Shown here one piece after another: positions 1-64,000 of a stretch of 64,000 nt of DNA. A model generated the notes under the pieces. That model did no database searches. It was given only the letters and a program-made list of their open reading frames with translations, and was not told the DNA's origin. The position numbers were made by a program, and so were the translations under genes. This DNA is from Thermacetogenium phaeum DSM 12270. Lineage in GTDB: Bacteria > Bacillota > DSM-12270 > Thermacetogeniales > Thermacetogeniaceae. Positions within the stretch are counted from its first letter, which is position 1. Every line of letters starts with the position of its first letter. The DNA is taken from positions 947,942 through 1,011,941 of the forward strand of contig NC_018870.1 of assembly GCF_000305935.1 (NCBI RefSeq), given 5' to 3'.

Positions 1-540
1 GACAAAGTCCTCGCAGCTACAGAGATGTTGGTAGAGCACAACATCTACTATGCCATGGCCACCTCACAGGGTGATACTCAATTCCCCGCTTTCATGCCTC
101 TGCACCGCGGGAGCTATCCCTTCTTGAATCCTGAGCAGTGGGACAAGTTCTATTGGCCGACCCTGAAAAAGGTGATCGAGGGACTCTGGGCTCGCGGGAA
201 GCGGACGCTTTTCTATGCTGAGGGGAACTGGACGCCCTATCTGGAGAGGATCGCCGAGCTCCCGGATAAGAGTATTGTTTTCCATGTGGATATGACCGAT
301 ATGGCAAAGGCCAAGAAGGTGTTGGGAGGAAGATTCTGCCTGAGCGGAAATGTGCCCAATACCCTGCTGGCCTATGGAAAGCCCGAAGAGGTGCGCGATT
401 ACTGCAAGAAGCTGATCGATGAGTACGCTGCCGACGGTGGGTTTATCATTGATGCGGGCGGCGTCATTCAGGCGGATGCCAAAGAGGAGAATATCAGAGC
501 TTTGATCGAAGCGGCGAGAGAGTACGGGGTTTATAAATAA
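1..540 (+). CDS. UroD-family (MtaA/CmuA-like) methyltransferase, C-terminal part
   Basis: The gene enters from the left edge; the open frame runs from base 1 to a TAA at 538-540, giving the last 179 residues. The order E-G-N-W-T-P-Y, then F-C-L-S-G-N-V-P-N-T, then F-I-I-D-A-G-G matches the C-terminal half of the uroporphyrinogen decarboxylase fold as used by methyltransferases. True heme UroD is less likely, because a cobalamin-binding methyl-carrier gene lies 240 bases downstream on the same strand and no heme genes are nearby. Inferred role: moving a methyl group to or from that corrinoid protein. The substrate cannot be told because the N-terminal half is outside the window. Confidence 0.85.
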   Translation, partial: DKVLAATEMLVEHNIYYAMATSQGDTQFPAFMPLHRGSYPFLNPEQWDKFYWPTLKKVIEGLWARGKRTLFYAEGNWTPYLERIAELPDKSIVFHVDMTDMAKAKKVLGGRFCLSGNVPNTLLAYGKPEEVRDYCKKLIDEYAADGGFIIDAGGVIQADAKEENIRALIEAAREYGVYK

Positions 541-561
541 CACATGAGGAGGTGGCATGAG

Positions 562-741
562 GTGTCTCTCGGTAAGGATAAGAAGCAAAACACTGTTGTT
601 CCGCCAGGCGTTTGCCTTCCCTGGGAAGAAAAGCGCCCGGATTTTGGTGAGATCCTCGGCAAGGAGGAGATCATCAAAAGCGAATGGGAGAATTTGGACG
701 CGTTTGCTTATATATACCTGTGGTGGTGGGTGCAGCGTTAA
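562..741 (+). CDS. small acidic/aromatic protein between methyltransferase and corrinoid protein
   Basis: A frame of about 60 residues fills most of the gap between the UroD-like gene and the corrinoid protein. A GTG at 562 lies 9 bases after a perfect AGGAGG (547-552), which favours this start over the ATG at 544, which precedes the site, and the out-of-frame ATG at 557, which has only a 4-base spacer. The centre reads P-P-G-V-C-L-P-W-E-E-K-R-P-D-F-G and the end is rich in aromatics (Y-I-Y-L-W-W-W). It may be a separate small partner of the methyl-transfer module, or a detached C-terminal tail of the upstream methyltransferase. I do not recognise a named family. Confidence 0.45.
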   Translation: MSLGKDKKQNTVVPPGVCLPWEEKRPDFGEILGKEEIIKSEWENLDAFAYIYLWWWVQR

Positions 742-778
742 GTGTTAGATCTTCACAAAAACAAGGGGGGATTTATAG

Positions 779-1411
779 ATGCCCGGCGACTTAACAGATC
801 TTGCCAAGTACATCCGTGAACTCGATCAAGATCAGGTTTTGAAAGCTGTTGACAAGCATTTGGGAGACGGTGTCAGCCCGATGGCGGTTGTCGGAGCTTT
901 ACAAAAAGGGATGGCCGAGGTAGGAGAAGCTTTTGCCAAGGGCGAGGTATTTTTAAGTGAGTTGATAATGTGCGGGGAGATTATGAAGCAGGTCATGGAG
1001 AAGCTGGAGCCACTCCTGGTCGGGGAGAATCCAGAATATAAGGGAACTGTGGTGATCGGCACCGTCAAGGGTGACATTCATGACCTGGGCAAGAATATCG
1101 TCATCATGCTGCTCAAAGGAGCAGGCTACAATGTGATCGACCTTGGGGTTGATGTCCCGGAGCAGAAGTTCATCGAGGCTTTGAAGGAGTCCAAGGCGCC
1201 TCTTGTGGGTATGAGCGTGATGCTGACGGCATGTCAGGACGCGATGAAAGAGACCATCAAGGCGATCAAGGATGCCGGACTGCATGACGTTAAGGTTCTC
1301 ATCGGCGGCAATTACGTGGATGAAAAGGTGAAGGAGTACTGCGGAGCGGACTACTTCGGTACGAGTGCCGATGTGGCCGTTAAGGTTGCCGACGAAGTGT
1401 GTGCCGGATAA
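779..1411 (+). CDS. corrinoid (cobalamin-binding) methyl-carrier protein, MtbC/MttC type
   Basis: This 210-residue protein has the two-part build of methyltransferase corrinoid proteins: a helical N-terminal cap (about 1-88) and a Rossmann-like B12-binding domain (about 89-210). The B12 signature D-x-H-x-x-G is D99-I-H101-D-L-G104, with His101 the expected lower cobalt ligand. A G-M-S-V-M-L-T strand and I-G-G-N follow, as expected for holding the nucleotide tail. ATG 779 is preceded by a run AAGGGGGG. With the UroD-like gene upstream it forms a methyl-transfer module: a substrate-specific methyltransferase charges the Co(I) form and a second enzyme passes the methyl group on, in acetogens usually to tetrahydrofolate. 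The substrate is unknown; a methylamine or methoxy compound is possible. Confidence 0.9.
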   Translation: MPGDLTDLAKYIRELDQDQVLKAVDKHLGDGVSPMAVVGALQKGMAEVGEAFAKGEVFLSELIMCGEIMKQVMEKLEPLLVGENPEYKGTVVIGTVKGDIHDLGKNIVIMLLKGAGYNVIDLGVDVPEQKFIEALKESKAPLVGMSVMLTACQDAMKETIKAIKDAGLHDVKVLIGGNYVDEKVKEYCGADYFGTSADVAVKVADEVCAG

Positions 1412-1488
1412 AGAGGCGGGGGGTAACCTGCTCTTCGGGTTCCCCCAAAATAACCGGCTCTTATTGCTCCGCATGAACTCGAAGATTT

Positions 1489-1515
1489 GAGGCGGTCGGT
1501 CGAACCGGCCGCCTC
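1489..1515. terminator. bidirectional hairpin between convergent genes
   Basis: GAGGCGG (1489-1495) pairs with CCGCCTC (1509-1515), with inner CGG/CCG pairing around TCGAA. It lies between the convergent corrinoid and hcp genes and is the likely stop for one or both. A second hairpin, GGGGG...CCCCC, sits at about 1418-1446. Neither has a strong T-run. Confidence 0.55.
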
Positions 1516-1532
1516 TCACCTGTTCCATTCGT

Positions 1533-2816
1533 TTATCCGAGGATGGCCTTAATATCTTCTTCCGGTGTGCTGATCGGCTGGATACTGAATTGATCCTGAA
1601 GCATCTTCAATACATTGGGTGTGATGAAAGCGGGAAGGCTCGGGCCGATCCGGATGTTTTTGATGCCAAGGTGCAGCAGGGTCAGCAGGATGGCCACCGC
1701 CTTCTGTTCGAACCAGGAAAGCACCAGGCTCAGAGGCAGCTCGTTTACTCCACAGTTGAAGGCCTCAGCCAGGGCCAGAGCCACCTGGATGGCCGAGTAG
1801 GCGTTGTTGCACTGTCCCATATCCAGGAGCCGGGGGATTCCCTCGATTTCGCCCAGTTCGAGATAGTTGAAGCGGAATTTGCAGCAACCGAGGGTGATGA
1901 TCACGCAGTCCTTAGGCAGCTTCCGGACGAATTCGGTGTAATAGCTCCTTGCCTGCTTGATGCCGTCGCACCCGCCAACCAGGAAGAAGTGGCGGATCTT
2001 ACCCGCTTTGACTGCTGCGATCACCTTGTCGGCCAGACCGAGTACAACCTGGTGATGAAAACCGGTGACCGTTTGGGCAACCTGGTTATCCGGCAAGGGT
2101 GGGAGTGTCAGCGCCTTCTCGATTACCGGAGCGAAATTGCGGCCCTGGATGTGGATCACGCCGGGAAGATCGGCGACACCGCAAGTAAACAGGCGATCTT
2201 TGTATGATTCTCTGGGAAGAAGCACGCAGTTGGTAGTTCCCAGAATGGCACCGGAAAATTCTTCGAATTCTTTGCGCTGGTTCTGCCAGGCCGTTCCGTA
2301 ATTCCCCACCAGGTGAGGGAACTTCTTCAGCTCTGGATAGGCCAGGGCCGGTAGCATCTCCCCGTGCGTATAAACATTGATGCCCTTCCCTTCAGTCTGT
2401 CTAAGGAGTTCATAGAGGTCCAGGATGTCGTGCCCTGTCACCAGAATGCCCGGCCCGGCCTTCGTTCCCACCATTACCTCGGTGGGTTCCGGTGTTCCGA
2501 AGCGTTCTGTGTGGGCCTGATCCAGCAGCTTCATGACCCGGAGGTTTATCTCCCCGGCCTTCAATAGAAGTGCCAGATGGCTTTCGAGGTTAAAGTTGAC
2601 ATTGGTCAGGGTTGAAAACAGGGCTTCGGCAATGAAGGCGTCAACTTGCTCGTCAGAAAATCCCAACTCCCTCGCGTGGTATGCATAAGCAGCTATTCCT
2701 TTGAGAGCAATCAACAGGGTATCCTGGAGACCGGCGAGATCCTCATTTTTCCCGCACACTCCCGACCTGGTGCACCCGGTTCCACCTGCAGTCTGTTCAC
2801 ACTGATAACAAAACAT
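1533..2816 (-). CDS. hcp: hybrid cluster protein (hydroxylamine reductase), short class
   Basis: At 427 residues this is shorter than the roughly 550 of the classical enzyme, matching the short class known from thermophiles and archaea that lacks part of the N-terminal helical region. The N-terminal cysteines follow C3-x2-C6-x8-C15-x5-C21, the pattern of strict anaerobes for a [4Fe-4S] cluster. Later motifs G-T-T-N-C, F-T-C-G-V, V-G-G-C-D-G and L-G-C-C-K-F supply the hybrid 4Fe-2S-2O cluster. The family reduces hydroxylamine in vitro and is linked to NO detoxification and protein S-nitrosylation. The start has a strong site (GGGAGGGAG). Its promoter overlaps a palindrome shared with the neighbouring Rrf2 gene, suggesting control by that regulator. 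Confidence 0.95.
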   Translation of the reverse strand: MFCYQCEQTAGGTGCTRSGVCGKNEDLAGLQDTLLIALKGIAAYAYHARELGFSDEQVDAFIAEALFSTLTNVNFNLESHLALLLKAGEINLRVMKLLDQAHTERFGTPEPTEVMVGTKAGPGILVTGHDILDLYELLRQTEGKGINVYTHGEMLPALAYPELKKFPHLVGNYGTAWQNQRKEFEEFSGAILGTTNCVLLPRESYKDRLFTCGVADLPGVIHIQGRNFAPVIEKALTLPPLPDNQVAQTVTGFHHQVVLGLADKVIAAVKAGKIRHFFLVGGCDGIKQARSYYTEFVRKLPKDCVIITLGCCKFRFNYLELGEIEGIPRLLDMGQCNNAYSAIQVALALAEAFNCGVNELPLSLVLSWFEQKAVAILLTLLHLGIKNIRIGPSLPAFITPNVLKMLQDQFSIQPISTPEEDIKAILG

Positions 2817-2859
2817 GCGTTTCTCCCTCCCGATCCTTTTATTAATGATTGAAAATTAA

Positions 2860-2872
2860 GACTATAATAGTC
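2860..2872. promoter_or_regulatory. probable Rrf2 operator at the hcp promoter
   Basis: GACTATAATAGTC is a perfect 13-base palindrome about 45 bases upstream of the hcp start. Read on the minus strand it contains TATTAT, placed to be the -10 box; the -35 is weak. The same core recurs as a longer palindrome at 3367-3383 in front of the Rrf2 gene. Confidence 0.7.
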
Positions 2873-2900
2873 CACTTACGGGCGAAAAAAGCTTAAAAGT

Positions 2901-3347
2901 TCAATGCTTTTCTTCCACCCCCTTCGGGTCATCGCTGCCTAGCCACTGGTCGACCAGGTCTTGCAGGGTAATGTCCTTCAGAAAGGCTTCGATCTTTTGC
3001 TGCAACTGCAGCCAGTTATACTTTAAAGGGCATTCGGACGACCGGGGGCAGCCGTTGTTTTCACCCAGAAAACACTTGTTAACGGCCAGTTTTCCCTGTA
3101 ATATTTCCAGCACTTCCAGCACGCTGATCTCTTGGGGTTCTTTTGCCAGAGAAAACCCGCCTTGGGCACCACGATAGGAATCTACCATGCCGGCTTTCAC
3201 GAACTTTTGAAGGATTTTCTGCAAAAAATCAATCGGCACGTCCTGTTGTTCGGCGATTTCACCGGCAGTCACCATGGACTGACGATGGAGGGCCAGGTGC
3301 AATAAGGCTCTAATACCGTATTCAGTATTGCGCCTGATAATTTCCAT
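2901..3347 (-). CDS. Rrf2-family transcriptional regulator with three cysteines
   Basis: The protein begins M-E-I-I-R-R-N-T-E-Y-G-I-R-A-L, the standard start of Rrf2 winged-helix regulators. ATG 3347 follows AAAAGGAGC on the minus strand, so the longer reading frame upstream is not used. It is 148 residues, normal for the family. Residues in the effector loop read C-x7-C-x5-C (C-F-L-G...G-C-P...E-C-P), the type of cysteine set that holds an Fe-S cluster in IscR and NsrR. Inferred role: an Fe-S sensor of NO or redox stress that represses itself and hcp. It is transcribed toward hcp on the same strand, but hcp has its own operator-bearing promoter. Confidence 0.9.
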   Translation of the reverse strand: MEIIRRNTEYGIRALLHLALHRQSMVTAGEIAEQQDVPIDFLQKILQKFVKAGMVDSYRGAQGGFSLAKEPQEISVLEVLEILQGKLAVNKCFLGENNGCPRSSECPLKYNWLQLQQKIEAFLKDITLQDLVDQWLGSDDPKGVEEKH

Positions 3348-3366
3348 AAAATCAACGCTCCTTTTG

Positions 3367-3401
3367 TGGACTATAATAGTCCATATTTGACCGTTTGTCA
3401 A
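3367..3401 (-). promoter_or_regulatory. promoter with overlapping Rrf2 operator (autoregulation)
   Basis: On the minus strand TTGACA (3396-3401) is followed after exactly 17 bases by TATTAT (3373-3378). The -10 lies inside the perfect 17-base palindrome TGGACTATAATAGTCCA (3367-3383), so a bound dimer would block polymerase. The same GACTATAATAGTC core occurs in front of hcp. Confidence 0.8.
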
Positions 3402-3672
3402 TAGCCAACGTTGAAAATTACTCACAATTTTTTATAGAGGATCTGCTACTTTGTTGATGATTGTGATAACGGTTGTTGTGTTCAGGTACCCTCTGGAAAC
3501 GGAATATGGTGCTGCCGGGGGGGAATCAGGCATTTGAACGGCTGGGGAACAGGAGAAGGGCCATGCCGGGCGAGGTGCGCCAGGAGAAAAACTTGGTGAT
3601 TCTCTCGGAATGGAGGTAGGCCAGAGACAGCCCTTTGAAAACAGAGATGCATTGATGGTTTCGCTGTTGGCA
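3402..3672. other. intergenic stretch without convincing gene
   Basis: Between the Rrf2 promoter and the end of the GH57 gene there are minus-strand open frames (for example 3482-3715), but they have proline/serine-rich unstructured translations, no good ribosome site and no recognisable family. I see nothing in it beyond the hairpin at 3673-3709. Confidence 0.5.
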
Positions 3673-3709
3673 CCGGGGCTACCGGGATTGTGATGGTCCC
3701 GGTAGCCCC
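3673..3709 (-). terminator. strong hairpin after the GH57 gene
   Basis: CGGGGCTACCGGGA (3673-3686) and TCCCGGTAGCCCCG (3696-3709) form a perfect 14-bp stem with a 9-base loop, 6 bases past the GH57 stop. There is no clear T-run, so it may be a terminator or an mRNA-stabilising hairpin. Confidence 0.6.
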
Positions 3710-3715
3710 GTTCAA

Positions 3716-5356
3716 CTATCCACTTAACAGCGCTTCTTGCTCGGTAATTTGGCCGGGCAGCTCCGTTATATGCCGGCTCTGGTAGACGCGGTAATCGATT
3801 GCCGGGAAGATGTTGTTTTTGCTTTCCAGCCATCCCAGCCAGCCTTCATCTATCTGGTTTCTTTTGATCTCTTCATAGAGCCTGGTGAAGTTGGCGATGT
3901 GGGATTGGAAGCGCATTTTGGCGTATTCCACCATTGTTCCGGTCTTCATAATGAACGGCCAGTCGCTGCTCTGCGCCAGCAGGAGCTCCCGTGCCGCCTG
4001 ATTGAGGGCGCGCCTTACCACTCCATGAGCCTCCTGGTGGGCGTTGGCCAGTTCTACCATTCGTTCCCCTGCCTTATGCAGGTGCCGCCAGATCCAGTCA
4101 TTTGCTCCGTTCAGCCACACCTCATGGTAGCCTTTCCAGCCCCAGCTGGATTCGCAGGGGGTGGAGACCTGATTGCAGGGATAGATCTTCAGGTAATCCC
4201 CCGGAGTGATCATTTTTATCGTCTGCTGGTCGAAGTGAATTTTTCTTATTAAGAAGTCCAGCCACTGCGGCCCCTCGAACCACCAGTGTCCGAAGAGTTC
4301 CGCGTCATAGGGCGCCACCACCAGGGGTTTGCGGTCGAGGATCTGAGACAGCCACTCTACCTGCTTCTCTCTGTTGAACATGAAATTTCCCGCGTGGATG
4401 GCCGCCTTTTCCAGAGCCCAGCTTCTCACATAGGGTTCTTTATGGTCGGAATTCCCCGTGATCCGGTAGTATTTGATCCCGGTATGGGTGCGAATTTTTC
4501 CATCGGGCAGGTAGGGCCCGATGTAGGAGAGGTCGAGGTCGTAGCCGATGTCTCGATAGAAGTCCCGGTAGTCGAAGTCTCCGGGGTAGCCCTCTTTGGC
4601 GCTCCAGACCTGCTTGGAAGACTCCACATCCCTGCCGAAGGCGGCAACGCCGGAGGGGCAGTAGATCGGGGCGTAATTCCCGTATTTGGGGCGCGGAGAG
4701 GCGTAAAGGAGGCCGTGCGTTTCCATGATGAAGTAGTCGATTCCGTATTTCTTCAAAATCAGGTCATCCCCCGGCTTGTAACCGCACTCCGGCAGCCAGA
4801 AGCCGGCGGGGCGGCGCCCGAAAGAGCGTTCATAGAGGTCTACGGCCACAGCCACCTGAGCGTTGATGACCTCCCGCTGTCTTCCCAGTAGAGGGAAATA
4901 ACCGTGAGTGGCGCCTGTTGTGATGATTTCCAGCATGCCGGCTTCCTGCAGCTTCTTAAAGGCCTCTACCAGATTCCGGCGGTATTTTTCTGTAAAGAGG
5001 TGGTGCACGCCGGAGAAGAGGTCTCTGTACATCAAAGCGGTATTGTGAAATTCCGGCTGGTGTCTGGTGCGGTGCACCTCCCGATCCGCCAGCTCCAGCA
5101 TCCTTTCCAGCTGCCGCACATAGCGACTGCGCAGCAGGTCATCGTTAAACATGGAGATGAGTGTCGGAGAAAGATTCACGGTCAGCCGGAAGCCCACTCC
5201 GTCTTCTGCCAGTTTTTCGCAGGTCCGGAGGAGGGGAATGTAGGTCTCGGTGACCGCTTCGTAAAACCACTTTTCCTCCAGGAAGTATTCGTGTTCCGGA
5301 TGACGCACATAGGGAAGGTGCGCGTGGAGAATTATTGCCAGATATCCCTTCGCCAT
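3716..5356 (-). CDS. GH57 family 1,4-alpha-glucan branching enzyme-like protein
   Basis: The 546-residue protein carries the GH57 marks in order: H-A-H-L-P-Y-V at 11-17, G-F-W-L-P-E-C-G-Y around 185-193 with Glu190 as probable nucleophile, and A-P-Y-D-A-E-L-F-G-H-W-W-F-E-G around 348-362 with Asp351 as probable acid/base. This combination and length fit the GH57 branching enzymes of thermophiles (TK1436/TTHA1902 type), which create alpha-1,6 branches in glycogen-like glucan; a related hydrolytic or transferase activity cannot be excluded. It lies 24 bases after a DUF4912 gene on the same strand and opposite a GH15 glucoamylase. Cytoplasmic, no signal peptide. Confidence 0.9.
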   Translation of the reverse strand: MAKGYLAIILHAHLPYVRHPEHEYFLEEKWFYEAVTETYIPLLRTCEKLAEDGVGFRLTVNLSPTLISMFNDDLLRSRYVRQLERMLELADREVHRTRHQPEFHNTALMYRDLFSGVHHLFTEKYRRNLVEAFKKLQEAGMLEIITTGATHGYFPLLGRQREVINAQVAVAVDLYERSFGRRPAGFWLPECGYKPGDDLILKKYGIDYFIMETHGLLYASPRPKYGNYAPIYCPSGVAAFGRDVESSKQVWSAKEGYPGDFDYRDFYRDIGYDLDLSYIGPYLPDGKIRTHTGIKYYRITGNSDHKEPYVRSWALEKAAIHAGNFMFNREKQVEWLSQILDRKPLVVAPYDAELFGHWWFEGPQWLDFLIRKIHFDQQTIKMITPGDYLKIYPCNQVSTPCESSWGWKGYHEVWLNGANDWIWRHLHKAGERMVELANAHQEAHGVVRRALNQAARELLLAQSSDWPFIMKTGTMVEYAKMRFQSHIANFTRLYEEIKRNQIDEGWLGWLESKNNIFPAIDYRVYQSRHITELPGQITEQEALLSG

Positions 5357-5380
5357 ATAACATTCCCTTCCAAAATAAAT

Positions 5381-6142
5381 TTACCAGTTCAGCGGAGAAC
5401 TGATATATGCCTCCCGCTTACGGGCGGCTTCTTTGTGGGCCATTTCCTTGAGAAAGCCCGGGGAACCCGGGCCGGCACCGGCAAACCTCCCGTACAACAC
5501 CTTTTCGTATTCGGTGGGCAGGAGCCACTCCAAGTTAACGACCTCAGAAACATCATCGCGCGGTGTGGTTACGATGTCGGAACGGGCGATTAAAAAATAG
5601 GTTCCATCGGGCAGGACGCCCCCCAGCTCTACCAGGTAAGAATGGTTTGGCTGTCCGGTGTAGATGTACCAGTTGTTGGCAAACTTATCGATGGCGATTT
5701 CCATAGCCTGCCGGGATTCGTAGAAATAGAGGTTCGTAGCGTCATAAACCTTCAGCACAAGCCGGGCGGAATCCCAGGCCTGCGCACCGTAACGCCTCCT
5801 TATTTCATCCTTGAAGGCTTCGCCGATTTCCCAGTAAGCGAAAAGCCAGTACGGGTCGCGGGCCATGGCGACGATTCTGGTATCGCCGTAACTAAAGGGA
5901 ATTTCCGGGAGTGTGACCTTTTTTTCCGCGCTTTTTTCTTCCGGAGGGGAGATCCAGTGTGATTCGGGCATCACCTCCTCCGCTGCCTCCATTGCCACCT
6001 TGTGAAGTATATTGGTGCGGGCTCCGATGCCTTTCCTGACGCCGGATCGCTTTATTTTGGCAATTTTTTTTCTGGACATCCAGACCAAACCTCCTACAAA
6101 TAAGAGTGCCAAAAATAAAAGTAAAAGATCTAATAAGACCAC
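5381..6142 (-). CDS. membrane-anchored DUF4912 protein
   Basis: A 253-residue protein starting with a hydrophobic segment (about 2-23: V-L-L-D-L-L-L-L-F-L) followed by basic residues, so probably anchored with the rest in the cytoplasm. The central part (D-T-R-I-V-A-M-A-R-D-P-Y-W-L-F-A-Y-W-E then G-T-Y-F-L-I-A-R-S) is the DUF4912 domain. GTG 6142 is preceded by GGAAGGAGGGAG. The family has no proven function but commonly sits beside GH57 enzymes, as here, where it is upstream in the same operon. A glucan-binding or scaffolding role is only inference. Confidence 0.85.
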   Translation of the reverse strand: MVLLDLLLLFLALLFVGGLVWMSRKKIAKIKRSGVRKGIGARTNILHKVAMEAAEEVMPESHWISPPEEKSAEKKVTLPEIPFSYGDTRIVAMARDPYWLFAYWEIGEAFKDEIRRRYGAQAWDSARLVLKVYDATNLYFYESRQAMEIAIDKFANNWYIYTGQPNHSYLVELGGVLPDGTYFLIARSDIVTTPRDDVSEVVNLEWLLPTEYEKVLYGRFAGAGPGSPGFLKEMAHKEAARKREAYISSPLNW

Positions 6143-6310
6143 TTGCGACTCCCTCCTTCCCTGGGTGTCACCAACTGGTACCTGTTTGGGAGATTAAATT
6201 CCTCGTCCCCGGGAACAATGAAGAAAGGGGAAACGGCTCTCTTGTATTATGTCCAAAAGCGATCTGTTTTTTTCATGGGTGTTATTTTGTAATATGAGGG
6301 GATTTTGCGG

Positions 6311-8287
6311 ATGCCGAGGATACTGGTTTTGGGTAACGGGAACGTTCTCATTAATTTTGATGAAAAGCTGAATCTTAGAGATCTCTATTTTCCCGTTATC
6401 GGATTGGACAACCATGTAGGAGGGCCGCATTGCAGGATCGGTTTTTGGGATGAGGGTGTGTTTTCCTGGTTAGGAGAAGAATCCTGGCAGAGGAGACTGA
6501 GGTACCGGGAGGATTCCCTGGTGACGATGGCGCAGGTGGTCAACGACAGGCTGGGTTTGGAACTGTTGATCAGCGATGCCGTGCATCCCCGTTACGACCT
6601 GTTTATCCGCCGGATGCGGATCAGGAACCGGAAAAGCTGGCGACGTAAGCTGCGGATTTTTTTTTCGCACGACTTTTCTATAAGCGGTACCGAGATTGGC
6701 GACACCGCCCTTGTTGATCCGGTTTCCCGAGGTGTCTGCCATTACAAGAGGAGTATCTACCTGCTGGCCAACGGATTGGCGCAGGGTAAGGGGATTTTCC
6801 AGTATGCGACCGGACGCAAGCGCTTCGGGGGTGCCGAAGGCACCTGGCGGGATGCGGAAGACGGCTGGTTGGAAGGAAACCCCATCGACCACGGATCGGT
6901 CGACAGCACCATCAGTTTTGAGCTCTGCCTGGAGGCGAAGGAGGAGGAGAATCTCTGGTACTGGATTGCTTTGGGGGATCGCCTTCAAGTTGTCCGCCAG
7001 CTGAACAGTTTGGTGCTGGACCGGGGGCCGGAACACCTGCTACAGGAGACGGATAACTATTGGAAGAATTGGGTCAACAGGCACGATTGGAATTTCGGGG
7101 ATCTTCCTGAAAAGGTGAGCAGGCTCTTCAAGCTGAGCCTTCTCATCATACGAACCCAGTGTGATAACAGGGGAGCCATCCTGGCGGCGACCGATAGCGA
7201 TGTTTTAGCTACCGCCCGGGATCACTACAGCTATATCTGGCCGCGGGATGCCGCTCTGGTGGCCATGGCGCTGGACCGGGTGGGGTTTCCGGAGGTGCCG
7301 CAGAGTTTTTTCCGGTTGGCCGTGAAAATGCTTACAGAGGGCGGCTTCAACCTGCAGAGGTACAATGCCGACGGCACTCAAGGTTCGAGCTGGTATCCCC
7401 TGATCCGGGATGACGAAGAGCAGCTGCCCATCCAGGAGGATGAATCTGCGCTGATTAACTGCGCTCTCTGGTACCACTACCGACAGTACCGTGATTATGA
7501 GGCATTGGCGCCTTTCTACTGGGACCTCGTCAAAAAGATCGGGGATTTTTTAAATCAATTCCGGGATCCTGCCACCAAGCTTCCGCTCCCCAGTTATGAC
7601 CTCTGGGAGGAGCGGCGGGGGATCTTCAGCTTCACCGTTGCCACCGTTTATGCCGGATTGCTCGCCGCCGCCAATTTCGGGGAACTCTTCGGGGACGGTA
7701 AGAGCGCGGCGGCCTACCGTCAGGGTGCCCGGGAGGTGCGTGAAGCAATGGAGCGTTTTCTTTATGATGGCAAAATCGGTCGTTTCCTGCGAGGTGTTTA
7801 CCCACGGCGGCGCAATTCCAGAATGGAGTTGGTTCCGGACTTTACGCTGGATGCCAGTCTCTACGGATTGTTTGCCTTTGGGGCATTCTCAACAGATGAC
7901 CCGCGGGTAGAAAGAACGATGACTGCGGTGGAGGAATCCCTCCGGGTAAAGACCGGGATAGGAGGGATTGCCCGCTATACAGGAGACTGGTACTTCAGGA
8001 TGAGCGAAGATATCGAGAGCGTTCCGGGGAGCCCCTGGTTCATTACGACCCTCTGGCTTGCCGACTGGTATATTGCCCGTGCCAGAACCAGGGATGACCT
8101 GGCTTCTGCCCGGAAGGTTTTGGAGTGGGTGGCCGACCACGCCATGGAGAGCGGGGTGCTCTCCGAACAGATCCATCCCTACACCGGGGAGCCTTTATCT
8201 GTTGCCCCCCTTACTTGGTCACACAGCACCTTCGTCATGACGGTGGCCAATTACCTGGAAAAGCTGCAGGCGTTGTCAACACCATGA
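6311..8287 (+). CDS. GH15 family glucoamylase/glucodextranase-like glycoside hydrolase
   Basis: The ATG at 6311 is chosen over the in-frame TTG at 6305 because GAGGGG at 6296-6301 gives it a 9-base spacer. The product is 658 residues, typical for bacterial/archaeal GH15. The N-terminal beta-sandwich domain (about 1-270) precedes an (alpha/alpha)6 barrel with Y-I-W-P-R-D-A-A near 315, D-L-W-E-E-R near 430 (probable general acid Glu) and S-E-Q-I-H-P-Y-T-G-E-P near 617 (second catalytic Glu). The family releases glucose from alpha-glucan ends; some members act on trehalose. No signal peptide, so it likely works on stored glucan. It is divergent from the GH57-DUF4912 pair with about 170 bases of shared control region. 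Confidence 0.9.
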   Translation: MPRILVLGNGNVLINFDEKLNLRDLYFPVIGLDNHVGGPHCRIGFWDEGVFSWLGEESWQRRLRYREDSLVTMAQVVNDRLGLELLISDAVHPRYDLFIRRMRIRNRKSWRRKLRIFFSHDFSISGTEIGDTALVDPVSRGVCHYKRSIYLLANGLAQGKGIFQYATGRKRFGGAEGTWRDAEDGWLEGNPIDHGSVDSTISFELCLEAKEEENLWYWIALGDRLQVVRQLNSLVLDRGPEHLLQETDNYWKNWVNRHDWNFGDLPEKVSRLFKLSLLIIRTQCDNRGAILAATDSDVLATARDHYSYIWPRDAALVAMALDRVGFPEVPQSFFRLAVKMLTEGGFNLQRYNADGTQGSSWYPLIRDDEEQLPIQEDESALINCALWYHYRQYRDYEALAPFYWDLVKKIGDFLNQFRDPATKLPLPSYDLWEERRGIFSFTVATVYAGLLAAANFGELFGDGKSAAAYRQGAREVREAMERFLYDGKIGRFLRGVYPRRRNSRMELVPDFTLDASLYGLFAFGAFSTDDPRVERTMTAVEESLRVKTGIGGIARYTGDWYFRMSEDIESVPGSPWFITTLWLADWYIARARTRDDLASARKVLEWVADHAMESGVLSEQIHPYTGEPLSVAPLTWSHSTFVMTVANYLEKLQALSTP

Positions 8288-8301
8288 CGGTGTTTTCTTT
8301 T
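8278..8301 (+). terminator. Rho-independent terminator of the GH15 gene
   Basis: AACACC (8278-8283) pairs with GGTGTT (8289-8294) and is followed by TTCTTTT. The stem overlaps the TGA stop codon at 8285-8287. Confidence 0.65.
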
Positions 8302-8311
8302 GCACGGTTAA

Positions 8312-8340
8312 TTTACACCCCCCTGGTGTTGTGTTAAGAT
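8312..8340 (+). promoter_or_regulatory. predicted sigma-A promoter of the hyp operon
   Basis: TTTACA (8312-8317), 17-base spacer, TAAGAT (8335-8340), ending 40 bases before the hypF start. No operator-like repeat is apparent. Confidence 0.5.
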
Positions 8341-8380
8341 TATATTGGTTCAGGCATTCTCGGGACGGGGGGAGGCCGGG

Positions 8381-10681
8381 ATGACAGTTGTAGCCCGGGA
8401 GATCAGAATCGAAGGGGTAGTCCAGGGAGTGGGATTTCGCCCCTTTATTTTTCGTCTGGCGCACGAATACGGGATCAAGGGATGGGTCTTAAACTCATCG
8501 GAGGGTGTGACCATCTGGGCGGAGGCTTCGGAAGAGACAATTGCCGCTTTTTATCGCTCGATCCTCGAGCGCCCTCCGAAACTGGCCATGATCGTCAATC
8601 ATAGGATGCGTCCCGGGGAACCGCAGGGGTTTGACCGCTTCTTCATCAAACACAGCGAAAAGAGCGACCGCAAGGATGTCATCATTTCCCCCGATGTCAG
8701 TACCTGTGAAGAATGCTATCGAGAAGTCATGGATCCGGCGGATCGACGCTACCGTTATCCCTTTACCAACTGTACCAACTGCGGCCCCCGCTTTACTATC
8801 ATCATGGACGTTCCCTATGACCGGGAAAAGACCACGATGAAGGATTTCCCCATGTGCCCTGCCTGTGCCCAAGAGTTCGAAGACCCCATGTACCGGCGCT
8901 TTCACGCCCAGCCCAACTGCTGTCCGGAGTGCGGCCCCCATACATTCCTGCAGGATCCGGAGGGAAATGTCTATCCCGGGCTCGGTTGGGAATTTTTAAA
9001 AGCGGGGAAGATTGTCGCCGTTAAGGGGTTGGGAGGGTTCCATCTTGTTTGTGATGCCACCAACAGGGAGGCGGTGGCGGCTTTACGGCGGCGCAAGATC
9101 AGGGAGTACAAGCCCTTTGCCGTGATGTGCAGGGACCTGCAGGTGGCGGAGAAGTACTGCCGCATTTCCCCCGAGGAGGCCAGGCTGCTGGAGAGCCCGG
9201 CGCACCCCATAGTTATCCTGGAGCGGCGCCGCCTGGACGACCTGCCCCCGGAGATCGCTCCCGGAATCGCCACCCTCGGGGTGATGCTTCCCTATACCCC
9301 GCTGCACCACCTGCTCTTCGATAAGGGTCTGGAGATCCTCATTATGACCAGCGCTAACATCAGCGATGACCCTTTGATTATCGACAATGATGAGGCCTTG
9401 CAGAAACTGCGGGGGATTGCTGATTATTTTCTGATGCATAACCGCAGGATCTACAACCGCTGTGATGATTCGGTAGCAGCCGTTGTGGGGGGTGAAGTCC
9501 AGATCTACCGCAGGGCACGGGGTTATGTGCCGCTTCCCGTTGACCTGCCCGTTGAGCCCGCTGCGCCGATCCTGGGCTGTGGAGGGGAACTGAAGAACAC
9601 CTTCTGCATGACCAAGGGAAAAAGCGCTTATTTAAGCCAGCACCTGGGGGATATCAACCACTACGGCAACTACCAGCAGTTCTTATACACCATACCCCGT
9701 TTTGAAAAAATGCTGGATGTGCGGCCGGAGGTCGTGGCCTACGACCTGCATCCGCAGTATATGGCAACCCGCTGGGCTCAGGGGCTGCAGGGGGTGCGGA
9801 AAGTAGGGGTTCAGCACCATCATGCCCATATGGCCAGCTGTCTGGCGGAAAATCTGGTGACCGCCCCTGCCCTTGGTGTGGTCTGTGACGGGACGGGCTA
9901 CGGGCTGGATGGGGCGATCTGGGGATTTGAGTTCTTTGCAGGTACACCGGGGCACCTGGAACGGATGGCCCATCTCGACTACCTCCCGCTGCCCGGTGAG
10001 ATTACCATCAAGCGCCCGGCGCGGATGTCCCTGGTTTATCTTTACGAACTGTTCGGTGACCGCGGGTTGGATTATGCCCGCAGGTACCTGCCGGCGCTTC
10101 CCCTGGAGGAGCAGCGGCTGCTGGTGAGACAGCTGGAGAACCGGTTTAATACCGTACCCACATCGAGCTGTGGCCGCCTCTTTGACGCAGTATCCGCCTT
10201 GCTGGGCATCTGCACCCGGGTGCAGTACGAGGGGCAGGCGGCCATCGAGATGGAGACCCTGGCAAGCAGGGACGGCTCCGGGGGGGTGTACGACTTCGAG
10301 TTCCAAACAGGAGTCAAGCCCTATAAGCTCGGTGTGAGAGGGATCTTCGAGGGAATCTTGGCCGATCTCGAACAGGGGGTTCCTGTTTCGGAGAGCGCCG
10401 GAAGGTTTCACCGCACGCTTGTCGAAATGATCGTTATGGTGGTCAAAAGGATGCGTGAGGAAACCGGGCTCAACCTGGTGGCCTTAAGCGGCGGGGTTTT
10501 TCAGAACAAACTCCTCTTTCTCCTGCTTTGCCGGAGGTTGGCGGAGGAAGGTTTTCAGGTTCTTTATCATAAAAAGGTTCCCACCAATGACGGTGGGCTT
10601 TCCTTGGGGCAAGTCTATATCGCGAGCGAGGTGATCAGAGAAGATGTGTCTTGCTATTCCGGCCAGGATTGTGAAAATTAA
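8381..10681 (+). CDS. hypF: carbamoyltransferase HypF, [NiFe] hydrogenase maturation
   Basis: ATG 8381 follows GGGGGGAGG; an upstream in-frame TTG is rejected because the domain starts right after this ATG. The 766-residue protein shows all HypF parts: acylphosphatase domain (V-Q-G-V-G-F-R-P-F near 12-20), two zinc-finger-like units (C-E-E-C...C-T-N-C-G-P and C-P-A-C...C-C-P-E-C-G-P, about 108-185), a YrdC-like domain, and a Kae1-like C-terminal domain with H-H-H-A-H-M-A near 485. HypF turns carbamoyl phosphate and ATP into carbamoyl-AMP and loads it on the HypE C-terminal cysteine, the source of the CN ligands of the NiFe site. It overlaps hypC by 38 bases. Confidence 0.97.
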   Translation: MTVVAREIRIEGVVQGVGFRPFIFRLAHEYGIKGWVLNSSEGVTIWAEASEETIAAFYRSILERPPKLAMIVNHRMRPGEPQGFDRFFIKHSEKSDRKDVIISPDVSTCEECYREVMDPADRRYRYPFTNCTNCGPRFTIIMDVPYDREKTTMKDFPMCPACAQEFEDPMYRRFHAQPNCCPECGPHTFLQDPEGNVYPGLGWEFLKAGKIVAVKGLGGFHLVCDATNREAVAALRRRKIREYKPFAVMCRDLQVAEKYCRISPEEARLLESPAHPIVILERRRLDDLPPEIAPGIATLGVMLPYTPLHHLLFDKGLEILIMTSANISDDPLIIDNDEALQKLRGIADYFLMHNRRIYNRCDDSVAAVVGGEVQIYRRARGYVPLPVDLPVEPAAPILGCGGELKNTFCMTKGKSAYLSQHLGDINHYGNYQQFLYTIPRFEKMLDVRPEVVAYDLHPQYMATRWAQGLQGVRKVGVQHHHAHMASCLAENLVTAPALGVVCDGTGYGLDGAIWGFEFFAGTPGHLERMAHLDYLPLPGEITIKRPARMSLVYLYELFGDRGLDYARRYLPALPLEEQRLLVRQLENRFNTVPTSSCGRLFDAVSALLGICTRVQYEGQAAIEMETLASRDGSGGVYDFEFQTGVKPYKLGVRGIFEGILADLEQGVPVSESAGRFHRTLVEMIVMVVKRMREETGLNLVALSGGVFQNKLLFLLLCRRLAEEGFQVLYHKKVPTNDGGLSLGQVYIASEVIREDVSCYSGQDCEN

Positions 10682-10865
10682 GGGACCGGTTGCCGAAGTG
10701 GATGTGGGGGGGAACACGAAAGAGATCAACATCGTGCTGACCCCGGAGGCCAAGGTCGGTGATTATGTGCTCCTCCATGCAGGTTATGCCATTCAGGTGA
10801 TCGATGAGAAATCGGCCGAGGAGATCTTCGATGCCTGGGAGGAAGCCTATGAAGCACTCCAATAA
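10644..10865 (+). CDS. hypC: hydrogenase maturation chaperone HypC
   Basis: A 73-residue protein beginning M-C-L-A-I-P-A-R-I, the invariant HypC start in which Cys2 (exposed after Met removal) binds the Fe(CN)2CO precursor. HypC carries the iron unit between HypD and the large hydrogenase subunit. The gene starts inside the 3' end of hypF and ends 17 bases inside hypD, so translation is probably coupled. Confidence 0.97.
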   Translation: MCLAIPARIVKIKGPVAEVDVGGNTKEINIVLTPEAKVGDYVLLHAGYAIQVIDEKSAEEIFDAWEEAYEALQ

Positions 10866-11943
10866 GAAGGAATACGCCAGCTTTCTGCTCGAGCGGCTGC
10901 ACCGGGAGATCGAGCGGCCTCTCACGGTGATGGAGGTCTGCGGCACCCACACCGTGGCCATCGCCCGGAGCGGCCTGCGGGATCTCCTGCCGGACAAGAT
11001 GCGCCTTCTCTCCGGGCCAGGTTGCCCGGTCTGCGTCACCGATGACCTCGATCTCGACTTGGTGATCGCCCTCTCCCGGGAGAAGGATGTTATTCTGGCC
11101 ACCTTTGGGGATATGATGCGCGTCCCGGGAACGGAGAGCAGCCTCCTGCAGGAGAAGAGCAGAGGCGCCGATGTGAGGATCGTCTACTCGCCTGCCGATG
11201 CCCTGCGGCTGGCTGCCGAAAACCCGAGTTCCCAGGTGGTTTTTCTCGGGGTGGGGTTCGAGACAACCGTTCCGGTTGTGGCCGCTGCCCTGGAGCAGGC
11301 GATAGAGATGGGGCTTGAGAACTTTTCAGTTTATTCCCTGCACAAACTGGTGCCTCCCGTCATGAGGGTGTTGCTGGAAGACCCGGAGGTGAAGATCGAT
11401 GCCTTCTTGAACCCAGGCCATGTCTGCACCATCCTGGGAACGGGGCCATTCTCCTTCATCTCTGAGCAGTACGGCAAACCTTGTGTGGTGGCAGGGTTCG
11501 ATGCCACCGACATTCTGGAGGCCCTGCTTCTCATCGTGCGCCAGTACCGGGAGGGGCGGCCTTCTGTGGAGATCCAGTACCGTCGGGCGGTGCGCCCGGA
11601 GGGGAACCCGGTGGCGGTGGACTATATCGAGAAGTACTTCCAACCCGTGGGGGCTCGCTGGCGGGGGATCGGGGAGATACCGGAAAGCGGTCTGGAACTA
11701 CGGGAGGAGTACGCCCGGTACAACGCCCGGTTGCGCTTTCCGGTCACCGCGAGGCTTAGGAAGCGCAAGAAAAGGTGCGCCTGCGGGGAGGTACTGAAGG
11801 GACTGAAGCTGCCCTATGAATGCCCCCTCTTCCGGAAGGTGTGCACACCGGCGAGGCCTGTAGGGCCGTGCATGGTTTCTACGGAGGGATCCTGTGCGGC
11901 CTATTACCGTTACGGAAAGAAGAAGGCGGGTGCTTGTCCTTGA
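10849..11943 (+). CDS. hypD: hydrogenase maturation Fe-S protein HypD
   Basis: The start ATG 10849 (M-K-H-S-N-K-K) overlaps the hypC end, giving 364 residues, the usual length. HypD motifs are clear: M-E-V-C-G-T-H-T near 26-33, G-P-G-C-P-V-C-V-T near 55-63, G-F-E-T-T, and N-P-G-H-V. The C-terminal cysteines (C-A-C-G-E, E-C-P-L-F, K-V-C, G-P-C-M, G-S-C-A) supply the [4Fe-4S] cluster. HypD with HypC builds the Fe(CN)2CO group. It overlaps the probable hypE start by a few bases. Confidence 0.97.
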   Translation: MKHSNKKEYASFLLERLHREIERPLTVMEVCGTHTVAIARSGLRDLLPDKMRLLSGPGCPVCVTDDLDLDLVIALSREKDVILATFGDMMRVPGTESSLLQEKSRGADVRIVYSPADALRLAAENPSSQVVFLGVGFETTVPVVAAALEQAIEMGLENFSVYSLHKLVPPVMRVLLEDPEVKIDAFLNPGHVCTILGTGPFSFISEQYGKPCVVAGFDATDILEALLLIVRQYREGRPSVEIQYRRAVRPEGNPVAVDYIEKYFQPVGARWRGIGEIPESGLELREEYARYNARLRFPVTARLRKRKKRCACGEVLKGLKLPYECPLFRKVCTPARPVGPCMVSTEGSCAAYYRYGKKKAGACP

Positions 11944-12962
11944 AAATACCTGGAGACGATGTTATTCAGTTGGGACATGGTAGCGGTGGGGATCTCACCA
12001 ACCGGTTGGTCCGGGAGGTGTTTCAGCATACCTTTGATAACCCCATCCTGGATGAGCTGCTGGATGCGGCGGTGCTGGAGGTCGGAGGCAGCAGGCTCGC
12101 TTTTACCACCGATTCCTTTGTGGTAGACCCTATTTTCTTTCCCGGTGGGGATATCGGAAAGATCGCCGTCTGCGGTACGGTCAACGATCTGGCGGTGAGC
12201 GGGGCCGAGCCTCTCTTCTTGAGCGCTGGGTTTATCATCGAGGAGGGCTTTCCCATCCCGGATCTGCGCCGGATCGTTCGGTCCATGCGGGAAGCGGCGG
12301 AACGTGCCGGTGTCCGGGTGGTGACGGGGGACACCAAGGTCGTCGGCAGAGGGAATGCCGACAAGGTCTTTATCAATACTGCCGGGATCGGTGTAATCCC
12401 GGGAGGCAGGCGGCTTTCTCCGCGGTGCATGGAACCGGGGGATGTTGTGCTGGTAAGCGGGACGATGGGGGATCACGGACTGGCGATTCTGGCGCAACGT
12501 GAAGGGCTGTCCTTTTCCACCCCTGTGGAGAGCGATTGTGCTCCTCTCAACAGAATCACCGCTGCTGTGCTGGAGGCAGGGGGGGACGGGGTCAGATGCA
12601 TGCGTGACCCTACCCGGGGCGGCCTGGCAACGACCCTGAACGAACTCGCCGGGCAGAGCGGCAGAGGGATTCTCGTCAAGGAGGAGCTGATCCCCGTGCG
12701 GCGAGAGGTGAGGGGAGCCTGCGAGATGCTGGGGATCGATCCCCTCTACCTGGCCAACGAGGGGAAGTTAATCGCAGTTGTTGCCCCTGAGAAGGCAGAG
12801 ATGGTTCTAAAGGTCATGAAGAGCCTGCCAGAAGGGCGGGAAGCAGTGGAGATCGGGGAGGTGTTGTCCTCCGATGAGGGGCTGGTGCTTCTGGAGACCG
12901 AACTGGGGGCGACCCGAATCCTGACCATGCTGGAAGGTGAGCCGCTGCCGCGGATCTGCTGA
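11940..12962 (+). CDS. hypE: carbamoyl dehydratase HypE, [NiFe] hydrogenase maturation
   Basis: The protein matches HypE from I-Q-L-G-H-G-S-G-G-D-L to the C-terminal P-R-I-C, the cysteine that receives the carbamoyl group and is dehydrated to a thiocyanate with ATP. No ATG is available near the family start; TTG 11940 overlaps the hypD stop (TTGA) and lies 9 bases after GAAGGCGGG, so it is preferred to TTG 11934. That gives about 340 residues. The operon hypF-C-D-E is complete, but hypA and hypB, which insert nickel, are absent from the window and must lie elsewhere if the hydrogenase is functional. Confidence 0.95.
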   Translation: MKIPGDDVIQLGHGSGGDLTNRLVREVFQHTFDNPILDELLDAAVLEVGGSRLAFTTDSFVVDPIFFPGGDIGKIAVCGTVNDLAVSGAEPLFLSAGFIIEEGFPIPDLRRIVRSMREAAERAGVRVVTGDTKVVGRGNADKVFINTAGIGVIPGGRRLSPRCMEPGDVVLVSGTMGDHGLAILAQREGLSFSTPVESDCAPLNRITAAVLEAGGDGVRCMRDPTRGGLATTLNELAGQSGRGILVKEELIPVRREVRGACEMLGIDPLYLANEGKLIAVVAPEKAEMVLKVMKSLPEGREAVEIGEVLSSDEGLVLLETELGATRILTMLEGEPLPRIC

Positions 12963-13047
12963 AAGGTGGGGAGGAACCCTGCGTATCCGCTGAGGAGGCC
13001 GAAAAGGGTGATAACTCATAAGGAGACGTGGAGAATATTCATCGCTG

Positions 13048-13797
13048 ATGTTGATGGATAAGCAGCTGAAAGAGAATGCTTTTTACCCATACCACCGTCC
13101 CCCCTGGGGTCTGACCGAGGTGATCGTAGTTATTGTTCTGGTTTACCTCTGCGGGATCGGCTTTGGATTCTGCAGCACCCGGTGGCTTGACCGGGTGGCC
13201 TTCTTTTTGGGGTTGGACACCAGGGCGACATTTCTTCTCATGGCGGGTTTCCTCCAGGCCGTTCTGCTGGGTGGGTTTGTTCTGGCCGTTGTCCGGCTCC
13301 GCAAAGCCTCGCCCGCAGCTTTGGGATTGAGGGGTTTTTTCTGGCATGATGTCTTCATTTACGGGGTGATGGGAGGGGTCGGAGTATTTTTCCTGGTGAG
13401 CTTGCTTATGGTCCTGATCATCTCTTTCCTTCCTCATACGCCGCCGCCGCAGCCGATCGCCGAACTCATTGCTAATACCCGTAGCTGGAGGGAGGTCCTG
13501 TTGCCTTTGCTGCTGGTGGGTGTTTTTGCGCCCTTAAGTGAGGAACTGTTTTTCCGGGGCTTTGTCTACCCGGTTTTGCGGAACCGCACCGGTGTTGCCG
13601 GGGGAATCATTCTTACCGCCTGCTTTTTCGGTGGCCTTCACTTCGATCCGATCAGGTTTCTACCCCTCTCCCTGGGCGGGGCATTCCTGACCCTCTTATG
13701 CGAAAAAACGGGATCGCTTTATCCTTCTCTGTTCGCCCACAGCATTTGGAATATCCTGATGACGGCAATAGCCTTTCTGCTGAATCAGACCCTTTGA
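13048..13797 (+). CDS. CPBP-family intramembrane metalloprotease (CAAX/Abi type)
   Basis: A 249-residue polytopic membrane protein with about six to seven hydrophobic segments. The catalytic motifs are present: S-E-E-L-F-F-R-G (EExxxR) near 171-178, G-G-L-H-F near 199, and F-A-H-S-I-W-N near 230-236. The family includes Rce1-like proteases and bacteriocin-immunity proteins; the substrate here is unknown. It follows hypE by 85 bases on the same strand. The start could also be ATG 13054, two codons on; neither has an ideal ribosome site. Confidence 0.85.
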   Translation: MLMDKQLKENAFYPYHRPPWGLTEVIVVIVLVYLCGIGFGFCSTRWLDRVAFFLGLDTRATFLLMAGFLQAVLLGGFVLAVVRLRKASPAALGLRGFFWHDVFIYGVMGGVGVFFLVSLLMVLIISFLPHTPPPQPIAELIANTRSWREVLLPLLLVGVFAPLSEELFFRGFVYPVLRNRTGVAGGIILTACFFGGLHFDPIRFLPLSLGGAFLTLLCEKTGSLYPSLFAHSIWNILMTAIAFLLNQTL

Positions 13798-13905
13798 GCT
13801 TTTCTGTACGAGGAGGTTGCTGGTGGTTTCCTCGATACGCAGCAGCGGCATTTTTAGTATAATTGTAAATAAATCGGTTGGCAGCAACCTGGGGGTTCGG
13901 TTTTT

Positions 13906-15306
13906 TTGAAGCGCCTTTGGCATTCTCTGGCCTTATGTTTGATCCTTTTTCTGGCAAGCTACAACCTCTGGTTCTTCGTTCTGCGGGAGGTTACCAGGGC
14001 AACCTGGAGGGAGACCCTGCTGCAGGGGGGGATGATAGTCGACGGGACGGGCAAGGAGATGTTCAGAGCGGATGTGCTGATCCGGGACGGAAGGGTCGTA
14101 GCCATAGGAAAGGGAATCAAGGCGGCACCGGGAGCCCGGGTAGTGGATGCCCGGGGATGCCTGCTCTTCCCGGGTCTCGTTCAGATTTATGATGGTTCCC
14201 TTCCGGGCCGGGAGGTGCAGGAAGCGCTTGTGGCTTCTGGGGTTACCACCATCGCCTGCACCACAGACGGTTTGCGAAGGGGTGGGGGTGAGCCCGGTCG
14301 CCCAGGGTCGATTCTCAATTACGGTGTGCTGCTGAGAGCCGCAGCTCTGCTGGAGGCGGATAATCCCCGGGAAGTGGCGGAGGAGTGCCTTGCAGAAGGA
14401 TTTCTCGGTTTCGGCTTAGACCTGGATGATCCCCGTGACGCCCTGCTAGATCTACGAGATCTTCAACCACTCATGGAGGGTATTCTCCCCAGGCCGCTTT
14501 TGGTACTGCATCCGGCGGAAGAGGTTTGCTCTGATCCTCAAAGCCTGCTTGCCTTTTTGGAAAGGATATATCCTGCTGAGCTTCGGGATTCATTTGAATT
14601 ATACCTGCGCCATTTTCGGCTGTGCCGGGAGCTGTCTCAGGAGGAGGCGGCAGAAGTCAGGGGGTGGCTGGAAAGGGCCGGTGTGAAGGGAGATCTCAAC
14701 CCCTTTTTGTTGTGCGGTGAGCCGCGCCATACGCTGGAGGGAGCTCTGGGCCGCTTCCCCTCTGATGCCCTCCGCTTTGCGGATACCCCTCCGACACTCA
14801 GAAGCCTTCAGGGGAGGACCCTTGGGGAAGTTGCCCGGGAGCAGGGGGTATCTGTGGCGGAACTGGCTGCCGGAATAAAGAAACGCTCCGGGGGCACGGC
14901 CGTTCTGGTGGAGGTAGTGGAAACCGGGAGTGAAATGGCCTTTTCTTCTGAACCCTATTTCTGCTGGCAATCCCCTCCGGGGTTTTTCTTGGGGGTCGAC
15001 GTTGATGTGCCCGTATACCTGGATCTGCTCGTGGACGAGAGGCTTTCCGGTTCTCTTGAGGAGAGGGTGCGGCGTCTGACCTCCCTTCCGGCAGAATTGC
15101 TGGGGATCAGGGGCAGAGGGAGCATCACTCCCGGCACTTACGCCGACCTTCTGATCGTGAGAAGAACCGGAAAAGGATTCTCTCTCAGATCCGTCTTTGT
15201 CAACGGGCAGCCGGTGCTGTTGGAGGGCAAAAGAACGGGATTCTGTCCGGGTAAAATGATTTTCCGGGAGCGGGCAGGTATTCCCTCATCAGGGGAGAAT
15301 TCTTAG
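13906..15306 (+). CDS. membrane-anchored amidohydrolase-like protein lacking the metal-binding HxH
   Basis: TTG 13906 opens a frame with an immediate hydrophobic anchor (about 6-27) and the amidohydrolase beta-sandwich signature: G-G-M-I-V-D-G-T-G near 41-49, D-V-L-I-R-D-G-R-V, then L-F-P-G-L near 83. Where active enzymes continue P-G-x-I-D-x-H-x-H, this protein has P-G-L-V-Q-I-Y-D-G-S, so the first two metal ligands are missing. The C-terminal G-S-I-T-P-G-T-Y-A-D-L-L-I-V closes the domain normally. At 466 residues it resembles D-aminoacylase-type members. Probably non-catalytic or altered, facing the outside of the membrane. The next gene, nurA, starts 18 bases later, so it may share the DNA-repair transcript. 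Confidence 0.75.
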   Translation: MKRLWHSLALCLILFLASYNLWFFVLREVTRATWRETLLQGGMIVDGTGKEMFRADVLIRDGRVVAIGKGIKAAPGARVVDARGCLLFPGLVQIYDGSLPGREVQEALVASGVTTIACTTDGLRRGGGEPGRPGSILNYGVLLRAAALLEADNPREVAEECLAEGFLGFGLDLDDPRDALLDLRDLQPLMEGILPRPLLVLHPAEEVCSDPQSLLAFLERIYPAELRDSFELYLRHFRLCRELSQEEAAEVRGWLERAGVKGDLNPFLLCGEPRHTLEGALGRFPSDALRFADTPPTLRSLQGRTLGEVAREQGVSVAELAAGIKKRSGGTAVLVEVVETGSEMAFSSEPYFCWQSPPGFFLGVDVDVPVYLDLLVDERLSGSLEERVRRLTSLPAELLGIRGRGSITPGTYADLLIVRRTGKGFSLRSVFVNGQPVLLEGKRTGFCPGKMIFRERAGIPSSGENS

Positions 15307-15324
15307 CACGGGGGTAGATGCTAG

Positions 15325-16311
15325 TTGCCCTCAGATAGAGGTCTGCTGTTATCAGAGCTGGAAGAGCTGAACAGGCATTTGCGGAGGCGCTACCGGGCAG
15401 GAGGTACCATCCTGGAGAGGAGGGGGCGTGCCCGGGAACGGGGGGTTTTTGCCAGTCTGCGCCGCCTTTCCGGAAAGGAGATCCGGGATTTTTTTCAGGA
15501 GAGGACGCTCGGCGGTGTGGATGGATCCCTCGTTACCACCGGAGCCAGCTATCCCTATGTGGTGACCCTTTTCCGGGCACTGGCGCGGACAACCGGTAAC
15601 GGCGGAGGGCGCCGGATCTGGGCTGAGGAACTCTTCTCTCCCCTTCTTCCCAGGTTTCAGGAAAGCCTCCAGGCAAAACTGGAGCAGGGATTGGGCGCCG
15701 AAGAGGCTATGGCCCACCTGCGCTGGGGGATCCTGGCGCAGCTCGAGGCAAGGGTCTGTGCAGAAGCATTGGCCAAAGAACGCCCGCGCCTTATGCTCCT
15801 GGACGGCGGTTTTGCCCGCCTGGAGAAGCATGCTCCGCAGATGTGGGGGAGCTTGAAGGCAGCCGCCCTCGACCGGGATGTGGTGATTTTGGGGGTCACC
15901 GAGGAGATCGCCTCTCGTTCCCTGGCCAAGGCTCTGTGGGGGGACGGCCTCTTGGCGGAAGCCGCCGCCGACAGGGAGGTGCTCTTCGGCCTGCTGCAGC
16001 CGGGGGAGACCTACCTGCTTGAGGAGGAAGGTACGGGGGAGAAGGGGAGGATTTACGTGCGTTTTGCCGGGCATCCCCAGGTTGTTGCTGTGGACTACCT
16101 GACAGCTCAAGAGAAAGAACTAGCACAGGCCTTGAACTTTTTGTATACAATTACACCCGCTCACGGAAGGGGGTTTCCCCTCTGGCTGGATGTGGTGGAC
16201 AACGAGGTGCGTCTGACAGGGGAATACGTGGAGGCGCTGCTTGCGGCTTCACTAGAACCGGCCATGGCCGAGGTGTTCCTGCGCCCTCTGCGGGCAAACA
16301 GAGAGCTGTAG
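15325..16311 (+). CDS. nurA: NurA-domain nuclease
   Basis: A 328-residue protein with the NurA active-site start L-G-G-V-D-G-S-L near 61-68 (Asp is a metal ligand) and the distal L-M-L-L-D-G-G-F and A-V-D-Y-L elements. NurA is a 5'-to-3' exo/endonuclease that works with the HerA translocase and Mre11-Rad50 to make 3' overhangs at double-strand breaks, best known in archaea. TTG 15325 is used, about 10 bases after a GGGGG tract; no closer ATG exists. It is the first recognisable gene of a nurA-herA-mre11-rad50 cluster on one strand. Confidence 0.85.
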   Translation: MPSDRGLLLSELEELNRHLRRRYRAGGTILERRGRARERGVFASLRRLSGKEIRDFFQERTLGGVDGSLVTTGASYPYVVTLFRALARTTGNGGGRRIWAEELFSPLLPRFQESLQAKLEQGLGAEEAMAHLRWGILAQLEARVCAEALAKERPRLMLLDGGFARLEKHAPQMWGSLKAAALDRDVVILGVTEEIASRSLAKALWGDGLLAEAAADREVLFGLLQPGETYLLEEEGTGEKGRIYVRFAGHPQVVAVDYLTAQEKELAQALNFLYTITPAHGRGFPLWLDVVDNEVRLTGEYVEALLAASLEPAMAEVFLRPLRANREL

Positions 16312-16465
16312 GCATCGGGCACGGAAAGAATATCCAGACGGGGAGACGGTCTCCGGAGAATGAGCATAATCTGTGCAAGCGCCTGGCAGGAGTTGGGAAC
16401 GTCCCAAACGAGGAGAAGCTGGCGACAGCCGGGATAAACAGGAGACGGTAGGGGGTAATAAGTGC

Positions 16466-18316
16466 ATGCAAGTGGTTGGGGTAACCACACAGCAGTATGT
16501 CTATGTTGCCTCCCGGGAGCGGAGGTTCCGGATTGGGGAGATCCTGATCATCGATGACCCGGAACTCCGCCCGCGGGGTGAGGTGGTGGAGACAAAATCT
16601 TTTAATAGATTTCTGCCTCTCACCATGGAGCGCAGCCCCCTCATCGATCCCGATGTCTGGGAGGGGTTGGAGCAGGTGGGATTTCGCCTGGGTGAGGAGA
16701 CCATTCACCTGGCGAAAGTGCGCATTTTGAGCGACATTCCTTACCCTGTGGCGGTAGGAGCCGGGGCGCGCCTTCCCTCATTTTCAGAGGTTTCCGATCT
16801 GCTGCTCTCCTGTGAGCCGGACGCCGGGCTGGTGCTCGGTGTCATCCTGGGAACCGAGGAGTTGCAGGACGGTCTGCCGGAGGAGCTCCGGGAACGGGCA
16901 CCCCTTTTCGTCAAGGGTGAGGGGGTTCTGCCGCAGCGCGGGGTGCCCTTTGTTTTCGATCACCGGGCGATGCAGGAATACCCCCATATCGGGATTTTTG
17001 GGGGTTCGGGGTCCGGAAAGTCCTTCGGGATGCGGGTGATTCTGGAGGAGCTGCTGGAAAAGAGGATTCCTGCTTTGGTTTTTGATCCCCACTATGAAAT
17101 GAGCTTTACCACTCCCTTTGAAGGGATGAGCAAGGATGCCGCCGACAGGTACATCCTCCGGACGGAGGTGCTCACCGTCGGCAGGGATACGGGGGTGAAC
17201 TTCGAGGACCTGACCGGCAATGAGCTTGCTTCCCTCCTGGCGGCGGCAGGGGGGAACTTTACGGAAGGGATGGATAACGCCTTAAAGACCATTCACCAGG
17301 AGAAGGACTCCCTGCTGAGTTTTACCCAGAAGCTGGATGACTGTATCGGGCTGGTTGAAAAGGAGGAGGAGACCAGGGAGAGGATCCGCAAGAGGTATGG
17401 GGAGGGCTCTGCTTACGAGAGGAAGATCGAGAATATGGCCCGCCAGGCGGGACACCCCAGCAGTCTGAGGGGGATCCGCTGGCGGCTCTACCGCCTGGAG
17501 AGGGAAGGGATTTTCCGGCAGGATATTTCACCCATTACCGATGCACTGCAGCGCAGGTGCCTCACGGTCATCAGGGGCCCCATCTGGCTTCTGACCGTTT
17601 TCAGCGCTTATCTCGTCCGCAAACTATACCGGATGCGCCGCAATTACATCGATGCCCTTCAGCGCTGTGAACCCCTGGGTGACAAGTTCCCGCCCTTTTT
17701 CATAGTGACCGATGAGGCCCATAACTTTGCCCCCCGGGGGATCGAGTTCGCAGCACCGGCGCGGGGGGTCTTCCGGGAAGTAGCCCAGGAAGGCAGAAAA
17801 TATGGGGTTTTCCTGATCCTTGCCACCCAGCGCCCTGCCCTGCTCGATGAAACCATTACCGCCCAGCTCAACACCAAGATCATCTTTCGCACAGTCAGGG
17901 CGCACGACATCCGGGTGATCCAGGAGGAAACCGATATCTCCGGGGAGGAAGCGGGGAGGCTTCCCTATCTCCCTTCCGGTACCGCCTTTATTTCTTCGGC
18001 CATCGTTGGGAGGACGGTTGCGGTCAGAATCCGCTGCGCCCGGACCCAGGCTCCGCGATCCGTCAACCCCTTTACCGAACTGGAAAATGATTTTGGAGGG
18101 GTTGATGAGAGGCTCTGGAGCGCTCTCCGCAGGCTCCTTCCCTTAGACGCCGGGCAGGTGAACCTTTACCTCCCCGACCTCGAGGAGGCGCTGGGCAGGC
18201 CGGTTACCTTCGATGAAGTCTTGCGGTGGCTTGAGGATCTGGCGGCTGCCGGGATGCTGGAAAGGGTGGAGGGCCCCTTTGGGCCCACCTTCAGAGAGCC
18301 ATCTGAGGAGGGGTGA
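16466..18316 (+). CDS. herA: HerA-type bipolar DNA translocase/helicase ATPase
   Basis: ATG 16466 (M-Q-V-V-G-V-T-T) follows GGGGG with a good spacer; upstream codons in the frame do not look like protein. The 616-residue product has an N-terminal HAS-barrel-like beta domain (about 1-160), Walker A F-G-G-S-G-S-G-K-S near 176-184, Walker B I-V-T-D-E-A-H-N near 413, and an A-T-Q-R-P motif, the pattern of HerA/FtsK-like DUF87 ATPases. HerA forms hexameric rings that drive NurA in DNA end resection. The direct nurA neighbour upstream and mre11 downstream support this role. Confidence 0.9.
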   Translation: MQVVGVTTQQYVYVASRERRFRIGEILIIDDPELRPRGEVVETKSFNRFLPLTMERSPLIDPDVWEGLEQVGFRLGEETIHLAKVRILSDIPYPVAVGAGARLPSFSEVSDLLLSCEPDAGLVLGVILGTEELQDGLPEELRERAPLFVKGEGVLPQRGVPFVFDHRAMQEYPHIGIFGGSGSGKSFGMRVILEELLEKRIPALVFDPHYEMSFTTPFEGMSKDAADRYILRTEVLTVGRDTGVNFEDLTGNELASLLAAAGGNFTEGMDNALKTIHQEKDSLLSFTQKLDDCIGLVEKEEETRERIRKRYGEGSAYERKIENMARQAGHPSSLRGIRWRLYRLEREGIFRQDISPITDALQRRCLTVIRGPIWLLTVFSAYLVRKLYRMRRNYIDALQRCEPLGDKFPPFFIVTDEAHNFAPRGIEFAAPARGVFREVAQEGRKYGVFLILATQRPALLDETITAQLNTKIIFRTVRAHDIRVIQEETDISGEEAGRLPYLPSGTAFISSAIVGRTVAVRIRCARTQAPRSVNPFTELENDFGGVDERLWSALRRLLPLDAGQVNLYLPDLEEALGRPVTFDEVLRWLEDLAAAGMLERVEGPFGPTFREPSEEG

Positions 18317-18411
18317 CTGCTTGCCCGGTCACCCCGCACTTGACAGCCGATCTTGACGGGTTGGGGACGGAGCCGTGACGGCCGATCCCTTGACTCAAGG
18401 GGAGAAGAAGG

Positions 18412-19398
18412 ATGCGTTTTCTTTTTTTTACGGATGATCACAAGCGCGGTACCACTCCTGAAAACAGGAAGGACAACTTTCCTGCTGCCCTTGAGCGAAA
18501 GCTCAGAGAGGTGGTGCAGATCGCCCGTGAGCGGGATGTGGACTATGTGCTGCACGGGGGTGATTTTTTCGATGTGCCTGCCCCCGCTCTCAGTGTTTGC
18601 GCCGATTTCCTGGAGATCTTCCAGCAGTTTCCCGTACCTGTTTTCACGATTCCGGGCAACCACGACCTCTTTGGACACAACAGTGAAACCCTGCCCCGGA
18701 CCATGCTGGGGTTTGCCGCCCGGCTGGGTATCGTGCGTTTGTTAGAGAGAGACCCGGTTTATCTGGAGAAAAACGGCCTCAGGGTGCAGTTGACCGGACA
18801 GGGCTATCATGTTGATATGGACCGGCGCGATCCCCGCCTGGATTACACCGTTAAAAAGAAGGACTGCGACTATGCCATTCATGTGGTACACGGGATGCTC
18901 CTGGAGAGGGCGATTTTCCCCGGGGCGTTCTATACCCTGATCGAGCAGGTCTGGGATACGGAGGCCGATTTCACCCTTGTCGGCCACAACCACCTGGGGT
19001 TCAAGGCCACCGAAAGGGATGGGAAGTACTTCTTAAATCCCGGAGCGCTGGCGCGCCTCTCTAACCACCCGGCGGAGATGAAGAGGCCGGTACAGGTGGT
19101 TATCATTGACCTCGGCGGCAGCCGCCCGGCCTATGAAACCGTTCGGCTCAAGAGCGCCGCTCCCGGGGAAGATGTTCTCGACCGGACGCGCCTGGAAGAG
19201 AGCGCCTTCAGGGAGCAGAGGCTGGCGGGCTACCTGGCCGAGGTTAAGGCGGCGGGGTCGTACCGACGCACCGATGTCCGTGCCCTGCTGGAGGAGATCG
19301 CCCGTTCGGAAAAACTGCCTCCGAAGGTGATCCAGGAGGCTCTGAAGCGGATTGCCCAGGCCGAGGAGGCGCTGATGCAGGGGGAGGACGGGGTATGA
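18412..19398 (+). CDS. sbcD: Mre11/SbcD-type DNA repair exonuclease
   Basis: ATG 18412 follows AGGGGAGAAGAAGG. The 328-residue protein contains the calcineurin-like phosphoesterase motifs of Mre11/SbcD: T-D-D-H near 7-10, G-G-D-F-F-D near 50-55, G-N-H-D near 81-84, V-V-H-G-M near 162, and G-H-N-H near 190-193. The first motif is D-D-H rather than the commoner D-x-H-L-G context. With Rad50/SbcC it processes blocked or hairpin DNA ends. Its stop overlaps the next gene (ATGA), so it is translationally coupled to the Rad50-like N-terminal half. Confidence 0.93.
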   Translation: MRFLFFTDDHKRGTTPENRKDNFPAALERKLREVVQIARERDVDYVLHGGDFFDVPAPALSVCADFLEIFQQFPVPVFTIPGNHDLFGHNSETLPRTMLGFAARLGIVRLLERDPVYLEKNGLRVQLTGQGYHVDMDRRDPRLDYTVKKKDCDYAIHVVHGMLLERAIFPGAFYTLIEQVWDTEADFTLVGHNHLGFKATERDGKYFLNPGALARLSNHPAEMKRPVQVVIIDLGGSRPAYETVRLKSAAPGEDVLDRTRLEESAFREQRLAGYLAEVKAAGSYRRTDVRALLEEIARSEKLPPKVIQEALKRIAQAEEALMQGEDGV

Positions 19399-20699
19399 GT
19401 TACATCAAGAAGCTGGTGGTGGATAATTTCCAGTCTCACGAGCATACGGAAGTCGAGTTCGGCCCCGGTTTAAATGTCATCGTGGGGCCCTCCGACCACG
19501 GCAAGAGCGCCCTTGTCAGGGCCTTGCGCTGGCTTTTTTATAATGAACCGCGGGGGACCGGCTTCATCAGGGTGGGAGCCCAGCTATGCCGGGTACGGGT
19601 GGTGATGGATGACGGTACTGTGGTGACCCGGCTGCGGACCACCTCCGGCAAGAATCAGTACCTGCTGCAGAAGCCGGGAGAAGAGGAGGTGGTTTTTGAA
19701 GGGTTCGGAAGCGAGGTCCCGGCCGAGGTCATCAAGACGACGGGCGTCCGGAAGATCCTGGTGGATGAGCACAGCAAAGCGGAGCTGAACCTGGGCGGAC
19801 AGCTTGACGGCCCCTTTCTCCTGGCAGAGAACGGGGCGGTCAGGGCCAAGGTGATCGGGCAATTGGGCGGTGTACACCTGCTGGACTGGGCGCAGCGTTC
19901 GGTGAACACGGAACTGCGGCGCCTGCGCGATGAGGAAAACCGTATCGGAGAAAGGCTGGAAAATCTGGTGGAAGCCCTTCGCGCTTATGAGCACCTACCC
20001 GTACTGCAAGACAGAATTGAACGGTGCGCAGATCTTTTGCGGCAGGCTGAGGAAAAAGAGCGCGCGATCGGCGAACTGCTTGCCCTCCGGAGGGAATGGG
20101 AGGAGAACTCCGCTGCTCTGGCGGAGACGGAGCGCACCCTGTCGGAGCTGGCCGGTTGCGAAGAGGCGGAGGAGAGGGTGCGGTACCTGGAGGGGATCGG
20201 CCGTAAATACCGGGAAATGACGGCCCTTCTGCAGGAGATGAGACTGGTGGAGAACCGGCTTAAGCAGGCGGAGCAGGTGATCACCGGTTCCGGACGGGTT
20301 CCCGCCGCCGAGGACCTGCTCGTTAAGGCTGCCGACCTTTACAAAGAGTGGAGTGAGCTCAGCCAGACCTCCGGCGAGTTGGCGAGGGTGACGGCTCTGC
20401 TGAACAGGATTGCGCTGATCGCCGGCAGAACCGGGGAGCTGGGGGTGGGAGAGGCACGCCTGTCCGGTGCGGAAGAGGTGCTCCGCACGCTCACCTCCTG
20501 CAGGGAAGTGCTGCGGGAGTGGCGGGAACATGAAAAGGCCTACCGGGGAGTCTGCTTGGCTGCGGAGCGCTATCAGAAGGAGATAGAGCAGCAACTGAAG
20601 GCGTTCCGCGATCTCCTGATGGAGCTGGGGAGGTGCCCGGTGTGCCTGGGGGAATTGGATCGGGAAGCCATAAAGCGGGTGCTTGATGAGTATCGATAA
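19395..20699 (+). CDS. Rad50/SbcC-like ATPase, N-terminal half ending at the zinc hook
   Basis: The 434-residue protein begins like Rad50 (I-K-K-L-V-V-D-N-F-Q-S-H-E-H-T), with Walker A G-P-S-D-H-G-K-S-A near 32-40, then a Glu/Arg/Leu-rich coiled coil from about 165 to 405. It stops just after L-G-R-C-P-V-C-L-G-E-L, a CPVC zinc hook that in ordinary Rad50 lies in the middle of the chain. The second coil, signature motif and Walker B are missing here but found in the next two genes. It overlaps sbcD by 4 bases. Inferred: one chain of a split Rad50. Confidence 0.9.
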   Translation: MSYIKKLVVDNFQSHEHTEVEFGPGLNVIVGPSDHGKSALVRALRWLFYNEPRGTGFIRVGAQLCRVRVVMDDGTVVTRLRTTSGKNQYLLQKPGEEEVVFEGFGSEVPAEVIKTTGVRKILVDEHSKAELNLGGQLDGPFLLAENGAVRAKVIGQLGGVHLLDWAQRSVNTELRRLRDEENRIGERLENLVEALRAYEHLPVLQDRIERCADLLRQAEEKERAIGELLALRREWEENSAALAETERTLSELAGCEEAEERVRYLEGIGRKYREMTALLQEMRLVENRLKQAEQVITGSGRVPAAEDLLVKAADLYKEWSELSQTSGELARVTALLNRIALIAGRTGELGVGEARLSGAEEVLRTLTSCREVLREWREHEKAYRGVCLAAERYQKEIEQQLKAFRDLLMELGRCPVCLGELDREAIKRVLDEYR

Positions 20700-20712
20700 G
20701 GGGGGAATGAGG

Positions 20713-20991
20713 TTGGCGGATCAGAACGAACAGATCCAGTACGAAAAGAGGATCAATCACTTAAAAGAGGCCCTGCGCCGCTCCCGGGATCTCAGGGAGC
20801 GTGCCCTCAGCCAGAAGGAGCTGCTGGAGCAGCAGCGGGAAAAGCTTTACCAGAAGGCAGCTGAGTACGGGGTGAAGCCGGAGGAGTTGGAGGGGAAGAT
20901 CGCCGCTCTCAAGGAAGAAATGGATAGGTTGCTGGAGGAGGCGGGAAAGATGATTCCCTGGGACCTTTTAGAAAAGGAGCGCTCCCGGTGA
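20713..20991 (+). CDS. small coiled-coil protein, probable middle piece of split Rad50
   Basis: About 92 residues almost wholly of heptad-like Glu/Lys/Leu/Arg composition (I-N-H-L-K-E-A-L-R-R-S, then Q-K-E-L-L-E-Q-Q-R-E-K-L). It lies between the zinc-hook half and the Walker B half of the Rad50-like protein, where the descending coil would be. TTG 20713 has the best spacing (7) from the AAGGGGGG run at 20698-20705; ATG 20707 or 20683 are alternatives. Its stop overlaps the next start (GTGA at 20988-20991). No catalytic motif is present. It could complete the coil or be an accessory subunit. Confidence 0.65.
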   Translation: MADQNEQIQYEKRINHLKEALRRSRDLRERALSQKELLEQQREKLYQKAAEYGVKPEELEGKIAALKEEMDRLLEEAGKMIPWDLLEKERSR

Positions 20992-21641
20992 AGCAGGATC
21001 TTAATGCCCTAAAAAAGGCCCTTGAAGAGCTGAAGGCCGTTTATCACAGACAGAGGGGGGAACAGGCGAAGATCCTTGAAGAGGAAAAGGTTCAGCGGGA
21101 ACGCCTGGCTCAGGTTAAGGATGAGGGGGAATGCTTAGAACAGGTGCGCCTCCTGCTGCTGGAGGCGGCCCGGCACGCCCGGGAGCAGGGGCGCCGCCAG
21201 GTGGAGTACCTGGTCTCCCAGGCGCTTCAATTCGTCTTCGGTGGGGATGTGGAATTTAAGGTTGAGGTGGAAGAGAAACGGGATCGTCCGGAGGCAGAGT
21301 TCTATGTTTGCTCTACCTACGGCGGTAACTACCGGGTGGAAACTCCCCCCCAGGACGCCAGAGGAGGCGGTGTCGTCGATGTAATCTCTTTGGCCCTGCG
21401 CCTTGCCCTCTTGCATGCCTTCCGGCCTCCGGTGGGAGGACCCGCCGTTTTAGATGAGCCGGGGAAACATGTGTCTGAGGAGTATGCTCCCCAGCTCGCC
21501 CGCTTCTTGAAGAGCTTCAGTCAGAGTCTGGGGCGTCAGGTGATCATGGTATCCCACAACCAGCATCTGGCGGATACGGCGGATATTGCCTACCTGGTGG
21601 AGATGCAGCATGGCGCCAGCAGAGTCAGGCGCATTCGCTAA
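20988..21641 (+). CDS. Rad50/SbcC-like ATPase, C-terminal half
   Basis: A 217-residue protein starting with a coiled coil (about 1-80) and then the C-terminal ATPase lobe of Rad50: an ABC-signature region A-R-G-G-G-V-V-D-V-I-S-L-A-L-R-L, Walker B with catalytic Glu G-P-A-V-L-D-E-P, and H-loop M-V-S-H-N-Q-H. The signature reads R-G-G-G where Rad50 normally has S-G-G-E, so the ATP-sandwich contact may be altered. It has no CxxC hook. GTG 20988 overlaps the previous stop. It must pair with the Walker A half encoded by the gene at 19395 to make a complete ATPase. Confidence 0.85.
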   Translation: MKQDLNALKKALEELKAVYHRQRGEQAKILEEEKVQRERLAQVKDEGECLEQVRLLLLEAARHAREQGRRQVEYLVSQALQFVFGGDVEFKVEVEEKRDRPEAEFYVCSTYGGNYRVETPPQDARGGGVVDVISLALRLALLHAFRPPVGGPAVLDEPGKHVSEEYAPQLARFLKSFSQSLGRQVIMVSHNQHLADTADIAYLVEMQHGASRVRRIR

Positions 21642-21707
21642 AGGTCCTTTCTTCCTACAAATCGGTAAGGCTCGAGATTTTGTATTGCTAGACAGGAGGT
21701 ATTGATC

Positions 21708-22496
21708 GTGACAATATGGCAGGCGGTAGTGCTAGGACTGGTGCAGGGTTTGGGGGAGTTCCTCCCTATTTCCAGTTCGGCGCATCTGGTGCTGGTGCCC
21801 TGGCTTTTTCGGTGGCCTGACCCGGGTTTGGCCTTCGATGTCGCCCTACACCTGGGAACCCTGGTGGCGGTGGTGGCTTATTTCTGGCGTGACTGGCTGA
21901 AGCTGTTTCTCGGTGCCTGTAAGGGTTTCCGGACGAAAGAGGGACGCCTCTTCTGGTATTTGGTTCTGGCTTCTCTCCCGGGAGCGGCAGCGGGTTATCT
22001 TCTGGAAGACTATGCGGAAACGGTTTTCCGGACTCCGGCGCTGATCGCGGTGATGCTGATCCTGATGGGCATGGTCCTTTACCTGGCCGACCGGAAGGGG
22101 AAGAAGAAGACAGATATCGGCCGTGTTACTCTCTGGCAGAGCCTGCTGATCGGCATTTCGCAGGCCCTGGCCATAATCCCCGGCGTCTCCCGTTCGGGCA
22201 TTACCATGACGACAGGCCTTATCACGGGACTGACGAGAGAAGGGGCTGCCCGCTTTTCCTTTCTTCTGTCGGCGCCGATCATCTTCGGCGCGGGCGTTGT
22301 CAAGATGCCGGAACTCTTGACCCAGCCGGGGATGATTGACGCTCCCTTCCTGGTGGGGGTACTCGTCTCCGCTCTCTCCGGCGTCGCCAGCATCGGATTT
22401 CTCCTGCGTTATGTTCAGACGAAAGATTACCTTCCCTTTGTCTGGTATCGTTTTCTCCTGGGAGCCGTTGTGCTGCTGGTTGCTCTGTTGCGGTGA
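21708..22496 (+). CDS. uppP: undecaprenyl-diphosphatase UppP (BacA)
   Basis: GTG 21708 is 8 bases after AGGAGG (21694-21699); the TTG at 21702 would be only 2 bases away and is rejected. The 262-residue membrane protein has the two conserved motifs: G-L-V-Q-G-L-G-E-F-L-P-I-S-S-S-A-H near 11-27 and P-G-V-S-R-S-G-I-T-M near 160-169. UppP recycles undecaprenyl pyrophosphate to the phosphate carrier for cell wall synthesis and can confer bacitracin resistance. The enzyme is membrane-embedded with about eight spans. It begins 66 bases after the Rad50-like gene and may be co-transcribed. Confidence 0.95.
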   Translation: MTIWQAVVLGLVQGLGEFLPISSSAHLVLVPWLFRWPDPGLAFDVALHLGTLVAVVAYFWRDWLKLFLGACKGFRTKEGRLFWYLVLASLPGAAAGYLLEDYAETVFRTPALIAVMLILMGMVLYLADRKGKKKTDIGRVTLWQSLLIGISQALAIIPGVSRSGITMTTGLITGLTREGAARFSFLLSAPIIFGAGVVKMPELLTQPGMIDAPFLVGVLVSALSGVASIGFLLRYVQTKDYLPFVWYRFLLGAVVLLVALLR

Positions 22497-22791
22497 CCGG
22501 TTTGCTCCCGGCAGGTACCTTGGCCGCTCCCGTTGGGGGAAGAGAGGTCTCCTCTCATGGGGACATTTTCGGGAGCACTATTAGATTGTGACAATATCAC
22601 AAAATGATTACACGAAACCAGCCTGGGGAATTGAAGCGGCGGATAAGCGAGGTTTAAAATCGAGATAGGCCAAACCAAAACCTGAGATATGAGCCCCGTC
22701 CAATTCCGGCAACAGTATGCATCCTCTATAAACCAGTAGGCCATGTAAAATTTCAGTAGGTAAAAGAAGGGGATCGGCTTCTTAAAAAGAA
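22497..22791. other. noncoding stretch between uppP and the insertion sequence
   Basis: No open frame with a ribosome site. The only structure I see is TTGTGA (22586-22591), five bases, TCACAA (22597-22602), a perfect inverted repeat of unknown meaning. Confidence 0.5.
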
Positions 22792-24474
22792 AAGAGACCT
22801 CGGCACCCAAAATCTATCACCCCAAAAAGGAGTGTGAGGTCTCATGTTGGATATTCGCCACATAGTGGGGGCAGTCCTTCTTTTTGTCAAAGGTTTAGTC
22901 AAATTAATTGGAGAGTGCGAAGACTTTTCTGAGCTTGAGAAAGGAGTTCACGAACTCTGCCAGGACGTGTGTAACCAGATTTTCACCTGGGCATTAGAAA
23001 AGATCGATACCCGTCTGATGAATGAACGAGACCGAAGCATCTGGGAGGTGGTCGGTTTTCGGACAAAAACAGCCATCAGCACCTTTGGGGAATTTTCCTT
23101 AAAAAGGCGGCTGTACAGGAACAAAGAAACCGGGGAAACCAAATTCTTTTTAGACGAACTGCTGGGCTGGCCGGAGCGGGCCAGGGTTACTCCTTACCTA
23201 AAAGAGTTGGCAATCAAACTAAGCACCGAACTTTCCTTTGGCCGGGCAGCGGAGATATTGAGTTATCTTGTACCTAAATTAAGCACCATGACCATCTGGC
23301 ATATCACCCAAGAAGCAGGCGAAATACTGCAGCAAGAAGGGGAAGAGAAGAGAGCGGCGGTATTTGAAGACGGAGAAGCACCAAGTGGGAAAGAAGTGGT
23401 TCGGGAGTTGCATATTGAAGGTGACGGAGTGATAGTCAATCTGCAACGGGAAAAAGAGAAGCGAGGAGAAATCAAACACATAGTAACCTACGAAGGGAAG
23501 AAACAAGTTAGCCGGAACCGCTTTGCCCTGCAAAACAAGCTTGTTGTAAGCACCCTAAGTGAAGGACAAGTGGCCTGGGAAGAGAGCTATGCTCGGGCTG
23601 GGGGGAAATGGGATTTAGAACAGATCAAAGAGATCTACATAGGTGGCGATGGAGCAAAATGGATCAAAGAGGGGCTGGAATACTTCCCTGGTGCCGTATA
23701 CTGCTTAGACCCATACCATCTAAACAGGCATTTAACCGAAGCCCTTTGGTATGACGAAGAAACCTTTCAGAAAGTAGGCGCAGCCATCTCTCATAGCAAC
23801 TGGCAGGAAACCCAAGCAATACTCACAGAAGCAATCAAAAAAACCAGAGGCAACCGGAAAAAGAGGCTCATCAAGCTATTGCATTATCTTGAAGAGAACT
23901 GGACGGGGATTATTAACTCGGCAGGAGCAAAACGTTTAGGAACCATCGAAGGGCAGATTCAGCACAACGTAGCACGGCGGATGAAACGCCTGGGGGCCAA
24001 GTGGACCACAACCGGAGGAGACCGGATGGCCCGGCTTCTGGCTGCCAAAGCAAACGGAGAGCTTAGCAATTATGCTTCGCGCTGGCCAGTGGAACATGGA
24101 AAGCTGAAGGAGATAGCGCAGATAAAACCGGTAGAAAAGTCGGTAGAAAAACAAAAAGCCGGAGAAATAGGGGAATGGCTGCAGGCGACAATACCGGCAT
24201 TAAAAGGGCCTTTTGCGGATCGTCCCTGGATAAAACATGTTTTACGGGAACTGACCCGGCCGGAATTTGCTGCTCTTATTTGCTAACCGGTTTCCCGAGT
24301 AGCACTGATAGCTTGGCCTCTACATGTGTTAAATGTTTTGCGACGGGGTGACGTGTTATTGTTGTCTGTTCCTCCTAGCTACCTGGTTGTCAAGTTTATC
24401 TCAACAATCTTCAGTTAAATTCAAGGTCAAAGCCATTGCTTTGAAGCTTAAGGTTTTGAACGTCGAGGTCTCTT
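22792..24474 (+). mobile_element. ISLre2-family insertion sequence
   Basis: One transposase gene is framed by inverted ends: AAGAGACCTCG at 22792-22802 and its complement CGAGGTCTCTT at 24464-24474, with further scattered matches inward (C, AAAA, CT). The span is about 1.68 kb, normal for the family. A clear target duplication is not visible, so the exact outer bases may be off by a few. The composition is more A-rich than the flanks, suggesting acquisition. Confidence 0.8.
22844..24286 (+). CDS. ISLre2 (UPF0236) family transposase
   Basis: A 480-residue protein, full length for this family and without visible frameshift. It carries the family pattern: an N-terminal helical region, H-I-E-G-D-G-V near 187, Y-I-G-G-D-G-A-K-W near 265, L-D-P-Y-H-L-N-R-H near 288 and T-T-G-G-D-R-M-A-R near 387. 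The acidic residues in these blocks are the likely DDE-type catalytic set. ATG 22844 follows AAAAAGGAG. The bases just before the ATG (GAGGTCTC, 22836-22843) are complementary to the left IS end (22794-22801), so an external transcript could fold over the start and limit transposase translation. The element looks potentially active. Confidence 0.93.
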   Translation: MLDIRHIVGAVLLFVKGLVKLIGECEDFSELEKGVHELCQDVCNQIFTWALEKIDTRLMNERDRSIWEVVGFRTKTAISTFGEFSLKRRLYRNKETGETKFFLDELLGWPERARVTPYLKELAIKLSTELSFGRAAEILSYLVPKLSTMTIWHITQEAGEILQQEGEEKRAAVFEDGEAPSGKEVVRELHIEGDGVIVNLQREKEKRGEIKHIVTYEGKKQVSRNRFALQNKLVVSTLSEGQVAWEESYARAGGKWDLEQIKEIYIGGDGAKWIKEGLEYFPGAVYCLDPYHLNRHLTEALWYDEETFQKVGAAISHSNWQETQAILTEAIKKTRGNRKKRLIKLLHYLEENWTGIINSAGAKRLGTIEGQIQHNVARRMKRLGAKWTTTGGDRMARLLAAKANGELSNYASRWPVEHGKLKEIAQIKPVEKSVEKQKAGEIGEWLQATIPALKGPFADRPWIKHVLRELTRPEFAALIC

Positions 24475-24537
24475 AAGGGGAAAAATTTTATTAAAAATAC
24501 CTACTGGATCTTGACATGGACAAACCAGTACAGGTGC

Positions 24538-24566
24538 TTGACGCCGGGATAGAAAAGGATTAAAAT
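24538..24566 (+). promoter_or_regulatory. tRNA promoter
   Basis: TTGACG (24538-24543), 17 bases, TAAAAT (24561-24566), ending 15 bases before the mature tRNA. A second TTGACA at 24511-24516 has no well-placed -10. Confidence 0.75.
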
Positions 24567-24581
24567 ATACCCTGAAAAGTT

Positions 24582-24659
24582 CGGGATGTAGCTCAGTTTG
24601 GCTAGAGCGCACGGTTCGGGACCGTGAGGTCGCTGGTTCAAATCCAGTCATCCCGACCA
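24582..24659 (+). tRNA. tRNA-Pro (anticodon CGG), CCA encoded
   Basis: The cloverleaf closes with acceptor CGGGATG/CATCCCG, D arm GCTC/GAGC, anticodon stem CACGG/CCGTG around loop TTCGGGA (anticodon CGG, reading proline codon CCG), and T arm CTGG-TTCAAAT-CCAG. The C1-G72 acceptor pair is typical of bacterial proline tRNA. The 3' CCA is encoded at 24657-24659. It lies about 107 bases past the right end of the insertion sequence. Confidence 0.95.
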
Positions 24660-24724
24660 TTTTAATTTATAATTAAATTAAATAATGAGTACGGTAACAG
24701 GAAGGTGTGCTCAAAGAAGTCAAG

Positions 24725-24757
24725 AACCCCGTCTCTAAAAGGGGTTTTAATTTTTTT
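24725..24757 (+). terminator. Rho-independent terminator after tRNA-Pro
   Basis: AACCCC (24725-24730) pairs with GGGGTT (24741-24746) and runs into TTAATTTTTTT. Confidence 0.8.
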
Positions 24758-24852
24758 AAGGTCCAGGGGAAGCTTGTGATGATTGGGAGGCTTATGGTAG
24801 ACTGTTGCCAGGCGAGCTGCGGCCGGTGGTAGGTTAAAAGGGGGTTTTTTAG

Positions 24853-25557
24853 GTGTTTGACGTTGTCCTCTTTGATCTGGACGGTACCCTGGTGCCGATG
24901 GATCTGGAAGCATTTATTAAAGCTTACTTCAATTCTGTGTGTGCCCGCTTCGCTGGGGTGATTCCGCCCGAGCTACTGGTGAGAGAGATCCAACAGGGTA
25001 CCATGATGATGCTGAACGATCGGGATCCTAAAAGGACGAACTACGATGTTTTTTGGGACTATTTCCCCAGGAGAATCGGGATCGATAAGGATACTCTGGA
25101 GTCACTTTTTGAAGATTATTACGAAAAGGATTTTCCCCATCTGAAGAATGTTACCCGGCCAAATCCGAAGGCGCGGCCGGTGATGGAGACGCTCTTGGCG
25201 AAGGGCGTGCGCGTAGGGATTGCCACCAATCCCGTTTTTCCCCCCCGGGCTATCGAGGAGCGCCTGAGATGGGTCGATGTTGCAGATATCCCTTACTGCT
25301 TGATCACGACTTATGACAATATGCACTACTGCAAGCCGCATCCGGAATACTATAGTGAAGTTGCGGATATGCTCAAAGTAAAACCGGAAAGGTGCCTGAT
25401 GGTCGGAAATGATGTGGAAGAGGACCTGGCTGCCAGAAAGATCGGGATGAAGACCTTTTTGGTGGAGGACTGCTTGCAGAACAGCAGGGATTTACCTATA
25501 GAAACGGATTATCGGGGTTCGTTTCAGGACCTGGTGGCGTTTATCAATGATCTTTAA
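24853..25557 (+). CDS. HAD-superfamily hydrolase
   Basis: GTG 24853 follows AAAAGGGGG. The 234-residue protein has the HAD motifs: F-D-L-D-G-T near 7-12 with the Asp nucleophile, I-A-T-N-P (motif II), C-K-P-H-P (motif III Lys) and V-G-N-D-V-E-E-D (motif IV). The cap inserted after motif I is helical, so small phosphorylated metabolites are likely substrates (phosphoglycolate phosphatase-like). The true substrate is unknown. It stands alone between tRNA-Pro and dnaE. Confidence 0.88.
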   Translation: MFDVVLFDLDGTLVPMDLEAFIKAYFNSVCARFAGVIPPELLVREIQQGTMMMLNDRDPKRTNYDVFWDYFPRRIGIDKDTLESLFEDYYEKDFPHLKNVTRPNPKARPVMETLLAKGVRVGIATNPVFPPRAIEERLRWVDVADIPYCLITTYDNMHYCKPHPEYYSEVADMLKVKPERCLMVGNDVEEDLAARKIGMKTFLVEDCLQNSRDLPIETDYRGSFQDLVAFINDL

Positions 25558-25766
25558 ATGCCGCCTGAAAAACGGTTTTCACCGGCACCTGCCCTTCGAA
25601 GTCCTGTTAACCTGCCCTATTATTGTTCGTTTCTATAAACCCGGGCGATTCCAATGGGAATAACGGCCAATTACGACGACTATGCTCAATTTAAACGGTG
25701 CCGCCGGAATGCAAAAAGGACTGTTCGGCCGGCGCCGCTGTCAATCCGATTGAGGGAGCATCCTTG

Positions 25767-28700
25767 ATGAGTGCAAACTTTGTTCACCTTCATGTACACA
25801 GTGAGTACAGCCTCTTAGACGGAGCCTCCCGCCTCCGGGATCTGGTGGAGAGGGCGGCGGAACTGGAAATGCCGGCACTGGCCCTCACCGACCACGGGGT
25901 TATGTACGGTGTGATCGACTTTTACAAGCTGGCGAAAAATGCAGGCTTACATCCGGTGCTGGGATGTGAGGTATATGTGGCGCCCCGGAGCCGTCATGAC
26001 AGGAATCCCCATGTGGATGATTCTCCTCATCACCTGGTGCTCCTGGCGGAAAATGAGCGGGGCTATAAGAATCTGATGGCTTTGGTATCCGCCGCCCACC
26101 TGGATGGTTTTTATTACAAACCGAGGGTAGATAAGGAGCTGCTGGCACGGCACAGCAAGGGTTTGATAGCCTTAACCGCCTGTCTTGCCGGGGAAATCCC
26201 CAGGCTGCTGTTATCCGGAGAGGTCGATAAAGCGCGGGAGGTAGCCCTGCACTACCGGGAGATCTTCGGCAGGGATAACTTTTATCTGGAAATGATGGAT
26301 CACCAGATGCCCGAGCAGGAGAAGGTGAACGCCGGGTTGAGAAAAATATCCGGGGATACCGGGATCCCCCTGGTGGTGACCAATGACTCCCACTACCTGC
26401 GCCGAGAAGATGCCCGGATCCACGATATTCTCCTCTGCATACAAACCGGGAAGACGCTTGATGACGATAACCGCCTCCGCTTTACCGGGCAGGAGTTTTA
26501 CCTGAAATCTCCGGAGGAGATGGCCGCGCTCTTTCCGGAAGACCAGGATGCCCTGAACCGGACCGTGGAGATTGCGGAACGCTGCCGGGTAGACTTTGAT
26601 TTCAGTCAAATGCATCTGCCGGACTTTCAGGTGCCTGAGGGGTATGATTTGAACAGCTATCTGCGCAGGCTCTGCGAGGAGGGCCTGGAGCGCCGCTATC
26701 CAGACGGGGTTCCTCAAGAAGCCCGGGAGCGGCTGGAGCACGAACTGCGGGTAATCGGGCAGATGGGTTTCTCCGGTTATTTTCTGATCGTCCAGGATTT
26801 TGTTAACTGGGCGCGCAAGAGAGGAATACCGGTTGGGCCAGGACGAGGTTCGGCGGCGGGTTCCCTGGTGGCATACGTGCTTGGTATTACCAATATCGAT
26901 CCTCTGAGGTACGGCCTGCTCTTCGAGCGCTTTCTCAATCCAGACCGGATTACCATGCCCGATATCGACATCGACTTCTGTTACGAGCGGCGGAATGAGG
27001 TCATTGATTATGTGGTGAAAAAGTACGGAGATGAGCATGTGGCCCAGATTATTACTTTTGGTACCATGATGGCGCGGGGAGCAATCCGGGATGTGGGGCG
27101 GGTTCTGGGCATGCCTCTGGCGGAGGTTGACAGAATTGCCAAACTGGTGCCCGAAGAGCCTGGGGTCACCCTGGAAAAGGCCCTGCAGACCCCGGAGCTC
27201 AGTCAGCTCTATGAGAAGAACCCGGATGTCCGGCAGCTGATCGACCTTGCGCGGGCCATCGAAGGGATGCCGCGTCACGCCTCCACCCACGCCGCCGGGA
27301 TCGTCATTTCGCCGGAGCCCTTAGTCAATTATTTGCCCCTGCAACGAAACGGAGATGCCGTCATCACACAGTTTCCCAAAGAGACTGTGGAGGAACTGGG
27401 GCTTCTTAAGATGGACTTCCTGGGCCTGCGCACCCTGACTGTCATCGGGGATGCCCTGCAGATAATCGAGACCCGTCAGGGTATCAAGCTGGATCCCAAT
27501 CAGTTTCCCCTCGATGACCGGCGCACCTATGAGCTTTTAAGCTCAGGGGAGACGAGCGGGGTCTTCCAGCTGGAAAGCGCAGGGATGCGCCATATCCTGA
27601 AGAATATGAAGCCGCGTCGCTTTGAGGATCTGATTGCCCTGGTTGCTCTTTACCGTCCCGGTCCCTTGGGAAGCGGGATGGTGGATGACTTCATCGCCAG
27701 GAAGAACGGCCAGACCCGTGTAGAGTACCCTCATCCTTTACTGGAACCGGTGTTGAAGGAGACCTATGGGGTGATTCTCTACCAGGAGCAGGTGATGCAG
27801 ATCTCCAGCGTGCTGGCCGGATTCACCATGGCCGAGGCGGATTCCTTGCGGCGGGCGATGGGGAAAAAGAAGCCCGAAGTGATCGCCGGGATGAGGAAAA
27901 ACTTTCTCGAGGGGGCGATGAAGCTCAACGTTGAACCGGGGAAGGCAGGGGAGATTTTCGACCTAATGGAGCACTTCGCAGGATACGGTTTCAATAAGAG
28001 CCATTCTGCGGCCTATGCCCTGATCTCTTACCAGACCGCCTACCTGAAGGCGAACTATCCCATCGCCTACATGGCGGCGCTTCTTACGAGCTTCAGGAAC
28101 AACTCGGACAAGATTTCTTACTATATTCAGGAGTGCCGCAGGATGGGGTTGGAGATCCTGCCTCCGGATGTCAACGAGTCCCTGGAAAACTTCACCGTGG
28201 TGGGGGACAAGAAAATCCGCTTCGGTTTGACTGCCGTCAAAAATGTTGGTGAGGGAGCAGTAGAGGCCATCATAAGGGCCAGGGAAGAGGGTGGGCGTTT
28301 CACTTCTCTGGATGACTTCTGCTGGCGGGTGGACCTGCGTCAGGTGAACAAGCGCGTGATTGAGAGCCTCATTCTCTGCGGAGCCTTTGATACCCTCGGG
28401 GCACATCGCTCCCAGCTGATGGCGGTTCTCGATGAGTGTCTGGATGCTGCCCAGTCAGGCAGAAGGGATCGAGAAGCTCAGGTGGACGGTCAAATTGCGC
28501 TGTTTGATATGCTCGCCGGACCGCAGAGGGAACCGGTTAAGCGCCCTCTCCCTAAGCTTCAGGAGTACCCGCGGCGTGAACTTTTGGCCAGCGAGAAGGA
28601 GGTTCTGGGGTTTTATGTCAGCGGACATCCCCTCGACGGCTGTCAGGAACTTCTCTCCAAAACGACGACTACGGGGATTGCCGGTCTGGCCAATTTCCAG

Positions 28701-29240
28701 GACGGGGAGCACATCAGGCTAGGGGGGGTTGTCACCTCCTTGAGGCGCAGCACCACCAGGCGCGGTGATGGAGTTATCTACTTTACTCTGGAGGATATGG
28801 AGGGGAGTGTCGAAGTCATCTTCTTTCCTCGCAATCACCTGGAGGATCTCTCCTGCCTCCAAGAGGATGCGGTTATCTTGGTAGAAGGGAGGCTGAGCGT
28901 ACAGGAGGACTCTTATCGTCTTTTCGGTGAGAAGATCAGAGCTCTGGAGTTGAATTCGGCCGATTTTGAACATTTTCTCTATATAAGGCTCAATTCTTAT
29001 GCCTGTAGCCCGGAGGTGCTGGAGCGGCTGCGGGTTCTTCTGACCCAACACCGGGGAACTACTCCCGTTCTTCTCTACTTTGTCGAGGAAAAGACGCTGG
29101 TTCAGGCAGGCCCTGCCTTTTGCGTGGAGGCGGACTCCGGACTCTGCTACCGGATAGAGGAGTTGTGCGGGCCGGGTTCCTGTTTTGTGATGGATAAGGA
29201 TTCCCATTTGTGGTCATCCGTCTTTACTGAAACAGCTTAG
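25767..29240 (+). CDS. dnaE: DNA polymerase III alpha subunit, DnaE type
   Basis: ATG 25767 follows TGAGGGAG; the frame is open upstream but the conserved F-V-H-L-H-V-H-S-E-Y-S-L-L-D-G-A begins directly after this start. The 1157-residue protein has the PHP domain (about 5-200), the catalytic palm with P-D-I-D-I-D-F, the tandem helix-hairpin-helix region and the C-terminal OB fold (I-R-L-G-G-V-V-T-S near 1005). It is the replicative polymerase core, or in organisms that also have PolC the lagging-strand/primer-extending enzyme. PolC is not in the window. An operon with mtrB and a small protein follows closely. Confidence 0.97.
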   Translation: MSANFVHLHVHSEYSLLDGASRLRDLVERAAELEMPALALTDHGVMYGVIDFYKLAKNAGLHPVLGCEVYVAPRSRHDRNPHVDDSPHHLVLLAENERGYKNLMALVSAAHLDGFYYKPRVDKELLARHSKGLIALTACLAGEIPRLLLSGEVDKAREVALHYREIFGRDNFYLEMMDHQMPEQEKVNAGLRKISGDTGIPLVVTNDSHYLRREDARIHDILLCIQTGKTLDDDNRLRFTGQEFYLKSPEEMAALFPEDQDALNRTVEIAERCRVDFDFSQMHLPDFQVPEGYDLNSYLRRLCEEGLERRYPDGVPQEARERLEHELRVIGQMGFSGYFLIVQDFVNWARKRGIPVGPGRGSAAGSLVAYVLGITNIDPLRYGLLFERFLNPDRITMPDIDIDFCYERRNEVIDYVVKKYGDEHVAQIITFGTMMARGAIRDVGRVLGMPLAEVDRIAKLVPEEPGVTLEKALQTPELSQLYEKNPDVRQLIDLARAIEGMPRHASTHAAGIVISPEPLVNYLPLQRNGDAVITQFPKETVEELGLLKMDFLGLRTLTVIGDALQIIETRQGIKLDPNQFPLDDRRTYELLSSGETSGVFQLESAGMRHILKNMKPRRFEDLIALVALYRPGPLGSGMVDDFIARKNGQTRVEYPHPLLEPVLKETYGVILYQEQVMQISSVLAGFTMAEADSLRRAMGKKKPEVIAGMRKNFLEGAMKLNVEPGKAGEIFDLMEHFAGYGFNKSHSAAYALISYQTAYLKANYPIAYMAALLTSFRNNSDKISYYIQECRRMGLEILPPDVNESLENFTVVGDKKIRFGLTAVKNVGEGAVEAIIRAREEGGRFTSLDDFCWRVDLRQVNKRVIESLILCGAFDTLGAHRSQLMAVLDECLDAAQSGRRDREAQVDGQIALFDMLAGPQREPVKRPLPKLQEYPRRELLASEKEVLGFYVSGHPLDGCQELLSKTTTTGIAGLANFQDGEHIRLGGVVTSLRRSTTRRGDGVIYFTLEDMEGSVEVIFFPRNHLEDLSCLQEDAVILVEGRLSVQEDSYRLFGEKIRALELNSADFEHFLYIRLNSYACSPEVLERLRVLLTQHRGTTPVLLYFVEEKTLVQAGPAFCVEADSGLCYRIEELCGPGSCFVMDKDSHLWSSVFTETA

Positions 29241-29270
29241 CTGTTCATGCTCGGAAGGGGGTGAAGGTCA

Positions 29271-29498
29271 TTGTCCGATAATTATGTGCAGGCTGATTAT
29301 GTGGCGATTAAAGCCCTGGAAAATGGGGTGACCATCATCGGTTTAACCCGGGGGAAGGACACCAAGTTTCACCATACCGAGAAGCTCGACCAGGGGGAAG
29401 TAATGATCGCTCAGTTCACGGAAAACACCTCTGCCATCAAGGTGCGCGGCCGGGCTGTGATCTATACCAAGCATGGTACGATTGAAACAACAGTATGA
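29271..29498 (+). CDS. mtrB: trp RNA-binding attenuation protein TRAP
   Basis: The 75-residue protein closely follows Bacillus TRAP: I-I-G-L-T-R-G-x-D-T-K-F-H-H, E-K-L-D-x-[18 protein letters not shown]. The K-V-R-G pair (Lys and Arg) and the upstream Lys bind G/U-A-G repeats in RNA; the T-R-G and H-H-T loops bind tryptophan. TRAP forms an 11-mer ring that stops transcription or translation of trp genes when tryptophan is plentiful. TTG 29271 follows GGGGGTGAAGG. It sits behind dnaE rather than with folE or trp genes, so its targets must be elsewhere; no regular repeat site was found in this window. Confidence 0.93.
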
Positions 29499-29593
29499 TT
29501 TTTTAACTGTAGGGTTCCGCGTTGAAGGAATCTCTACATGGGGGTCGAATCTTAATTTTATCACAAGAATTTTGGAGGGGGGGACCAAAATTC

Positions 29594-29794
29594 ATGTGGA
29601 CGGTAGTTTATATCGCTCCGAACCGTGCTCGAGCGGAGACTCTGAAAGAAAAGCTTGTTTCTGAGGGGGTTCTCGTTACAATTCGCTCTGCCGGTGTGCC
29701 GCATCAGAACAGCGGCGGAGCCGTGGAAATTCTCGTTCCGGAGTCGGAAGCAGAGGAAGCTCACGAGATTTTGACGAGCACGGTTCTGGTCTGA
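29594..29794 (+). CDS. small DUF2007-like protein
   Basis: ATG 29594 follows GGAGGGGGG. The 66-residue product begins M-W-T-V-V-Y-I-A-P-N-R-A-R-A-E-T-L-K and has a beta-alpha-beta layout typical of DUF2007 (called a putative signal-transducing protein from PII-like shape). No catalytic residues can be named. It is last in the dnaE-mtrB transcript, with a strong terminator 55 bases later. Function unknown. Confidence 0.7.
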   Translation: MWTVVYIAPNRARAETLKEKLVSEGVLVTIRSAGVPHQNSGGAVEILVPESEAEEAHEILTSTVLV

Positions 29795-29848
29795 TGGTTG
29801 GGGAATGTTGTGGAATTATGAAGGCCTTTATTATCGTTATTGTTGATT

Positions 29849-29882
29849 TTCCTGCGGCATTGAGCCGGCAGGAATTTTTTTT
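29849..29882 (+). terminator. Rho-independent terminator of the dnaE-mtrB operon
   Basis: TTCCTGC (29849-29855) pairs with GCAGGAA (29868-29874), with inner GGC/GCC, followed by eight T. Confidence 0.9.
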
Positions 29883-29990
29883 ATGGTGTCAAATACGATG
29901 TCTGATGAATTTTGCCTTCAAGGCTTTGGTGCTCTTCTAAGGAATAGCATAGGGGAAAGTTGAGGGGGAAAAAATATTCCTATGATATGA

Positions 29991-30977
<987 letters not shown>

Positions 30978-30998
30978 TGTTGTGAAGGAGGGGGCGGT

Positions 30999-32750
30999 AT
31001 GAGAAAGACGAAGATCGTGTGCACGATAGGCCCGGCAAGTGACTCCCTGGAAGTAATGAAGAAGCTGATCCTCGCCGGAATGGATGTGGCTCGTCTCAAC
31101 TTTTCCCACGGAACTCACGAAGAGCACGAACGGCGTATTCAAAGGCTGCGCCAGGCTGCTCAGGAAACGGGCAAGACAATCGCTTTGATTTTGGATACCA
31201 AGGGGCCGGAGATCCGGACGGGCTTTGTTAAAGAGGGACGGGTTATCCTCAAAGAGGGAGAGCAGGTCACCATTACAACGGAGAGCATCACCGGGGATGA
31301 ACACCGCTTTTCCGTTTCCCACCAGGGTCTGCCCCAGGCGGTGGGTCCGGGGAACAGGATTCTCATTGCCGACGGGATGATCGAACTGAAAGTTCAGGAG
31401 GTTGCCGGTTCGGAGATTAGATGTGTAGTGATCACAGGGGGGGAGCTGGGGAACCAGAAAAATGTCAACGTACCCGGGGTTTCCCTCGATCTCCCTGCTC
31501 TGACCGACAAGGATATTGATGATATCAACTTCGGGATTGATCAGGGTGTGGATTTTATAGCTGCCTCTTTTGTCCGCCGGGCCAGCGATGTGCTTGCCAT
31601 CAGGCGCCTGCTGGAAGCGCGGGAGGCGGATATTCATATTATCGCCAAGATCGAGAACGAGGAAGGGGTTAACAACCTTGATGAGATCATCAAGGTGGCC
31701 GACGGGGTGATGGTTGCCCGGGGAGATATGGGGGTTGTACTGCCCACCCAGGAAGTGCCTTTGATTCAGAAGAAAATCATCCAGAAGTGTAACAGCGCCG
31801 GAAAGCCGGTGGTTACGGCTACCCAGATGTTGGACTCCATGATCCGCAACCCGCGGCCCACCCGCGCCGAGGCCAGTGACGTGGCCAATGCCATTTTCGA
31901 TGGGACCGATGCGGTAATGCTGTCAGGGGAAACGGCGGCCGGCAAATATCCTGTGGAGGCCGTGGAGATGATGGCGCGGATAGCCGAACGGGCTGAAGAG
32001 GCGCTCGATTATGAGGGCTTGCTCAGGAAGAGGATGGCGGCTATGCCCCGAACCACCACCGATGCCATCAGCCACGCCACCTGTACCATTGCCCGGGATT
32101 TGAAAGCAGCGGCTATTATCACTTCTACGTCCTCGGGCTTTACGGCCAGGATGGTTTCCAAATACAGGCCGAAGGCGCCGATCATTGCCGTCACCCCCAA
32201 CGAAAGGGTGCGCCGGAGGCTTTGCCTCATCTGGGGGGCATACCCCCTCGAGGTGCCGCCAACCCACAGCACCGATGAGATGATCAAACAGGCGGTGGAT
32301 ATCAGCCTGGAGAAAGGGTTGATCAAGTGCGGGGATCTCATTGTGCTCACGGCCGGAGTTCCTGTAGGGGTGCCGGGCACCACCAATCTGATCAAGGTTC
32401 ATGTTGTCGGTGAGGTGCTGGCGCGAGGTACGGGGATCGGCAACCGGGCCGTAATCGGGAAGGCGCGGCTCTGCAGAACGCCGGAAGAGGCCAAAGAGAA
32501 GGTCCGCACCGGCGATATCCTGGTCGCGACGAGCACAGATCGCGATTATGTGCCTGCGCTACAAAAGGCTGGAGCGATTATAACAGAAGAAGGAGGGCTT
32601 ACCTCCCATGCGGCCATCGTCGGGTTGAACTTAGGGATACCCGTAGTCGTCGGGGTGGCTGGGGCAACCAGGATCATCAAGGACGGCGGCACCATAACTG
32701 TTGACAGCATGAGAGGCCTTGTCTATCGAGGTTCGGCCACGGTGCTGTGA
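30999..32750 (+). CDS. pyk: pyruvate kinase with C-terminal PEP-utiliser-type domain
   Basis: ATG 30999 follows GAAGGAGGGGG. The 583 residues comprise the pyruvate kinase barrel (K-I-V-C-T-I-G-P-A near 4, I-A-K-I-E-N-E-E-G, D-G-V-M-V-A-R-G-D-M-G, T-A-T-Q-M-L-D-S-M) and, after about 475, an extra domain with G-G-L-T-S-H-A-A-I-V, the phosphohistidine loop found in PEP synthase and PPDK. This extended form is typical of Bacillus and Clostridia enzymes, where the extra domain is thought to be structural or regulatory. It makes pyruvate and ATP from PEP. Confidence 0.96.
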   Translation: MRKTKIVCTIGPASDSLEVMKKLILAGMDVARLNFSHGTHEEHERRIQRLRQAAQETGKTIALILDTKGPEIRTGFVKEGRVILKEGEQVTITTESITGDEHRFSVSHQGLPQAVGPGNRILIADGMIELKVQEVAGSEIRCVVITGGELGNQKNVNVPGVSLDLPALTDKDIDDINFGIDQGVDFIAASFVRRASDVLAIRRLLEAREADIHIIAKIENEEGVNNLDEIIKVADGVMVARGDMGVVLPTQEVPLIQKKIIQKCNSAGKPVVTATQMLDSMIRNPRPTRAEASDVANAIFDGTDAVMLSGETAAGKYPVEAVEMMARIAERAEEALDYEGLLRKRMAAMPRTTTDAISHATCTIARDLKAAAIITSTSSGFTARMVSKYRPKAPIIAVTPNERVRRRLCLIWGAYPLEVPPTHSTDEMIKQAVDISLEKGLIKCGDLIVLTAGVPVGVPGTTNLIKVHVVGEVLARGTGIGNRAVIGKARLCRTPEEAKEKVRTGDILVATSTDRDYVPALQKAGAIITEEGGLTSHAAIVGLNLGIPVVVGVAGATRIIKDGGTITVDSMRGLVYRGSATVL

Positions 32751-32902
32751 CTTTTGAAAGATGACAATATATGGTATATCCAAAACCTCTTACTTCCATT
32801 TTCTGAACATCCTCTCTTCCCATGATTTTCCGCCACGATGACTGTCAACGAAGGTTATTTTCTTGGAAAGGATTTCGCCAGGAGGCGTTGACGCTAAAAC
32901 AG

Positions 32903-32946
32903 TGCTCCCGGATCTGGTATAATACGATAACGGGAGCATCTTTTTT
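32903..32946 (+). terminator. Rho-independent terminator downstream of pyk
   Basis: TGCTCCCG (32903-32910) pairs with CGGGAGCA (32931-32938), followed by TC and six T. It lies 150 bases after pyk and 100 before the Fe-S genes, so it could also act as a leader terminator for the latter. A TATAAT in the loop is not usable because no -35 is in place. Confidence 0.75.
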
Positions 32947-32998
32947 GCGGTTGCTGCAGGTTTTTCCGGACAGGTGCCGAACGATCTATGAGGTTCAA

Positions 32999-33031
32999 TT
33001 TATCTGTTGTTTATCTGTTATTTATCTGTTA
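32999..33031 (+). repeat. three tandem 11-bp repeats before the smsC-like gene
   Basis: TTTATCTGTTG, TTTATCTGTTA, TTTATCTGTTA in direct succession, ending about 5 bases before the ribosome binding site of the next gene. Confidence 0.85.
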
Positions 33032-33046
33032 TTGAGGGAGGATGCA

Positions 33047-33805
33047 ATGCTCAGAATAGAGGATCTTCACGTAGAAGTGGGAGGCAGACCGATCCTTAAA
33101 GGGGTGGATCTGCACATCAAGCCGGGTGAAACCCACGTTTTGTTCGGGCCGAACGGTTCGGGCAAATCCACCCTTTTGGGGGCGATTATGGGGTTTAAAC
33201 GGTACCGCATCACCGGTGGAAGGATTGTTTTCAAAGGAGAGGACATTACCAACCTTTCGGTTCATGAAAGGGCGAGGCTCGGCATCGGTGTTGCCTTTCA
33301 GCGGCCGCCTGTATTGAGGGGGGTGAGTCTGGGCGATCTACTGCGGGTTACGGGGAACGGAAGGAAGGATATTGATGAACTGGCTTTACCCCTTCACCTG
33401 GAAACCTTCCTGGAACGGGATGTCAATTACGGTTTTTCCGGTGGAGAGGTGAAGCGTTCGGAAATGCTCCAGCTGCTGGCGCAGAGCCCGGACCTGGTCC
33501 TGCTTGATGAGCCGGAGTCGGGAGTTGACCTTGAGAATATCGCCACTATCGGGGAGGCTATTAATCAGCTGCTGTGGAAGGACGGCATACGAGGGCAGCA
33601 CTGTTCCCGGCGCGAGTTTAAGGAGGGACGCCAAAAAGCCGGTCTGATTATTACTCATACCGGGTATATTCTTGATTATGTTCCTGCCGATCTCGGCCAT
33701 GTTCTCTTTGACGGCAGGCTTTCCTGCAGCGGTTTGAACCCCCGGGAGCTTCTGGGATGCATTCAGAAGGTGGGTTATGCTGATTGTTTGCATTGTTTGC
33801 AGTAA
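33047..33805 (+). CDS. SufC/SmsC-like Fe-S assembly ATPase
   Basis: ATG 33047 follows GAGGGAGG; upstream sequence in the frame is noncoding. The 252-residue ATPase has Walker A G-P-N-G-S-G-K-S-T near 32-40, Q-loop F-Q-R-P-P, signature F-S-G-G-E-V-K-R-S-E and Walker B L-V-L-L-D-E-P-E-S-G-V-D, which are the SufC-type variants. It pairs with the SufB-like gene starting 9 bases later. This two-gene form without sufD, sufS and sufU corresponds to the minimal SUF-like (SMS) system described in archaea and strict anaerobes. The ATPase drives cluster assembly on the SufB-like scaffold in the cytoplasm. Confidence 0.88.
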   Translation: MLRIEDLHVEVGGRPILKGVDLHIKPGETHVLFGPNGSGKSTLLGAIMGFKRYRITGGRIVFKGEDITNLSVHERARLGIGVAFQRPPVLRGVSLGDLLRVTGNGRKDIDELALPLHLETFLERDVNYGFSGGEVKRSEMLQLLAQSPDLVLLDEPESGVDLENIATIGEAINQLLWKDGIRGQHCSRREFKEGRQKAGLIITHTGYILDYVPADLGHVLFDGRLSCSGLNPRELLGCIQKVGYADCLHCLQ

Positions 33806-33814
33806 GGAGGAAGC

Positions 33815-35035
33815 ATGATGCAGGAGGAAAACAGGCAAAAAGCCCGGAAGAGGTTTGACAACGGCGATTCTTTCGGAGAGGAAGTAGACCCTGAGCGCTA
33901 CCAGGTCGGGTGGAAAGACCGCCCCTATTTAGAGAACCTCGACGACCTCTCCGAGGAAGAGAAAGAGGATATGCTTGTAGCAGGCGTGGACCCAACTGGG
34001 AAGGAGAGAACGGGGACCTTTATTCTCGAAGATAATTCGGTTATTCATGCGGCCGCACTCCAGGAAGGTTTAGAGGTATTGAGCACAGCCGAAGCCCTGG
34101 AGAAATACGACTGGTTGCATGACTACTGCTGGCGCTTGATTCCGGCCGACAAAGATAGGTATACGGCCAAAACAAGCCGGGAGGGGGAAAACGGTTATTT
34201 TATCCGGGCGTTGCCGGGAGTGAAGGCCGTTTATCCCGTCCAGGCCTGTATGTTCATTAAGCAGGAGGGCCTGCTGCAGAGCGCCCATAACATAATCATT
34301 GCCGAGGAGGGCTCCGATCTCCATCTGATCACCGGCTGCACAACCGGCCGTCACGCCTCTTCGGGGATGCATATCGGTGTTTCGGAGATCTACGTGAAGA
34401 AAAATGCCAGGCTGAGTTTTACTATGGTGCATAGCTGGGCAGAGGATGTAGCAGTCCGGCCGCGTACTGTAACGGTTGTCGAAGAAGGCGGGGTCTTCCT
34501 TTCCAATTATATCTGCTTACGCCCGGTAAAGGACATTCAGATGTACCCGACCAGCTATTTGCGGGGGCGCAATAGCGTTGCCAGGTACCATTCGATCATG
34601 GTGGGACACCCTAATTCCAACCTTGATGTGGGGTCACGGGTAGCGCTGCAGGGAGAGAGCAGCCGTGCCGAGATCATCGCCAGATCGCTGACCAAGGGGG
34701 GCAGGATCGTCAACCGCGGCCACCTGATAGGGGAACAGGCAGGGGTGAAGGGCCACCTGGAGTGCCGCGGCCTGATGCTCTCTCCGGATGGAGTGATCTA
34801 TGCCGTCCCCGAGCTGGAAGCCCGGGTTGATGGGGTTGACCTTTCCCATGAGGCGGCGGTCGGTAAGATCGCCGAGGAAGAGATCGAATACCTGATGGCG
34901 CGCGGCCTCTCCGAAGAGGAGGCCACTGCCATGATCGTGCGCGGGTTTTTGAACGTGAGGATCATGGGGCTGCCCGCGGAGCTGGAGGCAGAGGTACAGA
35001 AGGCCATCAAGCTGAGTGAGGAATCCTATCTCTAG
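33815..35035 (+). CDS. SufB/SmsB-like Fe-S cluster scaffold
   Basis: ATG 33815 (or 33818) follows AAGGAGGAAGC. The 406-residue protein has the SufB/SufD beta-helix core: H-L-I-T-G-C-T-T near 170, the E-I-Y-V-K-K-N-A-R-L-S-F-T-M-V-H-S-W segment and S-R-V-A-L-Q-G-E-S-S-R-A-E near 275. A Cys in G-C-T-T and one in L-E-C-R-G are candidate cluster or sulfur-transfer sites. An N-terminal extension (about 1-100) is rich in acidic residues. Being the only SufB/D protein in the cluster, it likely forms a homodimer with two copies of the ATPase. Confidence 0.88.
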   Translation: MMQEENRQKARKRFDNGDSFGEEVDPERYQVGWKDRPYLENLDDLSEEEKEDMLVAGVDPTGKERTGTFILEDNSVIHAAALQEGLEVLSTAEALEKYDWLHDYCWRLIPADKDRYTAKTSREGENGYFIRALPGVKAVYPVQACMFIKQEGLLQSAHNIIIAEEGSDLHLITGCTTGRHASSGMHIGVSEIYVKKNARLSFTMVHSWAEDVAVRPRTVTVVEEGGVFLSNYICLRPVKDIQMYPTSYLRGRNSVARYHSIMVGHPNSNLDVGSRVALQGESSRAEIIARSLTKGGRIVNRGHLIGEQAGVKGHLECRGLMLSPDGVIYAVPELEARVDGVDLSHEAAVGKIAEEEIEYLMARGLSEEEATAMIVRGFLNVRIMGLPAELEAEVQKAIKLSEESYL

Positions 35036-35173
35036 CTTATGATAGCGGGCAGATGCCAGCTCATGACCGGCAACAGCACTATTTCGTCAGTGCCAGGCAG
35101 ATGATGGGCTCGGCGATTTGCATCTCGTCTCCATCGGTGTTATAATCAGAGAGCCTGAGGAGTAAATAAAGCA

Positions 35174-35551
35174 GAGCAAGCAGTCCGGATGATCGCGCGT
35201 GCCAGGGCCGAAAGGCGGTACGTGAGGAAAGTCCGGGCTCCACAGGGCAGGGTGCTGGGTAACACCCAGTGGGGGTGACCCCGAGGAAAGTGCCACAGAA
35301 ATGGATACCGCCCGGTACTCATAACGGGTGCCGGGTAAGGGTGGAACGGTGCGGTAAGAGCGCACCAGCGGCCAGGCGACTGGTCCGCTAGGTAAACCCC
35401 ACCTGGAGCAAGACCGAATAGGGAGGCAATGAAGCGGCCCGCATGAGCCTCCGGGTAGGTTGCTTGAGGCCCCGGGCAACCGGGGTCCCAGAGAGATGAT
35501 CATCACCTTCGGAAGGAAGGTACAGAACCCGGCTTACAGGACTGCTTGCTC
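35174..35551 (+). ncRNA. rnpB: RNase P RNA, bacterial type
   Basis: The ends GAGCAAGCAGTCC (35174-35186) and GGACTGCTTGCTC (35539-35551) form the perfect P1 helix. Inside are the universal elements GAGGAAAGTCCGGGCTCC, GTGCCACAGAAA, GGTAAGGGTGGAACGGTGCGG in pieces, and the 3' ACAGAACCCGGCTTACAG block. The length of about 378 nt and the layout fit the ancestral A type. It is the catalytic RNA that trims tRNA 5' ends. Confidence 0.97.
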
Positions 35552-35561
35552 ACGCCGATAG

Positions 35562-35603
35562 AAAAAGCGAGGGGTTTCGTTTATGGAAATTCCTCGCTTT
35601 TTT
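35562..35603 (+). terminator. Rho-independent terminator of rnpB
   Basis: AAAAAGCGAGG (35562-35572) pairs with CCTCGCTTTTT (35592-35602), ending in six T. Confidence 0.9.
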
Positions 35604-35640
35604 GCCCGATTACTTCCCAGAATCTGCCGGGAGGCCACCC

Positions 35641-36726
35641 TTAGGGCTTCTTTTTCTCTCCGGTGATGAAGCGAAGCCTTTTGAAAGCCTCGAGCTTCTC
35701 CTCCCTCCCGATTTTGGCATCTTTGATGGCCTGTTCCAGGATAGAGATCGACTGGTCGTAGATCTTCCTGTCGACCGGGTAGGGGTAGCCGTCTTTTCCA
35801 CCGTGGGCGAAGCTGTATTTTGCCGGGTCTTGATAGCTGGGCCGGGCGCCGTAGGCCAGTTCGGAGATCAGGGAAAGGGCACGGATGGTTTTCGGGCCCA
35901 CTCCGGGTATGGTGAGCACGGCTTCAAAGCTGTCCGGCTGCCGCTCATACGTTTTGAGCAGGATACGCTCCAGGCTTTGCGGCTGGATGTCCCCAGGGCC
36001 AAGGGAGTGGCGGTAGGGCATGATTAAGCTCCTGTATTCTCTTGCTATTTCGACAGGAGCGGCGCAGCTCAGTGAGGCGATCATCTGGCGGGTGTCTGCA
36101 CTTTTTCGGTCGACCAGGTTTAAAACCTTTTGCTCCCTCCGGTCGCAGCAGATGGCGTTCTGCGGCTCGTTGACGAAATCGGTGACCCTGCTTCCCAGCC
36201 AGTGGTAGCGGCGGGCGCGTCTGCTATCGGGGTTCATTCCCTGCTGGATCACCGCCCAGTCGCCTTTGCTTGTAAAAATGAAGGTATGATGGTAGAGCTG
36301 GTACCCGTCCTGGACGGCTGTGTTGTCCACCTTGGCGCTCATTTTGCTGGCGTAGACGAGTTTTTCTGCCTTAGCCGGCAGAGCGTATCGATCGACGTAA
36401 GTTATGATGTCCTGGGGTGTTTTCAGGGATCTTTTTCCCTTCCCGCCGGCGATGAAGAGACCGAGCTCCCTTTCTAAACCGCGCAGCCCCTCCTTGAGGG
36501 CACCGCAGACGGTGGTGGTGAGGCCGGAGGAGTGCCAGTCAAAACCGAGCAGGCAGCCGAGGGCCTGGAACCAGAAGGGGTCGGCCAGCTTCTGCAGCAC
36601 GCCTGCTGTACCCTGGTCGCGGACGAGCAGGATGATGATGGAACGCCCCAGCCTGGTCATGCGTTCGAAAAGCCACGGGGGACACTGCCCGCCGTGCAGG
36701 GGAAGGTCCACATATCCGGTGCGCAC
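35641..36726 (-). CDS. DUF763 family protein
   Basis: A 361-residue protein starting M-R-T-G-Y-V-D-L-P-L-H-G-G-Q-C-P-P-W-L-F, the DUF763 hallmark, and containing D-W-H-S-S-G and H-H-T-F-I-F. A helix-hairpin-helix-like stretch, L-T-I-P-G-V-G-P-K-T-I-R-A-L near 290, suggests DNA binding. The family is frequent in archaea and thermophiles; its function is not established, though a DNA-related role is plausible. It stands alone, convergent with rnpB. Confidence 0.85.
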   Translation of the reverse strand: MRTGYVDLPLHGGQCPPWLFERMTRLGRSIIILLVRDQGTAGVLQKLADPFWFQALGCLLGFDWHSSGLTTTVCGALKEGLRGLERELGLFIAGGKGKRSLKTPQDIITYVDRYALPAKAEKLVYASKMSAKVDNTAVQDGYQLYHHTFIFTSKGDWAVIQQGMNPDSRRARRYHWLGSRVTDFVNEPQNAICCDRREQKVLNLVDRKSADTRQMIASLSCAAPVEIAREYRSLIMPYRHSLGPGDIQPQSLERILLKTYERQPDSFEAVLTIPGVGPKTIRALSLISELAYGARPSYQDPAKYSFAHGGKDGYPYPVDRKIYDQSISILEQAIKDAKIGREEKLEAFKRLRFITGEKKKP

Positions 36727-37018
36727 GGGATCACCTCTTCTTGCGTCGGCAATGGCTTCATGACAAAACCATCAGAACCAGGCGAAAACCGTCACTTTTC
36801 TTGAGACAGAGGACGATGACGCCTCCGGTGACGGCATCAGAGGACGAAAACAGTAATTCATCCTTCTGCTTGCTTCCGAAATGCGATTGGAGCCTCCGCA
36901 AGGCAGTCTGCATCTGAAAGATGTGTTTTGGGGGCTCCGACAATCCGGCCTCCGATTTTTATTTGGAGCAAAACTGCCTCCATAGGCAATTATATCACTT
37001 TGAAGAACCCGTCACCGA
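36727..37018. other. intergenic stretch upstream of the DUF763 gene
   Basis: Contains one weak candidate gene on the minus strand (36758-36943, 61 residues, TTG start after GGAGG) with no recognisable family and only limited support. Otherwise no clear promoter or gene is seen. Confidence 0.4.
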
Positions 37019-37059
37019 GAAAAAGCCTGACATAAGAGTTGGCCACCCTTATGTCAGGC
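37019..37059 (-). terminator. Rho-independent terminator of the cooT-cbiM gene cluster
   Basis: GCCTGACATAAG (37025-37036) and CTTATGTCAGGC (37048-37059) form a perfect 12-bp stem; on the minus strand the stem is followed by TTTTTCTC. A second perfect 10-bp stem (CTACCCGGGA / TCCCGGGTAG, about 37081-37108) lies just upstream on that strand but lacks a T-run. Confidence 0.9.
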
Positions 37060-37205
37060 GGGAAAGGGGGATGTTTTTTCTACCCGGGATCTGCTGCTCC
37101 CGGGTAGTATTGTGGGAGGTTAAATGTATGCAAAAAAGGACCGTGGTGACCTGCTCCTTGCAGGTCCTTCCGAAGCCTCCACGGCCTCATCTGCCAGAGT
37201 GCTGT

Positions 37206-37394
37206 TTATTCTTCTTCCAGGATAATTTTGTGGTCCACCAGGGCCAGTTCCTTGATCCGGGCTTTAACCATTTTCCGTTGGCCGAAAATGTTCTCCAGGA
37301 GGAGACAGTCATTCTGCGGCTCGACCTTATCAACGTTTTCAAAAATCAGTTCCTCTCGATCGCCCCGGCGCAGGTAAGCATGGGCCTCACACAT
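37206..37394 (-). CDS. CooT-like small nickel-binding protein
   Basis: A 62-residue protein with the CooT start M-C-E-A-H-A-Y and an SH3-like small beta fold. In the CO dehydrogenase accessory protein CooT the N-terminal cysteine binds nickel as a dimer. Here it overlaps the DUF3842 gene by 8 bases and is downstream of a CbiM/NikM transporter component, consistent with nickel handling for hydrogenase (hyp genes at 8-13 kb) or CO dehydrogenase. Nickel specificity is inferred. Confidence 0.8.
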   Translation of the reverse strand: MCEAHAYLRRGDREELIFENVDKVEPQNDCLLLENIFGQRKMVKARIKELALVDHKIILEEE

Positions 37395-37812
37395 CTTTCT
37401 TCACCTCCGCTAATTCTTTCAATCTGTTGATAAGCTTTTCAACCTGATGCGGTAAGGGTTCCGGTTCTACGCCGATGACTTCCACCTTGGAAAGTGTCAG
37501 AGGTAAAAGGAACTTCTGCGCCTTGCTTTTGGCGATGGCTTCGGCCATCTTCGCCGTCAGCTCTCCCCGCATGGAATGGGCGAGAATAATACCTAAGGGC
37601 CCAACGATTACGTCAACCTCATCGGCGTTCTGCACAACCGCGTTCTCTCCGCTTGCCCCTTCGTTGGCTCCTGCCTTGAGCATCAGGGAGGTAGCGATGG
37701 CATTGGTACCGAGAGCAATAATCTCGGTTTCCGGGGGAAGGGCTTTCCTTGCCTGCTCGGTGATCAGGCGCCCGATACCCCCTCCCTGCCCGTCAACAAC
37801 GGCGATCCTCAT
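37387..37812 (-). CDS. DUF3842 family protein
   Basis: The 141-residue protein begins M-R-I-A-V-V-D-G-Q-G-G-G-I-G and has alternating strands and helices like a small Rossmann-type fold, with I-A-L-G-T-N-A-I-A-T and V-G-P-L-G-I-I motifs. This is DUF3842, common in Clostridia; function unknown. The N-terminal D-G-Q-G-G-G-I-G could bind a nucleotide. Its position between the transporter genes and cooT-like gene suggests a part in metal or cofactor supply, but this is inference only. Confidence 0.8.
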   Translation of the reverse strand: MRIAVVDGQGGGIGRLITEQARKALPPETEIIALGTNAIATSLMLKAGANEGASGENAVVQNADEVDVIVGPLGIILAHSMRGELTAKMAEAIAKSKAQKFLLPLTLSKVEVIGVEPEPLPHQVEKLINRLKELAEVKKDV

Positions 37813-37821
37813 TTGTTTCCC

Positions 37822-38148
37822 TTACTTGGCGCTGCTTTGCGGCCGTTCAATCTCTTTTTCCGGAGCCGGACGGCTTTTCAGCAGGCAGGCAATGCCGTAG
37901 GCAGCTGCCAGGGTGAGCAGTGTACCGATTATTCCCGCCAGGGCTGTGGCCACCTTTTCATTGGCTATCCCCGGTAGGGCATAATCAGGTATGGGGGAGT
38001 GGATAACCTCTTGCCCTTCCCCCTGCTCGATAAAACCGTGGTCCTCGGCCACCCTCTCCAGGCCGTCCGGGAAGGAGGAGGCGAAGGGGCTGAGAAAGAG
38101 GGCGAGCGCCAGCGCAAGTATCAATAAAAACCAGATTTCTCTGCGCAT
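37822..38148 (-). CDS. PDGLE-domain membrane protein (CbiN/NikN-like)
   Basis: ATG 38148 follows GAGGTG on the minus strand. The 108-residue protein has an N-terminal membrane span, the conserved F-P-D-G-L-E-R-V-A-E-D-H-G-F segment outside, and a second span near 75-95. PDGLE proteins replace CbiN/NikN as the small partner of CbiM/NikM in cobalt or nickel uptake. It starts 10 bases after cbiM, so the two are co-expressed. Confidence 0.88.
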   Translation of the reverse strand: MRREIWFLLILALALALFLSPFASSFPDGLERVAEDHGFIEQGEGQEVIHSPIPDYALPGIANEKVATALAGIIGTLLTLAAAYGIACLLKSRPAPEKEIERPQSSAK

Positions 38149-38158
38149 TGTTTTCACC

Positions 38159-38797
38159 TCACGCTTTTGCGGTTTGATGGACCAGGTCCGGCCGCACCTG
38201 GGTAAGGTAGCTGACGACGGCAGTAGTAATAACCGCTTCTCCGATCCCGATGAGAACATGCCAGCCCAGCATGGCGGGGAACACGGCATTGAAGGGAGCC
38301 ATCCCGGAAATGGCAAGCTCTACTGCGCAGGCGGCGGAAGCCAGCACGACAGATACCCAGGAAGCCACGAAGGTCCCCACCAGCGTTCCCGTCCGGTTCG
38401 GCCAGGCCCGCTGGATCAACAGGTAAGTACCGTACCCGGCAAAAACACCGATTACCGCCATATTAAGGATATTCGCTCCCAGGGCTGTCACTCCGCCGTC
38501 AAGGAAGATGAATGCTTGCAGAGCGAGTATGGTGGCCATTATGATACTTGCCGCCCAGGGGCCCAACGTTACCGCTGCCAGCACTGCTCCCAGCAGGTGT
38601 CCGGATGTTCCCATGGCAATGGGAAAATTGATCATCTGGGCCGCGAAGATAAATGCGGCCATGACCCCCATAAAAGGCACCTGCCTCTCCTGAAGCCTCT
38701 CTTTTGTTTTTGTAACTGCATAACCTATTGAAGCACCACCGAGGACCCAGGCAGTCCCCCAGGTTTTGGGATCTAGAAAACCGTCGGGTATGTGCAT
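38159..38797 (-). CDS. cbiM: CbiM/NikM-type cobalt/nickel ECF transporter substrate-binding component
   Basis: The 212-residue membrane protein begins M-H-I-P-D-G-F-L, the metal-binding N-terminus of CbiM/NikM in which Met1 and His2 coordinate the ion. It has six to seven hydrophobic spans and P-I-A-M-G-T-S-G-H-L-L-G-A, the typical G-x-x-x-H motif. The ATPase (CbiO) and T component (CbiQ) are not adjacent, so they must be supplied elsewhere, or the CbiM-PDGLE pair works alone. Cobalt fits the corrinoid methyltransferase; nickel fits the CooT-like gene and hyp genes. Confidence 0.92.
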   Translation of the reverse strand: MHIPDGFLDPKTWGTAWVLGGASIGYAVTKTKERLQERQVPFMGVMAAFIFAAQMINFPIAMGTSGHLLGAVLAAVTLGPWAASIIMATILALQAFIFLDGGVTALGANILNMAVIGVFAGYGTYLLIQRAWPNRTGTLVGTFVASWVSVVLASAACAVELAISGMAPFNAVFPAMLGWHVLIGIGEAVITTAVVSYLTQVRPDLVHQTAKA

Positions 38798-38832
38798 GTT
38801 TTTACCTCCTTAACAACTCAAAAATTTAAAAT

Positions 38833-38884
38833 AAAAAAACCACGAGTACCCGTCCACTTCTGTGGAACCGAGGACCTCCGTGGT
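38833..38884 (-). terminator. structured terminator or leader upstream of cbiM
   Basis: On the minus strand ACCACG (38884-38879) pairs with CGTGGT (38844-38839) and is followed by a T-run; TCCAC/GTGGA forms an inner hairpin. It lies between the C_GCAxxG_C_C gene and cbiM, so it may end the former or act as a metal- or cobalamin-responsive leader of the latter. I see no match to a known riboswitch core. Confidence 0.6.
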
Positions 38885-38972
38885 CCGGATTATCTTCTGA
38901 GATTCTGTTGCTATTATTTATTCTATGCAGAACAGAAGATTCCTGCTGTTCATTAAAAAGATTTTTAAAAAG

Positions 38973-39422
38973 TTATTCCCGCAGTCCTTTTAATATGAGC
39001 CGGGCTGCTTCTCGGGCGACTTCCCCTGTAAAAGCAATGCACTGCTCCATATGTTGGGAGGAGCCCAGTTCCATCCCTTTCGTCAGTATGCGGCAGCAGG
39101 TGCTCTTATGCCAGCTCTTAAAGGTATCATGCAGTTCCTTGGACAGCTCCATGGCTTTTTGAACTCCTGGATCCCCGGGAACTGACCGCCCGAAGAACAT
39201 TCCCAGGGCCATGACGCCTCCTGCCACGGCTCCACAGGTGCATCCCGCTCCGCCTATGCCCACCGGGAAACCGGAAGCCATGGCGATCACCTCATCCGGC
39301 AGCGGCAGCTGGAATTCATCCTTGATGGCTTTCACAATGGCTTCTGAACAGTAAAAGTCCCCCCGGCGGTAGTAATCCGCCGCTTTTTCTTCGATCTTCT
39401 GAATATCGATGTTCTTGTTCAA
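38973..39422 (-). CDS. C_GCAxxG_C_C family protein
   Basis: A 149-residue protein with D-F-Y-C-S-E-A-I near 22-29, G-G-A-G-C-T-C-G-A-V-A-G-G near 57-69 and later C-C-R and E-Q-C. These spaced cysteines define the C_GCAxxG_C_C family, thought to be redox or metal-binding; some members are near molybdoenzymes or selenium genes. It could bind a cluster. Here it lies between the cobalt/nickel transporter and a cysteine desulfurase-like gene on the same strand. Confidence 0.85.
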   Translation of the reverse strand: MNKNIDIQKIEEKAADYYRRGDFYCSEAIVKAIKDEFQLPLPDEVIAMASGFPVGIGGAGCTCGAVAGGVMALGMFFGRSVPGDPGVQKAMELSKELHDTFKSWHKSTCCRILTKGMELGSSQHMEQCIAFTGEVAREAARLILKGLRE

Positions 39423-39586
39423 AGCAATCCCCCCGTTAAAGCTTTTTTCTTATATGGTTGCCTTCGGCGACGCTTTCCGGTACAGAGCCGGATGTGTGTT
39501 TCCTCCCTGAAAATAGAAGTAAGAGGAATGTCGGATGACGGAAGCTCGCAAGAAAATACCCAAGCCTCATGGGGCGGCAGGAGCGC

Positions 39587-40735
39587 CTAGCCGGAAGTGG
39601 CAATCTCATAAACAGCCTTAATGACTTTATGGATATCCTCCATGGTATTGAAGAAGCCGGGGCTGAGGCGGCAGGCACCCCTTTTCAGGGTTCCCATGGT
39701 CCGGTGCGCCAGGGGGGCGCAGTGCAGTCCGGACCTGCTTTGGATTCCGTACTTCTGATCCAGGAGGAAACTCACCTCGCCGCAGTCCCTGTCCTCGATA
39801 TTGAAAGAAACCACTGCCGTCTGCCGTCGGCTGTCGCAGGGACCGTACAGAATTACACCTTTGATTTCGCGTAACCCCTGGATTAAGGCGTCGGTCAGTT
39901 CCTGTTCGTGTTGGCGGATCTTCTCCAGGCCCGTTTCTTGGATGAACTGCACGCCGGCGTTCAGACCGGCTATCCCCGGTGTATTGGGGGTTCCGCTCTC
40001 AAACCTGTCGGGCATGAAATCGGGCTGATCAACCCGCTCCGATTGTGACCCGGTTCCCCCCTCGACAAGCGGCCGGACATCCAGCCCCGGCCTGATGTAC
40101 AGGCCTCCGGTGCCCTGAGGTCCCAACAGCCCCTTGTGGCCGGTAAAAGCCAGGAGGTCGATGTTCTGCTCCTCCACGTCTACCGGCAGCACACCCGCCG
40201 ATTGGGCGGCATCTACCATGAACAGTATTCCTTTCCGGCGGACAATCCTCCCCACCTCGGCAACAGGCATGATGGTGCCGGTAATATTGGAAGCATGGAG
40301 CAGGCACACGAGGCGCGTCCGCAACGTCAGTGCCTGCTCCAGGAGAGAGGGATCGAGGGTGCCGTCTGGTGAACACCGGACGACGGTAAGTTCCACCCCT
40401 TTATCTTTCAGGGCGTGCAGCGGACGGACAACGGCGTTGTGCTCCATGCTGCTGATGACAACGTGGTCGCCCGGCTCCAGCAGACCTTTCAGGGCGATGT
40501 TGATGGCTTCGGTGACGTTGACCGTGAAGGCGATGCGGGAACTGTCCTTGATATTAAACAACCTGGCCAGGGATTCCCTTGTCTCCAGGAGAATCTGCCC
40601 GGAGATTACGGACCGGCGGTGGCTCCCCCGGCCAGGGCTGGCTCCTAATTTGCGGTTGAAGTGATCCACTGCCCTGTAGACAGATTCCGGCTTCGGCCAG
40701 GATGTTGCTGCGTTGTCCAAATAAATATCGTTCAT
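39587..40735 (-). CDS. cysteine desulfurase-like class V aminotransferase
   Basis: A 382-residue PLP enzyme: I-Y-L-D-N-A-A-T-S-W-P-K-P near 4-16, M-E-H-N-A-V near 97, D-A-A-Q-S-A-G near 195 and the PLP lysine in F-T-G-H-K-G-L-L-G-P. This matches the cysteine desulfurase/selenocysteine lyase type often linked with YedF-like carriers. The distal R-S-G-L-H-C-A-P-L-A-H contains the catalytic cysteine position. It could feed sulfur to the SmsCB-like pair 5 kb away, or selenium/sulfur to a DUF3343 protein, but no direct operon links them. Confidence 0.9.
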   Translation of the reverse strand: MNDIYLDNAATSWPKPESVYRAVDHFNRKLGASPGRGSHRRSVISGQILLETRESLARLFNIKDSSRIAFTVNVTEAINIALKGLLEPGDHVVISSMEHNAVVRPLHALKDKGVELTVVRCSPDGTLDPSLLEQALTLRTRLVCLLHASNITGTIMPVAEVGRIVRRKGILFMVDAAQSAGVLPVDVEEQNIDLLAFTGHKGLLGPQGTGGLYIRPGLDVRPLVEGGTGSQSERVDQPDFMPDRFESGTPNTPGIAGLNAGVQFIQETGLEKIRQHEQELTDALIQGLREIKGVILYGPCDSRRQTAVVSFNIEDRDCGEVSFLLDQKYGIQSRSGLHCAPLAHRTMGTLKRGACRLSPGFFNTMEDIHKVIKAVYEIATSG

Positions 40736-40962
40736 GACCGATATTCCGACCTCTCTATTAGCGGTGTTTTGCTGGCTTTACGCAACCAAAATAGGTGCGT
40801 GCCCCGCTCGACCTATAAATCTATAACATAGCGTTATGTATCTCAGGGGGTGAAGGCAGTCATTGGAATATCATTTTAATTTATAAATATTGTGCACGCG
40901 CAGTAATAATCCTGCCGGCTATTTATAACATTCTGTAATAGTTGGGGATCGCGTGTTTCTTG
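40736..40962. other. intergenic region upstream of the cysteine desulfurase-like gene
   Basis: No gene seen. It must contain the minus-strand promoter of the desulfurase-like gene; a short inverted repeat ACATA-gcgt-TATGT lies near 40830. Confidence 0.4.
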
Positions 40963-41003
40963 AAAAAAATCTCCCTGCGGCTAAAGCTTTCAGCTTCAGG
41001 GAG
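40963..41003 (-). terminator. Rho-independent terminator of the LysR gene
   Basis: CTCCCTG (40971-40977) pairs with CAGGGAG (40997-41003), with inner complementarity; on the minus strand the stem is followed by ATTTTTTT. Confidence 0.9.
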
Positions 41004-41046
41004 CGTTATGTGGGTAGTTTTTTTAAGGCCCTTGACTCGAAGGGAG

Positions 41047-41946
41047 TTAGTGTGTGTTGAAGTAGTCTTTGAGAAAAGCGTAAAAGGTCTTCATGGGAGG
41101 GCTTAGCATCTGATTCTGGCGGGAAACAAAGAAGATATCCCTCTGCGGCGGGAAATCCTCGATGCGCAGCATCACCAGTTCCCCCACCTGAATGCGCTTC
41201 TTGACTGCGAAGTGAGATACCAGGGAAATACCCAGCCCTGCCGCCACGGCATTGACAACGGCTTCGGTGCTTCCCATCTCCAGCTTAATATTCAACCTCT
41301 CCGGGGAAATGCCTTTTTCTTTTAACCTGTTTTCGATGACCAGCCGTGTTCCGGAGCCCTTTTCCCGTACCACTACCTGTTCCTGTACAAAATCTTTTAT
41401 GGTGATCGTTTTCCGGCCGGCCAAGGGGTGATGGGGCGGGGCGATCACCACCAGTTCATCCTGGAGGATCACCTCCTGTTTCAACATCGGATTCTTCAGA
41501 TCCGCTCCGATTATTCCCGCCTCAACTCCACCGTCCAGGATGAGATTTCCTATCTCCGTGCTGTCGCCGATCTCCAGCCTGGCTCTGACCTGGGGATAGA
41601 GCTCCTGAAAACGCTGGAGCGCTGCGGGCAGGATGTATTCCCCGGGAATGGTGCTGGCGCCTAGAAGCAGGTTCCCCTGGATGGTCTTGTCCAAAGCCTT
41701 AACATCGTTGAGGCTCGCCGTGAGCGTCTCCATGATCTTCTTGCTGTATTCGTAGACGATTTTGCCTGCCTCGGTTACCTCTAAGTGGCGGCTCGTGCGG
41801 TAAAGCAGGGGTACACCGTAGTACCTTTCCAGGGAGTTCAGCTGCTTGCTGACGGCCGGTTGGGTGAGGTGCAGGGCACGCGCTGCTCTGGTCAGGCTTT
41901 TTTTCTCGACAATATAAATAAAAGTCTGCAGCCATGATAGATTCAT
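41047..41946 (-). CDS. LysR-family transcriptional regulator
   Basis: ATG 41946 (M-N-L-S-W-L-Q-T-F) follows AAGGTG; the GTG three codons upstream is less well placed. The 299-residue protein has the LysR winged helix-turn-helix (S-L-T-R-A-A-R-A-L-H-L-T-Q-P-A-V-S near 18-34) and a periplasmic-binding-like effector domain from about 90. The overall look is close to CysL/CbbR-type regulators. Its target is unknown; it is divergent from aroF with about 420 bases between and upstream of the desulfurase-like gene on the same strand. Confidence 0.92.
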   Translation of the reverse strand: MNLSWLQTFIYIVEKKSLTRAARALHLTQPAVSKQLNSLERYYGVPLLYRTSRHLEVTEAGKIVYEYSKKIMETLTASLNDVKALDKTIQGNLLLGASTIPGEYILPAALQRFQELYPQVRARLEIGDSTEIGNLILDGGVEAGIIGADLKNPMLKQEVILQDELVVIAPPHHPLAGRKTITIKDFVQEQVVVREKGSGTRLVIENRLKEKGISPERLNIKLEMGSTEAVVNAVAAGLGISLVSHFAVKKRIQVGELVMLRIEDFPPQRDIFFVSRQNQMLSPPMKTFYAFLKDYFNTH

Positions 41947-42166
41947 GGGAGCCACACCTTATGCAAGTAAGAATAATGTGATATAAGCTAATTTCGCTCC
42001 GGCTTGGAATTTCCCTTCCGCCATTGCTGTAAGGAATACGGAGGTTAAATCTCAGTGGTGAAATATCGATTGGAACCCAAGATATTTGAATCCGGTTCTT
42101 TAAAGTGAATAGTGAATAATGGCCATTTTTATTGCCTCAGCGCGGATCCGGCGTTTGTGGTTTTTA

Positions 42167-42195
42167 TTGTCGTGGAGGCTGTGATGTGCTAAAAT
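42167..42195 (+). promoter_or_regulatory. promoter of the aroF-tyrA operon
   Basis: TTGTCG (42167-42172), exactly 17 bases, TAAAAT (42190-42195). Transcription would start near 42202 and first make the attenuator leader. Confidence 0.65.
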
Positions 42196-42201
42196 AAACC
42201 T

Positions 42202-42322
42202 CAACCGGGAGAGAATCACGGTAGACTGGTAGCCCCGGTGAGAAATTTATTATAAGTAGGACGGAAGGACGGCGGGGAGAGAATGGTTCAATCCAGGATA
42301 CTCCTGGCGGGGTATCCTTTTT
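42202..42322 (+). promoter_or_regulatory. transcription attenuator leader of aroF
   Basis: A leader of about 120 bases ends in a terminator: AGGATAC (42295-42301) pairs with GTATCCT (42312-42318), then TTTTT. An alternative hairpin CCAGG (42293-42297)/CCTGG (42303-42307) overlaps the terminator's left arm and would prevent it. The 10-mer GGGAGAGAAT occurs twice (42207-42216 and 42275-42284). No T-box consensus or regular TRAP repeat array is visible, so the effector is unknown, presumably an aromatic amino acid signal. Confidence 0.7.
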
Positions 42323-42372
42323 GTTGTATTTTCCCGTCTGTTCCTTAAAAACGTTACAAAGGAGGCCTTAAG

Positions 42373-43419
42373 ATGATTATTGTCATGGAGGCGTCGGCTA
42401 CCAGGCGGGAAATCGAAGCGGTTTGTGCAAAACTGGTCCAGGAGGGGTTTTCGGTCCATCTTTCAGAGGGAGTTGCCAGAACCATCATCGGTGTCATCGG
42501 AGACAGAACCAGGGCCATGGGTTTGGCGCTGGAGGCCATGCCGGGGGTGGAAAAGGCAATTCCCGTCTTAAATCCTTTTAAACTCGTCAGCCGGGAGTTC
42601 CGGCAGGAAAACACCATCGTCAGTATTAACGGGCGGGTTCTGGGCGGCAACGAGGTGCACTTGATCGCCGGGCCGTGTTCTGTAGAGTCGAGGGAGCAGC
42701 TTTTGGAAACCGCCTGGGCGGTCAAGGAGGCAGGTGCTACCCTGTTGAGGGGGGGTGCCTTTAAGCCCCGTACATCACCGTATTCTTTTCAGGGGCTTGA
42801 AGAGGCCGGCCTGGAGATCCTTGCCGAGGCCCGGGAAAGAACCGGTCTCCCTGTTGTGACCGAAGTAGTAGACCCGCGTTTTGTGAGCCTTGTCGGATCG
42901 TATGCGGATGTGCTACAGATCGGGGCGAGAAACATGCAGAATTACTTTCTGCTCAAAGAGGTCGCTAAGGTGAAGAAGCCGGTTTTGCTGAAAAGGGGAC
43001 CGTCTGCCACAGTTGAAGAATGGTTGATGGCGGCTGAATATATTATGCTCGGAGGGAACGATCAAATAATCCTTTGCGAGAGGGGCATCAGAACCTTCGA
43101 GACTTTTACCCGCAACACTCTGGATCTCAGTGCAGTTCCCGTCGTCAAACGCCTGTCCCACCTTCCTGTGATCGTTGACCCCAGCCACGGTACAGGAAAG
43201 TGGTGGCTGGTTCAGCCTATGGCCCAGGCGGCAATTGCGGCCGGAGCGGATGGTCTGATGGTGGAGGTGCATCCGGATCCCGGTGAGGCCCTGTCGGATG
43301 GAAAGCAGTCCCTGACCCCCGAGAATTTTCGAAACCTTGTGGCATCAGTTAAAGAGATTGCTGTAGCAGTCGGGCGCAGGCTATCGAATACTGTTGCCGG
43401 GGAGCAGTTGCCCAAATGA
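42373..43419 (+). CDS. aroF: 3-deoxy-7-phosphoheptulonate (DAHP) synthase, AroF/AroG-beta type
   Basis: ATG 42373 follows AAAGGAGG. The 348-residue protein has an N-terminal ferredoxin-like regulatory domain (about 1-70) and the barrel with L-I-A-G-P-C-S-V-E near 97, F-K-P-R-T-S-P-Y near 131, L-K-R-G-P and D-P-S-H-G-T-G. This type (Thermotoga/Bacillus AroA-like) joins PEP and erythrose 4-phosphate, the first step to all aromatic amino acids. It overlaps tyrA by 4 bases (ATGA), so the pair is coupled. An attenuator controls it. Confidence 0.96.
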
Positions 43420-44501
43420 AGAAGGTGGCCATCATTGGTTTAGGCGTGATCGGCGGTTCGCTGGGGATGGCGCTCGGGGCAACCGGAAGATACCATGTGA
43501 TTGGGATTGACAGAGACCCTGAAGCCCTCCGAATGGCGGCTGAAACCGGGGCGGCTGCCGAGGTGACGGGGGATGCTTGTACCGGGGTCCGGCAGGCGGA
43601 TGTGGTTTTTTTGGCTGTGCCAGTAACCGCGATCATGGAAATGGCAGAAGTGATTAAGGATAGCCTACCCCCTAGAGCCGTTGTGACGGATGTTGGAAGC
43701 ACAAAGCGGCTCGTCGTCGAGACCCTGGAGAAGTATTTCTCGGGGCGGTTCGTGGGAGGGCATCCGATGACCGGTTCTGAGATCAGAGGAATCAGGGGAG
43801 CTGACCAGTACCTCTTTGAAAATGCGGTCTATGTGCTGACGCCTGATTCTCGTACAGACACTCAGGCTCTGGAGATGGTAAGAGCTGTGGTGGAGGATAC
43901 AGGGGCGCGGGTTCTTTGTGTCTCACCGGAGGAGCATGACCTGATGGTGGCTGCGGTCAGCCACCTGCCGCACCTCTTGGCGGTTTCTTTGATGAATCTG
44001 GCTGCCGGGGTTGCTGCCGAGCATCCGGAGACGTTGACTCTGGCAGCGGGGGGGTTTCGTGACCTTACCCGTATTGCCTCCAGCCATTCATCGATGTGGC
44101 GTGATGTGTATGCTACCAATCGAAGGAATATCGTGGAGGTCAGCCGGAGGCTGCGGAGCTATCTGAAGACAATAGAAGAGAGCTTGCTTCGGGAGGATTT
44201 TGACGCCGTAGTAGCAGAAATGCAAAGGGCACGGCGGGAGCGGGAGAGGATACCTCTTCGAACAAGGGGTCTGCTCCCGGCGATCTATGAGGTAATGGTC
44301 ACGATTCCGGACCGGCCGGGGAGCATCGCCGAGGTGTCCACGGCGATAGCAGCTGAGGGATTGAACATTGTTGATATTGAGATCGTCAGAGTCAGAGAGG
44401 GGGATGGAGGTACCCTCAGGGTGGCGTTTAAAAAGAGCGAGGAAGCGGATTTGGCTCAGCGGGTCTTAAAGGAACGGGGTTTTGTCGCCAGAAGGCGTTA
44501 G
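43416..44501 (+). CDS. tyrA: prephenate dehydrogenase with ACT domain
   Basis: A 361-residue enzyme: NAD-binding [12 protein letters not shown] near 5-16, D-V-G-S-T-K, G-H-P-M-T-G-S near 110-116 and a helical dimer domain, then an ACT domain from about 290 ([13 protein letters not shown]) that senses tyrosine in related enzymes. It oxidises prephenate to 4-hydroxyphenylpyruvate for tyrosine. ATG 43416 overlaps the aroF stop. Confidence 0.96.
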
Positions 44502-44603
44502 GACGCTGGCAGGTTTTCTTGTCACCCGGAGGAAAATAACATGATTGCTGCGGCAACCCGGGCTTGAAAGGGGAGGTCGGGAGGTAAGGGATTTTATCCC
44601 TCC

Positions 44604-44632
44604 GTGACAATCAACGGCAATCCATATATAAT
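44604..44632 (+). promoter_or_regulatory. isolated promoter pointing into the 3' side of the small membrane gene
   Basis: GTGACA (44604-44609), 17 bases, TATAAT (44627-44632). No sense gene follows for about 470 bases; the transcript would run antisense to the gene at 44677-44910. Confidence 0.45.
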
Positions 44633-44676
44633 GAAACTGTGGCCTTTCCGTGATTGGCGGATGACCCTTACGGTGT

Positions 44677-44910
44677 TCAATCAGTTTTCGCTGTTTTTTC
44701 GGCCATTATCAGGTAGATAATTCCTACTCCTAAAGATACGAAACTTAACAGCACAAGTGTGTTGCCGGTGTATCCGAGCATGGCATTGAAGGTCTGCTCG
44801 TTCCAGGTAGCTACGCCGGAACCGTAAATAGCAGCGCTGGTATACCTGATAAACAGTAGGAATGCTGCTATAAAACAAAAAAATACTCCTGCACCTCGTC
44901 GTCTGTTCAT
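44677..44910 (-). CDS. small two-span membrane protein
   Basis: ATG 44910 follows GGAGGTG, giving 77 residues (M-N-R-R-R-G-A-G-V-F-F...). Two hydrophobic segments (about 8-30 and 48-70) are linked by a short G-S-G-V-A-T-W-N-E loop, and the C-terminus is charged. It is probably an inner-membrane protein; no family name is recognised. It stands alone and convergent with tyrA. Confidence 0.7.
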   Translation of the reverse strand: MNRRRGAGVFFCFIAAFLLFIRYTSAAIYGSGVATWNEQTFNAMLGYTGNTLVLLSFVSLGVGIIYLIMAEKTAKTD

Positions 44911-45109
44911 AGAAAACACCTCCAGATTTATTATGCTTTCACTTCGGCCACCACAAGAAAGCAATATTTGAATTCATTTCATTATATCATTATGTCATTG
45001 AATACGAGAATCGGGAGTTAATAAAATTTGCGGCTCATTTTTTATTAGATTATGTCCGGTTGCGGTGGCGGAAAGATGCGGTCATTTGGAGATGGAAGGT
45101 GGCTTCAGG

Positions 45110-45412
45110 ATGGCAGATGGCGGCGGCTCTTTTGCGGTGACTGTTTTTACCTTTCCTTCAACGCACTATGCCCTTAAAGCGGAGAAGATCTGCCAGGAGG
45201 CCGGTGTGAAGGCGTTGTTGATACCCCTTCCCAGGGATATCAGAGCTGACTGCGGTTTAGCCCTGATCCTGCGCCCGGCAATGCGCCTCCGGGCCGAGGA
45301 ACTGCTGAAGGGCCAGGATGTCCGTTGGGATGGCGTGCATCAATTGGCAGGGGAGGGTAGACAGGGGCGGATGTGGAAGAATTTGCTCGCCGACCCCGGA
45401 GAAGGCGAATGA
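45110..45412 (+). CDS. DUF3343 (putative Se/S carrier-like) protein
   Basis: ATG 45110 follows GGAAGGTGG. The 100-residue product contains F-A-V-T-V-F-T-F-P-S-T-H-Y-A-L-K-A-E-K, I-P-L-P-R-D-I-R-A-D-C-G-L-A-L, the DUF3343 pattern in which the conserved Cys is proposed to carry sulfur or selenium. Its stop overlaps the next start (ATGA). The desulfurase-like enzyme at 39.6-40.7 kb is a candidate donor. Confidence 0.8.
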   Translation: MADGGGSFAVTVFTFPSTHYALKAEKICQEAGVKALLIPLPRDIRADCGLALILRPAMRLRAEELLKGQDVRWDGVHQLAGEGRQGRMWKNLLADPGEGE

Positions 45413-46161
45413 AGGAGATTGAAGAGCTGATTAGAGAGGGGATTAAGGAAACCGTCCGGGGCTTTGGCGGCAAAACCGTCTATCGCGCTCCCCTGATCGG
45501 ATTTGCCAGTGCCGATAACCCCGGTTTTGGAAAGCTCTCCGCTGTTGCCGGAAGAGGGCACCTGCGTCCGCAGGACCTCCTTCCCGGAGCCCGCTCTGTG
45601 GTAGCCTTTTTTCTGCCTTTTTCGGAAGAGCTGGTACTCCGGCACAAGAAGCACCCCTTTATCAGCAGGGAGTGGGCGGAGGCCTATATCGAGACCAACC
45701 GCCTTATTGCTGCTATCTGTCAGCACCTTTGTGAGGAGCTCAGAAGAGCGGGGGTGGATGCGGCCTGGCAGCAGCCGACCCATAACTTTGATCCGGTTTC
45801 TTTGGCATCTCGCTGGTCGCATAAGCATGTGGCCTATCTGTGCGGTTTGGGAACTTTCGGGTTACACACCATGCTGATTACCGATTCTGGTTGTGCCGGA
45901 CGGCTGGGAAGCCTTGTCGTAAGCGCCGAGCTGCAGGAAACCCCTTCTCCCCAAATGGAGTACTGTTTATACCGGCGCGGGTTAGTTTGCAACTACTGTA
46001 TCCGGGCCTGCCCCGTCGGTGCCCTGGAGAAGGATGGGCTGGACAAACAAGAGTGCTATCGCTGCCTTCTGAGAGCGGACGGTTACTACAATGACCTTGG
46101 TCTCTCCGATGTTTGCGGAAAGTGCGCCACGGGTCCCTGTGCCCTATCGGTACCGCCCTGA
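45409..46161 (+). CDS. QueG-like protein with two [4Fe-4S] ferredoxin motifs
   Basis: ATG 45409 (M-K-E-I-E-E-L-I-R-E-G) overlaps the DUF3343 stop. The 250-residue protein resembles the epoxyqueuosine reductase family: L-P-G-A-R-S-V-V-A-F-F-L-P-F near 58-71, S-H-K-H-V-A-Y-L-C-G-L-G-T-F-G near 139-153, then C-N-Y-C-I-R-A-C-P and C-G-K-C...C. It is shorter than QueG and lacks its C-terminal repeat domain, so it may be a corrinoid-reductase-like or other B12/Fe-S protein rather than a queuosine enzyme. Confidence 0.8.
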   Translation: MKEIEELIREGIKETVRGFGGKTVYRAPLIGFASADNPGFGKLSAVAGRGHLRPQDLLPGARSVVAFFLPFSEELVLRHKKHPFISREWAEAYIETNRLIAAICQHLCEELRRAGVDAAWQQPTHNFDPVSLASRWSHKHVAYLCGLGTFGLHTMLITDSGCAGRLGSLVVSAELQETPSPQMEYCLYRRGLVCNYCIRACPVGALEKDGLDKQECYRCLLRADGYYNDLGLSDVCGKCATGPCALSVPP

Positions 46162-46258
46162 TCGATGCAGGAAATTATTCTCTCGATGAGAAATATCTTC
46201 TCAGGTAGGGGTTAACCTAAAGGAAGAGATCAGCTCAGCATTCAGAGGGGTTATGCCG

Positions 46259-47638
46259 ATGGAGCTAGTACTACCGGAAGAGGTGCGGGATGCCTGTCGC
46301 CTTCTTAACAGACACCGGAAACAGGCCTTCGTCGTGGGCGGCGGTATCAGGGATCTGGTTTTGGGGATGCAGCCCCAGGATTGGGACCTGGCCACCGATG
46401 CCCGCCCCCGGGAAGTGGAGCGGATTTTTGGAGGGGCCGGTTTCCGGGTGGTTCCTACCGGGGTAAAGTACGGCACAGTAACCGTCTATATGAATGACCT
46501 CCCTCTGGAGATCACAACCTTTCGGGTAGAGTCGAACTACAGCGATTTTCGCCGGCCCTCTCAGGTTAACTTTGTGGCCGACGTTAAGGCCGATCTGGGC
46601 AGGCGGGATTTTACGATCAATGCTCTTGCCTACGACCCTCTGCGTTATCACCTTTGCGATCCCTATCATGGGATGCGCGACCTGATAAAGGAGATCATCA
46701 GGGCTGTCGGAGATGCTGAAGAGCGCTTCTCCGAGGACCCGCTGCGGATGCTGAGGGCGGTGAGGTTCGCTGCTGAACTGGGATTTTCTATCGATGAGAA
46801 AACCAAACATGCCATTATCAGGAATGCCGAACTCCTGAACAGGATATCGGCGGAACGCATCAGGGACGAATTAAACCGCCTTCTGTTGGCCCCGCATTTT
46901 CAGAGGGGTTTGGAGTACTTATTGGAATTCGGCCTTCTGTTTGTAATTTTTCCGGAGTTGAAAGAGGGGTGGCTCTTCAGCCAGTACCATCCTTCCCATC
47001 GGTATACGGTTCTGGCCCACACCATGGAGGCGATGCGCTATACGCCGCCGATTTTAAAGGTGCGGCTGGCGGTTCTGTTGCACGACGTGGCCAAACCGCG
47101 CTGTTTCAGCAGAGGTGATGACGGCAGAGGGCACTTTTACGGCCATGCTTTGGCCGGGGCCGAGATGGCGGAGCAGATTATGCGCAGGCTGCACTACAGT
47201 AAAAGATTGATCAGAGATGTGGTAGTGCTGGTAAGAGAGCACATGCTGGCCCTGGAGATGGGGCCGGCAGCTCAGCGCCGGTTGGTTGCCCGCGTGGGAA
47301 AAGAACTGCTTCCCCATCTCTTGAGTGTGCGGCGGGCCGACATTTTAGCCCACAGCCTGAAGCAGGTGGTGCGTTCCCTGGATGAGTATGACGTTTTTAT
47401 TGGGCGTCTGGAGAAAACGCTGGCCGAAAAGATTCCTCTGGTAATGAGGGATCTGGCCGTCAGCGGCAGAGATATCATGGAGGCAACGGCAGTCCCCCCG
47501 GGCCCCCTGGTGGGAAAAATCCTGCGCAAACTCTGGGAAGAGGTGTTAGATGACCCCCACTGCAACAGTCGGGAATACCTGCTGGAACGGGCCAAGAGGA
47601 TACTTGAAAGAGATGATGCCGGCCGCGGCGCTGGATAA
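46259..47638 (+). CDS. cca: CCA tRNA nucleotidyltransferase with HD domain
   Basis: ATG 46259 is 8 bases after GAGGGG; the ATG at 46253 would be too close. The 459-residue protein has the nucleotidyltransferase motif G-G-G-I-R-D-L with the metal pair D-W-D-L near 43-46, the R-R-D-F-T-I-N-A-L block, the E-D-P-L-R-M-L-R-A-V-R-F-A block and an HD domain (L-L-H-D-V-A-K-P near 276). It repairs or adds the CCA tail of tRNAs; in organisms with two enzymes it may add only CC or A. Confidence 0.93.
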   Translation: MELVLPEEVRDACRLLNRHRKQAFVVGGGIRDLVLGMQPQDWDLATDARPREVERIFGGAGFRVVPTGVKYGTVTVYMNDLPLEITTFRVESNYSDFRRPSQVNFVADVKADLGRRDFTINALAYDPLRYHLCDPYHGMRDLIKEIIRAVGDAEERFSEDPLRMLRAVRFAAELGFSIDEKTKHAIIRNAELLNRISAERIRDELNRLLLAPHFQRGLEYLLEFGLLFVIFPELKEGWLFSQYHPSHRYTVLAHTMEAMRYTPPILKVRLAVLLHDVAKPRCFSRGDDGRGHFYGHALAGAEMAEQIMRRLHYSKRLIRDVVVLVREHMLALEMGPAAQRRLVARVGKELLPHLLSVRRADILAHSLKQVVRSLDEYDVFIGRLEKTLAEKIPLVMRDLAVSGRDIMEATAVPPGPLVGKILRKLWEEVLDDPHCNSREYLLERAKRILERDDAGRGAG

Positions 47639-47713
47639 GGTTGAGCTATCGCTAATTGAAAGGCGGCAGATGTCTCTTCTTCAGATGTTGGGAATAGGGG
47701 TGAATCGAGGGCC

Positions 47714-48487
47714 GTGAAGGAACAGGTGGTCTTTTGTAATCAAGAAGGAGAAGCCCTCAAGGGTGATTTACATCTTCCTTCAGGGCAGCTGCCGGTACCG
47801 GTGGTAGTCATCTGCCACGGTTTTCTCGGCAGCCGCAGGGGAGGAGGACGGGCGGTGCGCCTTGCCGACTTTCTGTCGGAGGCGGGATACGCCGTCCTGC
47901 TTTTCGATTTCGCGGGTTCTGGGGATAGTGAAGGGGATTTCGCTGCTGCAACCCTCACCAAGAATGTCGGGGATTTGCGCTCTGCCCTCAATTATTTGGA
48001 AGGGCGGGGGTTTTCCAATTTCATCGTACTGGGCAGGAGTTTCGGCGGGAACGCTGCGCTGGTGGCAGCCGATCAGGACCCCCGGGTTCGGGGAGTCTGT
48101 CTCTGGAGCACCCCTGCAGATATGGGTAAGGTGCTGGAGAAGATTTTGGGAGAGCAGAACTGGCGGAAACTGCAGAATGGGGAAGCGATAGTTTTCGAGG
48201 ACGGCAATCGCAGCTATCGCAAGGATGCTGTTTTTTTAAGGGATCTGAAAAAGTACCGGATGCCCGCTGTTGCTGCGAGGATAAGCCCGCGGCCGCTGCT
48301 TTTGGTGCACGGCACAGCCGACGAACTGGTGCCGGTGGATGACGCGCAGCTGCTATTCCAACAGGCAGGAGAGCCTAAGGAACTGGTGCTGCTACCCGGA
48401 GCGGATCATCATCTGTCCGCACATCAGGTGGAGGCGGGGCGCGCCACTCTGAACTGGCTGCAGCAGTACTTTAATACCCCAGGCTGA
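47714..48487 (+). CDS. alpha/beta hydrolase
   Basis: GTG 47714 opens a 257-residue alpha/beta hydrolase. It has the oxyanion H-G-F-L-G-S near 36, nucleophile G-R-S-F-G-G near 110, acid D in T-A-D-E-L-V-P-V-D-D near 215 and His in G-A-D-H-H near 238. It resembles serine esterases or acylpeptidase-like hydrolases of the BD-FAE/DLH group. No signal peptide; the substrate is unknown. It overlaps the convergent phosphoesterase gene by 17 bases. Confidence 0.85.
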   Translation: MKEQVVFCNQEGEALKGDLHLPSGQLPVPVVVICHGFLGSRRGGGRAVRLADFLSEAGYAVLLFDFAGSGDSEGDFAAATLTKNVGDLRSALNYLEGRGFSNFIVLGRSFGGNAALVAADQDPRVRGVCLWSTPADMGKVLEKILGEQNWRKLQNGEAIVFEDGNRSYRKDAVFLRDLKKYRMPAVAARISPRPLLLVHGTADELVPVDDAQLLFQQAGEPKELVLLPGADHHLSAHQVEAGRATLNWLQQYFNTPG

Positions 48488-49211
48488 GGCGTTCGGCAAG
48501 CATCAGCGGGAGTTTGGCGGCTGCTACTTTCCGCTGGGTCAGGCTGATGTCATAGGGGACATGCCGGAATTCGACTTCCCGGGTCTGGGAGTCGTAGATG
48601 ATGTAAGAAGCCCCCGGCTGGCCGTCTCTTGGCTGGCCGATGCTGCCGGGATTGATCAGATAGAGCCCCCGGTTGCTTAAGATATAAAGCTTTCCCTTGT
48701 AATTCTCCTGAACCGTACCTTTCTCGGAAGTATAAAGAGCTCTCTGATGGGTGTGTCCGAAAAAGCAGATGTCGATTTCTGGATGATGGGTGTGCATGTA
48801 AGAGAACGCCCGCAAAGCTCCTCCGGATGAAAAAATGTAGGCGTAAGGGTCCCATGGTGAACCGTGCACCGCCAGAAAATTCCCATCGACCAGGAGCTTT
48901 TCCGGTAGTTGGCGGAGCCACTCTTTGTTTTCTTCTTTAAGTGCCCTTGCTGTCCAGATGAGAGCCTCCCGTGCTACAGGATTGAAGTCGTCGATGTCGC
49001 ACAGCCCGAGAGCGGCGTCGTCGTGGTTGCCGCGCAGGCAGCGAAAGCCCTGAGAACGGCAGATGGCGGTGCATTCGTTGGGGTTAGGGTAGTAGCCGAC
49101 AATGTCACCTAGGCAGATCACCTGATCAACCTGCACGGTTTGAAGGTCCTCGACCGTGGCCTCGAGGGCTTCTAGATTGGCGTGAATATCGCTGATGATG
49201 GCGTAGCGCAC
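48471..49211 (-). CDS. YfcE/MJ0936-like metallophosphoesterase
   Basis: The 246-residue protein has the calcineurin-fold set S-D-I-H-A-N near 7-12, G-D-I-V-G near 35, G-N-H-D-D near 61-65, V-H-G-S-P near 115 and F-G-H-T-H-Q near 155. Relatives hydrolyse cyclic nucleotides or small phosphodiesters. It is monocistronic, convergent and overlapping with the hydrolase gene. Substrate unknown. Confidence 0.9.
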   Translation of the reverse strand: MRYAIISDIHANLEALEATVEDLQTVQVDQVICLGDIVGYYPNPNECTAICRSQGFRCLRGNHDDAALGLCDIDDFNPVAREALIWTARALKEENKEWLRQLPEKLLVDGNFLAVHGSPWDPYAYIFSSGGALRAFSYMHTHHPEIDICFFGHTHQRALYTSEKGTVQENYKGKLYILSNRGLYLINPGSIGQPRDGQPGASYIIYDSQTREVEFRHVPYDISLTQRKVAAAKLPLMLAERLSLGY

Positions 49212-49310
49212 CGCAGGGTTGCTCCCCTTTTTCTAGCGTTCCCTTTTATTTTCAGGGAGATGGTTAGCTTTGTCAACCCGAACATCTTTATATAAAACAT
49301 TGAGGAAGGG

Positions 49311-50123
49311 ATGAAAAAAATGCGACGTGCTCTGTTCGTGTTGACCCCGGCAGAAGGAAAGCGGCTGATTGCTAAGGGCGTCAGGGAATTGCCGGAAGTA
49401 CAAAAGGCACTTCAGTGCGGCAAGGTGATCATTTCCGGGGGCACTACCAATGCCTTTGTGGTGGAGGAAATTACCGGTAGGAGGCTGGCCCGGGAGTGTT
49501 ACACCGCCGGGATCGTCACCAACGGCAGGCTTTGCGTTACCCCGCCCCGGAAGCGGATTAAGCCTTTTGTCATCATCAACGGTGATGTGGTTGACGCCGA
49601 CTGGGAGGATGTGCTGAATGACTTCGGGCCGGAGGACGTTTTTATCAAGGGGGCTAATGCCATCGACGCCACGGGGATGGCAGGTGTAATGGTGGCCTCT
49701 CCGACAGGAGGTACCATCGGGAAGGCTTTGGGTGTGGTGGCGGCGCGCGGGTCGCGTTTGGTCGTCCCGGTGGGTCTGGAGAAAATGATCCCCTCCGTTC
49801 AGGTGGCGGCGAGGAGCGCCGGTAACATGGTTTTTCAGCAGAGCCTGGGATTGCCGGTTGGGCTCATTCCTTTGATCAACGGTAAGGTTGTCACCGAACT
49901 GACCGCCCTGGAGATCCTGGGGCAGGTGCAGGCCGTAGCCCTGGGAGCCGGTGGAGTCGGCGGATCGGAAGGAGCAGTTGCGATTGCCATCTCCGGTGAG
50001 GAGGAGGCAGTCAAGGGAGTTATGGAACTGATCAAGGGGATCAAAGGAGAACCGCCGGTGCCTGGTATCAAGCAGAGATGTGCCGAATGTCCGCAGCCCT
50101 GTGGTTACCGAGAAGAGGAATAA
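49311..50123 (+). CDS. conserved protein of unknown function with C-terminal Cys motif
   Basis: A 270-residue protein I cannot assign to a named family. It is rich in Gly/Ala/Val, with S-G-G-T-T-N near 43, I-N-G-D-V-V-D, F-I-K-G-A-N-A-I-D-A near 111, S-P-T-G-G-T-I-G-K near 130 and G-A-G-G-V-G-G-S-E near 216. The tail has R-C-A-E-C-P-Q-P-C-G-Y, a C-x2-C-x3-C set fit for metal or cluster binding. The glycine loops might bind a phosphate or nucleotide. Start ATG 49311 is preceded by GAGGAAGGG. It is upstream of pflB but separated by a hairpin. Confidence 0.7.
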   Translation: MKKMRRALFVLTPAEGKRLIAKGVRELPEVQKALQCGKVIISGGTTNAFVVEEITGRRLARECYTAGIVTNGRLCVTPPRKRIKPFVIINGDVVDADWEDVLNDFGPEDVFIKGANAIDATGMAGVMVASPTGGTIGKALGVVAARGSRLVVPVGLEKMIPSVQVAARSAGNMVFQQSLGLPVGLIPLINGKVVTELTALEILGQVQAVALGAGGVGGSEGAVAIAISGEEEAVKGVMELIKGIKGEPPVPGIKQRCAECPQPCGYREEE

Positions 50124-50173
50124 GGGAGCCTTTTGTAATTTGGCGCAGTCAGTGGCGCATGAAATGTCTCACT

Positions 50174-50192
50174 CCGGAAAAGATATTTCCGG
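50174..50192 (+). promoter_or_regulatory. hairpin in the pflB leader
   Basis: CCGGAAA (50174-50180) and TTTCCGG (50186-50192) form a stem directly before the GGTG ribosome site and ATTTTTT, ending at the pflB ATG. It could be a terminator of the upstream gene or a translation control element. Confidence 0.5.
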
Positions 50193-50203
50193 GGTGATTT
50201 TTT

Positions 50204-52459
50204 ATGGAAGCAGTTCTGGAGAAGGATTGTTATCGCAATTTCTCGGGTACCGCCTGGCGGGAGCGGATCGATGTGCGGGACTTTATCATGTCCAATGTTA
50301 CACCATACCACGGAGATTCATCTTTCCTGGAGGGGCCTACACGGCGCACCTGGGAGCTTTGGGAGCGCTGCCGGGAGCTGCTGCAGGAGGAATACAAAAG
50401 GGGGGGTGTCTATAAGATCGATCCAGATACCGTCCAGACCATCACGGCCTATGGGCCAGGCTATATAGACAAAGAACTGGAGATCATAGTCGGGTTGCAG
50501 ACCGACGAGCCTTTAAAGAGGGCGGTCAACCCATTTGGCGGAATCCGCATGGCGGACAATGCCTGCCGCCAGTACGGGGAGGAACTGAACCCGCGACTTA
50601 AAGAGATTTTTATGAAGTACCGGGTGACGCACAATGACGGGGTTTATATGGCCTATACGCCGGAAATGCGCCGTCTCCGGCACTTCGGGATCATCACGGG
50701 GTTGCCCGATGCCTACGGGCGGGGGAGAATCATTGGCGACTACCGGCGCGTGCCCCTCTACGGCGTCGACCGGTTGATCGCCCAAAAGGAAGCCGACCTT
50801 AACACTCCGGAGATGCTGCAGATCGACGGGGAAGAAAAGATCAGACTGAGGGAAGAAGTGAGGCAGCAGATCAATTCTCTTCACGATCTCAAGAGAATGG
50901 CGGAGGGCTACGGGTATGACATCGGCCGTCCGGCGACCAATGCCCGGGAAGCCGTGCAGTGGCTGTACTTCGCTTACCTGGGGGCCATCAAGCAGCAGAA
51001 CGGTGCGGCCATGTCCCTGGGGAGAGTGAGCACATTTCTTGATATCTACTTAGAGCGCGACCTTGCAGAGGGGTCGTTGTGCGAAAGTGAGGCCCAAGAG
51101 CTGATCGATGATTTTGTCATCAAGCTCCGTTTAACGAGGCACCTGCGAACGAAGGAGTACGACGAGCTCTTTGCGGGTGATCCCAATTGGATCACCGAAT
51201 CCATCGGCGGGATGGCCCTGGATGGGAGAACTCTGGTGACCAGGACCTCTTTCCGCTTCTTGCACACCCTGTATAACCTTGGTCCCTTTCCTGAGCCCAA
51301 TATGACAATTCTCTGGTCGCAGAACCTTCCCCGGGCGTTCAAGGAGTACTGTGCCCGGGTGTCCATCGAGACCTGCAGCCTCCAGTACGAAAATGACGAC
51401 CTCATGCGCCCCATTTTCGGGGATGACTACGGCATCTCCTGCTGCACGTCGGCTATGCAGTTGGGAAAGCAGATGCAGTTTTTCGGGGCGCGCTCCAACC
51501 TGGCCAAATGCCTGCTCCTGACCCTGAACGGCGGGCGGGAGGAATTCAGCGGAGAAAAGATCGCTCCGGAGGTTTATGTGCCGGGCCCCGGCCCTTTAAA
51601 ATTTGACGAGGTATGGCCGGCCTTTCAAAGGATGGTGGCCTGGCTGGCAGAGAAGTACGTGGCCACCATGAACATCATCCACTATATGCATGACAAGTAT
51701 GCTTACGAAAGCCTGCAGATGGCCCTGCACGACACCCGGGTAGACCGGCTGATGGCTTTTGGACTGGCCGGCCTCTCCGTTGTGGCCGATTCCTTGAGCG
51801 CCATTAAATATGCCCGGGTGGAGCCGGTTTTTGATGAGAAGGGTTTGATTGTGGATTTTCAGATCAGCGGCGACTATCCCAAGTATGGGAACAATGATGA
51901 CCGGGCTGATGAGATCGCCGTAGAAGTAACAAAGCTCTTCGACACCGAGCTCAAGAAGCATCCGGCCTACAGAGGGGCGCGGCATACACTTTCTCTGCTG
52001 ACCATTACCAGCAATGTGGTTTACGGGAAGAAAACCGGGACTACCCCGGACGGAAGAAGGGCGGGGGAACCCTTCGCCCCCGGCGCCAATCCCATGCATG
52101 GAAGGGATACCAAAGGCGCCCTGGCCGCCCTGGCTTCGGTGGCCAAAATCCCCTACGAGCATGCTCTGGACGGCATTTCCTACACCTTTTCCATTACCCC
52201 GGGCGGTCTCGGGCGCGACACGGATAGTCGCATAAAAAACCTGGTAGCCCTGCTCGACGGGTACTTTTTAAGGAAGGGGCATCATATCAATGTTAATGTC
52301 TTTGACAGGGAACTCCTGGTCGATGCTATGCATCACCCGGAGAAATACCCCCAGTTGACCATTCGGGTATCCGGATACGCCGTTAATTTTGTGAAGCTGA
52401 GCAGAGAGCAGCAGGAAGAGGTTATTAAGCGAACAATTTTCAGCAGGGGATTGACCTAA
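50204..52459 (+). CDS. pflB: pyruvate formate-lyase
   Basis: A 751-residue glycyl radical enzyme with the PFL-specific adjacent cysteines Cys413-Cys414 in G-I-S-C-C-T-S-A-M and the glycyl radical site Gly724 in R-V-S-G-Y-A-V near the C-terminus. The paired cysteines separate true PFL from glycerol dehydratase and other relatives. It converts pyruvate and CoA to acetyl-CoA and formate, giving formate for the acetogenic pathway or biosynthesis. ATG 50204 follows GGGGTG. Its activase gene follows after one base. Confidence 0.96.
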
Positions 52460-52460
52460 G

Positions 52461-53186
52461 GTGACGACCGGCTACGTCCACTCCATTGAAACGCTGGGTA
52501 CAGTCGACAACGGCGGCATTCGCTTCGTCCTCTTCCTGCAAGGCTGTGCCCTTCACTGTCGGTTCTGCCACAACCCGGACACCTGGCTTCAAAGGGGGCG
52601 TCCGGTAACGGTGGAGGAAATAATCGAACAGCTGAAGGACTACAAACCTTTTTTCGATCTCTCCGGTGGGGGGCTGACGGTTTCAGGGGGTGAACCCTTG
52701 CTGCAGCCGCACTTTGTGAAGGAGCTGTTCGTCCGGGCGGGGGAGTTGGGGATTCACCGGGCTCTGGACACTTCTGGTTTCTGCCGAAAAGGAAATATTC
52801 TCGAAGTTTTGCCCCACACCGACCTTGTCCTCTTTTCCATTAAGGCCGTCAAACCGGAAAAACACCGCTTATTAACTGCTACGGGGAATGAGGAAATTCT
52901 GAAAAATCTTCAATTGGCCGTGCAGTTTCCGGTGCAGCTGGTGATCTGTTATGTTCTCATTCCCGGAATCAATGATTCGGCCCGGGATGCGCGTGACCTT
53001 TCTAACCTTGTAAAGTCCTTTCCCAGGGATGTTCCCGTCCAGATTCTTCCCTACCACAAAATGGGTGCTGTGAAGTGGAGGGAGCTGGGTCTCTGCGATC
53101 CCCTCGCCGCTATCCCACCTGCTGCACCAGAACAGGTCAGCTTCTTTGAGAAGCAGCTCCGCGAAGAAGGCGTCAGTATTTACTGA
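52461..53186 (+). CDS. pflA: pyruvate formate-lyase activating enzyme
   Basis: GTG 52461 begins directly after the pflB stop. The 241-residue radical SAM enzyme has C29-x3-C33-x2-C36 (G-C-A-L-H-C-R-F-C-H-N-P-D) for the [4Fe-4S] cluster, the G-G-L-T-V-S-G-G-E-P-L SAM-binding stretch and A-L-D-T-S-G. It uses SAM to make the glycyl radical on PFL. Confidence 0.95.
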   Translation: MTTGYVHSIETLGTVDNGGIRFVLFLQGCALHCRFCHNPDTWLQRGRPVTVEEIIEQLKDYKPFFDLSGGGLTVSGGEPLLQPHFVKELFVRAGELGIHRALDTSGFCRKGNILEVLPHTDLVLFSIKAVKPEKHRLLTATGNEEILKNLQLAVQFPVQLVICYVLIPGINDSARDARDLSNLVKSFPRDVPVQILPYHKMGAVKWRELGLCDPLAAIPPAAPEQVSFFEKQLREEGVSIY

Positions 53187-53318
53187 AATGGAATGATCTG
53201 TCTTTCCCCGCTGATTACCCTGTGGTAAAATGTTATTGCTATTGGGTAAACATGCCTTATGTAAGAGCGATTTGCTGCCCCTTCTGGAGAGATGTTGAAG
53301 GGGAGAGCTGTCATTTCC

Positions 53319-53338
53319 TTTTATCCTGTTTTATCCTG
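53319..53338 (+). repeat. tandem 10-bp repeat
   Basis: TTTTATCCTG occurs twice head to tail in the region after pflA. A weak hairpin CCCCTTC/GAAGGGG (53278-53303) lies just before it and may terminate the pfl transcript. Confidence 0.7.
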
Positions 53339-53411
53339 CAAAGGAAGTTAGTTTTTGTTGGTTTTACCCATTTCTGTTAGTTCCTTGGAATACGGGCTGA
53401 AGAGCCATTTC

Positions 53412-53439
53412 TTGACAATTAGAAGAACATGTTTATAAT
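53412..53439 (+). promoter_or_regulatory. strong promoter of the HTH regulator gene
   Basis: TTGACA (53412-53417), 16 bases, TATAAT (53434-53439): both hexamers are consensus. Confidence 0.85.
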
Positions 53440-53455
53440 GAGAAGGAGGAGGGTA

Positions 53456-54223
53456 ATGAGTGAGGTTTCTTGGGTTTTTTGGGATGAAGGAGTGACTTCG
53501 TTGCGGCTGACTCCGCGTCAGAGGGAGTTTTTAAACCGGATCTGCGATCATTTTCTCAAGAATAAGGAGCCTGTTCACTATACTACCGTAGCCAAGTGGA
53601 TGGGGGTGAGCAAGTGGACGGCTTATGACATGCTCAAGCGTCTGGAACGGAATGGTTATCTTTCCTCCCGCTACTCTGTGAACGAGAAAGGCCTTCCCGG
53701 GCGGTCCCTTTTGTTATTTGAGCCGGGGGCAGGGTTGAAAAAGTTGCTGGAGCAGGAGGATGCCTCTCTGCGCCGGGAATGGCAGGCCTGGAAAGGAATG
53801 CTGTTTCAGCGCTTTGAGAGGTTGCGGTCGGGCTCGAACGGCGGTGAATGCGGCTCTCTGATCGAGGAACTGTTGGCCATGCTCCCGGAAGCCAAGGGTC
53901 CTACGGCCTCCTGTGCCTGTTTGATTGCTCTCTTTGTTGCCTATCTCAAGACCTTCAATGAGCAGAGGATGAAGATGGTGCGGCAGATGGTGGCCATGAT
54001 CTCCGGCCCCGAGCAGCGCCTTTCCCTCTTTTCGGGGACGGTGGCCGGCATCTTCTCCAGGGAGATGCCCGGTAGTGGTGATGGCGATGCCATTGCCACC
54101 AAAGAAGGTTTCCTGGCCGGAATGATCGATAAGTTTCATCAGTACCTGGCCGGAATCGATCTGAAGCAGCACCGTTTGCTGGCAGGTTTTCTTGACGACC
54201 TGTTGCAGGCTGTGTCCTGCTGA
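53456..54223 (+). CDS. helix-turn-helix (MarR/LexA-like) regulator
   Basis: ATG 53456 follows AAGGAGGAGGG; an upstream ATG gives only basic leader residues and is rejected. The 255-residue protein starts with a winged helix: L-T-P-R-Q-R-E-F-L-N-R-I, V-H-Y-T-T-V-A-K-W-M-G-V-S-K-W-T-A-Y-D-M-L-K-R-L-E split over about 17-65. The remainder is helical without a known effector fold. It is driven by a consensus promoter and precedes a radical SAM gene by 165 bases, which may be its target. Confidence 0.75.
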   Translation: MSEVSWVFWDEGVTSLRLTPRQREFLNRICDHFLKNKEPVHYTTVAKWMGVSKWTAYDMLKRLERNGYLSSRYSVNEKGLPGRSLLLFEPGAGLKKLLEQEDASLRREWQAWKGMLFQRFERLRSGSNGGECGSLIEELLAMLPEAKGPTASCACLIALFVAYLKTFNEQRMKMVRQMVAMISGPEQRLSLFSGTVAGIFSREMPGSGDGDAIATKEGFLAGMIDKFHQYLAGIDLKQHRLLAGFLDDLLQAVSC

Positions 54224-54388
54224 TGGTGGGGATAATTGCCGGGGATTTCGGTTAAACTGAAATAGTAATGCTCGCCGGAGACTTCCAGGAGATGAGAAGT
54301 GTTGCCGGGGGGATGTTTTTCAGGTGATATTTTGGTTTTTTGGGTAGAGGGCGAAATTTTGGCTATCCATGTATGGAGGTGAAAAGGA

Positions 54389-55771
54389 ATGTCCGGCAGT
54401 GTTGAGACGACGGGGAGCAAACTGAACTTTAGTTTTGCCAAACGCTATATCGGGGAAAGCGTTCTCAGACAGCTGTTGAACTACCTGGAGGGCAACCCGG
54501 ATACCAACATACCGCGCCTGTTTAGGATTTTGGAAACGATCGCTCCATTTCCCCATTACCGCGAGATGCTCCGCAATGTGCGCAACTATTATGAACAAAA
54601 CCCCGCTATAAGAACCTATTTTAACAGTATCTTTAATGAGATCGATCGCGAGGTGCGCAATAAGCTGATGTGCAACTTTGTGATCAATACCATGATGTTG
54701 TCTGCCTCGCGTCGAAAGCAGGTGGAAAAGGAGGAGGGCATTCATATTCCTTATACCATCCTCATCGATCCTACCAGTGCCTGCAATCTTAAGTGCGCCG
54801 GTTGTTGGGCAGGGGAGTATGCCAAGCATGACCAGCTGGAACCTGAACTTCTCGACCGTATCTTGAGCGAGGCCAAAGACTTGGGGATCTATGCAGTTGT
54901 GATGTCCGGAGGGGAGCCCTTCGTCTACCCTCATCTCCTGGACATAGCCGAGAAGCACAACGATATGGCCTTCATGATCTATACCAACGGCACCAGAATT
55001 GACGACCGGGTAGCGGACCGGCTTCAGTTGCTGGGAAATATCGCTCCGGCCATCAGTCTGGAGGGATGGGAAGAAGCAACAGATAAGCGGCGGGGTAAAG
55101 GTGTTTTCAAGAAGATCACTGAGGCAATGGACCGATTGAAAGAAAGAGGGGTTGTATTCGGCGCCTCAATCACCGTAACCAGGCATAATGTTGAAGAGGT
55201 TACCAGCGATGAGTTTATCGATTTTCTGGTCGACAAAGGCGTCCGCTTCCTCTGGAGCTTCCACTATATACCAATCGGGCGGCAGCCGGACCTGGATTTG
55301 ATGATCCTTCCGGAGCAGCGAGCTTATCTGGTTGAGCGCGTGGAGGAGATCAGAAAGAGTAAGCCTATTGCCGTTGCTGACTTTTGGAATGACGGGAGGT
55401 TGACGGACGGCTGTATAGCCGGAGGCAAGAGTTATTTCCATATAACGGCACGCGGTGATGTTGAACCCTGTGCCTTTGTGCACTTCGCCGTGGACAATAT
55501 CAAAGAGAAGAGCCTTAAGGAGGTCCTCAATAACCCTCTGTTTGCTGAGTATCAGAGGCGGCAGCCGTTCTCCGAGAATTTGCTGCGCCCCTGTCCGATC
55601 ATCGACAACCCCGAAGCTTTAAGGGAGATGGTCGCTAAAAGTGGTGCCCGCCCCACACATCCGGGAGCGGACACGGTGTTATCAGGGGAAATCGGGGACT
55701 TTCTCGACAAGCGATCTGCCGCCTGGAAAGAGGTTGCGGACTCGATCTGGGCTGCCCGGAAGCAGAATTAA
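54389..55771 (+). CDS. radical SAM protein with SPASM-like C-terminus
   Basis: A 460-residue protein with a helical N-terminal region (about 1-115) and a radical SAM core: C132-x3-C136-x2-C139 in A-C-N-L-K-C-A-G-C-W, then V-M-S-G-G-E-P-F. The C-terminal part has D-G-C-I-A-G and V-E-P-C-A-F-V and L-R-P-C-P-I, cysteines suited to auxiliary clusters as in SPASM proteins. ATG 54389 follows GGAGG. Such proteins modify peptides or cofactors; no peptide precursor is evident nearby. Function unknown; a regulator gene lies upstream. Confidence 0.85.
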   Translation: MSGSVETTGSKLNFSFAKRYIGESVLRQLLNYLEGNPDTNIPRLFRILETIAPFPHYREMLRNVRNYYEQNPAIRTYFNSIFNEIDREVRNKLMCNFVINTMMLSASRRKQVEKEEGIHIPYTILIDPTSACNLKCAGCWAGEYAKHDQLEPELLDRILSEAKDLGIYAVVMSGGEPFVYPHLLDIAEKHNDMAFMIYTNGTRIDDRVADRLQLLGNIAPAISLEGWEEATDKRRGKGVFKKITEAMDRLKERGVVFGASITVTRHNVEEVTSDEFIDFLVDKGVRFLWSFHYIPIGRQPDLDLMILPEQRAYLVERVEEIRKSKPIAVADFWNDGRLTDGCIAGGKSYFHITARGDVEPCAFVHFAVDNIKEKSLKEVLNNPLFAEYQRRQPFSENLLRPCPIIDNPEALREMVAKSGARPTHPGADTVLSGEIGDFLDKRSAAWKEVADSIWAARKQN

Positions 55772-56010
55772 ATAACGTTGCTGCCGGTGACGGTGTGGCT
55801 GATACTCTCGTCGCAATTGGGACACTGGAGGAAGTGGAGGCAGAGGTTATCTCCTGTGTAGCCTGCAATATTTTCTCTTTTCTCTTCATAAGGGCCGTAG
55901 GGATCGGAGAGGTCGGCCATGCTTCCACAATCCTCCATCAAGGCCCCACAGGAGGGGCAGGTTTCTTCAATGGGGGTGAGGCCATTGCAAACCGGACATC
56001 CGGTTGTCAA
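55768..56010 (-). CDS. small zinc-ribbon protein
   Basis: TTG 56010 has an ideal AAGGAGGTGA site 7 bases upstream, favouring a real gene of 80 residues. Two Cys pairs, C-P-V-C and C-P-S-C-G, form an N-terminal zinc ribbon, and a third, C-P-N-C-D, lies near 62-66. It overlaps the convergent radical SAM gene by 4 bases and is divergent from the dehydratase-like operon. Function unknown. Confidence 0.75.
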   Translation of the reverse strand: MTTGCPVCNGLTPIEETCPSCGALMEDCGSMADLSDPYGPYEEKRENIAGYTGDNLCLHFLQCPNCDESISHTVTGSNVI

Positions 56011-56091
56011 TAGTGTTCACCTCCTTGTTTTTATTATTATTTTATTATTTGGATTATCCTATCTTTTACGCGTTTTATGGGAGAAGAAAAG

Positions 56092-57192
56092 ATGCTGGGT
56101 TGGATCTGTGCCTATACACCGGAAGAGATTTTTTCTGCCTTGGGACTGGATTCCTTCCGACTCTACGGCATTGGGCAAGCCGCAGCGGCTTCCTTATCTT
56201 ACTTTCCGGCGAACTTTTGCCCCTTGGCGAGGGGGTGTTTCTGTGAAGGGGAGGAGATGCTCAGAGACTCTTCTCTGTCGGGAATCGTTCTAACAGCCTC
56301 CTGCCATGCCTTGGTGCACCTGGCAAACGGCTTTAAAGATAACGCCTGCCGGCAAAAGAGGAGGTTGTTTGTCTATCTGCTCGACCTGCCCCGGACTTGC
56401 GGCTTCCGCAACAGGGCTGCCCGGGTGTCTTTTTCTTTATCCCTGCGCGATCTCGTCCGGGAATTGAGCTCTTTTTATGGCGTCACTTGGGATGAAGGGA
56501 AATTCTGGAATGCCGTGGAGGAACACCGGCAGGTGCGCTCTCTCCTGCGCCGGATTTACCTCTTCCAGCAGGAGCGCCCTGAGAGCCTTCGGGCAGCGGG
56601 TTTGCTGGAAGCAGTGCGCGCCGCCGGGAGAAGCAAAAAAAGCGATTTTTATCCTGTTCTCCGGAGTGTAGTTGAGGGGTTGCTGGGCGGAGAGGTCCCT
56701 GCTCCCGGTTCTCGGGCGGAGAAGCTGCTGTCGGGGATGCGAAGGCGGGGCTCTACAGGAGGGCCGCGCCTTCTAGTGCTGGGGAATTCTATTCCTTCAG
56801 TTTATCTAGATCTGTTTGAAGAAATGGGGGCTGACATTGTCGGGGATGATCTCTGTCAGGGATACCGGTACTGTCTTCCGGAGATCGCCGAAGAAGCGGA
56901 CCCCTTTGCTGCCCTTGCCCGCGGCTATTTAGAGCGCGTTCCCTGCCCGCGCATGCTGTCCGCCGGGGAATACAAGGAGCAGCTGCGGAAGCGGCTAGAG
57001 TCCTGTCGACCGGATGGGGTCGTCTACCACGCTCTGAAGTTCTGCGACAGTTACCTGTATCAGTTTCCGTTAATCCGTCAGTTCCTGGCAGATGAAGGGC
57101 TGCCGGTGCTCTATCTGGAAACCGAATACCGGGGGGTGGGATTGGAACAGGCCAGAACGCGGGTTCAGGCCTTCCTGGAGATGGTGGGGTAA
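56092..57192 (+). CDS. 2-hydroxyacyl-CoA dehydratase-like subunit (HgdB/DUF family), first
   Basis: ATG 56092 follows GGGAG with a 9-base spacer. The 366-residue protein matches the dehydratase D-component fold: A-N-F-C-P-L near 40, A-S-C-H-A-L, D-L-P-R-T-C-G-F near 105, I-P-S-V-Y-L-D-L-F-E-E-M-G-A-D and the C-terminal L-K-F-C-D-S-Y-L-Y near 325 with E-T-E-Y. Three well-spaced Cys can hold a [4Fe-4S] cluster. It pairs with the next gene and an ATP-dependent activator gene. The substrate is unknown. Confidence 0.85.
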   Translation: MLGWICAYTPEEIFSALGLDSFRLYGIGQAAAASLSYFPANFCPLARGCFCEGEEMLRDSSLSGIVLTASCHALVHLANGFKDNACRQKRRLFVYLLDLPRTCGFRNRAARVSFSLSLRDLVRELSSFYGVTWDEGKFWNAVEEHRQVRSLLRRIYLFQQERPESLRAAGLLEAVRAAGRSKKSDFYPVLRSVVEGLLGGEVPAPGSRAEKLLSGMRRRGSTGGPRLLVLGNSIPSVYLDLFEEMGADIVGDDLCQGYRYCLPEIAEEADPFAALARGYLERVPCPRMLSAGEYKEQLRKRLESCRPDGVVYHALKFCDSYLYQFPLIRQFLADEGLPVLYLETEYRGVGLEQARTRVQAFLEMVG

Positions 57193-57240
57193 AGCCCTGT
57201 TGGGCTAACCTCCGGCATTTTGTTGTGAATCACGAGAACG

Positions 57241-58542
57241 GTGGTGTTGACCTTGGACTGGAAGTCGGTTATTCGTGACCTCTTGAGGGACCGCCAGCGA
57301 TGGGGGAAGGTGCTTTCTTCGCCTTTTTCCTATCGCCTTTTAGGCGGTGTTCTAAAAATGGGGAGGAAAAGCTTTTCCTGGCAGTCCACCTATTTGCTGG
57401 GGCGCTTCGCCCTTCAGGCGACGGAAAATGCCTATTCCCGCAAGGTGCCTGTTGTTTGGACGAGCGCTTTCTTTCCGGTAGAGATCGCCTGGAGCCTGGG
57501 GCTTTGCCCTTTTTCACCGGAGATCGCCGCTGCCTTTATCGCTGCTCTGGGTTTTGGGGCGGAGATGCTGAGTGCAGGTGAAGAAGCAGGTTACAGCAGG
57601 GATATCTGCTCTTTCCACCGCTGTATTGCCGGTGCCGCCCATAGTGATTGCCTGCCCCGCCCGGTGGCGCTGCTGGCGAGCACTCATCTGTGTGATGGGG
57701 CGCCGCTGCTCTTTCAGAATATGGCCGAATACTACGGAGCCCCTTTTTATACCCTCGACGTTCCTTATCATCCCCTGCCGGAGGCGGAGGCTTACGTGGC
57801 GGGGCAACTTGAGGAGATATGGCGCTCTTTGGCAGAACTGGCCGGACAAAAGCCCGATTATGCGCGGCTTGCAGAGGCCATCCGCTTTAGCAACGCCTTC
57901 AGGGAGAATATGGAGGCTGTGGAAAGGATGCGGCAGCAGGTGCCGGCACCCATCTCGGGGAATATCATGCTGGGCTTTATCTACCTTTTCTTCCTCGGAC
58001 AGGGGAGCAGGGAAGCGGAGGAGATCAGCGCCTGCCTGAGGAGGGAGGTGGCGGCAAAGATAGGGGAGAATCATCCCACGGATCAAAGGGAGAGGTTCCG
58101 TATTCTCTGGCTCCATCTGAAGCCTTACTACAGCGGGGAGTTGATGGATTTCGTGGAAAAGGAGATGGGGGCCATTTTGGCTTGCGAAGAGATGAGCCAT
58201 GTCTACTGGCCGCCCCTGGATCCAGAGCAGCCCTTTCTCAGTCTGGCCCGGAAGGTGATGGCTAACTTCGATTACAAACCGTTGGATTACAGGATTAGGA
58301 CCGTCAAAGACCTCGCCCGTAAGTTTCGGGTGGATGGTGTTGTTCATTTTTCTCATCATGGCTGCCGTCAGAGCACGGGAGGATCGATGCTCCTGAAGGC
58401 CGCCCTTCAGGAGGCTGGAGTTCCGGTTCTTCTGCTGGAGGGGGACTGCCTTGATGGTAGGGCGGAGACTGGTGCTGGAATGCTGACACGGCTCCAGGCC
58501 TTTTTTGAGGTGCTGGAGGAGAGAAGGAGGCTGGGTGCATAA
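57241..58542 (+). CDS. 2-hydroxyacyl-CoA dehydratase-like subunit, second
   Basis: A 433-residue homologue with an N-terminal extension. It shows V-V-W-T-S-A-F-F-P-V-E-I-A-W-S-L-G-L in parts near 70-87, D-I-C-S-F-H-R-C near 117-124, T-H-L-C-D-G near 145 and S-H-H-G-C-R-Q near 381, the usual positions of cluster cysteines in the family. GTG 57241 is the only usable start although the ribosome site is weak. It is followed two bases later by the activator. It is not clearly HgdA; it may form a heterodimer with the first subunit. Confidence 0.85.
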   Translation: MVLTLDWKSVIRDLLRDRQRWGKVLSSPFSYRLLGGVLKMGRKSFSWQSTYLLGRFALQATENAYSRKVPVVWTSAFFPVEIAWSLGLCPFSPEIAAAFIAALGFGAEMLSAGEEAGYSRDICSFHRCIAGAAHSDCLPRPVALLASTHLCDGAPLLFQNMAEYYGAPFYTLDVPYHPLPEAEAYVAGQLEEIWRSLAELAGQKPDYARLAEAIRFSNAFRENMEAVERMRQQVPAPISGNIMLGFIYLFFLGQGSREAEEISACLRREVAAKIGENHPTDQRERFRILWLHLKPYYSGELMDFVEKEMGAILACEEMSHVYWPPLDPEQPFLSLARKVMANFDYKPLDYRIRTVKDLARKFRVDGVVHFSHHGCRQSTGGSMLLKAALQEAGVPVLLLEGDCLDGRAETGAGMLTRLQAFFEVLEERRRLGA

Positions 58543-58544
58543 AT

Positions 58545-59330
58545 ATGATTACCGCCGGGATTGACGTAGGGTCGTTGACAACAGATGCTGTCCTGCTGGA
58601 GGGAGAAGAGGTATTGGCTTACAGTATAGTCAATACCGGTTCTCAGACACAGGTGGCCGTGGAGCACGCCTACAAAGAGGCACTGGCGAAAGCAGGCCTG
58701 GATGCAAGGGATGTAGCCTATGTGGTGGCTACCGGTTATGGGAGAATGAGTGTTCCGTTCGCCGATGGGCAGGTAACGGAGATAACCTGCCACGGCAGGG
58801 GTTCCGCCTTCCTGGCGCCGGAGGTCCGTACGGTCATCGATATCGGCGGCCAGGACAGCAAGGTGATCAAACTGGACGGACAGGGTAGCGTTGTTGACTT
58901 TCTTATGAACGACAAGTGCGCTGCAGGCACCGGCCGTTTCCTGGAAGTGATGGCCGAACGGCTGGGGCTTCCCATAGAGGATCTGGCGGCTGAGGATGAA
59001 AAAGCATCCGGGGCGGCGGCGATCAGCAGTATGTGTACGGTCTTTGCCGAATCGGAGGTGGTTTCTTTGATCGCACAGGGTGTTTCCCGTTCGGAGATCG
59101 TGCGGGGTCTGCACAGGGCTATTGCCGACCGCATCGGGGCGATGGCCAACCGGCTGGGTTTGGCTCCCCGGGTGATGATGACAGGAGGGGTCGCTAAGAA
59201 TCCGGGGGTTGTCCAGGCGCTTACGGAAAGGCTGGGAATGGAGGTTGTCGTTCCTCCTGAGCCCCAGATTGTGGGGGCTTTAGGGGCAGCGCTGATTGCC
59301 CGAATGAAGGTGGAAAAACGAGGATTATGA
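58545..59330 (+). CDS. ATP-dependent activator of dehydratase (HgdC/BcrA-type ASKHA protein)
   Basis: The 261-residue protein has the ASKHA ATP-binding motifs G-I-D-V-G-S-L-T-T-D near 5-14, V-I-D-I-G-G-Q-D-S-K near 98-107 and G-G-V-A-K-N near 210. Two cysteines, C125 in N-D-K-C-A-A-G-T-G-R and C164 in S-S-M-C-T-V-F, form the [4Fe-4S] cluster that bridges the homodimer. It uses ATP to push a low-potential electron into the dehydratase-like partner. Its start lies two bases after the previous stop. Confidence 0.95.
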   Translation: MITAGIDVGSLTTDAVLLEGEEVLAYSIVNTGSQTQVAVEHAYKEALAKAGLDARDVAYVVATGYGRMSVPFADGQVTEITCHGRGSAFLAPEVRTVIDIGGQDSKVIKLDGQGSVVDFLMNDKCAAGTGRFLEVMAERLGLPIEDLAAEDEKASGAAAISSMCTVFAESEVVSLIAQGVSRSEIVRGLHRAIADRIGAMANRLGLAPRVMMTGGVAKNPGVVQALTERLGMEVVVPPEPQIVGALGAALIARMKVEKRGL

Positions 59331-59529
59331 ATTATGTATACTCTTGCTCGACCTGTTGACATTTGGTCCGGCTTAATTCATAACAAAAAACATGATCAGA
59401 GAAGGGAAAAATAAGGAAATAATATGCTGTTTTAAAAAAGTGTTTACCAGGCGGTAAGACGTAAAGTCAGTCCTCAATAGGGAATTTCCCCCTTTTGAGG
59501 GCGTTTTAATTTATGGTCTTCCCCGGCAA
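59331..59529. other. intergenic region before the broken glnA
   Basis: Has a terminator-like hairpin CCTCA...TGAGG with inner GGGAA/TTCCC near 59473-59505 followed by GCGTTTTAATTT, probably ending the dehydratase operon. No gene is seen. Confidence 0.5.
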
Positions 59530-60000
59530 GAGCCCTTAAAGAAAATGTGCTGCGATATGAGAGAACAGGGGGTTGCCGATGAGTTTATTATCGGGCCCGA
59601 GTTTGAGTTTTATGTATTCAGCCATATTGCCTATGAGAATTTGCCTCAGCGCGCCTTTTTCGAAATCGATTCCCATCAGGCCAACTGGAATATGGGGGAT
59701 AACTCAGGGCAGAACCTGGGTTATAAAACCCCACATCACGGCGGTTATCACGTGACGGCGCCCTGGGATATAACACGGGATCTCAGAAATGAGATGTGTC
59801 TGTGCCTTGAAAAGCTGGGCGTTCCCGTAAAGTATCACCACCACGAAGTGGGCGCTGCCGGTCAGTTAGAAATCGAGATTGAATTCGGGCCCATGCAAAA
59901 GCCCCGCGTGGGGCTTAATTTTTACCAATTGCCGTTATTAACAAACATTGACCGAAAAAAGCAGGAATTTACAATAATATGTCGAATATGCTTTCGATAG
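59530..60000 (+). pseudogene. glnA: glutamine synthetase gene remnant
   Basis: The open frame from about 59545 encodes G-P-E-F-E-F-Y-V-F, H-H-G-G-Y-H and H-H-E-V-G-A-A-G-Q-L-E-I-E-I, which are mid-portion motifs of glutamine synthetase. The N-terminal half is gone, and the preceding S-P-A-R-A-L-K-E-N-V-L-R-Y is in another frame, so a small deletion near 59555 has shifted it. The C-terminal half is cut off at G-P-M-Q-K (about 59900), after which the sequence is unrelated. It cannot make a functional enzyme. It probably survives as a decayed or truncated copy; an intact copy must exist elsewhere. Confidence 0.85.
59899..59924 (+). terminator. terminator hairpin at the glnA truncation
   Basis: AAGCCCC (59899-59905), loop GCGT, GGGGCTT (59910-59916), then AATTTTT. 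It begins exactly where the glutamine synthetase similarity stops. Confidence 0.8.
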
Positions 60001-60118
60001 GATTGTTGTCTCATTTTCGGCGGGGCGGGCTTAATGGAGGGTGAGGATGACGGCAGGAGAGTTTTCTCTGCCGTAAGTTTACAGGGGGTCGAGGAACTAT
60101 CTTTGGGGGGAGATAGGG

Positions 60119-61933
60119 GTGCGATTGCGGCTACGGTGGAAGTTGCTGGTGCTTCTCTCAGGATCGCTCCTGGTGTTTTCGGCTGTAATGGGGTTTTACT
60201 GTGTCTTGACCATGTACGGAAAGGTGACTGCAGCTTCTCATGAAAAATTAAAGAGCGATCTGGCTTTGGGAGAGGCCTACCTGGATCTCCTATATCCGGG
60301 TTCGTGGGAGATCAGGGATGGGAAGCTTTATAAAGGAGATACTCTGATGAACGGCAACAATCAGGCAGTTGATAAAATAGGTGAATTGACTGGGGATACG
60401 GTGACCATTTTTCAGGGCAACACTCGAGTTGCCACGAATGTCTTCAAAGACGGCGAACGGGCAATAGGGACTACCGTTGCTCCGGAAGTGGAGAAGACGG
60501 TACTGGATGAGGGGAGAACGTACATTGGAAAAGCAGATGTGGTGGGAACCCTCAACCATACGGCATATCAGCCCATTCGGGATAGCAAGGGTCAGGTCAT
60601 CGGGATCTGGTATGTTGGAGTACCCGATACCCCCTACAGGGCGATGGCAGTGGATTTTGCATTAAAACTGGGCGGCTTTGCCCTTCTGGGTTTAGTGGGA
60701 ATGTCGCTCATATCCTGGTTTTTGGCGGGTTACATCTGCAGGCCGCTCCATCAGCTCGCAGATGTCATGAATGAGGCTCAGAACGGGGATTTTACCGTCC
60801 GGGCTGCGATCCGGACGCGGGATGAATTCGAAGAAACAGGTGAGAAGTTCAATCAGATGATGGAGTTGCTGGGACAGCTGCTGACTAAGGTCGTGGAGTT
60901 GGTGAAGAGCGTTTTCGTTTCTACAGAACAGCTCAGTATCGGGACGGGTGAAGCTGTTAAGGTGACGGAACAGATCGCTGCTGCTATTGAGCAGGTGGCG
61001 AGCGGCACCGATAATCAGGCCAAGAGCATTGAAGAGACCTCAAACCGCCTGGCGGGTATGATTGCCCGCGTTCAAAAGGTGAATCAGTGTGTTACTGCCG
61101 TTGCCGCTGCTTCGGAAAGGGCGGACCGGGCGACGGAAGATGGCAACAGAGCGATTACTCAAACTGTGGAGCAGATGCAGGCGATCAGCAGTGCAGTAAG
61201 CATTTCTGCGGGAACCGTCAGAAGTCTCGGGGAGAGATCACAGGAAATCGGCCAGATTGTAACTGTGATCACGGAGATTGCTGATCAAACCAACCTTTTG
61301 GCTTTAAATGCTGCTATTGAAGCTGCCAGAGCCGGTGAGCAGGGGAGAGGATTCGCCGTTGTGGCGGAAGAGGTTCGCAAACTGGCAGAGCAATCGGCGG
61401 AGGCCGCAGAGAAGATCTCCCTTCTGATCGGAGAAATTCAGGAGGAGACTGAGAAAGCCGTTCAGGCAATGGAACAGGGCACCGTTGAAGTGCAGCAGGG
61501 AATTGATGTTGTGCGGCAGGCCGGCCTTTCTTTTAAGGAGATCGGAGATGCTATCGAGAGCGTGGCAGCGCGAGCCCGAGAAGTGGCGGCAGAGATGCAG
61601 GAGATGACCTTTGCTGCCAATCAGGCGGCTTCTGCTGTGGAGAATATCGCTTCTATAGCTCAGGAAACGGCTGCCAGCTCGGAAGAGGTTGCAGCAGGTA
61701 CAGAGGAACAGAATGCTAATATGCAGGAACTTGCTACAGCCGCTTCTTCTCTGCGCGATATAGCTTGGGAATTGAAAAAACTAACCGAACGCTTCAAGAT
61801 TGAAAAGTCCTCAGATGGGGATGGCGATCTGGGGAAGGATAACAAAGCGGCGCCCGAAGAAGGTGGGCCCCTTTCTTTGGAGGGAGAGCGGCAGCGGAAG
61901 GAAGAAGGCTCGGAATCGTCTGATGCAGAGTAG
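60119..61933 (+). CDS. methyl-accepting chemotaxis protein
   Basis: GTG 60119 follows GGGGGGAG. The 604-residue protein has TM1 (about 9-30), an extracytoplasmic Cache-type sensor (about 35-180, with [15 protein letters not shown]), TM2 (about 185-210), a HAMP domain and the MCP signalling hairpin [20 protein letters not shown] split near 385-404. The tail is acidic with no obvious CheR-tethering pentapeptide. The ligand is unknown; single-Cache sensors of this type often bind small organic acids. No che genes lie nearby. Confidence 0.93.
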
Positions 61934-61979
61934 GAGTAATTGACGCCTCCCTAGGCATCTATGCTCTTCAAGTAAATTT

Positions 61980-62003
61980 AAGGGGAGGCTTGAGCCTCCC
62001 CTT
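61980..62003. terminator. bidirectional terminator hairpin
   Basis: AAGGGGAGGC (61980-61989), loop TTGA, GCCTCCCCTT (61994-62003): a perfect 10-bp stem between the convergent chemoreceptor and stress-protein genes. Confidence 0.75.
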
Positions 62004-62008
62004 GACTC

Positions 62009-62491
62009 TTAGAAGACCTTGACATCGTGGGCGCCGGACTGACGCAAGATATTGGCTGCCTCATCCAGGCGTGGACCGCTCCCTTGAACGCTGAGCAGTA
62101 TTTTTCCTTGCCGGACATCTTCTTCGTAATGCTTTCCTTCTTCTTCGGGAATTCCCCAGTCGAGGAGTCCACCCGCCAGGCCTCCTGTGGCTGCGCCTGA
62201 GAGCAGCCCGGCAATGGGGCCGAGGGCAACTAGGGGACCGATTCCCGGAATGACCAGTGCTCCAGCTCCAGCGGCCAGACCGGCAATGCCTCCGAGAACG
62301 CCTCCGGTTGTAATTCCTTCAACAGCCGTATCATCCCCACCCATGCGGAGTTCGCCTTCTTCTTGTCTTTCTGCTTTCTCCTCTTTGGCTACGATGGAGA
62401 TGTCCTTATGGAAGCCCTGATCTCGCAATCTTGAAGCTGCCTGCTCTGCCTGTTCCCTGGTATCGAAGACGCCGAGAACGACAGATCCCAT
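62009..62491 (-). CDS. YflT/general-stress-type glycine-zipper protein
   Basis: ATG 62491 is 8 bases after GGAGG. The 160-residue protein begins V-V-L-G-V-F-D-T-R-E-Q-A-E-Q-A-A, the general stress protein 17M/YflT pattern, then a Gly/Ala-rich stretch (about 65-115) like a glycine zipper that may insert in membranes, and a second beta-alpha domain at the end. Role in stress response is inferred by family only. Confidence 0.75.
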   Translation of the reverse strand: MGSVVLGVFDTREQAEQAASRLRDQGFHKDISIVAKEEKAERQEEGELRMGGDDTAVEGITTGGVLGGIAGLAAGAGALVIPGIGPLVALGPIAGLLSGAATGGLAGGLLDWGIPEEEGKHYEEDVRQGKILLSVQGSGPRLDEAANILRQSGAHDVKVF

Positions 62492-62637
62492 TCTTCCCAC
62501 CTCCGTCTTAAAAATGTTTTGTTTTTATGAAACCCTTATTATTATGCAGGGGGATGGTGAAATTTATTCGGGGGACTTCGAAGGGGGAATAGAAATCACG
62601 ACGATGGGGGAGAATAACGGTCAAGGAGGTGACAGCG

Positions 62638-62784
62638 ATGCCGGAAATAAAATGCAATGTTACCGAATGTGTCTATAATAAGAATATTAAATGCGGTGCT
62701 CCTATGATTCAGGTTGACCGTAACGGCACGAGTGATGCCGATTCCTCCGATCAGACAAAGTGTGAGACCTTTAAGCGCAGTTAA
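62638..62784 (+). CDS. DUF1540 small cysteine protein
   Basis: A 48-residue protein preceded by AAGGAGGTGA, a perfect ribosome site. It has the DUF1540 pattern: I-K-C-N-V-T-E-C-V-Y-N, K-C-G-A-P-M-I-Q-V, then K-C-E-T-F. Four cysteines suggest metal binding. Found in spore-forming Clostridia; function unknown. A terminator follows 10 bases after the stop. Confidence 0.9.
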   Translation: MPEIKCNVTECVYNKNIKCGAPMIQVDRNGTSDADSSDQTKCETFKRS

Positions 62785-62793
62785 CGATTTATT

Positions 62794-62825
62794 TAGGGCG
62801 CGACCTAAAGGCGCGCCCTATATTT
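62794..62825 (+). terminator. Rho-independent terminator of the DUF1540 gene
   Basis: TAGGGCGCG (62794-62802) pairs with CGCGCCCTA (62812-62820), followed by TATTTT. Confidence 0.85.
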
Positions 62826-63175
62826 TCCGCTCTACTGCGCCTTTCCCTCAGCAGACCTTGTGAAACCTTCCCCTTTCGAGTAAGATCGAGATTGGCCGAT
62901 TTTATTCCCGTAGACCACCATGCCGCCATCGGCGGCACCAACAGAGGAACGAAAAAAGGGTTTATCCTTGTCGGCGCAGCGACCTGACGGAGGTTGTTAC
63001 TCGCCCTTGACGAAGGAGCATAGCGAGCAGCCGAATCGAGATAGGATGTCGAGATAGGCGACTCTGCGCCAGGGAAGGCGCATAGGAGCCGGTCGGCTGC
63101 TTATCTATCGACGAGTGTTAGGGCGAGTTAAACCGGATTCCGGGAGCAAGCGCAAGGATAAACCGAAACGTATTT
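62826..63175. repeat. noncoding block of nested inverted repeats
   Basis: Arms nest in order: GGTTTATCCTTG (62959-62970) with CAAGGATAAACC (63153-63164); ACTCGCCC (62999-63006) with GGGCGAGT (63121-63128); AGCAGCCGA (63026-63034) with TCGGCTGCT (63093-63101); TGCGCC (63065-63070) with GGCGCA (63077-63082). TCGAGATAGG is repeated at 63036-63045 and 63049-63058. A separate hairpin TGCCGCC/GGCGGCA is at 62921-62937. No gene is seen. It could be a structured RNA or a small nonautonomous mobile repeat. Confidence 0.75.
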
Positions 63176-63262
63176 TCATGGCAGTCTTTTGGAAAACTGG
63201 CATTTGTTGAGCCGGAAGTGGAATTGCCGGTCGAATTGGTGAGCAGGAAGGGGAGGTTTCAT

Positions 63263-63754
63263 TTGGTTCCGGTTGTTTTTATCGTCGGTAATTCCAACAC
63301 GGGCAAAACCCTGTTGATAGAGCGGCTGGTGGGTGTCCTCAAGAAGTCGAATTACCGGATCGCAGTTATTAAACATGCTCCCCACGGATATGAGCCGGAC
63401 GTCCAGGGAAAGGACACCTGGCGCTACTGCCGGGCAGGGGTGGATGAGGTCGTTGTGGTGGGGCCGGAGTCACTTACCCATCACAGTTTTTACCGGCAGG
63501 AACCTGCTTTACCGGATATCATTAAGAGGATAGAGAATGATGTCGATCTGGTAATTGTCGAAGGCTTTAAAAAACAAGCGGGCCCTAAAATCGAGGTGCT
63601 GAGAAAGGGCTATACCACTCAGAGGCTGAATCTGGGAAGTGACCTGATTGCAGTTGTCAGCGACTGCCCTTCTGAAGAAAAGATACCAACTTTTACCCCG
63701 GATGAAGTGGAGAGGCTGGCGGATTTCCTGGTCAGGCGCTTTTCTCTCAAGTGA
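63263..63754 (+). CDS. mobB: MobB-like molybdopterin-guanine dinucleotide biosynthesis GTPase
   Basis: TTG 63263 is 6 bases after AAGGGGAGG, and it places M-V-P-V-V-F-I-V-G-N-S-N-T-G-K-T at the N-terminus, as in MobB. The 163-residue protein has Walker A G-N-S-N-T-G-K-T near 8-15, K-H-A-P-H-G-Y-E and V-I-V-E-G-F-K (Walker B region). MobB aids the attachment of GMP to molybdopterin. GTG 63218 is an alternative start. Molybdoenzymes such as formate dehydrogenase would be the users; none is in the window. Confidence 0.9.
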   Translation: MVPVVFIVGNSNTGKTLLIERLVGVLKKSNYRIAVIKHAPHGYEPDVQGKDTWRYCRAGVDEVVVVGPESLTHHSFYRQEPALPDIIKRIENDVDLVIVEGFKKQAGPKIEVLRKGYTTQRLNLGSDLIAVVSDCPSEEKIPTFTPDEVERLADFLVRRFSLK

Positions 63755-63805
63755 ATTGAAACCTGTCGCCTCTCCTCTTAAATTACTTTCCGGAGCAAAG
63801 TCTTC

Positions 63806-64000
63806 TTAGACACTGAGATCGTTAATAACAAGCCCTGTCGGGAGTTTTGGGTAAAAGTAAGTGGACTTTTGCGGCATTTTCTCTCCTGCCAGGGCTACTT
63901 CGACGATCTGTTCTATCCTGGTAGGGTTGAGCAAGAAGGCGAGTTGCGCTTTATTTTCGTCAACGGCTCTCAGGGCTTTAGCTTCATCTCTGGTATAGGA
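63806..64000 (-). CDS. DUF1015 family protein, C-terminal end
   Basis: The gene runs off the right edge; the last 64 residues end at TAA (minus, 63806-63808). The translation contains A-L-R-A-V-D-E-N-K-A-Q-L-A-F-L-L-N-P-T and G-E-K-M-P-Q-K-S-T-Y-F-Y-P-K-L-P-T-G-L-V, the C-terminal pattern of DUF1015 proteins. The function of the family is not proven. It is convergent with mobB. Confidence 0.85.
   Translation of the reverse strand, partial: SYTRDEAKALRAVDENKAQLAFLLNPTRIEQIVEVALAGEKMPQKSTYFYPKLPTGLVINDLSV

Follow-up and report, generated by a model that had tools for sequence, protein, structure and literature searches.

A Rad50 encoded by three separate genes, the first of which ends just beyond the zinc hook, was identified in Thermacetogenium phaeum DSM 12270. 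The best explanation of the locus as a whole, which we regard as probable in the absence of biochemical evidence, is a Mre11-Rad50 end-processing complex in which the three-gene Rad50 represents an ancient, stable state, its genes often being translationally coupled. To our knowledge, Rad50 is one long chain in nearly all known life. The window, i.e. the whole stretch of 64,000 nucleotides that was analysed, carries the following genes in the order NurA-HerA-Mre11-N-M-C:

15325-16311 (+): NurA nuclease (Pfam NurA, E 2.2e-16), a conserved neighbour of HerA in relatives
16466-18316 (+): HerA translocase (Pfam DUF87/HerA, E 3.3e-16)
18412-19398 (+): Mre11/SbcD-like nuclease, 328 aa (Metallophos, E 4.3e-11; matches PDB Mre11 chains, best 3qg5)
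19395-20699 (+): Rad50-N, 434 aa, ATG start, comprising Walker A and the head, an arm made up of 47-residue repeats, the zinc hook and a tail
20713-20991 (+): Rad50-M, 92 aa, TTG start, helical, interrupted by a conserved GVxPEEL break
20988-21641 (+): Rad50-C, 217 aa, GTG start, with an 84-residue helix, modified signature and Walker B

The start of N overlaps the stop of Mre11 as ATGA. Walker A of N is encoded at nt 19485-19508 and its CPVC at nt 20634-20645, and the chain stops 17 residues past CPVC with the closing residues CPVCLGELDREAIKRVLDEYR. The TTG of M sits seven bases past GGGGGG, a Shine-Dalgarno-like run, and its length of 92 aa is that found in most same-family relatives. The start of C overlaps the stop of M by 4 bases (GTGA), with AAGGAG 8 bases upstream, and C contains the RGGG signature (nt 21360-21371), Walker B (LDEP), a D-loop (HVS) and the H-switch His190. 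An earlier note on this DNA had described three consecutive ORFs with a GTGA overlap at the second junction, a first gene ending shortly after CPVC, a third gene holding signature and Walker B, and a separate start signal for each; all of this is borne out in the window, where a Shine-Dalgarno-like run precedes every start and the signature is a modified one. The HerA ORF as listed opens at GTG 16373 and probably extends too far at the 5' end (window 16373-16466), the likely start being ATG 16466 because the alignments of relatives begin at query residue 32.

N and C are the two lobes of a Rad50 head. N matches the Pfam families AAA_23 and, below threshold, Rad50_zn_hook, C matches SMC_N, also below threshold, and in NCBIfam N is matched best by PRK03918 Rad50 (E 2.2e-21). 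The N and C profiles match the structures of the P. furiosus Rad50 N chain and C chain, a profile including N matches the zinc-hook structures 1l8d and 6zff, and the AlphaFold model of C (pLDDT 92.5) resembles the C-lobes of Rad50/SMC proteins. Among the features expected of a Rad50, the ABC ATPase head is present as an N-lobe with Walker A and a C-lobe with Walker B and the H-switch His. Also present is the CxxC zinc hook at the tip of the arm; in almost every locus CxxC lies close to where N ends. The LSGGE signature is absent, R-G-G-G-V being aligned to L-S-G-G-E, and the D-loop Asp is replaced by Ser in C. A Ser-to-Arg change in the signature was ruled out by the alignment, the substitutions being Leu-to-Arg and Ser-to-Gly. 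Walker A, Walker B and the H-switch His have been retained, but with the signature Ser and the D-loop Asp replaced it cannot be taken for granted that the head is an active ATPase.

The proteins could also be a defence SMC-like ATPase of the kind represented by Lamassu LmuB, MADS Mad3, Gabija or retron PtuA rather than a repair Rad50, since there are matches of N to LmuB (E 2e-17), of C to mad3 (E 2.8e-12) and also of HerA to mad8. We consider this improbable, as the NCBIfam repair Rad50 model outscores all defence models on N (75.6 vs 61.6 bits), the Mre11 and NurA-HerA partners are conserved in place across the family, and phage copies adjoin recombination genes. LmuB and Mad3 (PADLOC) are related SMC-like ATPases, mad3 being the best match of C there, but they differ in that they are single-chain models of 374-1007 positions and belong to defence systems.

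A three-gene Rad50 is not peculiar to this strain. A stand-alone C was found in 19 of 20 same-family genomes, the window's included, and all three pieces are kept in every same-family genome with enough flank. The same layout occurs in distant Bacillota and in viruses, and a stand-alone C is present in 66 of the 398 genomes sampled from the phylum. The holders that could be named, Syntrophaceticus, Thermacetogenium, Carboxydocella, Ammonifex, Tumebacillus, Ammoniphilus, Halalkalibacterium, Salsuginibacillus and Peptoniphilus, are all Bacillota, and the one match outside these holders, in Aliikangiella, is weak and covers 40 residues. Our set of loci comprised 56 distinct bacterial and 34 viral ones. 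N is apart from C in 52 of the bacterial loci, the others being three armless fusions and one contig that is too short, and in 32 of the viral loci, two lacking N in the fetched stretch. An N-M-C single chain was found in none of the 52 assessable bacterial loci and the 32 viral loci with N, and an N-C fusion in none of the 34 viral loci. In two loci (L047 and L072) M and C appeared to be fused, but the frame is merely open upstream and there is no fusion. Bacterial N ends 6-29 residues past CxxC, most often 17, with one exception at 44; viral N ends 4-17 residues past it. A Mre11/SbcD partner lies near 53 of the 56 bacterial and 31 of the 34 viral loci.

These comparisons decide on the first alternative, namely sequencing error, recent frameshifts or a decaying pseudogene in this strain only. 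The same genome does hold a truly decayed second copy, with Mre11 and C truncated (L059), but the three-way layout in all same-family genomes with flank, in many families and in viruses, the Shine-Dalgarno-like run at each start, and an identity of 70-84% between genera for M and the heads leave this explanation with next to no probability; error or recent frameshift is refuted by the relatives. An intact single gene in relatives, which the earlier note had named as the finding that would refute a split, was looked for and not found, the only single chains being derived Mre11-headN-headC fusions that have neither arms nor hook. This absence of relatives with one intact gene lends strong support to the view that the coils are separate polypeptides; a link between them through zinc or the middle protein is an inference. 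The split is more general than the earlier note had reported, extending to many other Bacillota and some of their viruses.

Programmed frameshifting or readthrough could in principle join the pieces, and the short M-C overlaps, often of 4 bases, seen in many loci are compatible with it. However, the relation of N to M is scattered over all three frames (18/18/16 in bacteria), the gaps run from overlap to kilobases (up to 3.5 kb between N and M in viruses), and unrelated genes or Mre11 often intervene between the pieces, as in L149-L156, where N and C flank the Mre11 gene. In the actinophage Magritte the pieces are dispersed, with an N-like gene at 93.8 kb, an M-like gene at 127.2 kb and C at 0.3 kb, with the caveats that the M-like assignment is weak (E 0.002) and the N-like gene is without CxxC. 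Scattered frames, intervening genes and the dispersed Magritte pieces indicate that three proteins are made separately and thereby exclude error and recent frameshift, as well as programmed frameshifting, to which we assign only a very small residual probability. Two of the intervening genes at the N-M junction, an AP2-domain gene in Bacillus phage vB_BboS-125 (L090:4984-5556) and an unidentified 169 aa gene in the same position (L096:6667-7176), are possibly homing-type insertions. In three large viral contigs Mre11 is fused to N, with M and C separate (L093:4639-6948, L094:5222-7345 and L128:5120-7438).

The arms of the split Rad50 differ from those of SbcC. Between head and hook, N spans about 233, 279 or 328 residues, with hardly any intermediate values (overall range 228-333), whereas the descending stretch, i.e. 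tail, M and C helix, mostly measures 138-190 residues. The two lengths do not rise together (correlations of -0.15 and -0.34), and in three SbcC controls the arms are matched, at 339-342 vs 341-366 residues. Self-comparison revealed a period of 47 residues, with a mean z of 6.0 for 49 bacterial arms and 5.8 for 27 viral arms; 47 is the best offset in 40 of the 49 bacterial and 23 of the 27 viral arms, with a second peak at 94, and no such period was found in SbcC by the same self-comparison. Close homologs of N are 434, 481 and 529 aa long, in steps of one and two 47-residue units. As the N arm varies in 47-residue steps and M plus C are constant, the arms are not length-matched as they are in SbcC. 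A single chain with equal antiparallel arms is thus not what is found here, where there are three chains and unequal arms, and unequal, uncorrelated arms together with the repeats imply that a simple equal-length coiled coil cannot be right for the clade. An AlphaFold model of N and M read through the stop (Syntrophaceticus schinkii, L061) had a mean pLDDT of 65.9, with the arm at low confidence, and was not used for arm topology.

The middle protein is the weakest part of the model. Between genera M is 72-84% identical, compared with 70-81% for the heads and 37-45% for the N arm, and model and alignment give it two helices separated by a GVxPExL-type break. The earlier description of the middle gene as only coiled coil therefore holds insofar as M is predicted to be helical, but M has no usable sequence homology to the descending coils of SbcC or Rad50. 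M may form the distal descending arm or act as a brace in its own right. Alternatively, Rad50 may consist of two pieces, N and C, with M as an accessory subunit, e.g. an adaptor to HerA-NurA or DNA. The lack of homology to Rad50 coils, a conservation far above that of the N arm, the conserved break, and the failure of N, M and C together to give matched arms all speak for an accessory M; its location between N and C at almost every locus, its helical model, its retention in phages without HerA/NurA nearby, and the failure to detect it beside the armless fusions, where the arms are missing, make this unlikely, though not to be dismissed. We tentatively propose, as a serious possibility short of a likelihood, a distinct architecture in which N alone provides the hook arm, built from 47-residue helical repeats as modules that are gained or lost whole, without residue-by-residue pairing to the descending arm. 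M would be a separate conserved latch, and arm and M could be discarded together to give the armless fusion. If true, the length of the arm and tethering by the hook could be tuned, and both could be uncoupled from the ATPase-nuclease core.

The relationships were analysed with a tree of concatenated N and C heads (86 rows, 339 columns), in which a very long branch parts the split clade from SbcC. The armless fusions, each a chain of about 690 aa that comprises Mre11 followed by the N and C heads of Rad50 but lacks both coil and CxxC, occur in three genomes of one family (f44):

L158:5764-7818 (+): armless fusion
L159:6652-8754 (-): armless fusion
L160:6583-8670 (-): armless fusion

They are nested within the split clade, with support of 98/85 in a 12-row set and 99/94 in a 52-row set, and are therefore derived. 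Viral and bacterial rows interleave, the starred branches requiring at least 4 to 5 changes, which indicates exchange. The deepest rows are viral; since long branches make the root uncertain, that the split arose in viruses is no more than possible.

NurA and HerA are encoded together with Mre11 and Rad50 in the window, and HerA and NurA lie near at least 23 of the 56 bacterial loci, some of which are short of flank; HerA-NurA is absent near the viral loci. The archaeal HerA-Mre11-Rad50-NurA cluster, which encodes the same four functions together, is known for DNA end resection; the window differs from it in having three genes for Rad50, RGGGV in place of LSGGE, and its own gene order. In the window's genome, SbcC gave no TIGR00618 match at E<=1e-3, AddA gave none over the cut-off, and besides the Rad50 locus there are only weak SbcD-like matches. 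A bacterial NurA-HerA has been described in DNA end resection (PMC9960219). Judged from gene context, end resection with the adjacent NurA-HerA is the most likely role. In the complex that we infer, N would supply Walker A and the arm bearing the zinc hook, and C the signature, Walker B and the proximal helix. The two may assemble in trans into one ABC ATPase head, as the P. furiosus Rad50 fragments, expressed separately, do in crystals, with M providing a helical arm segment or bracing the arm and presumably holding the N arm and the C helix together non-covalently. Two N chains could be joined at the apex by Zn via CxxC. With HerA-NurA, such a complex would probably carry out the resection done elsewhere by SbcCD/AddAB, an activity that is likewise inferred.

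Bacterial SbcCD is likewise a Mre11-type nuclease with an ABC ATPase bearing a CxxC hook at the arm tip, but SbcC (TIGR00618) is a single chain, about 1040-1070 aa in length, whose arms are matched and which lacks the 47-residue repeat. The P. furiosus Rad50 head in 1f2t/1ii8 also consists of separate N and C chains; those are a laboratory construct, whereas here the split is natural, lies at the hook and includes a third protein. PHROGs contains N, M and C as three unlinked phage families, phrog_16465, phrog_18563 and phrog_15167, labelled 'exonuclease', 'unknown function' and 'ATPase', with no stated link to a split Rad50. No description of a split or armless Rad50 was found in the literature searched, most subscription journals being outside reach; a jumbo-phage survey reports split polymerases and mentions no SbcC split (PMC7824862). 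Recognition of the three pieces accounts for genes annotated as 'hypothetical', 'ParA' or 'AAA family ATPase' beside metallophosphoesterases in phages and plasmids. How the hook communicates with the ATPase-nuclease head via the long arms is a standing question for Mre11-Rad50, and a natural arm that is not one chain, varies by repeats and is lost in one lineage offers a ready set of experiments on arm features.

The earlier note had said nothing of the neighbouring HerA and NurA genes, the 47-residue repeats, the unequal arm lengths or the viral relatives. Just downstream of the Rad50 cluster lie an uppP-like gene and, at 22844-24286 (+), an ORF of 480 aa that we take to be transposase-like, resembling the ISLre2/UPF0236 type. 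The second split Mre11-Rad50 copy in the window's genome is divergent (L059:8243-11143 (-); G000:C1, about 1478240-1481140), and an intact form of this copy is present in a relative (G014, L051).
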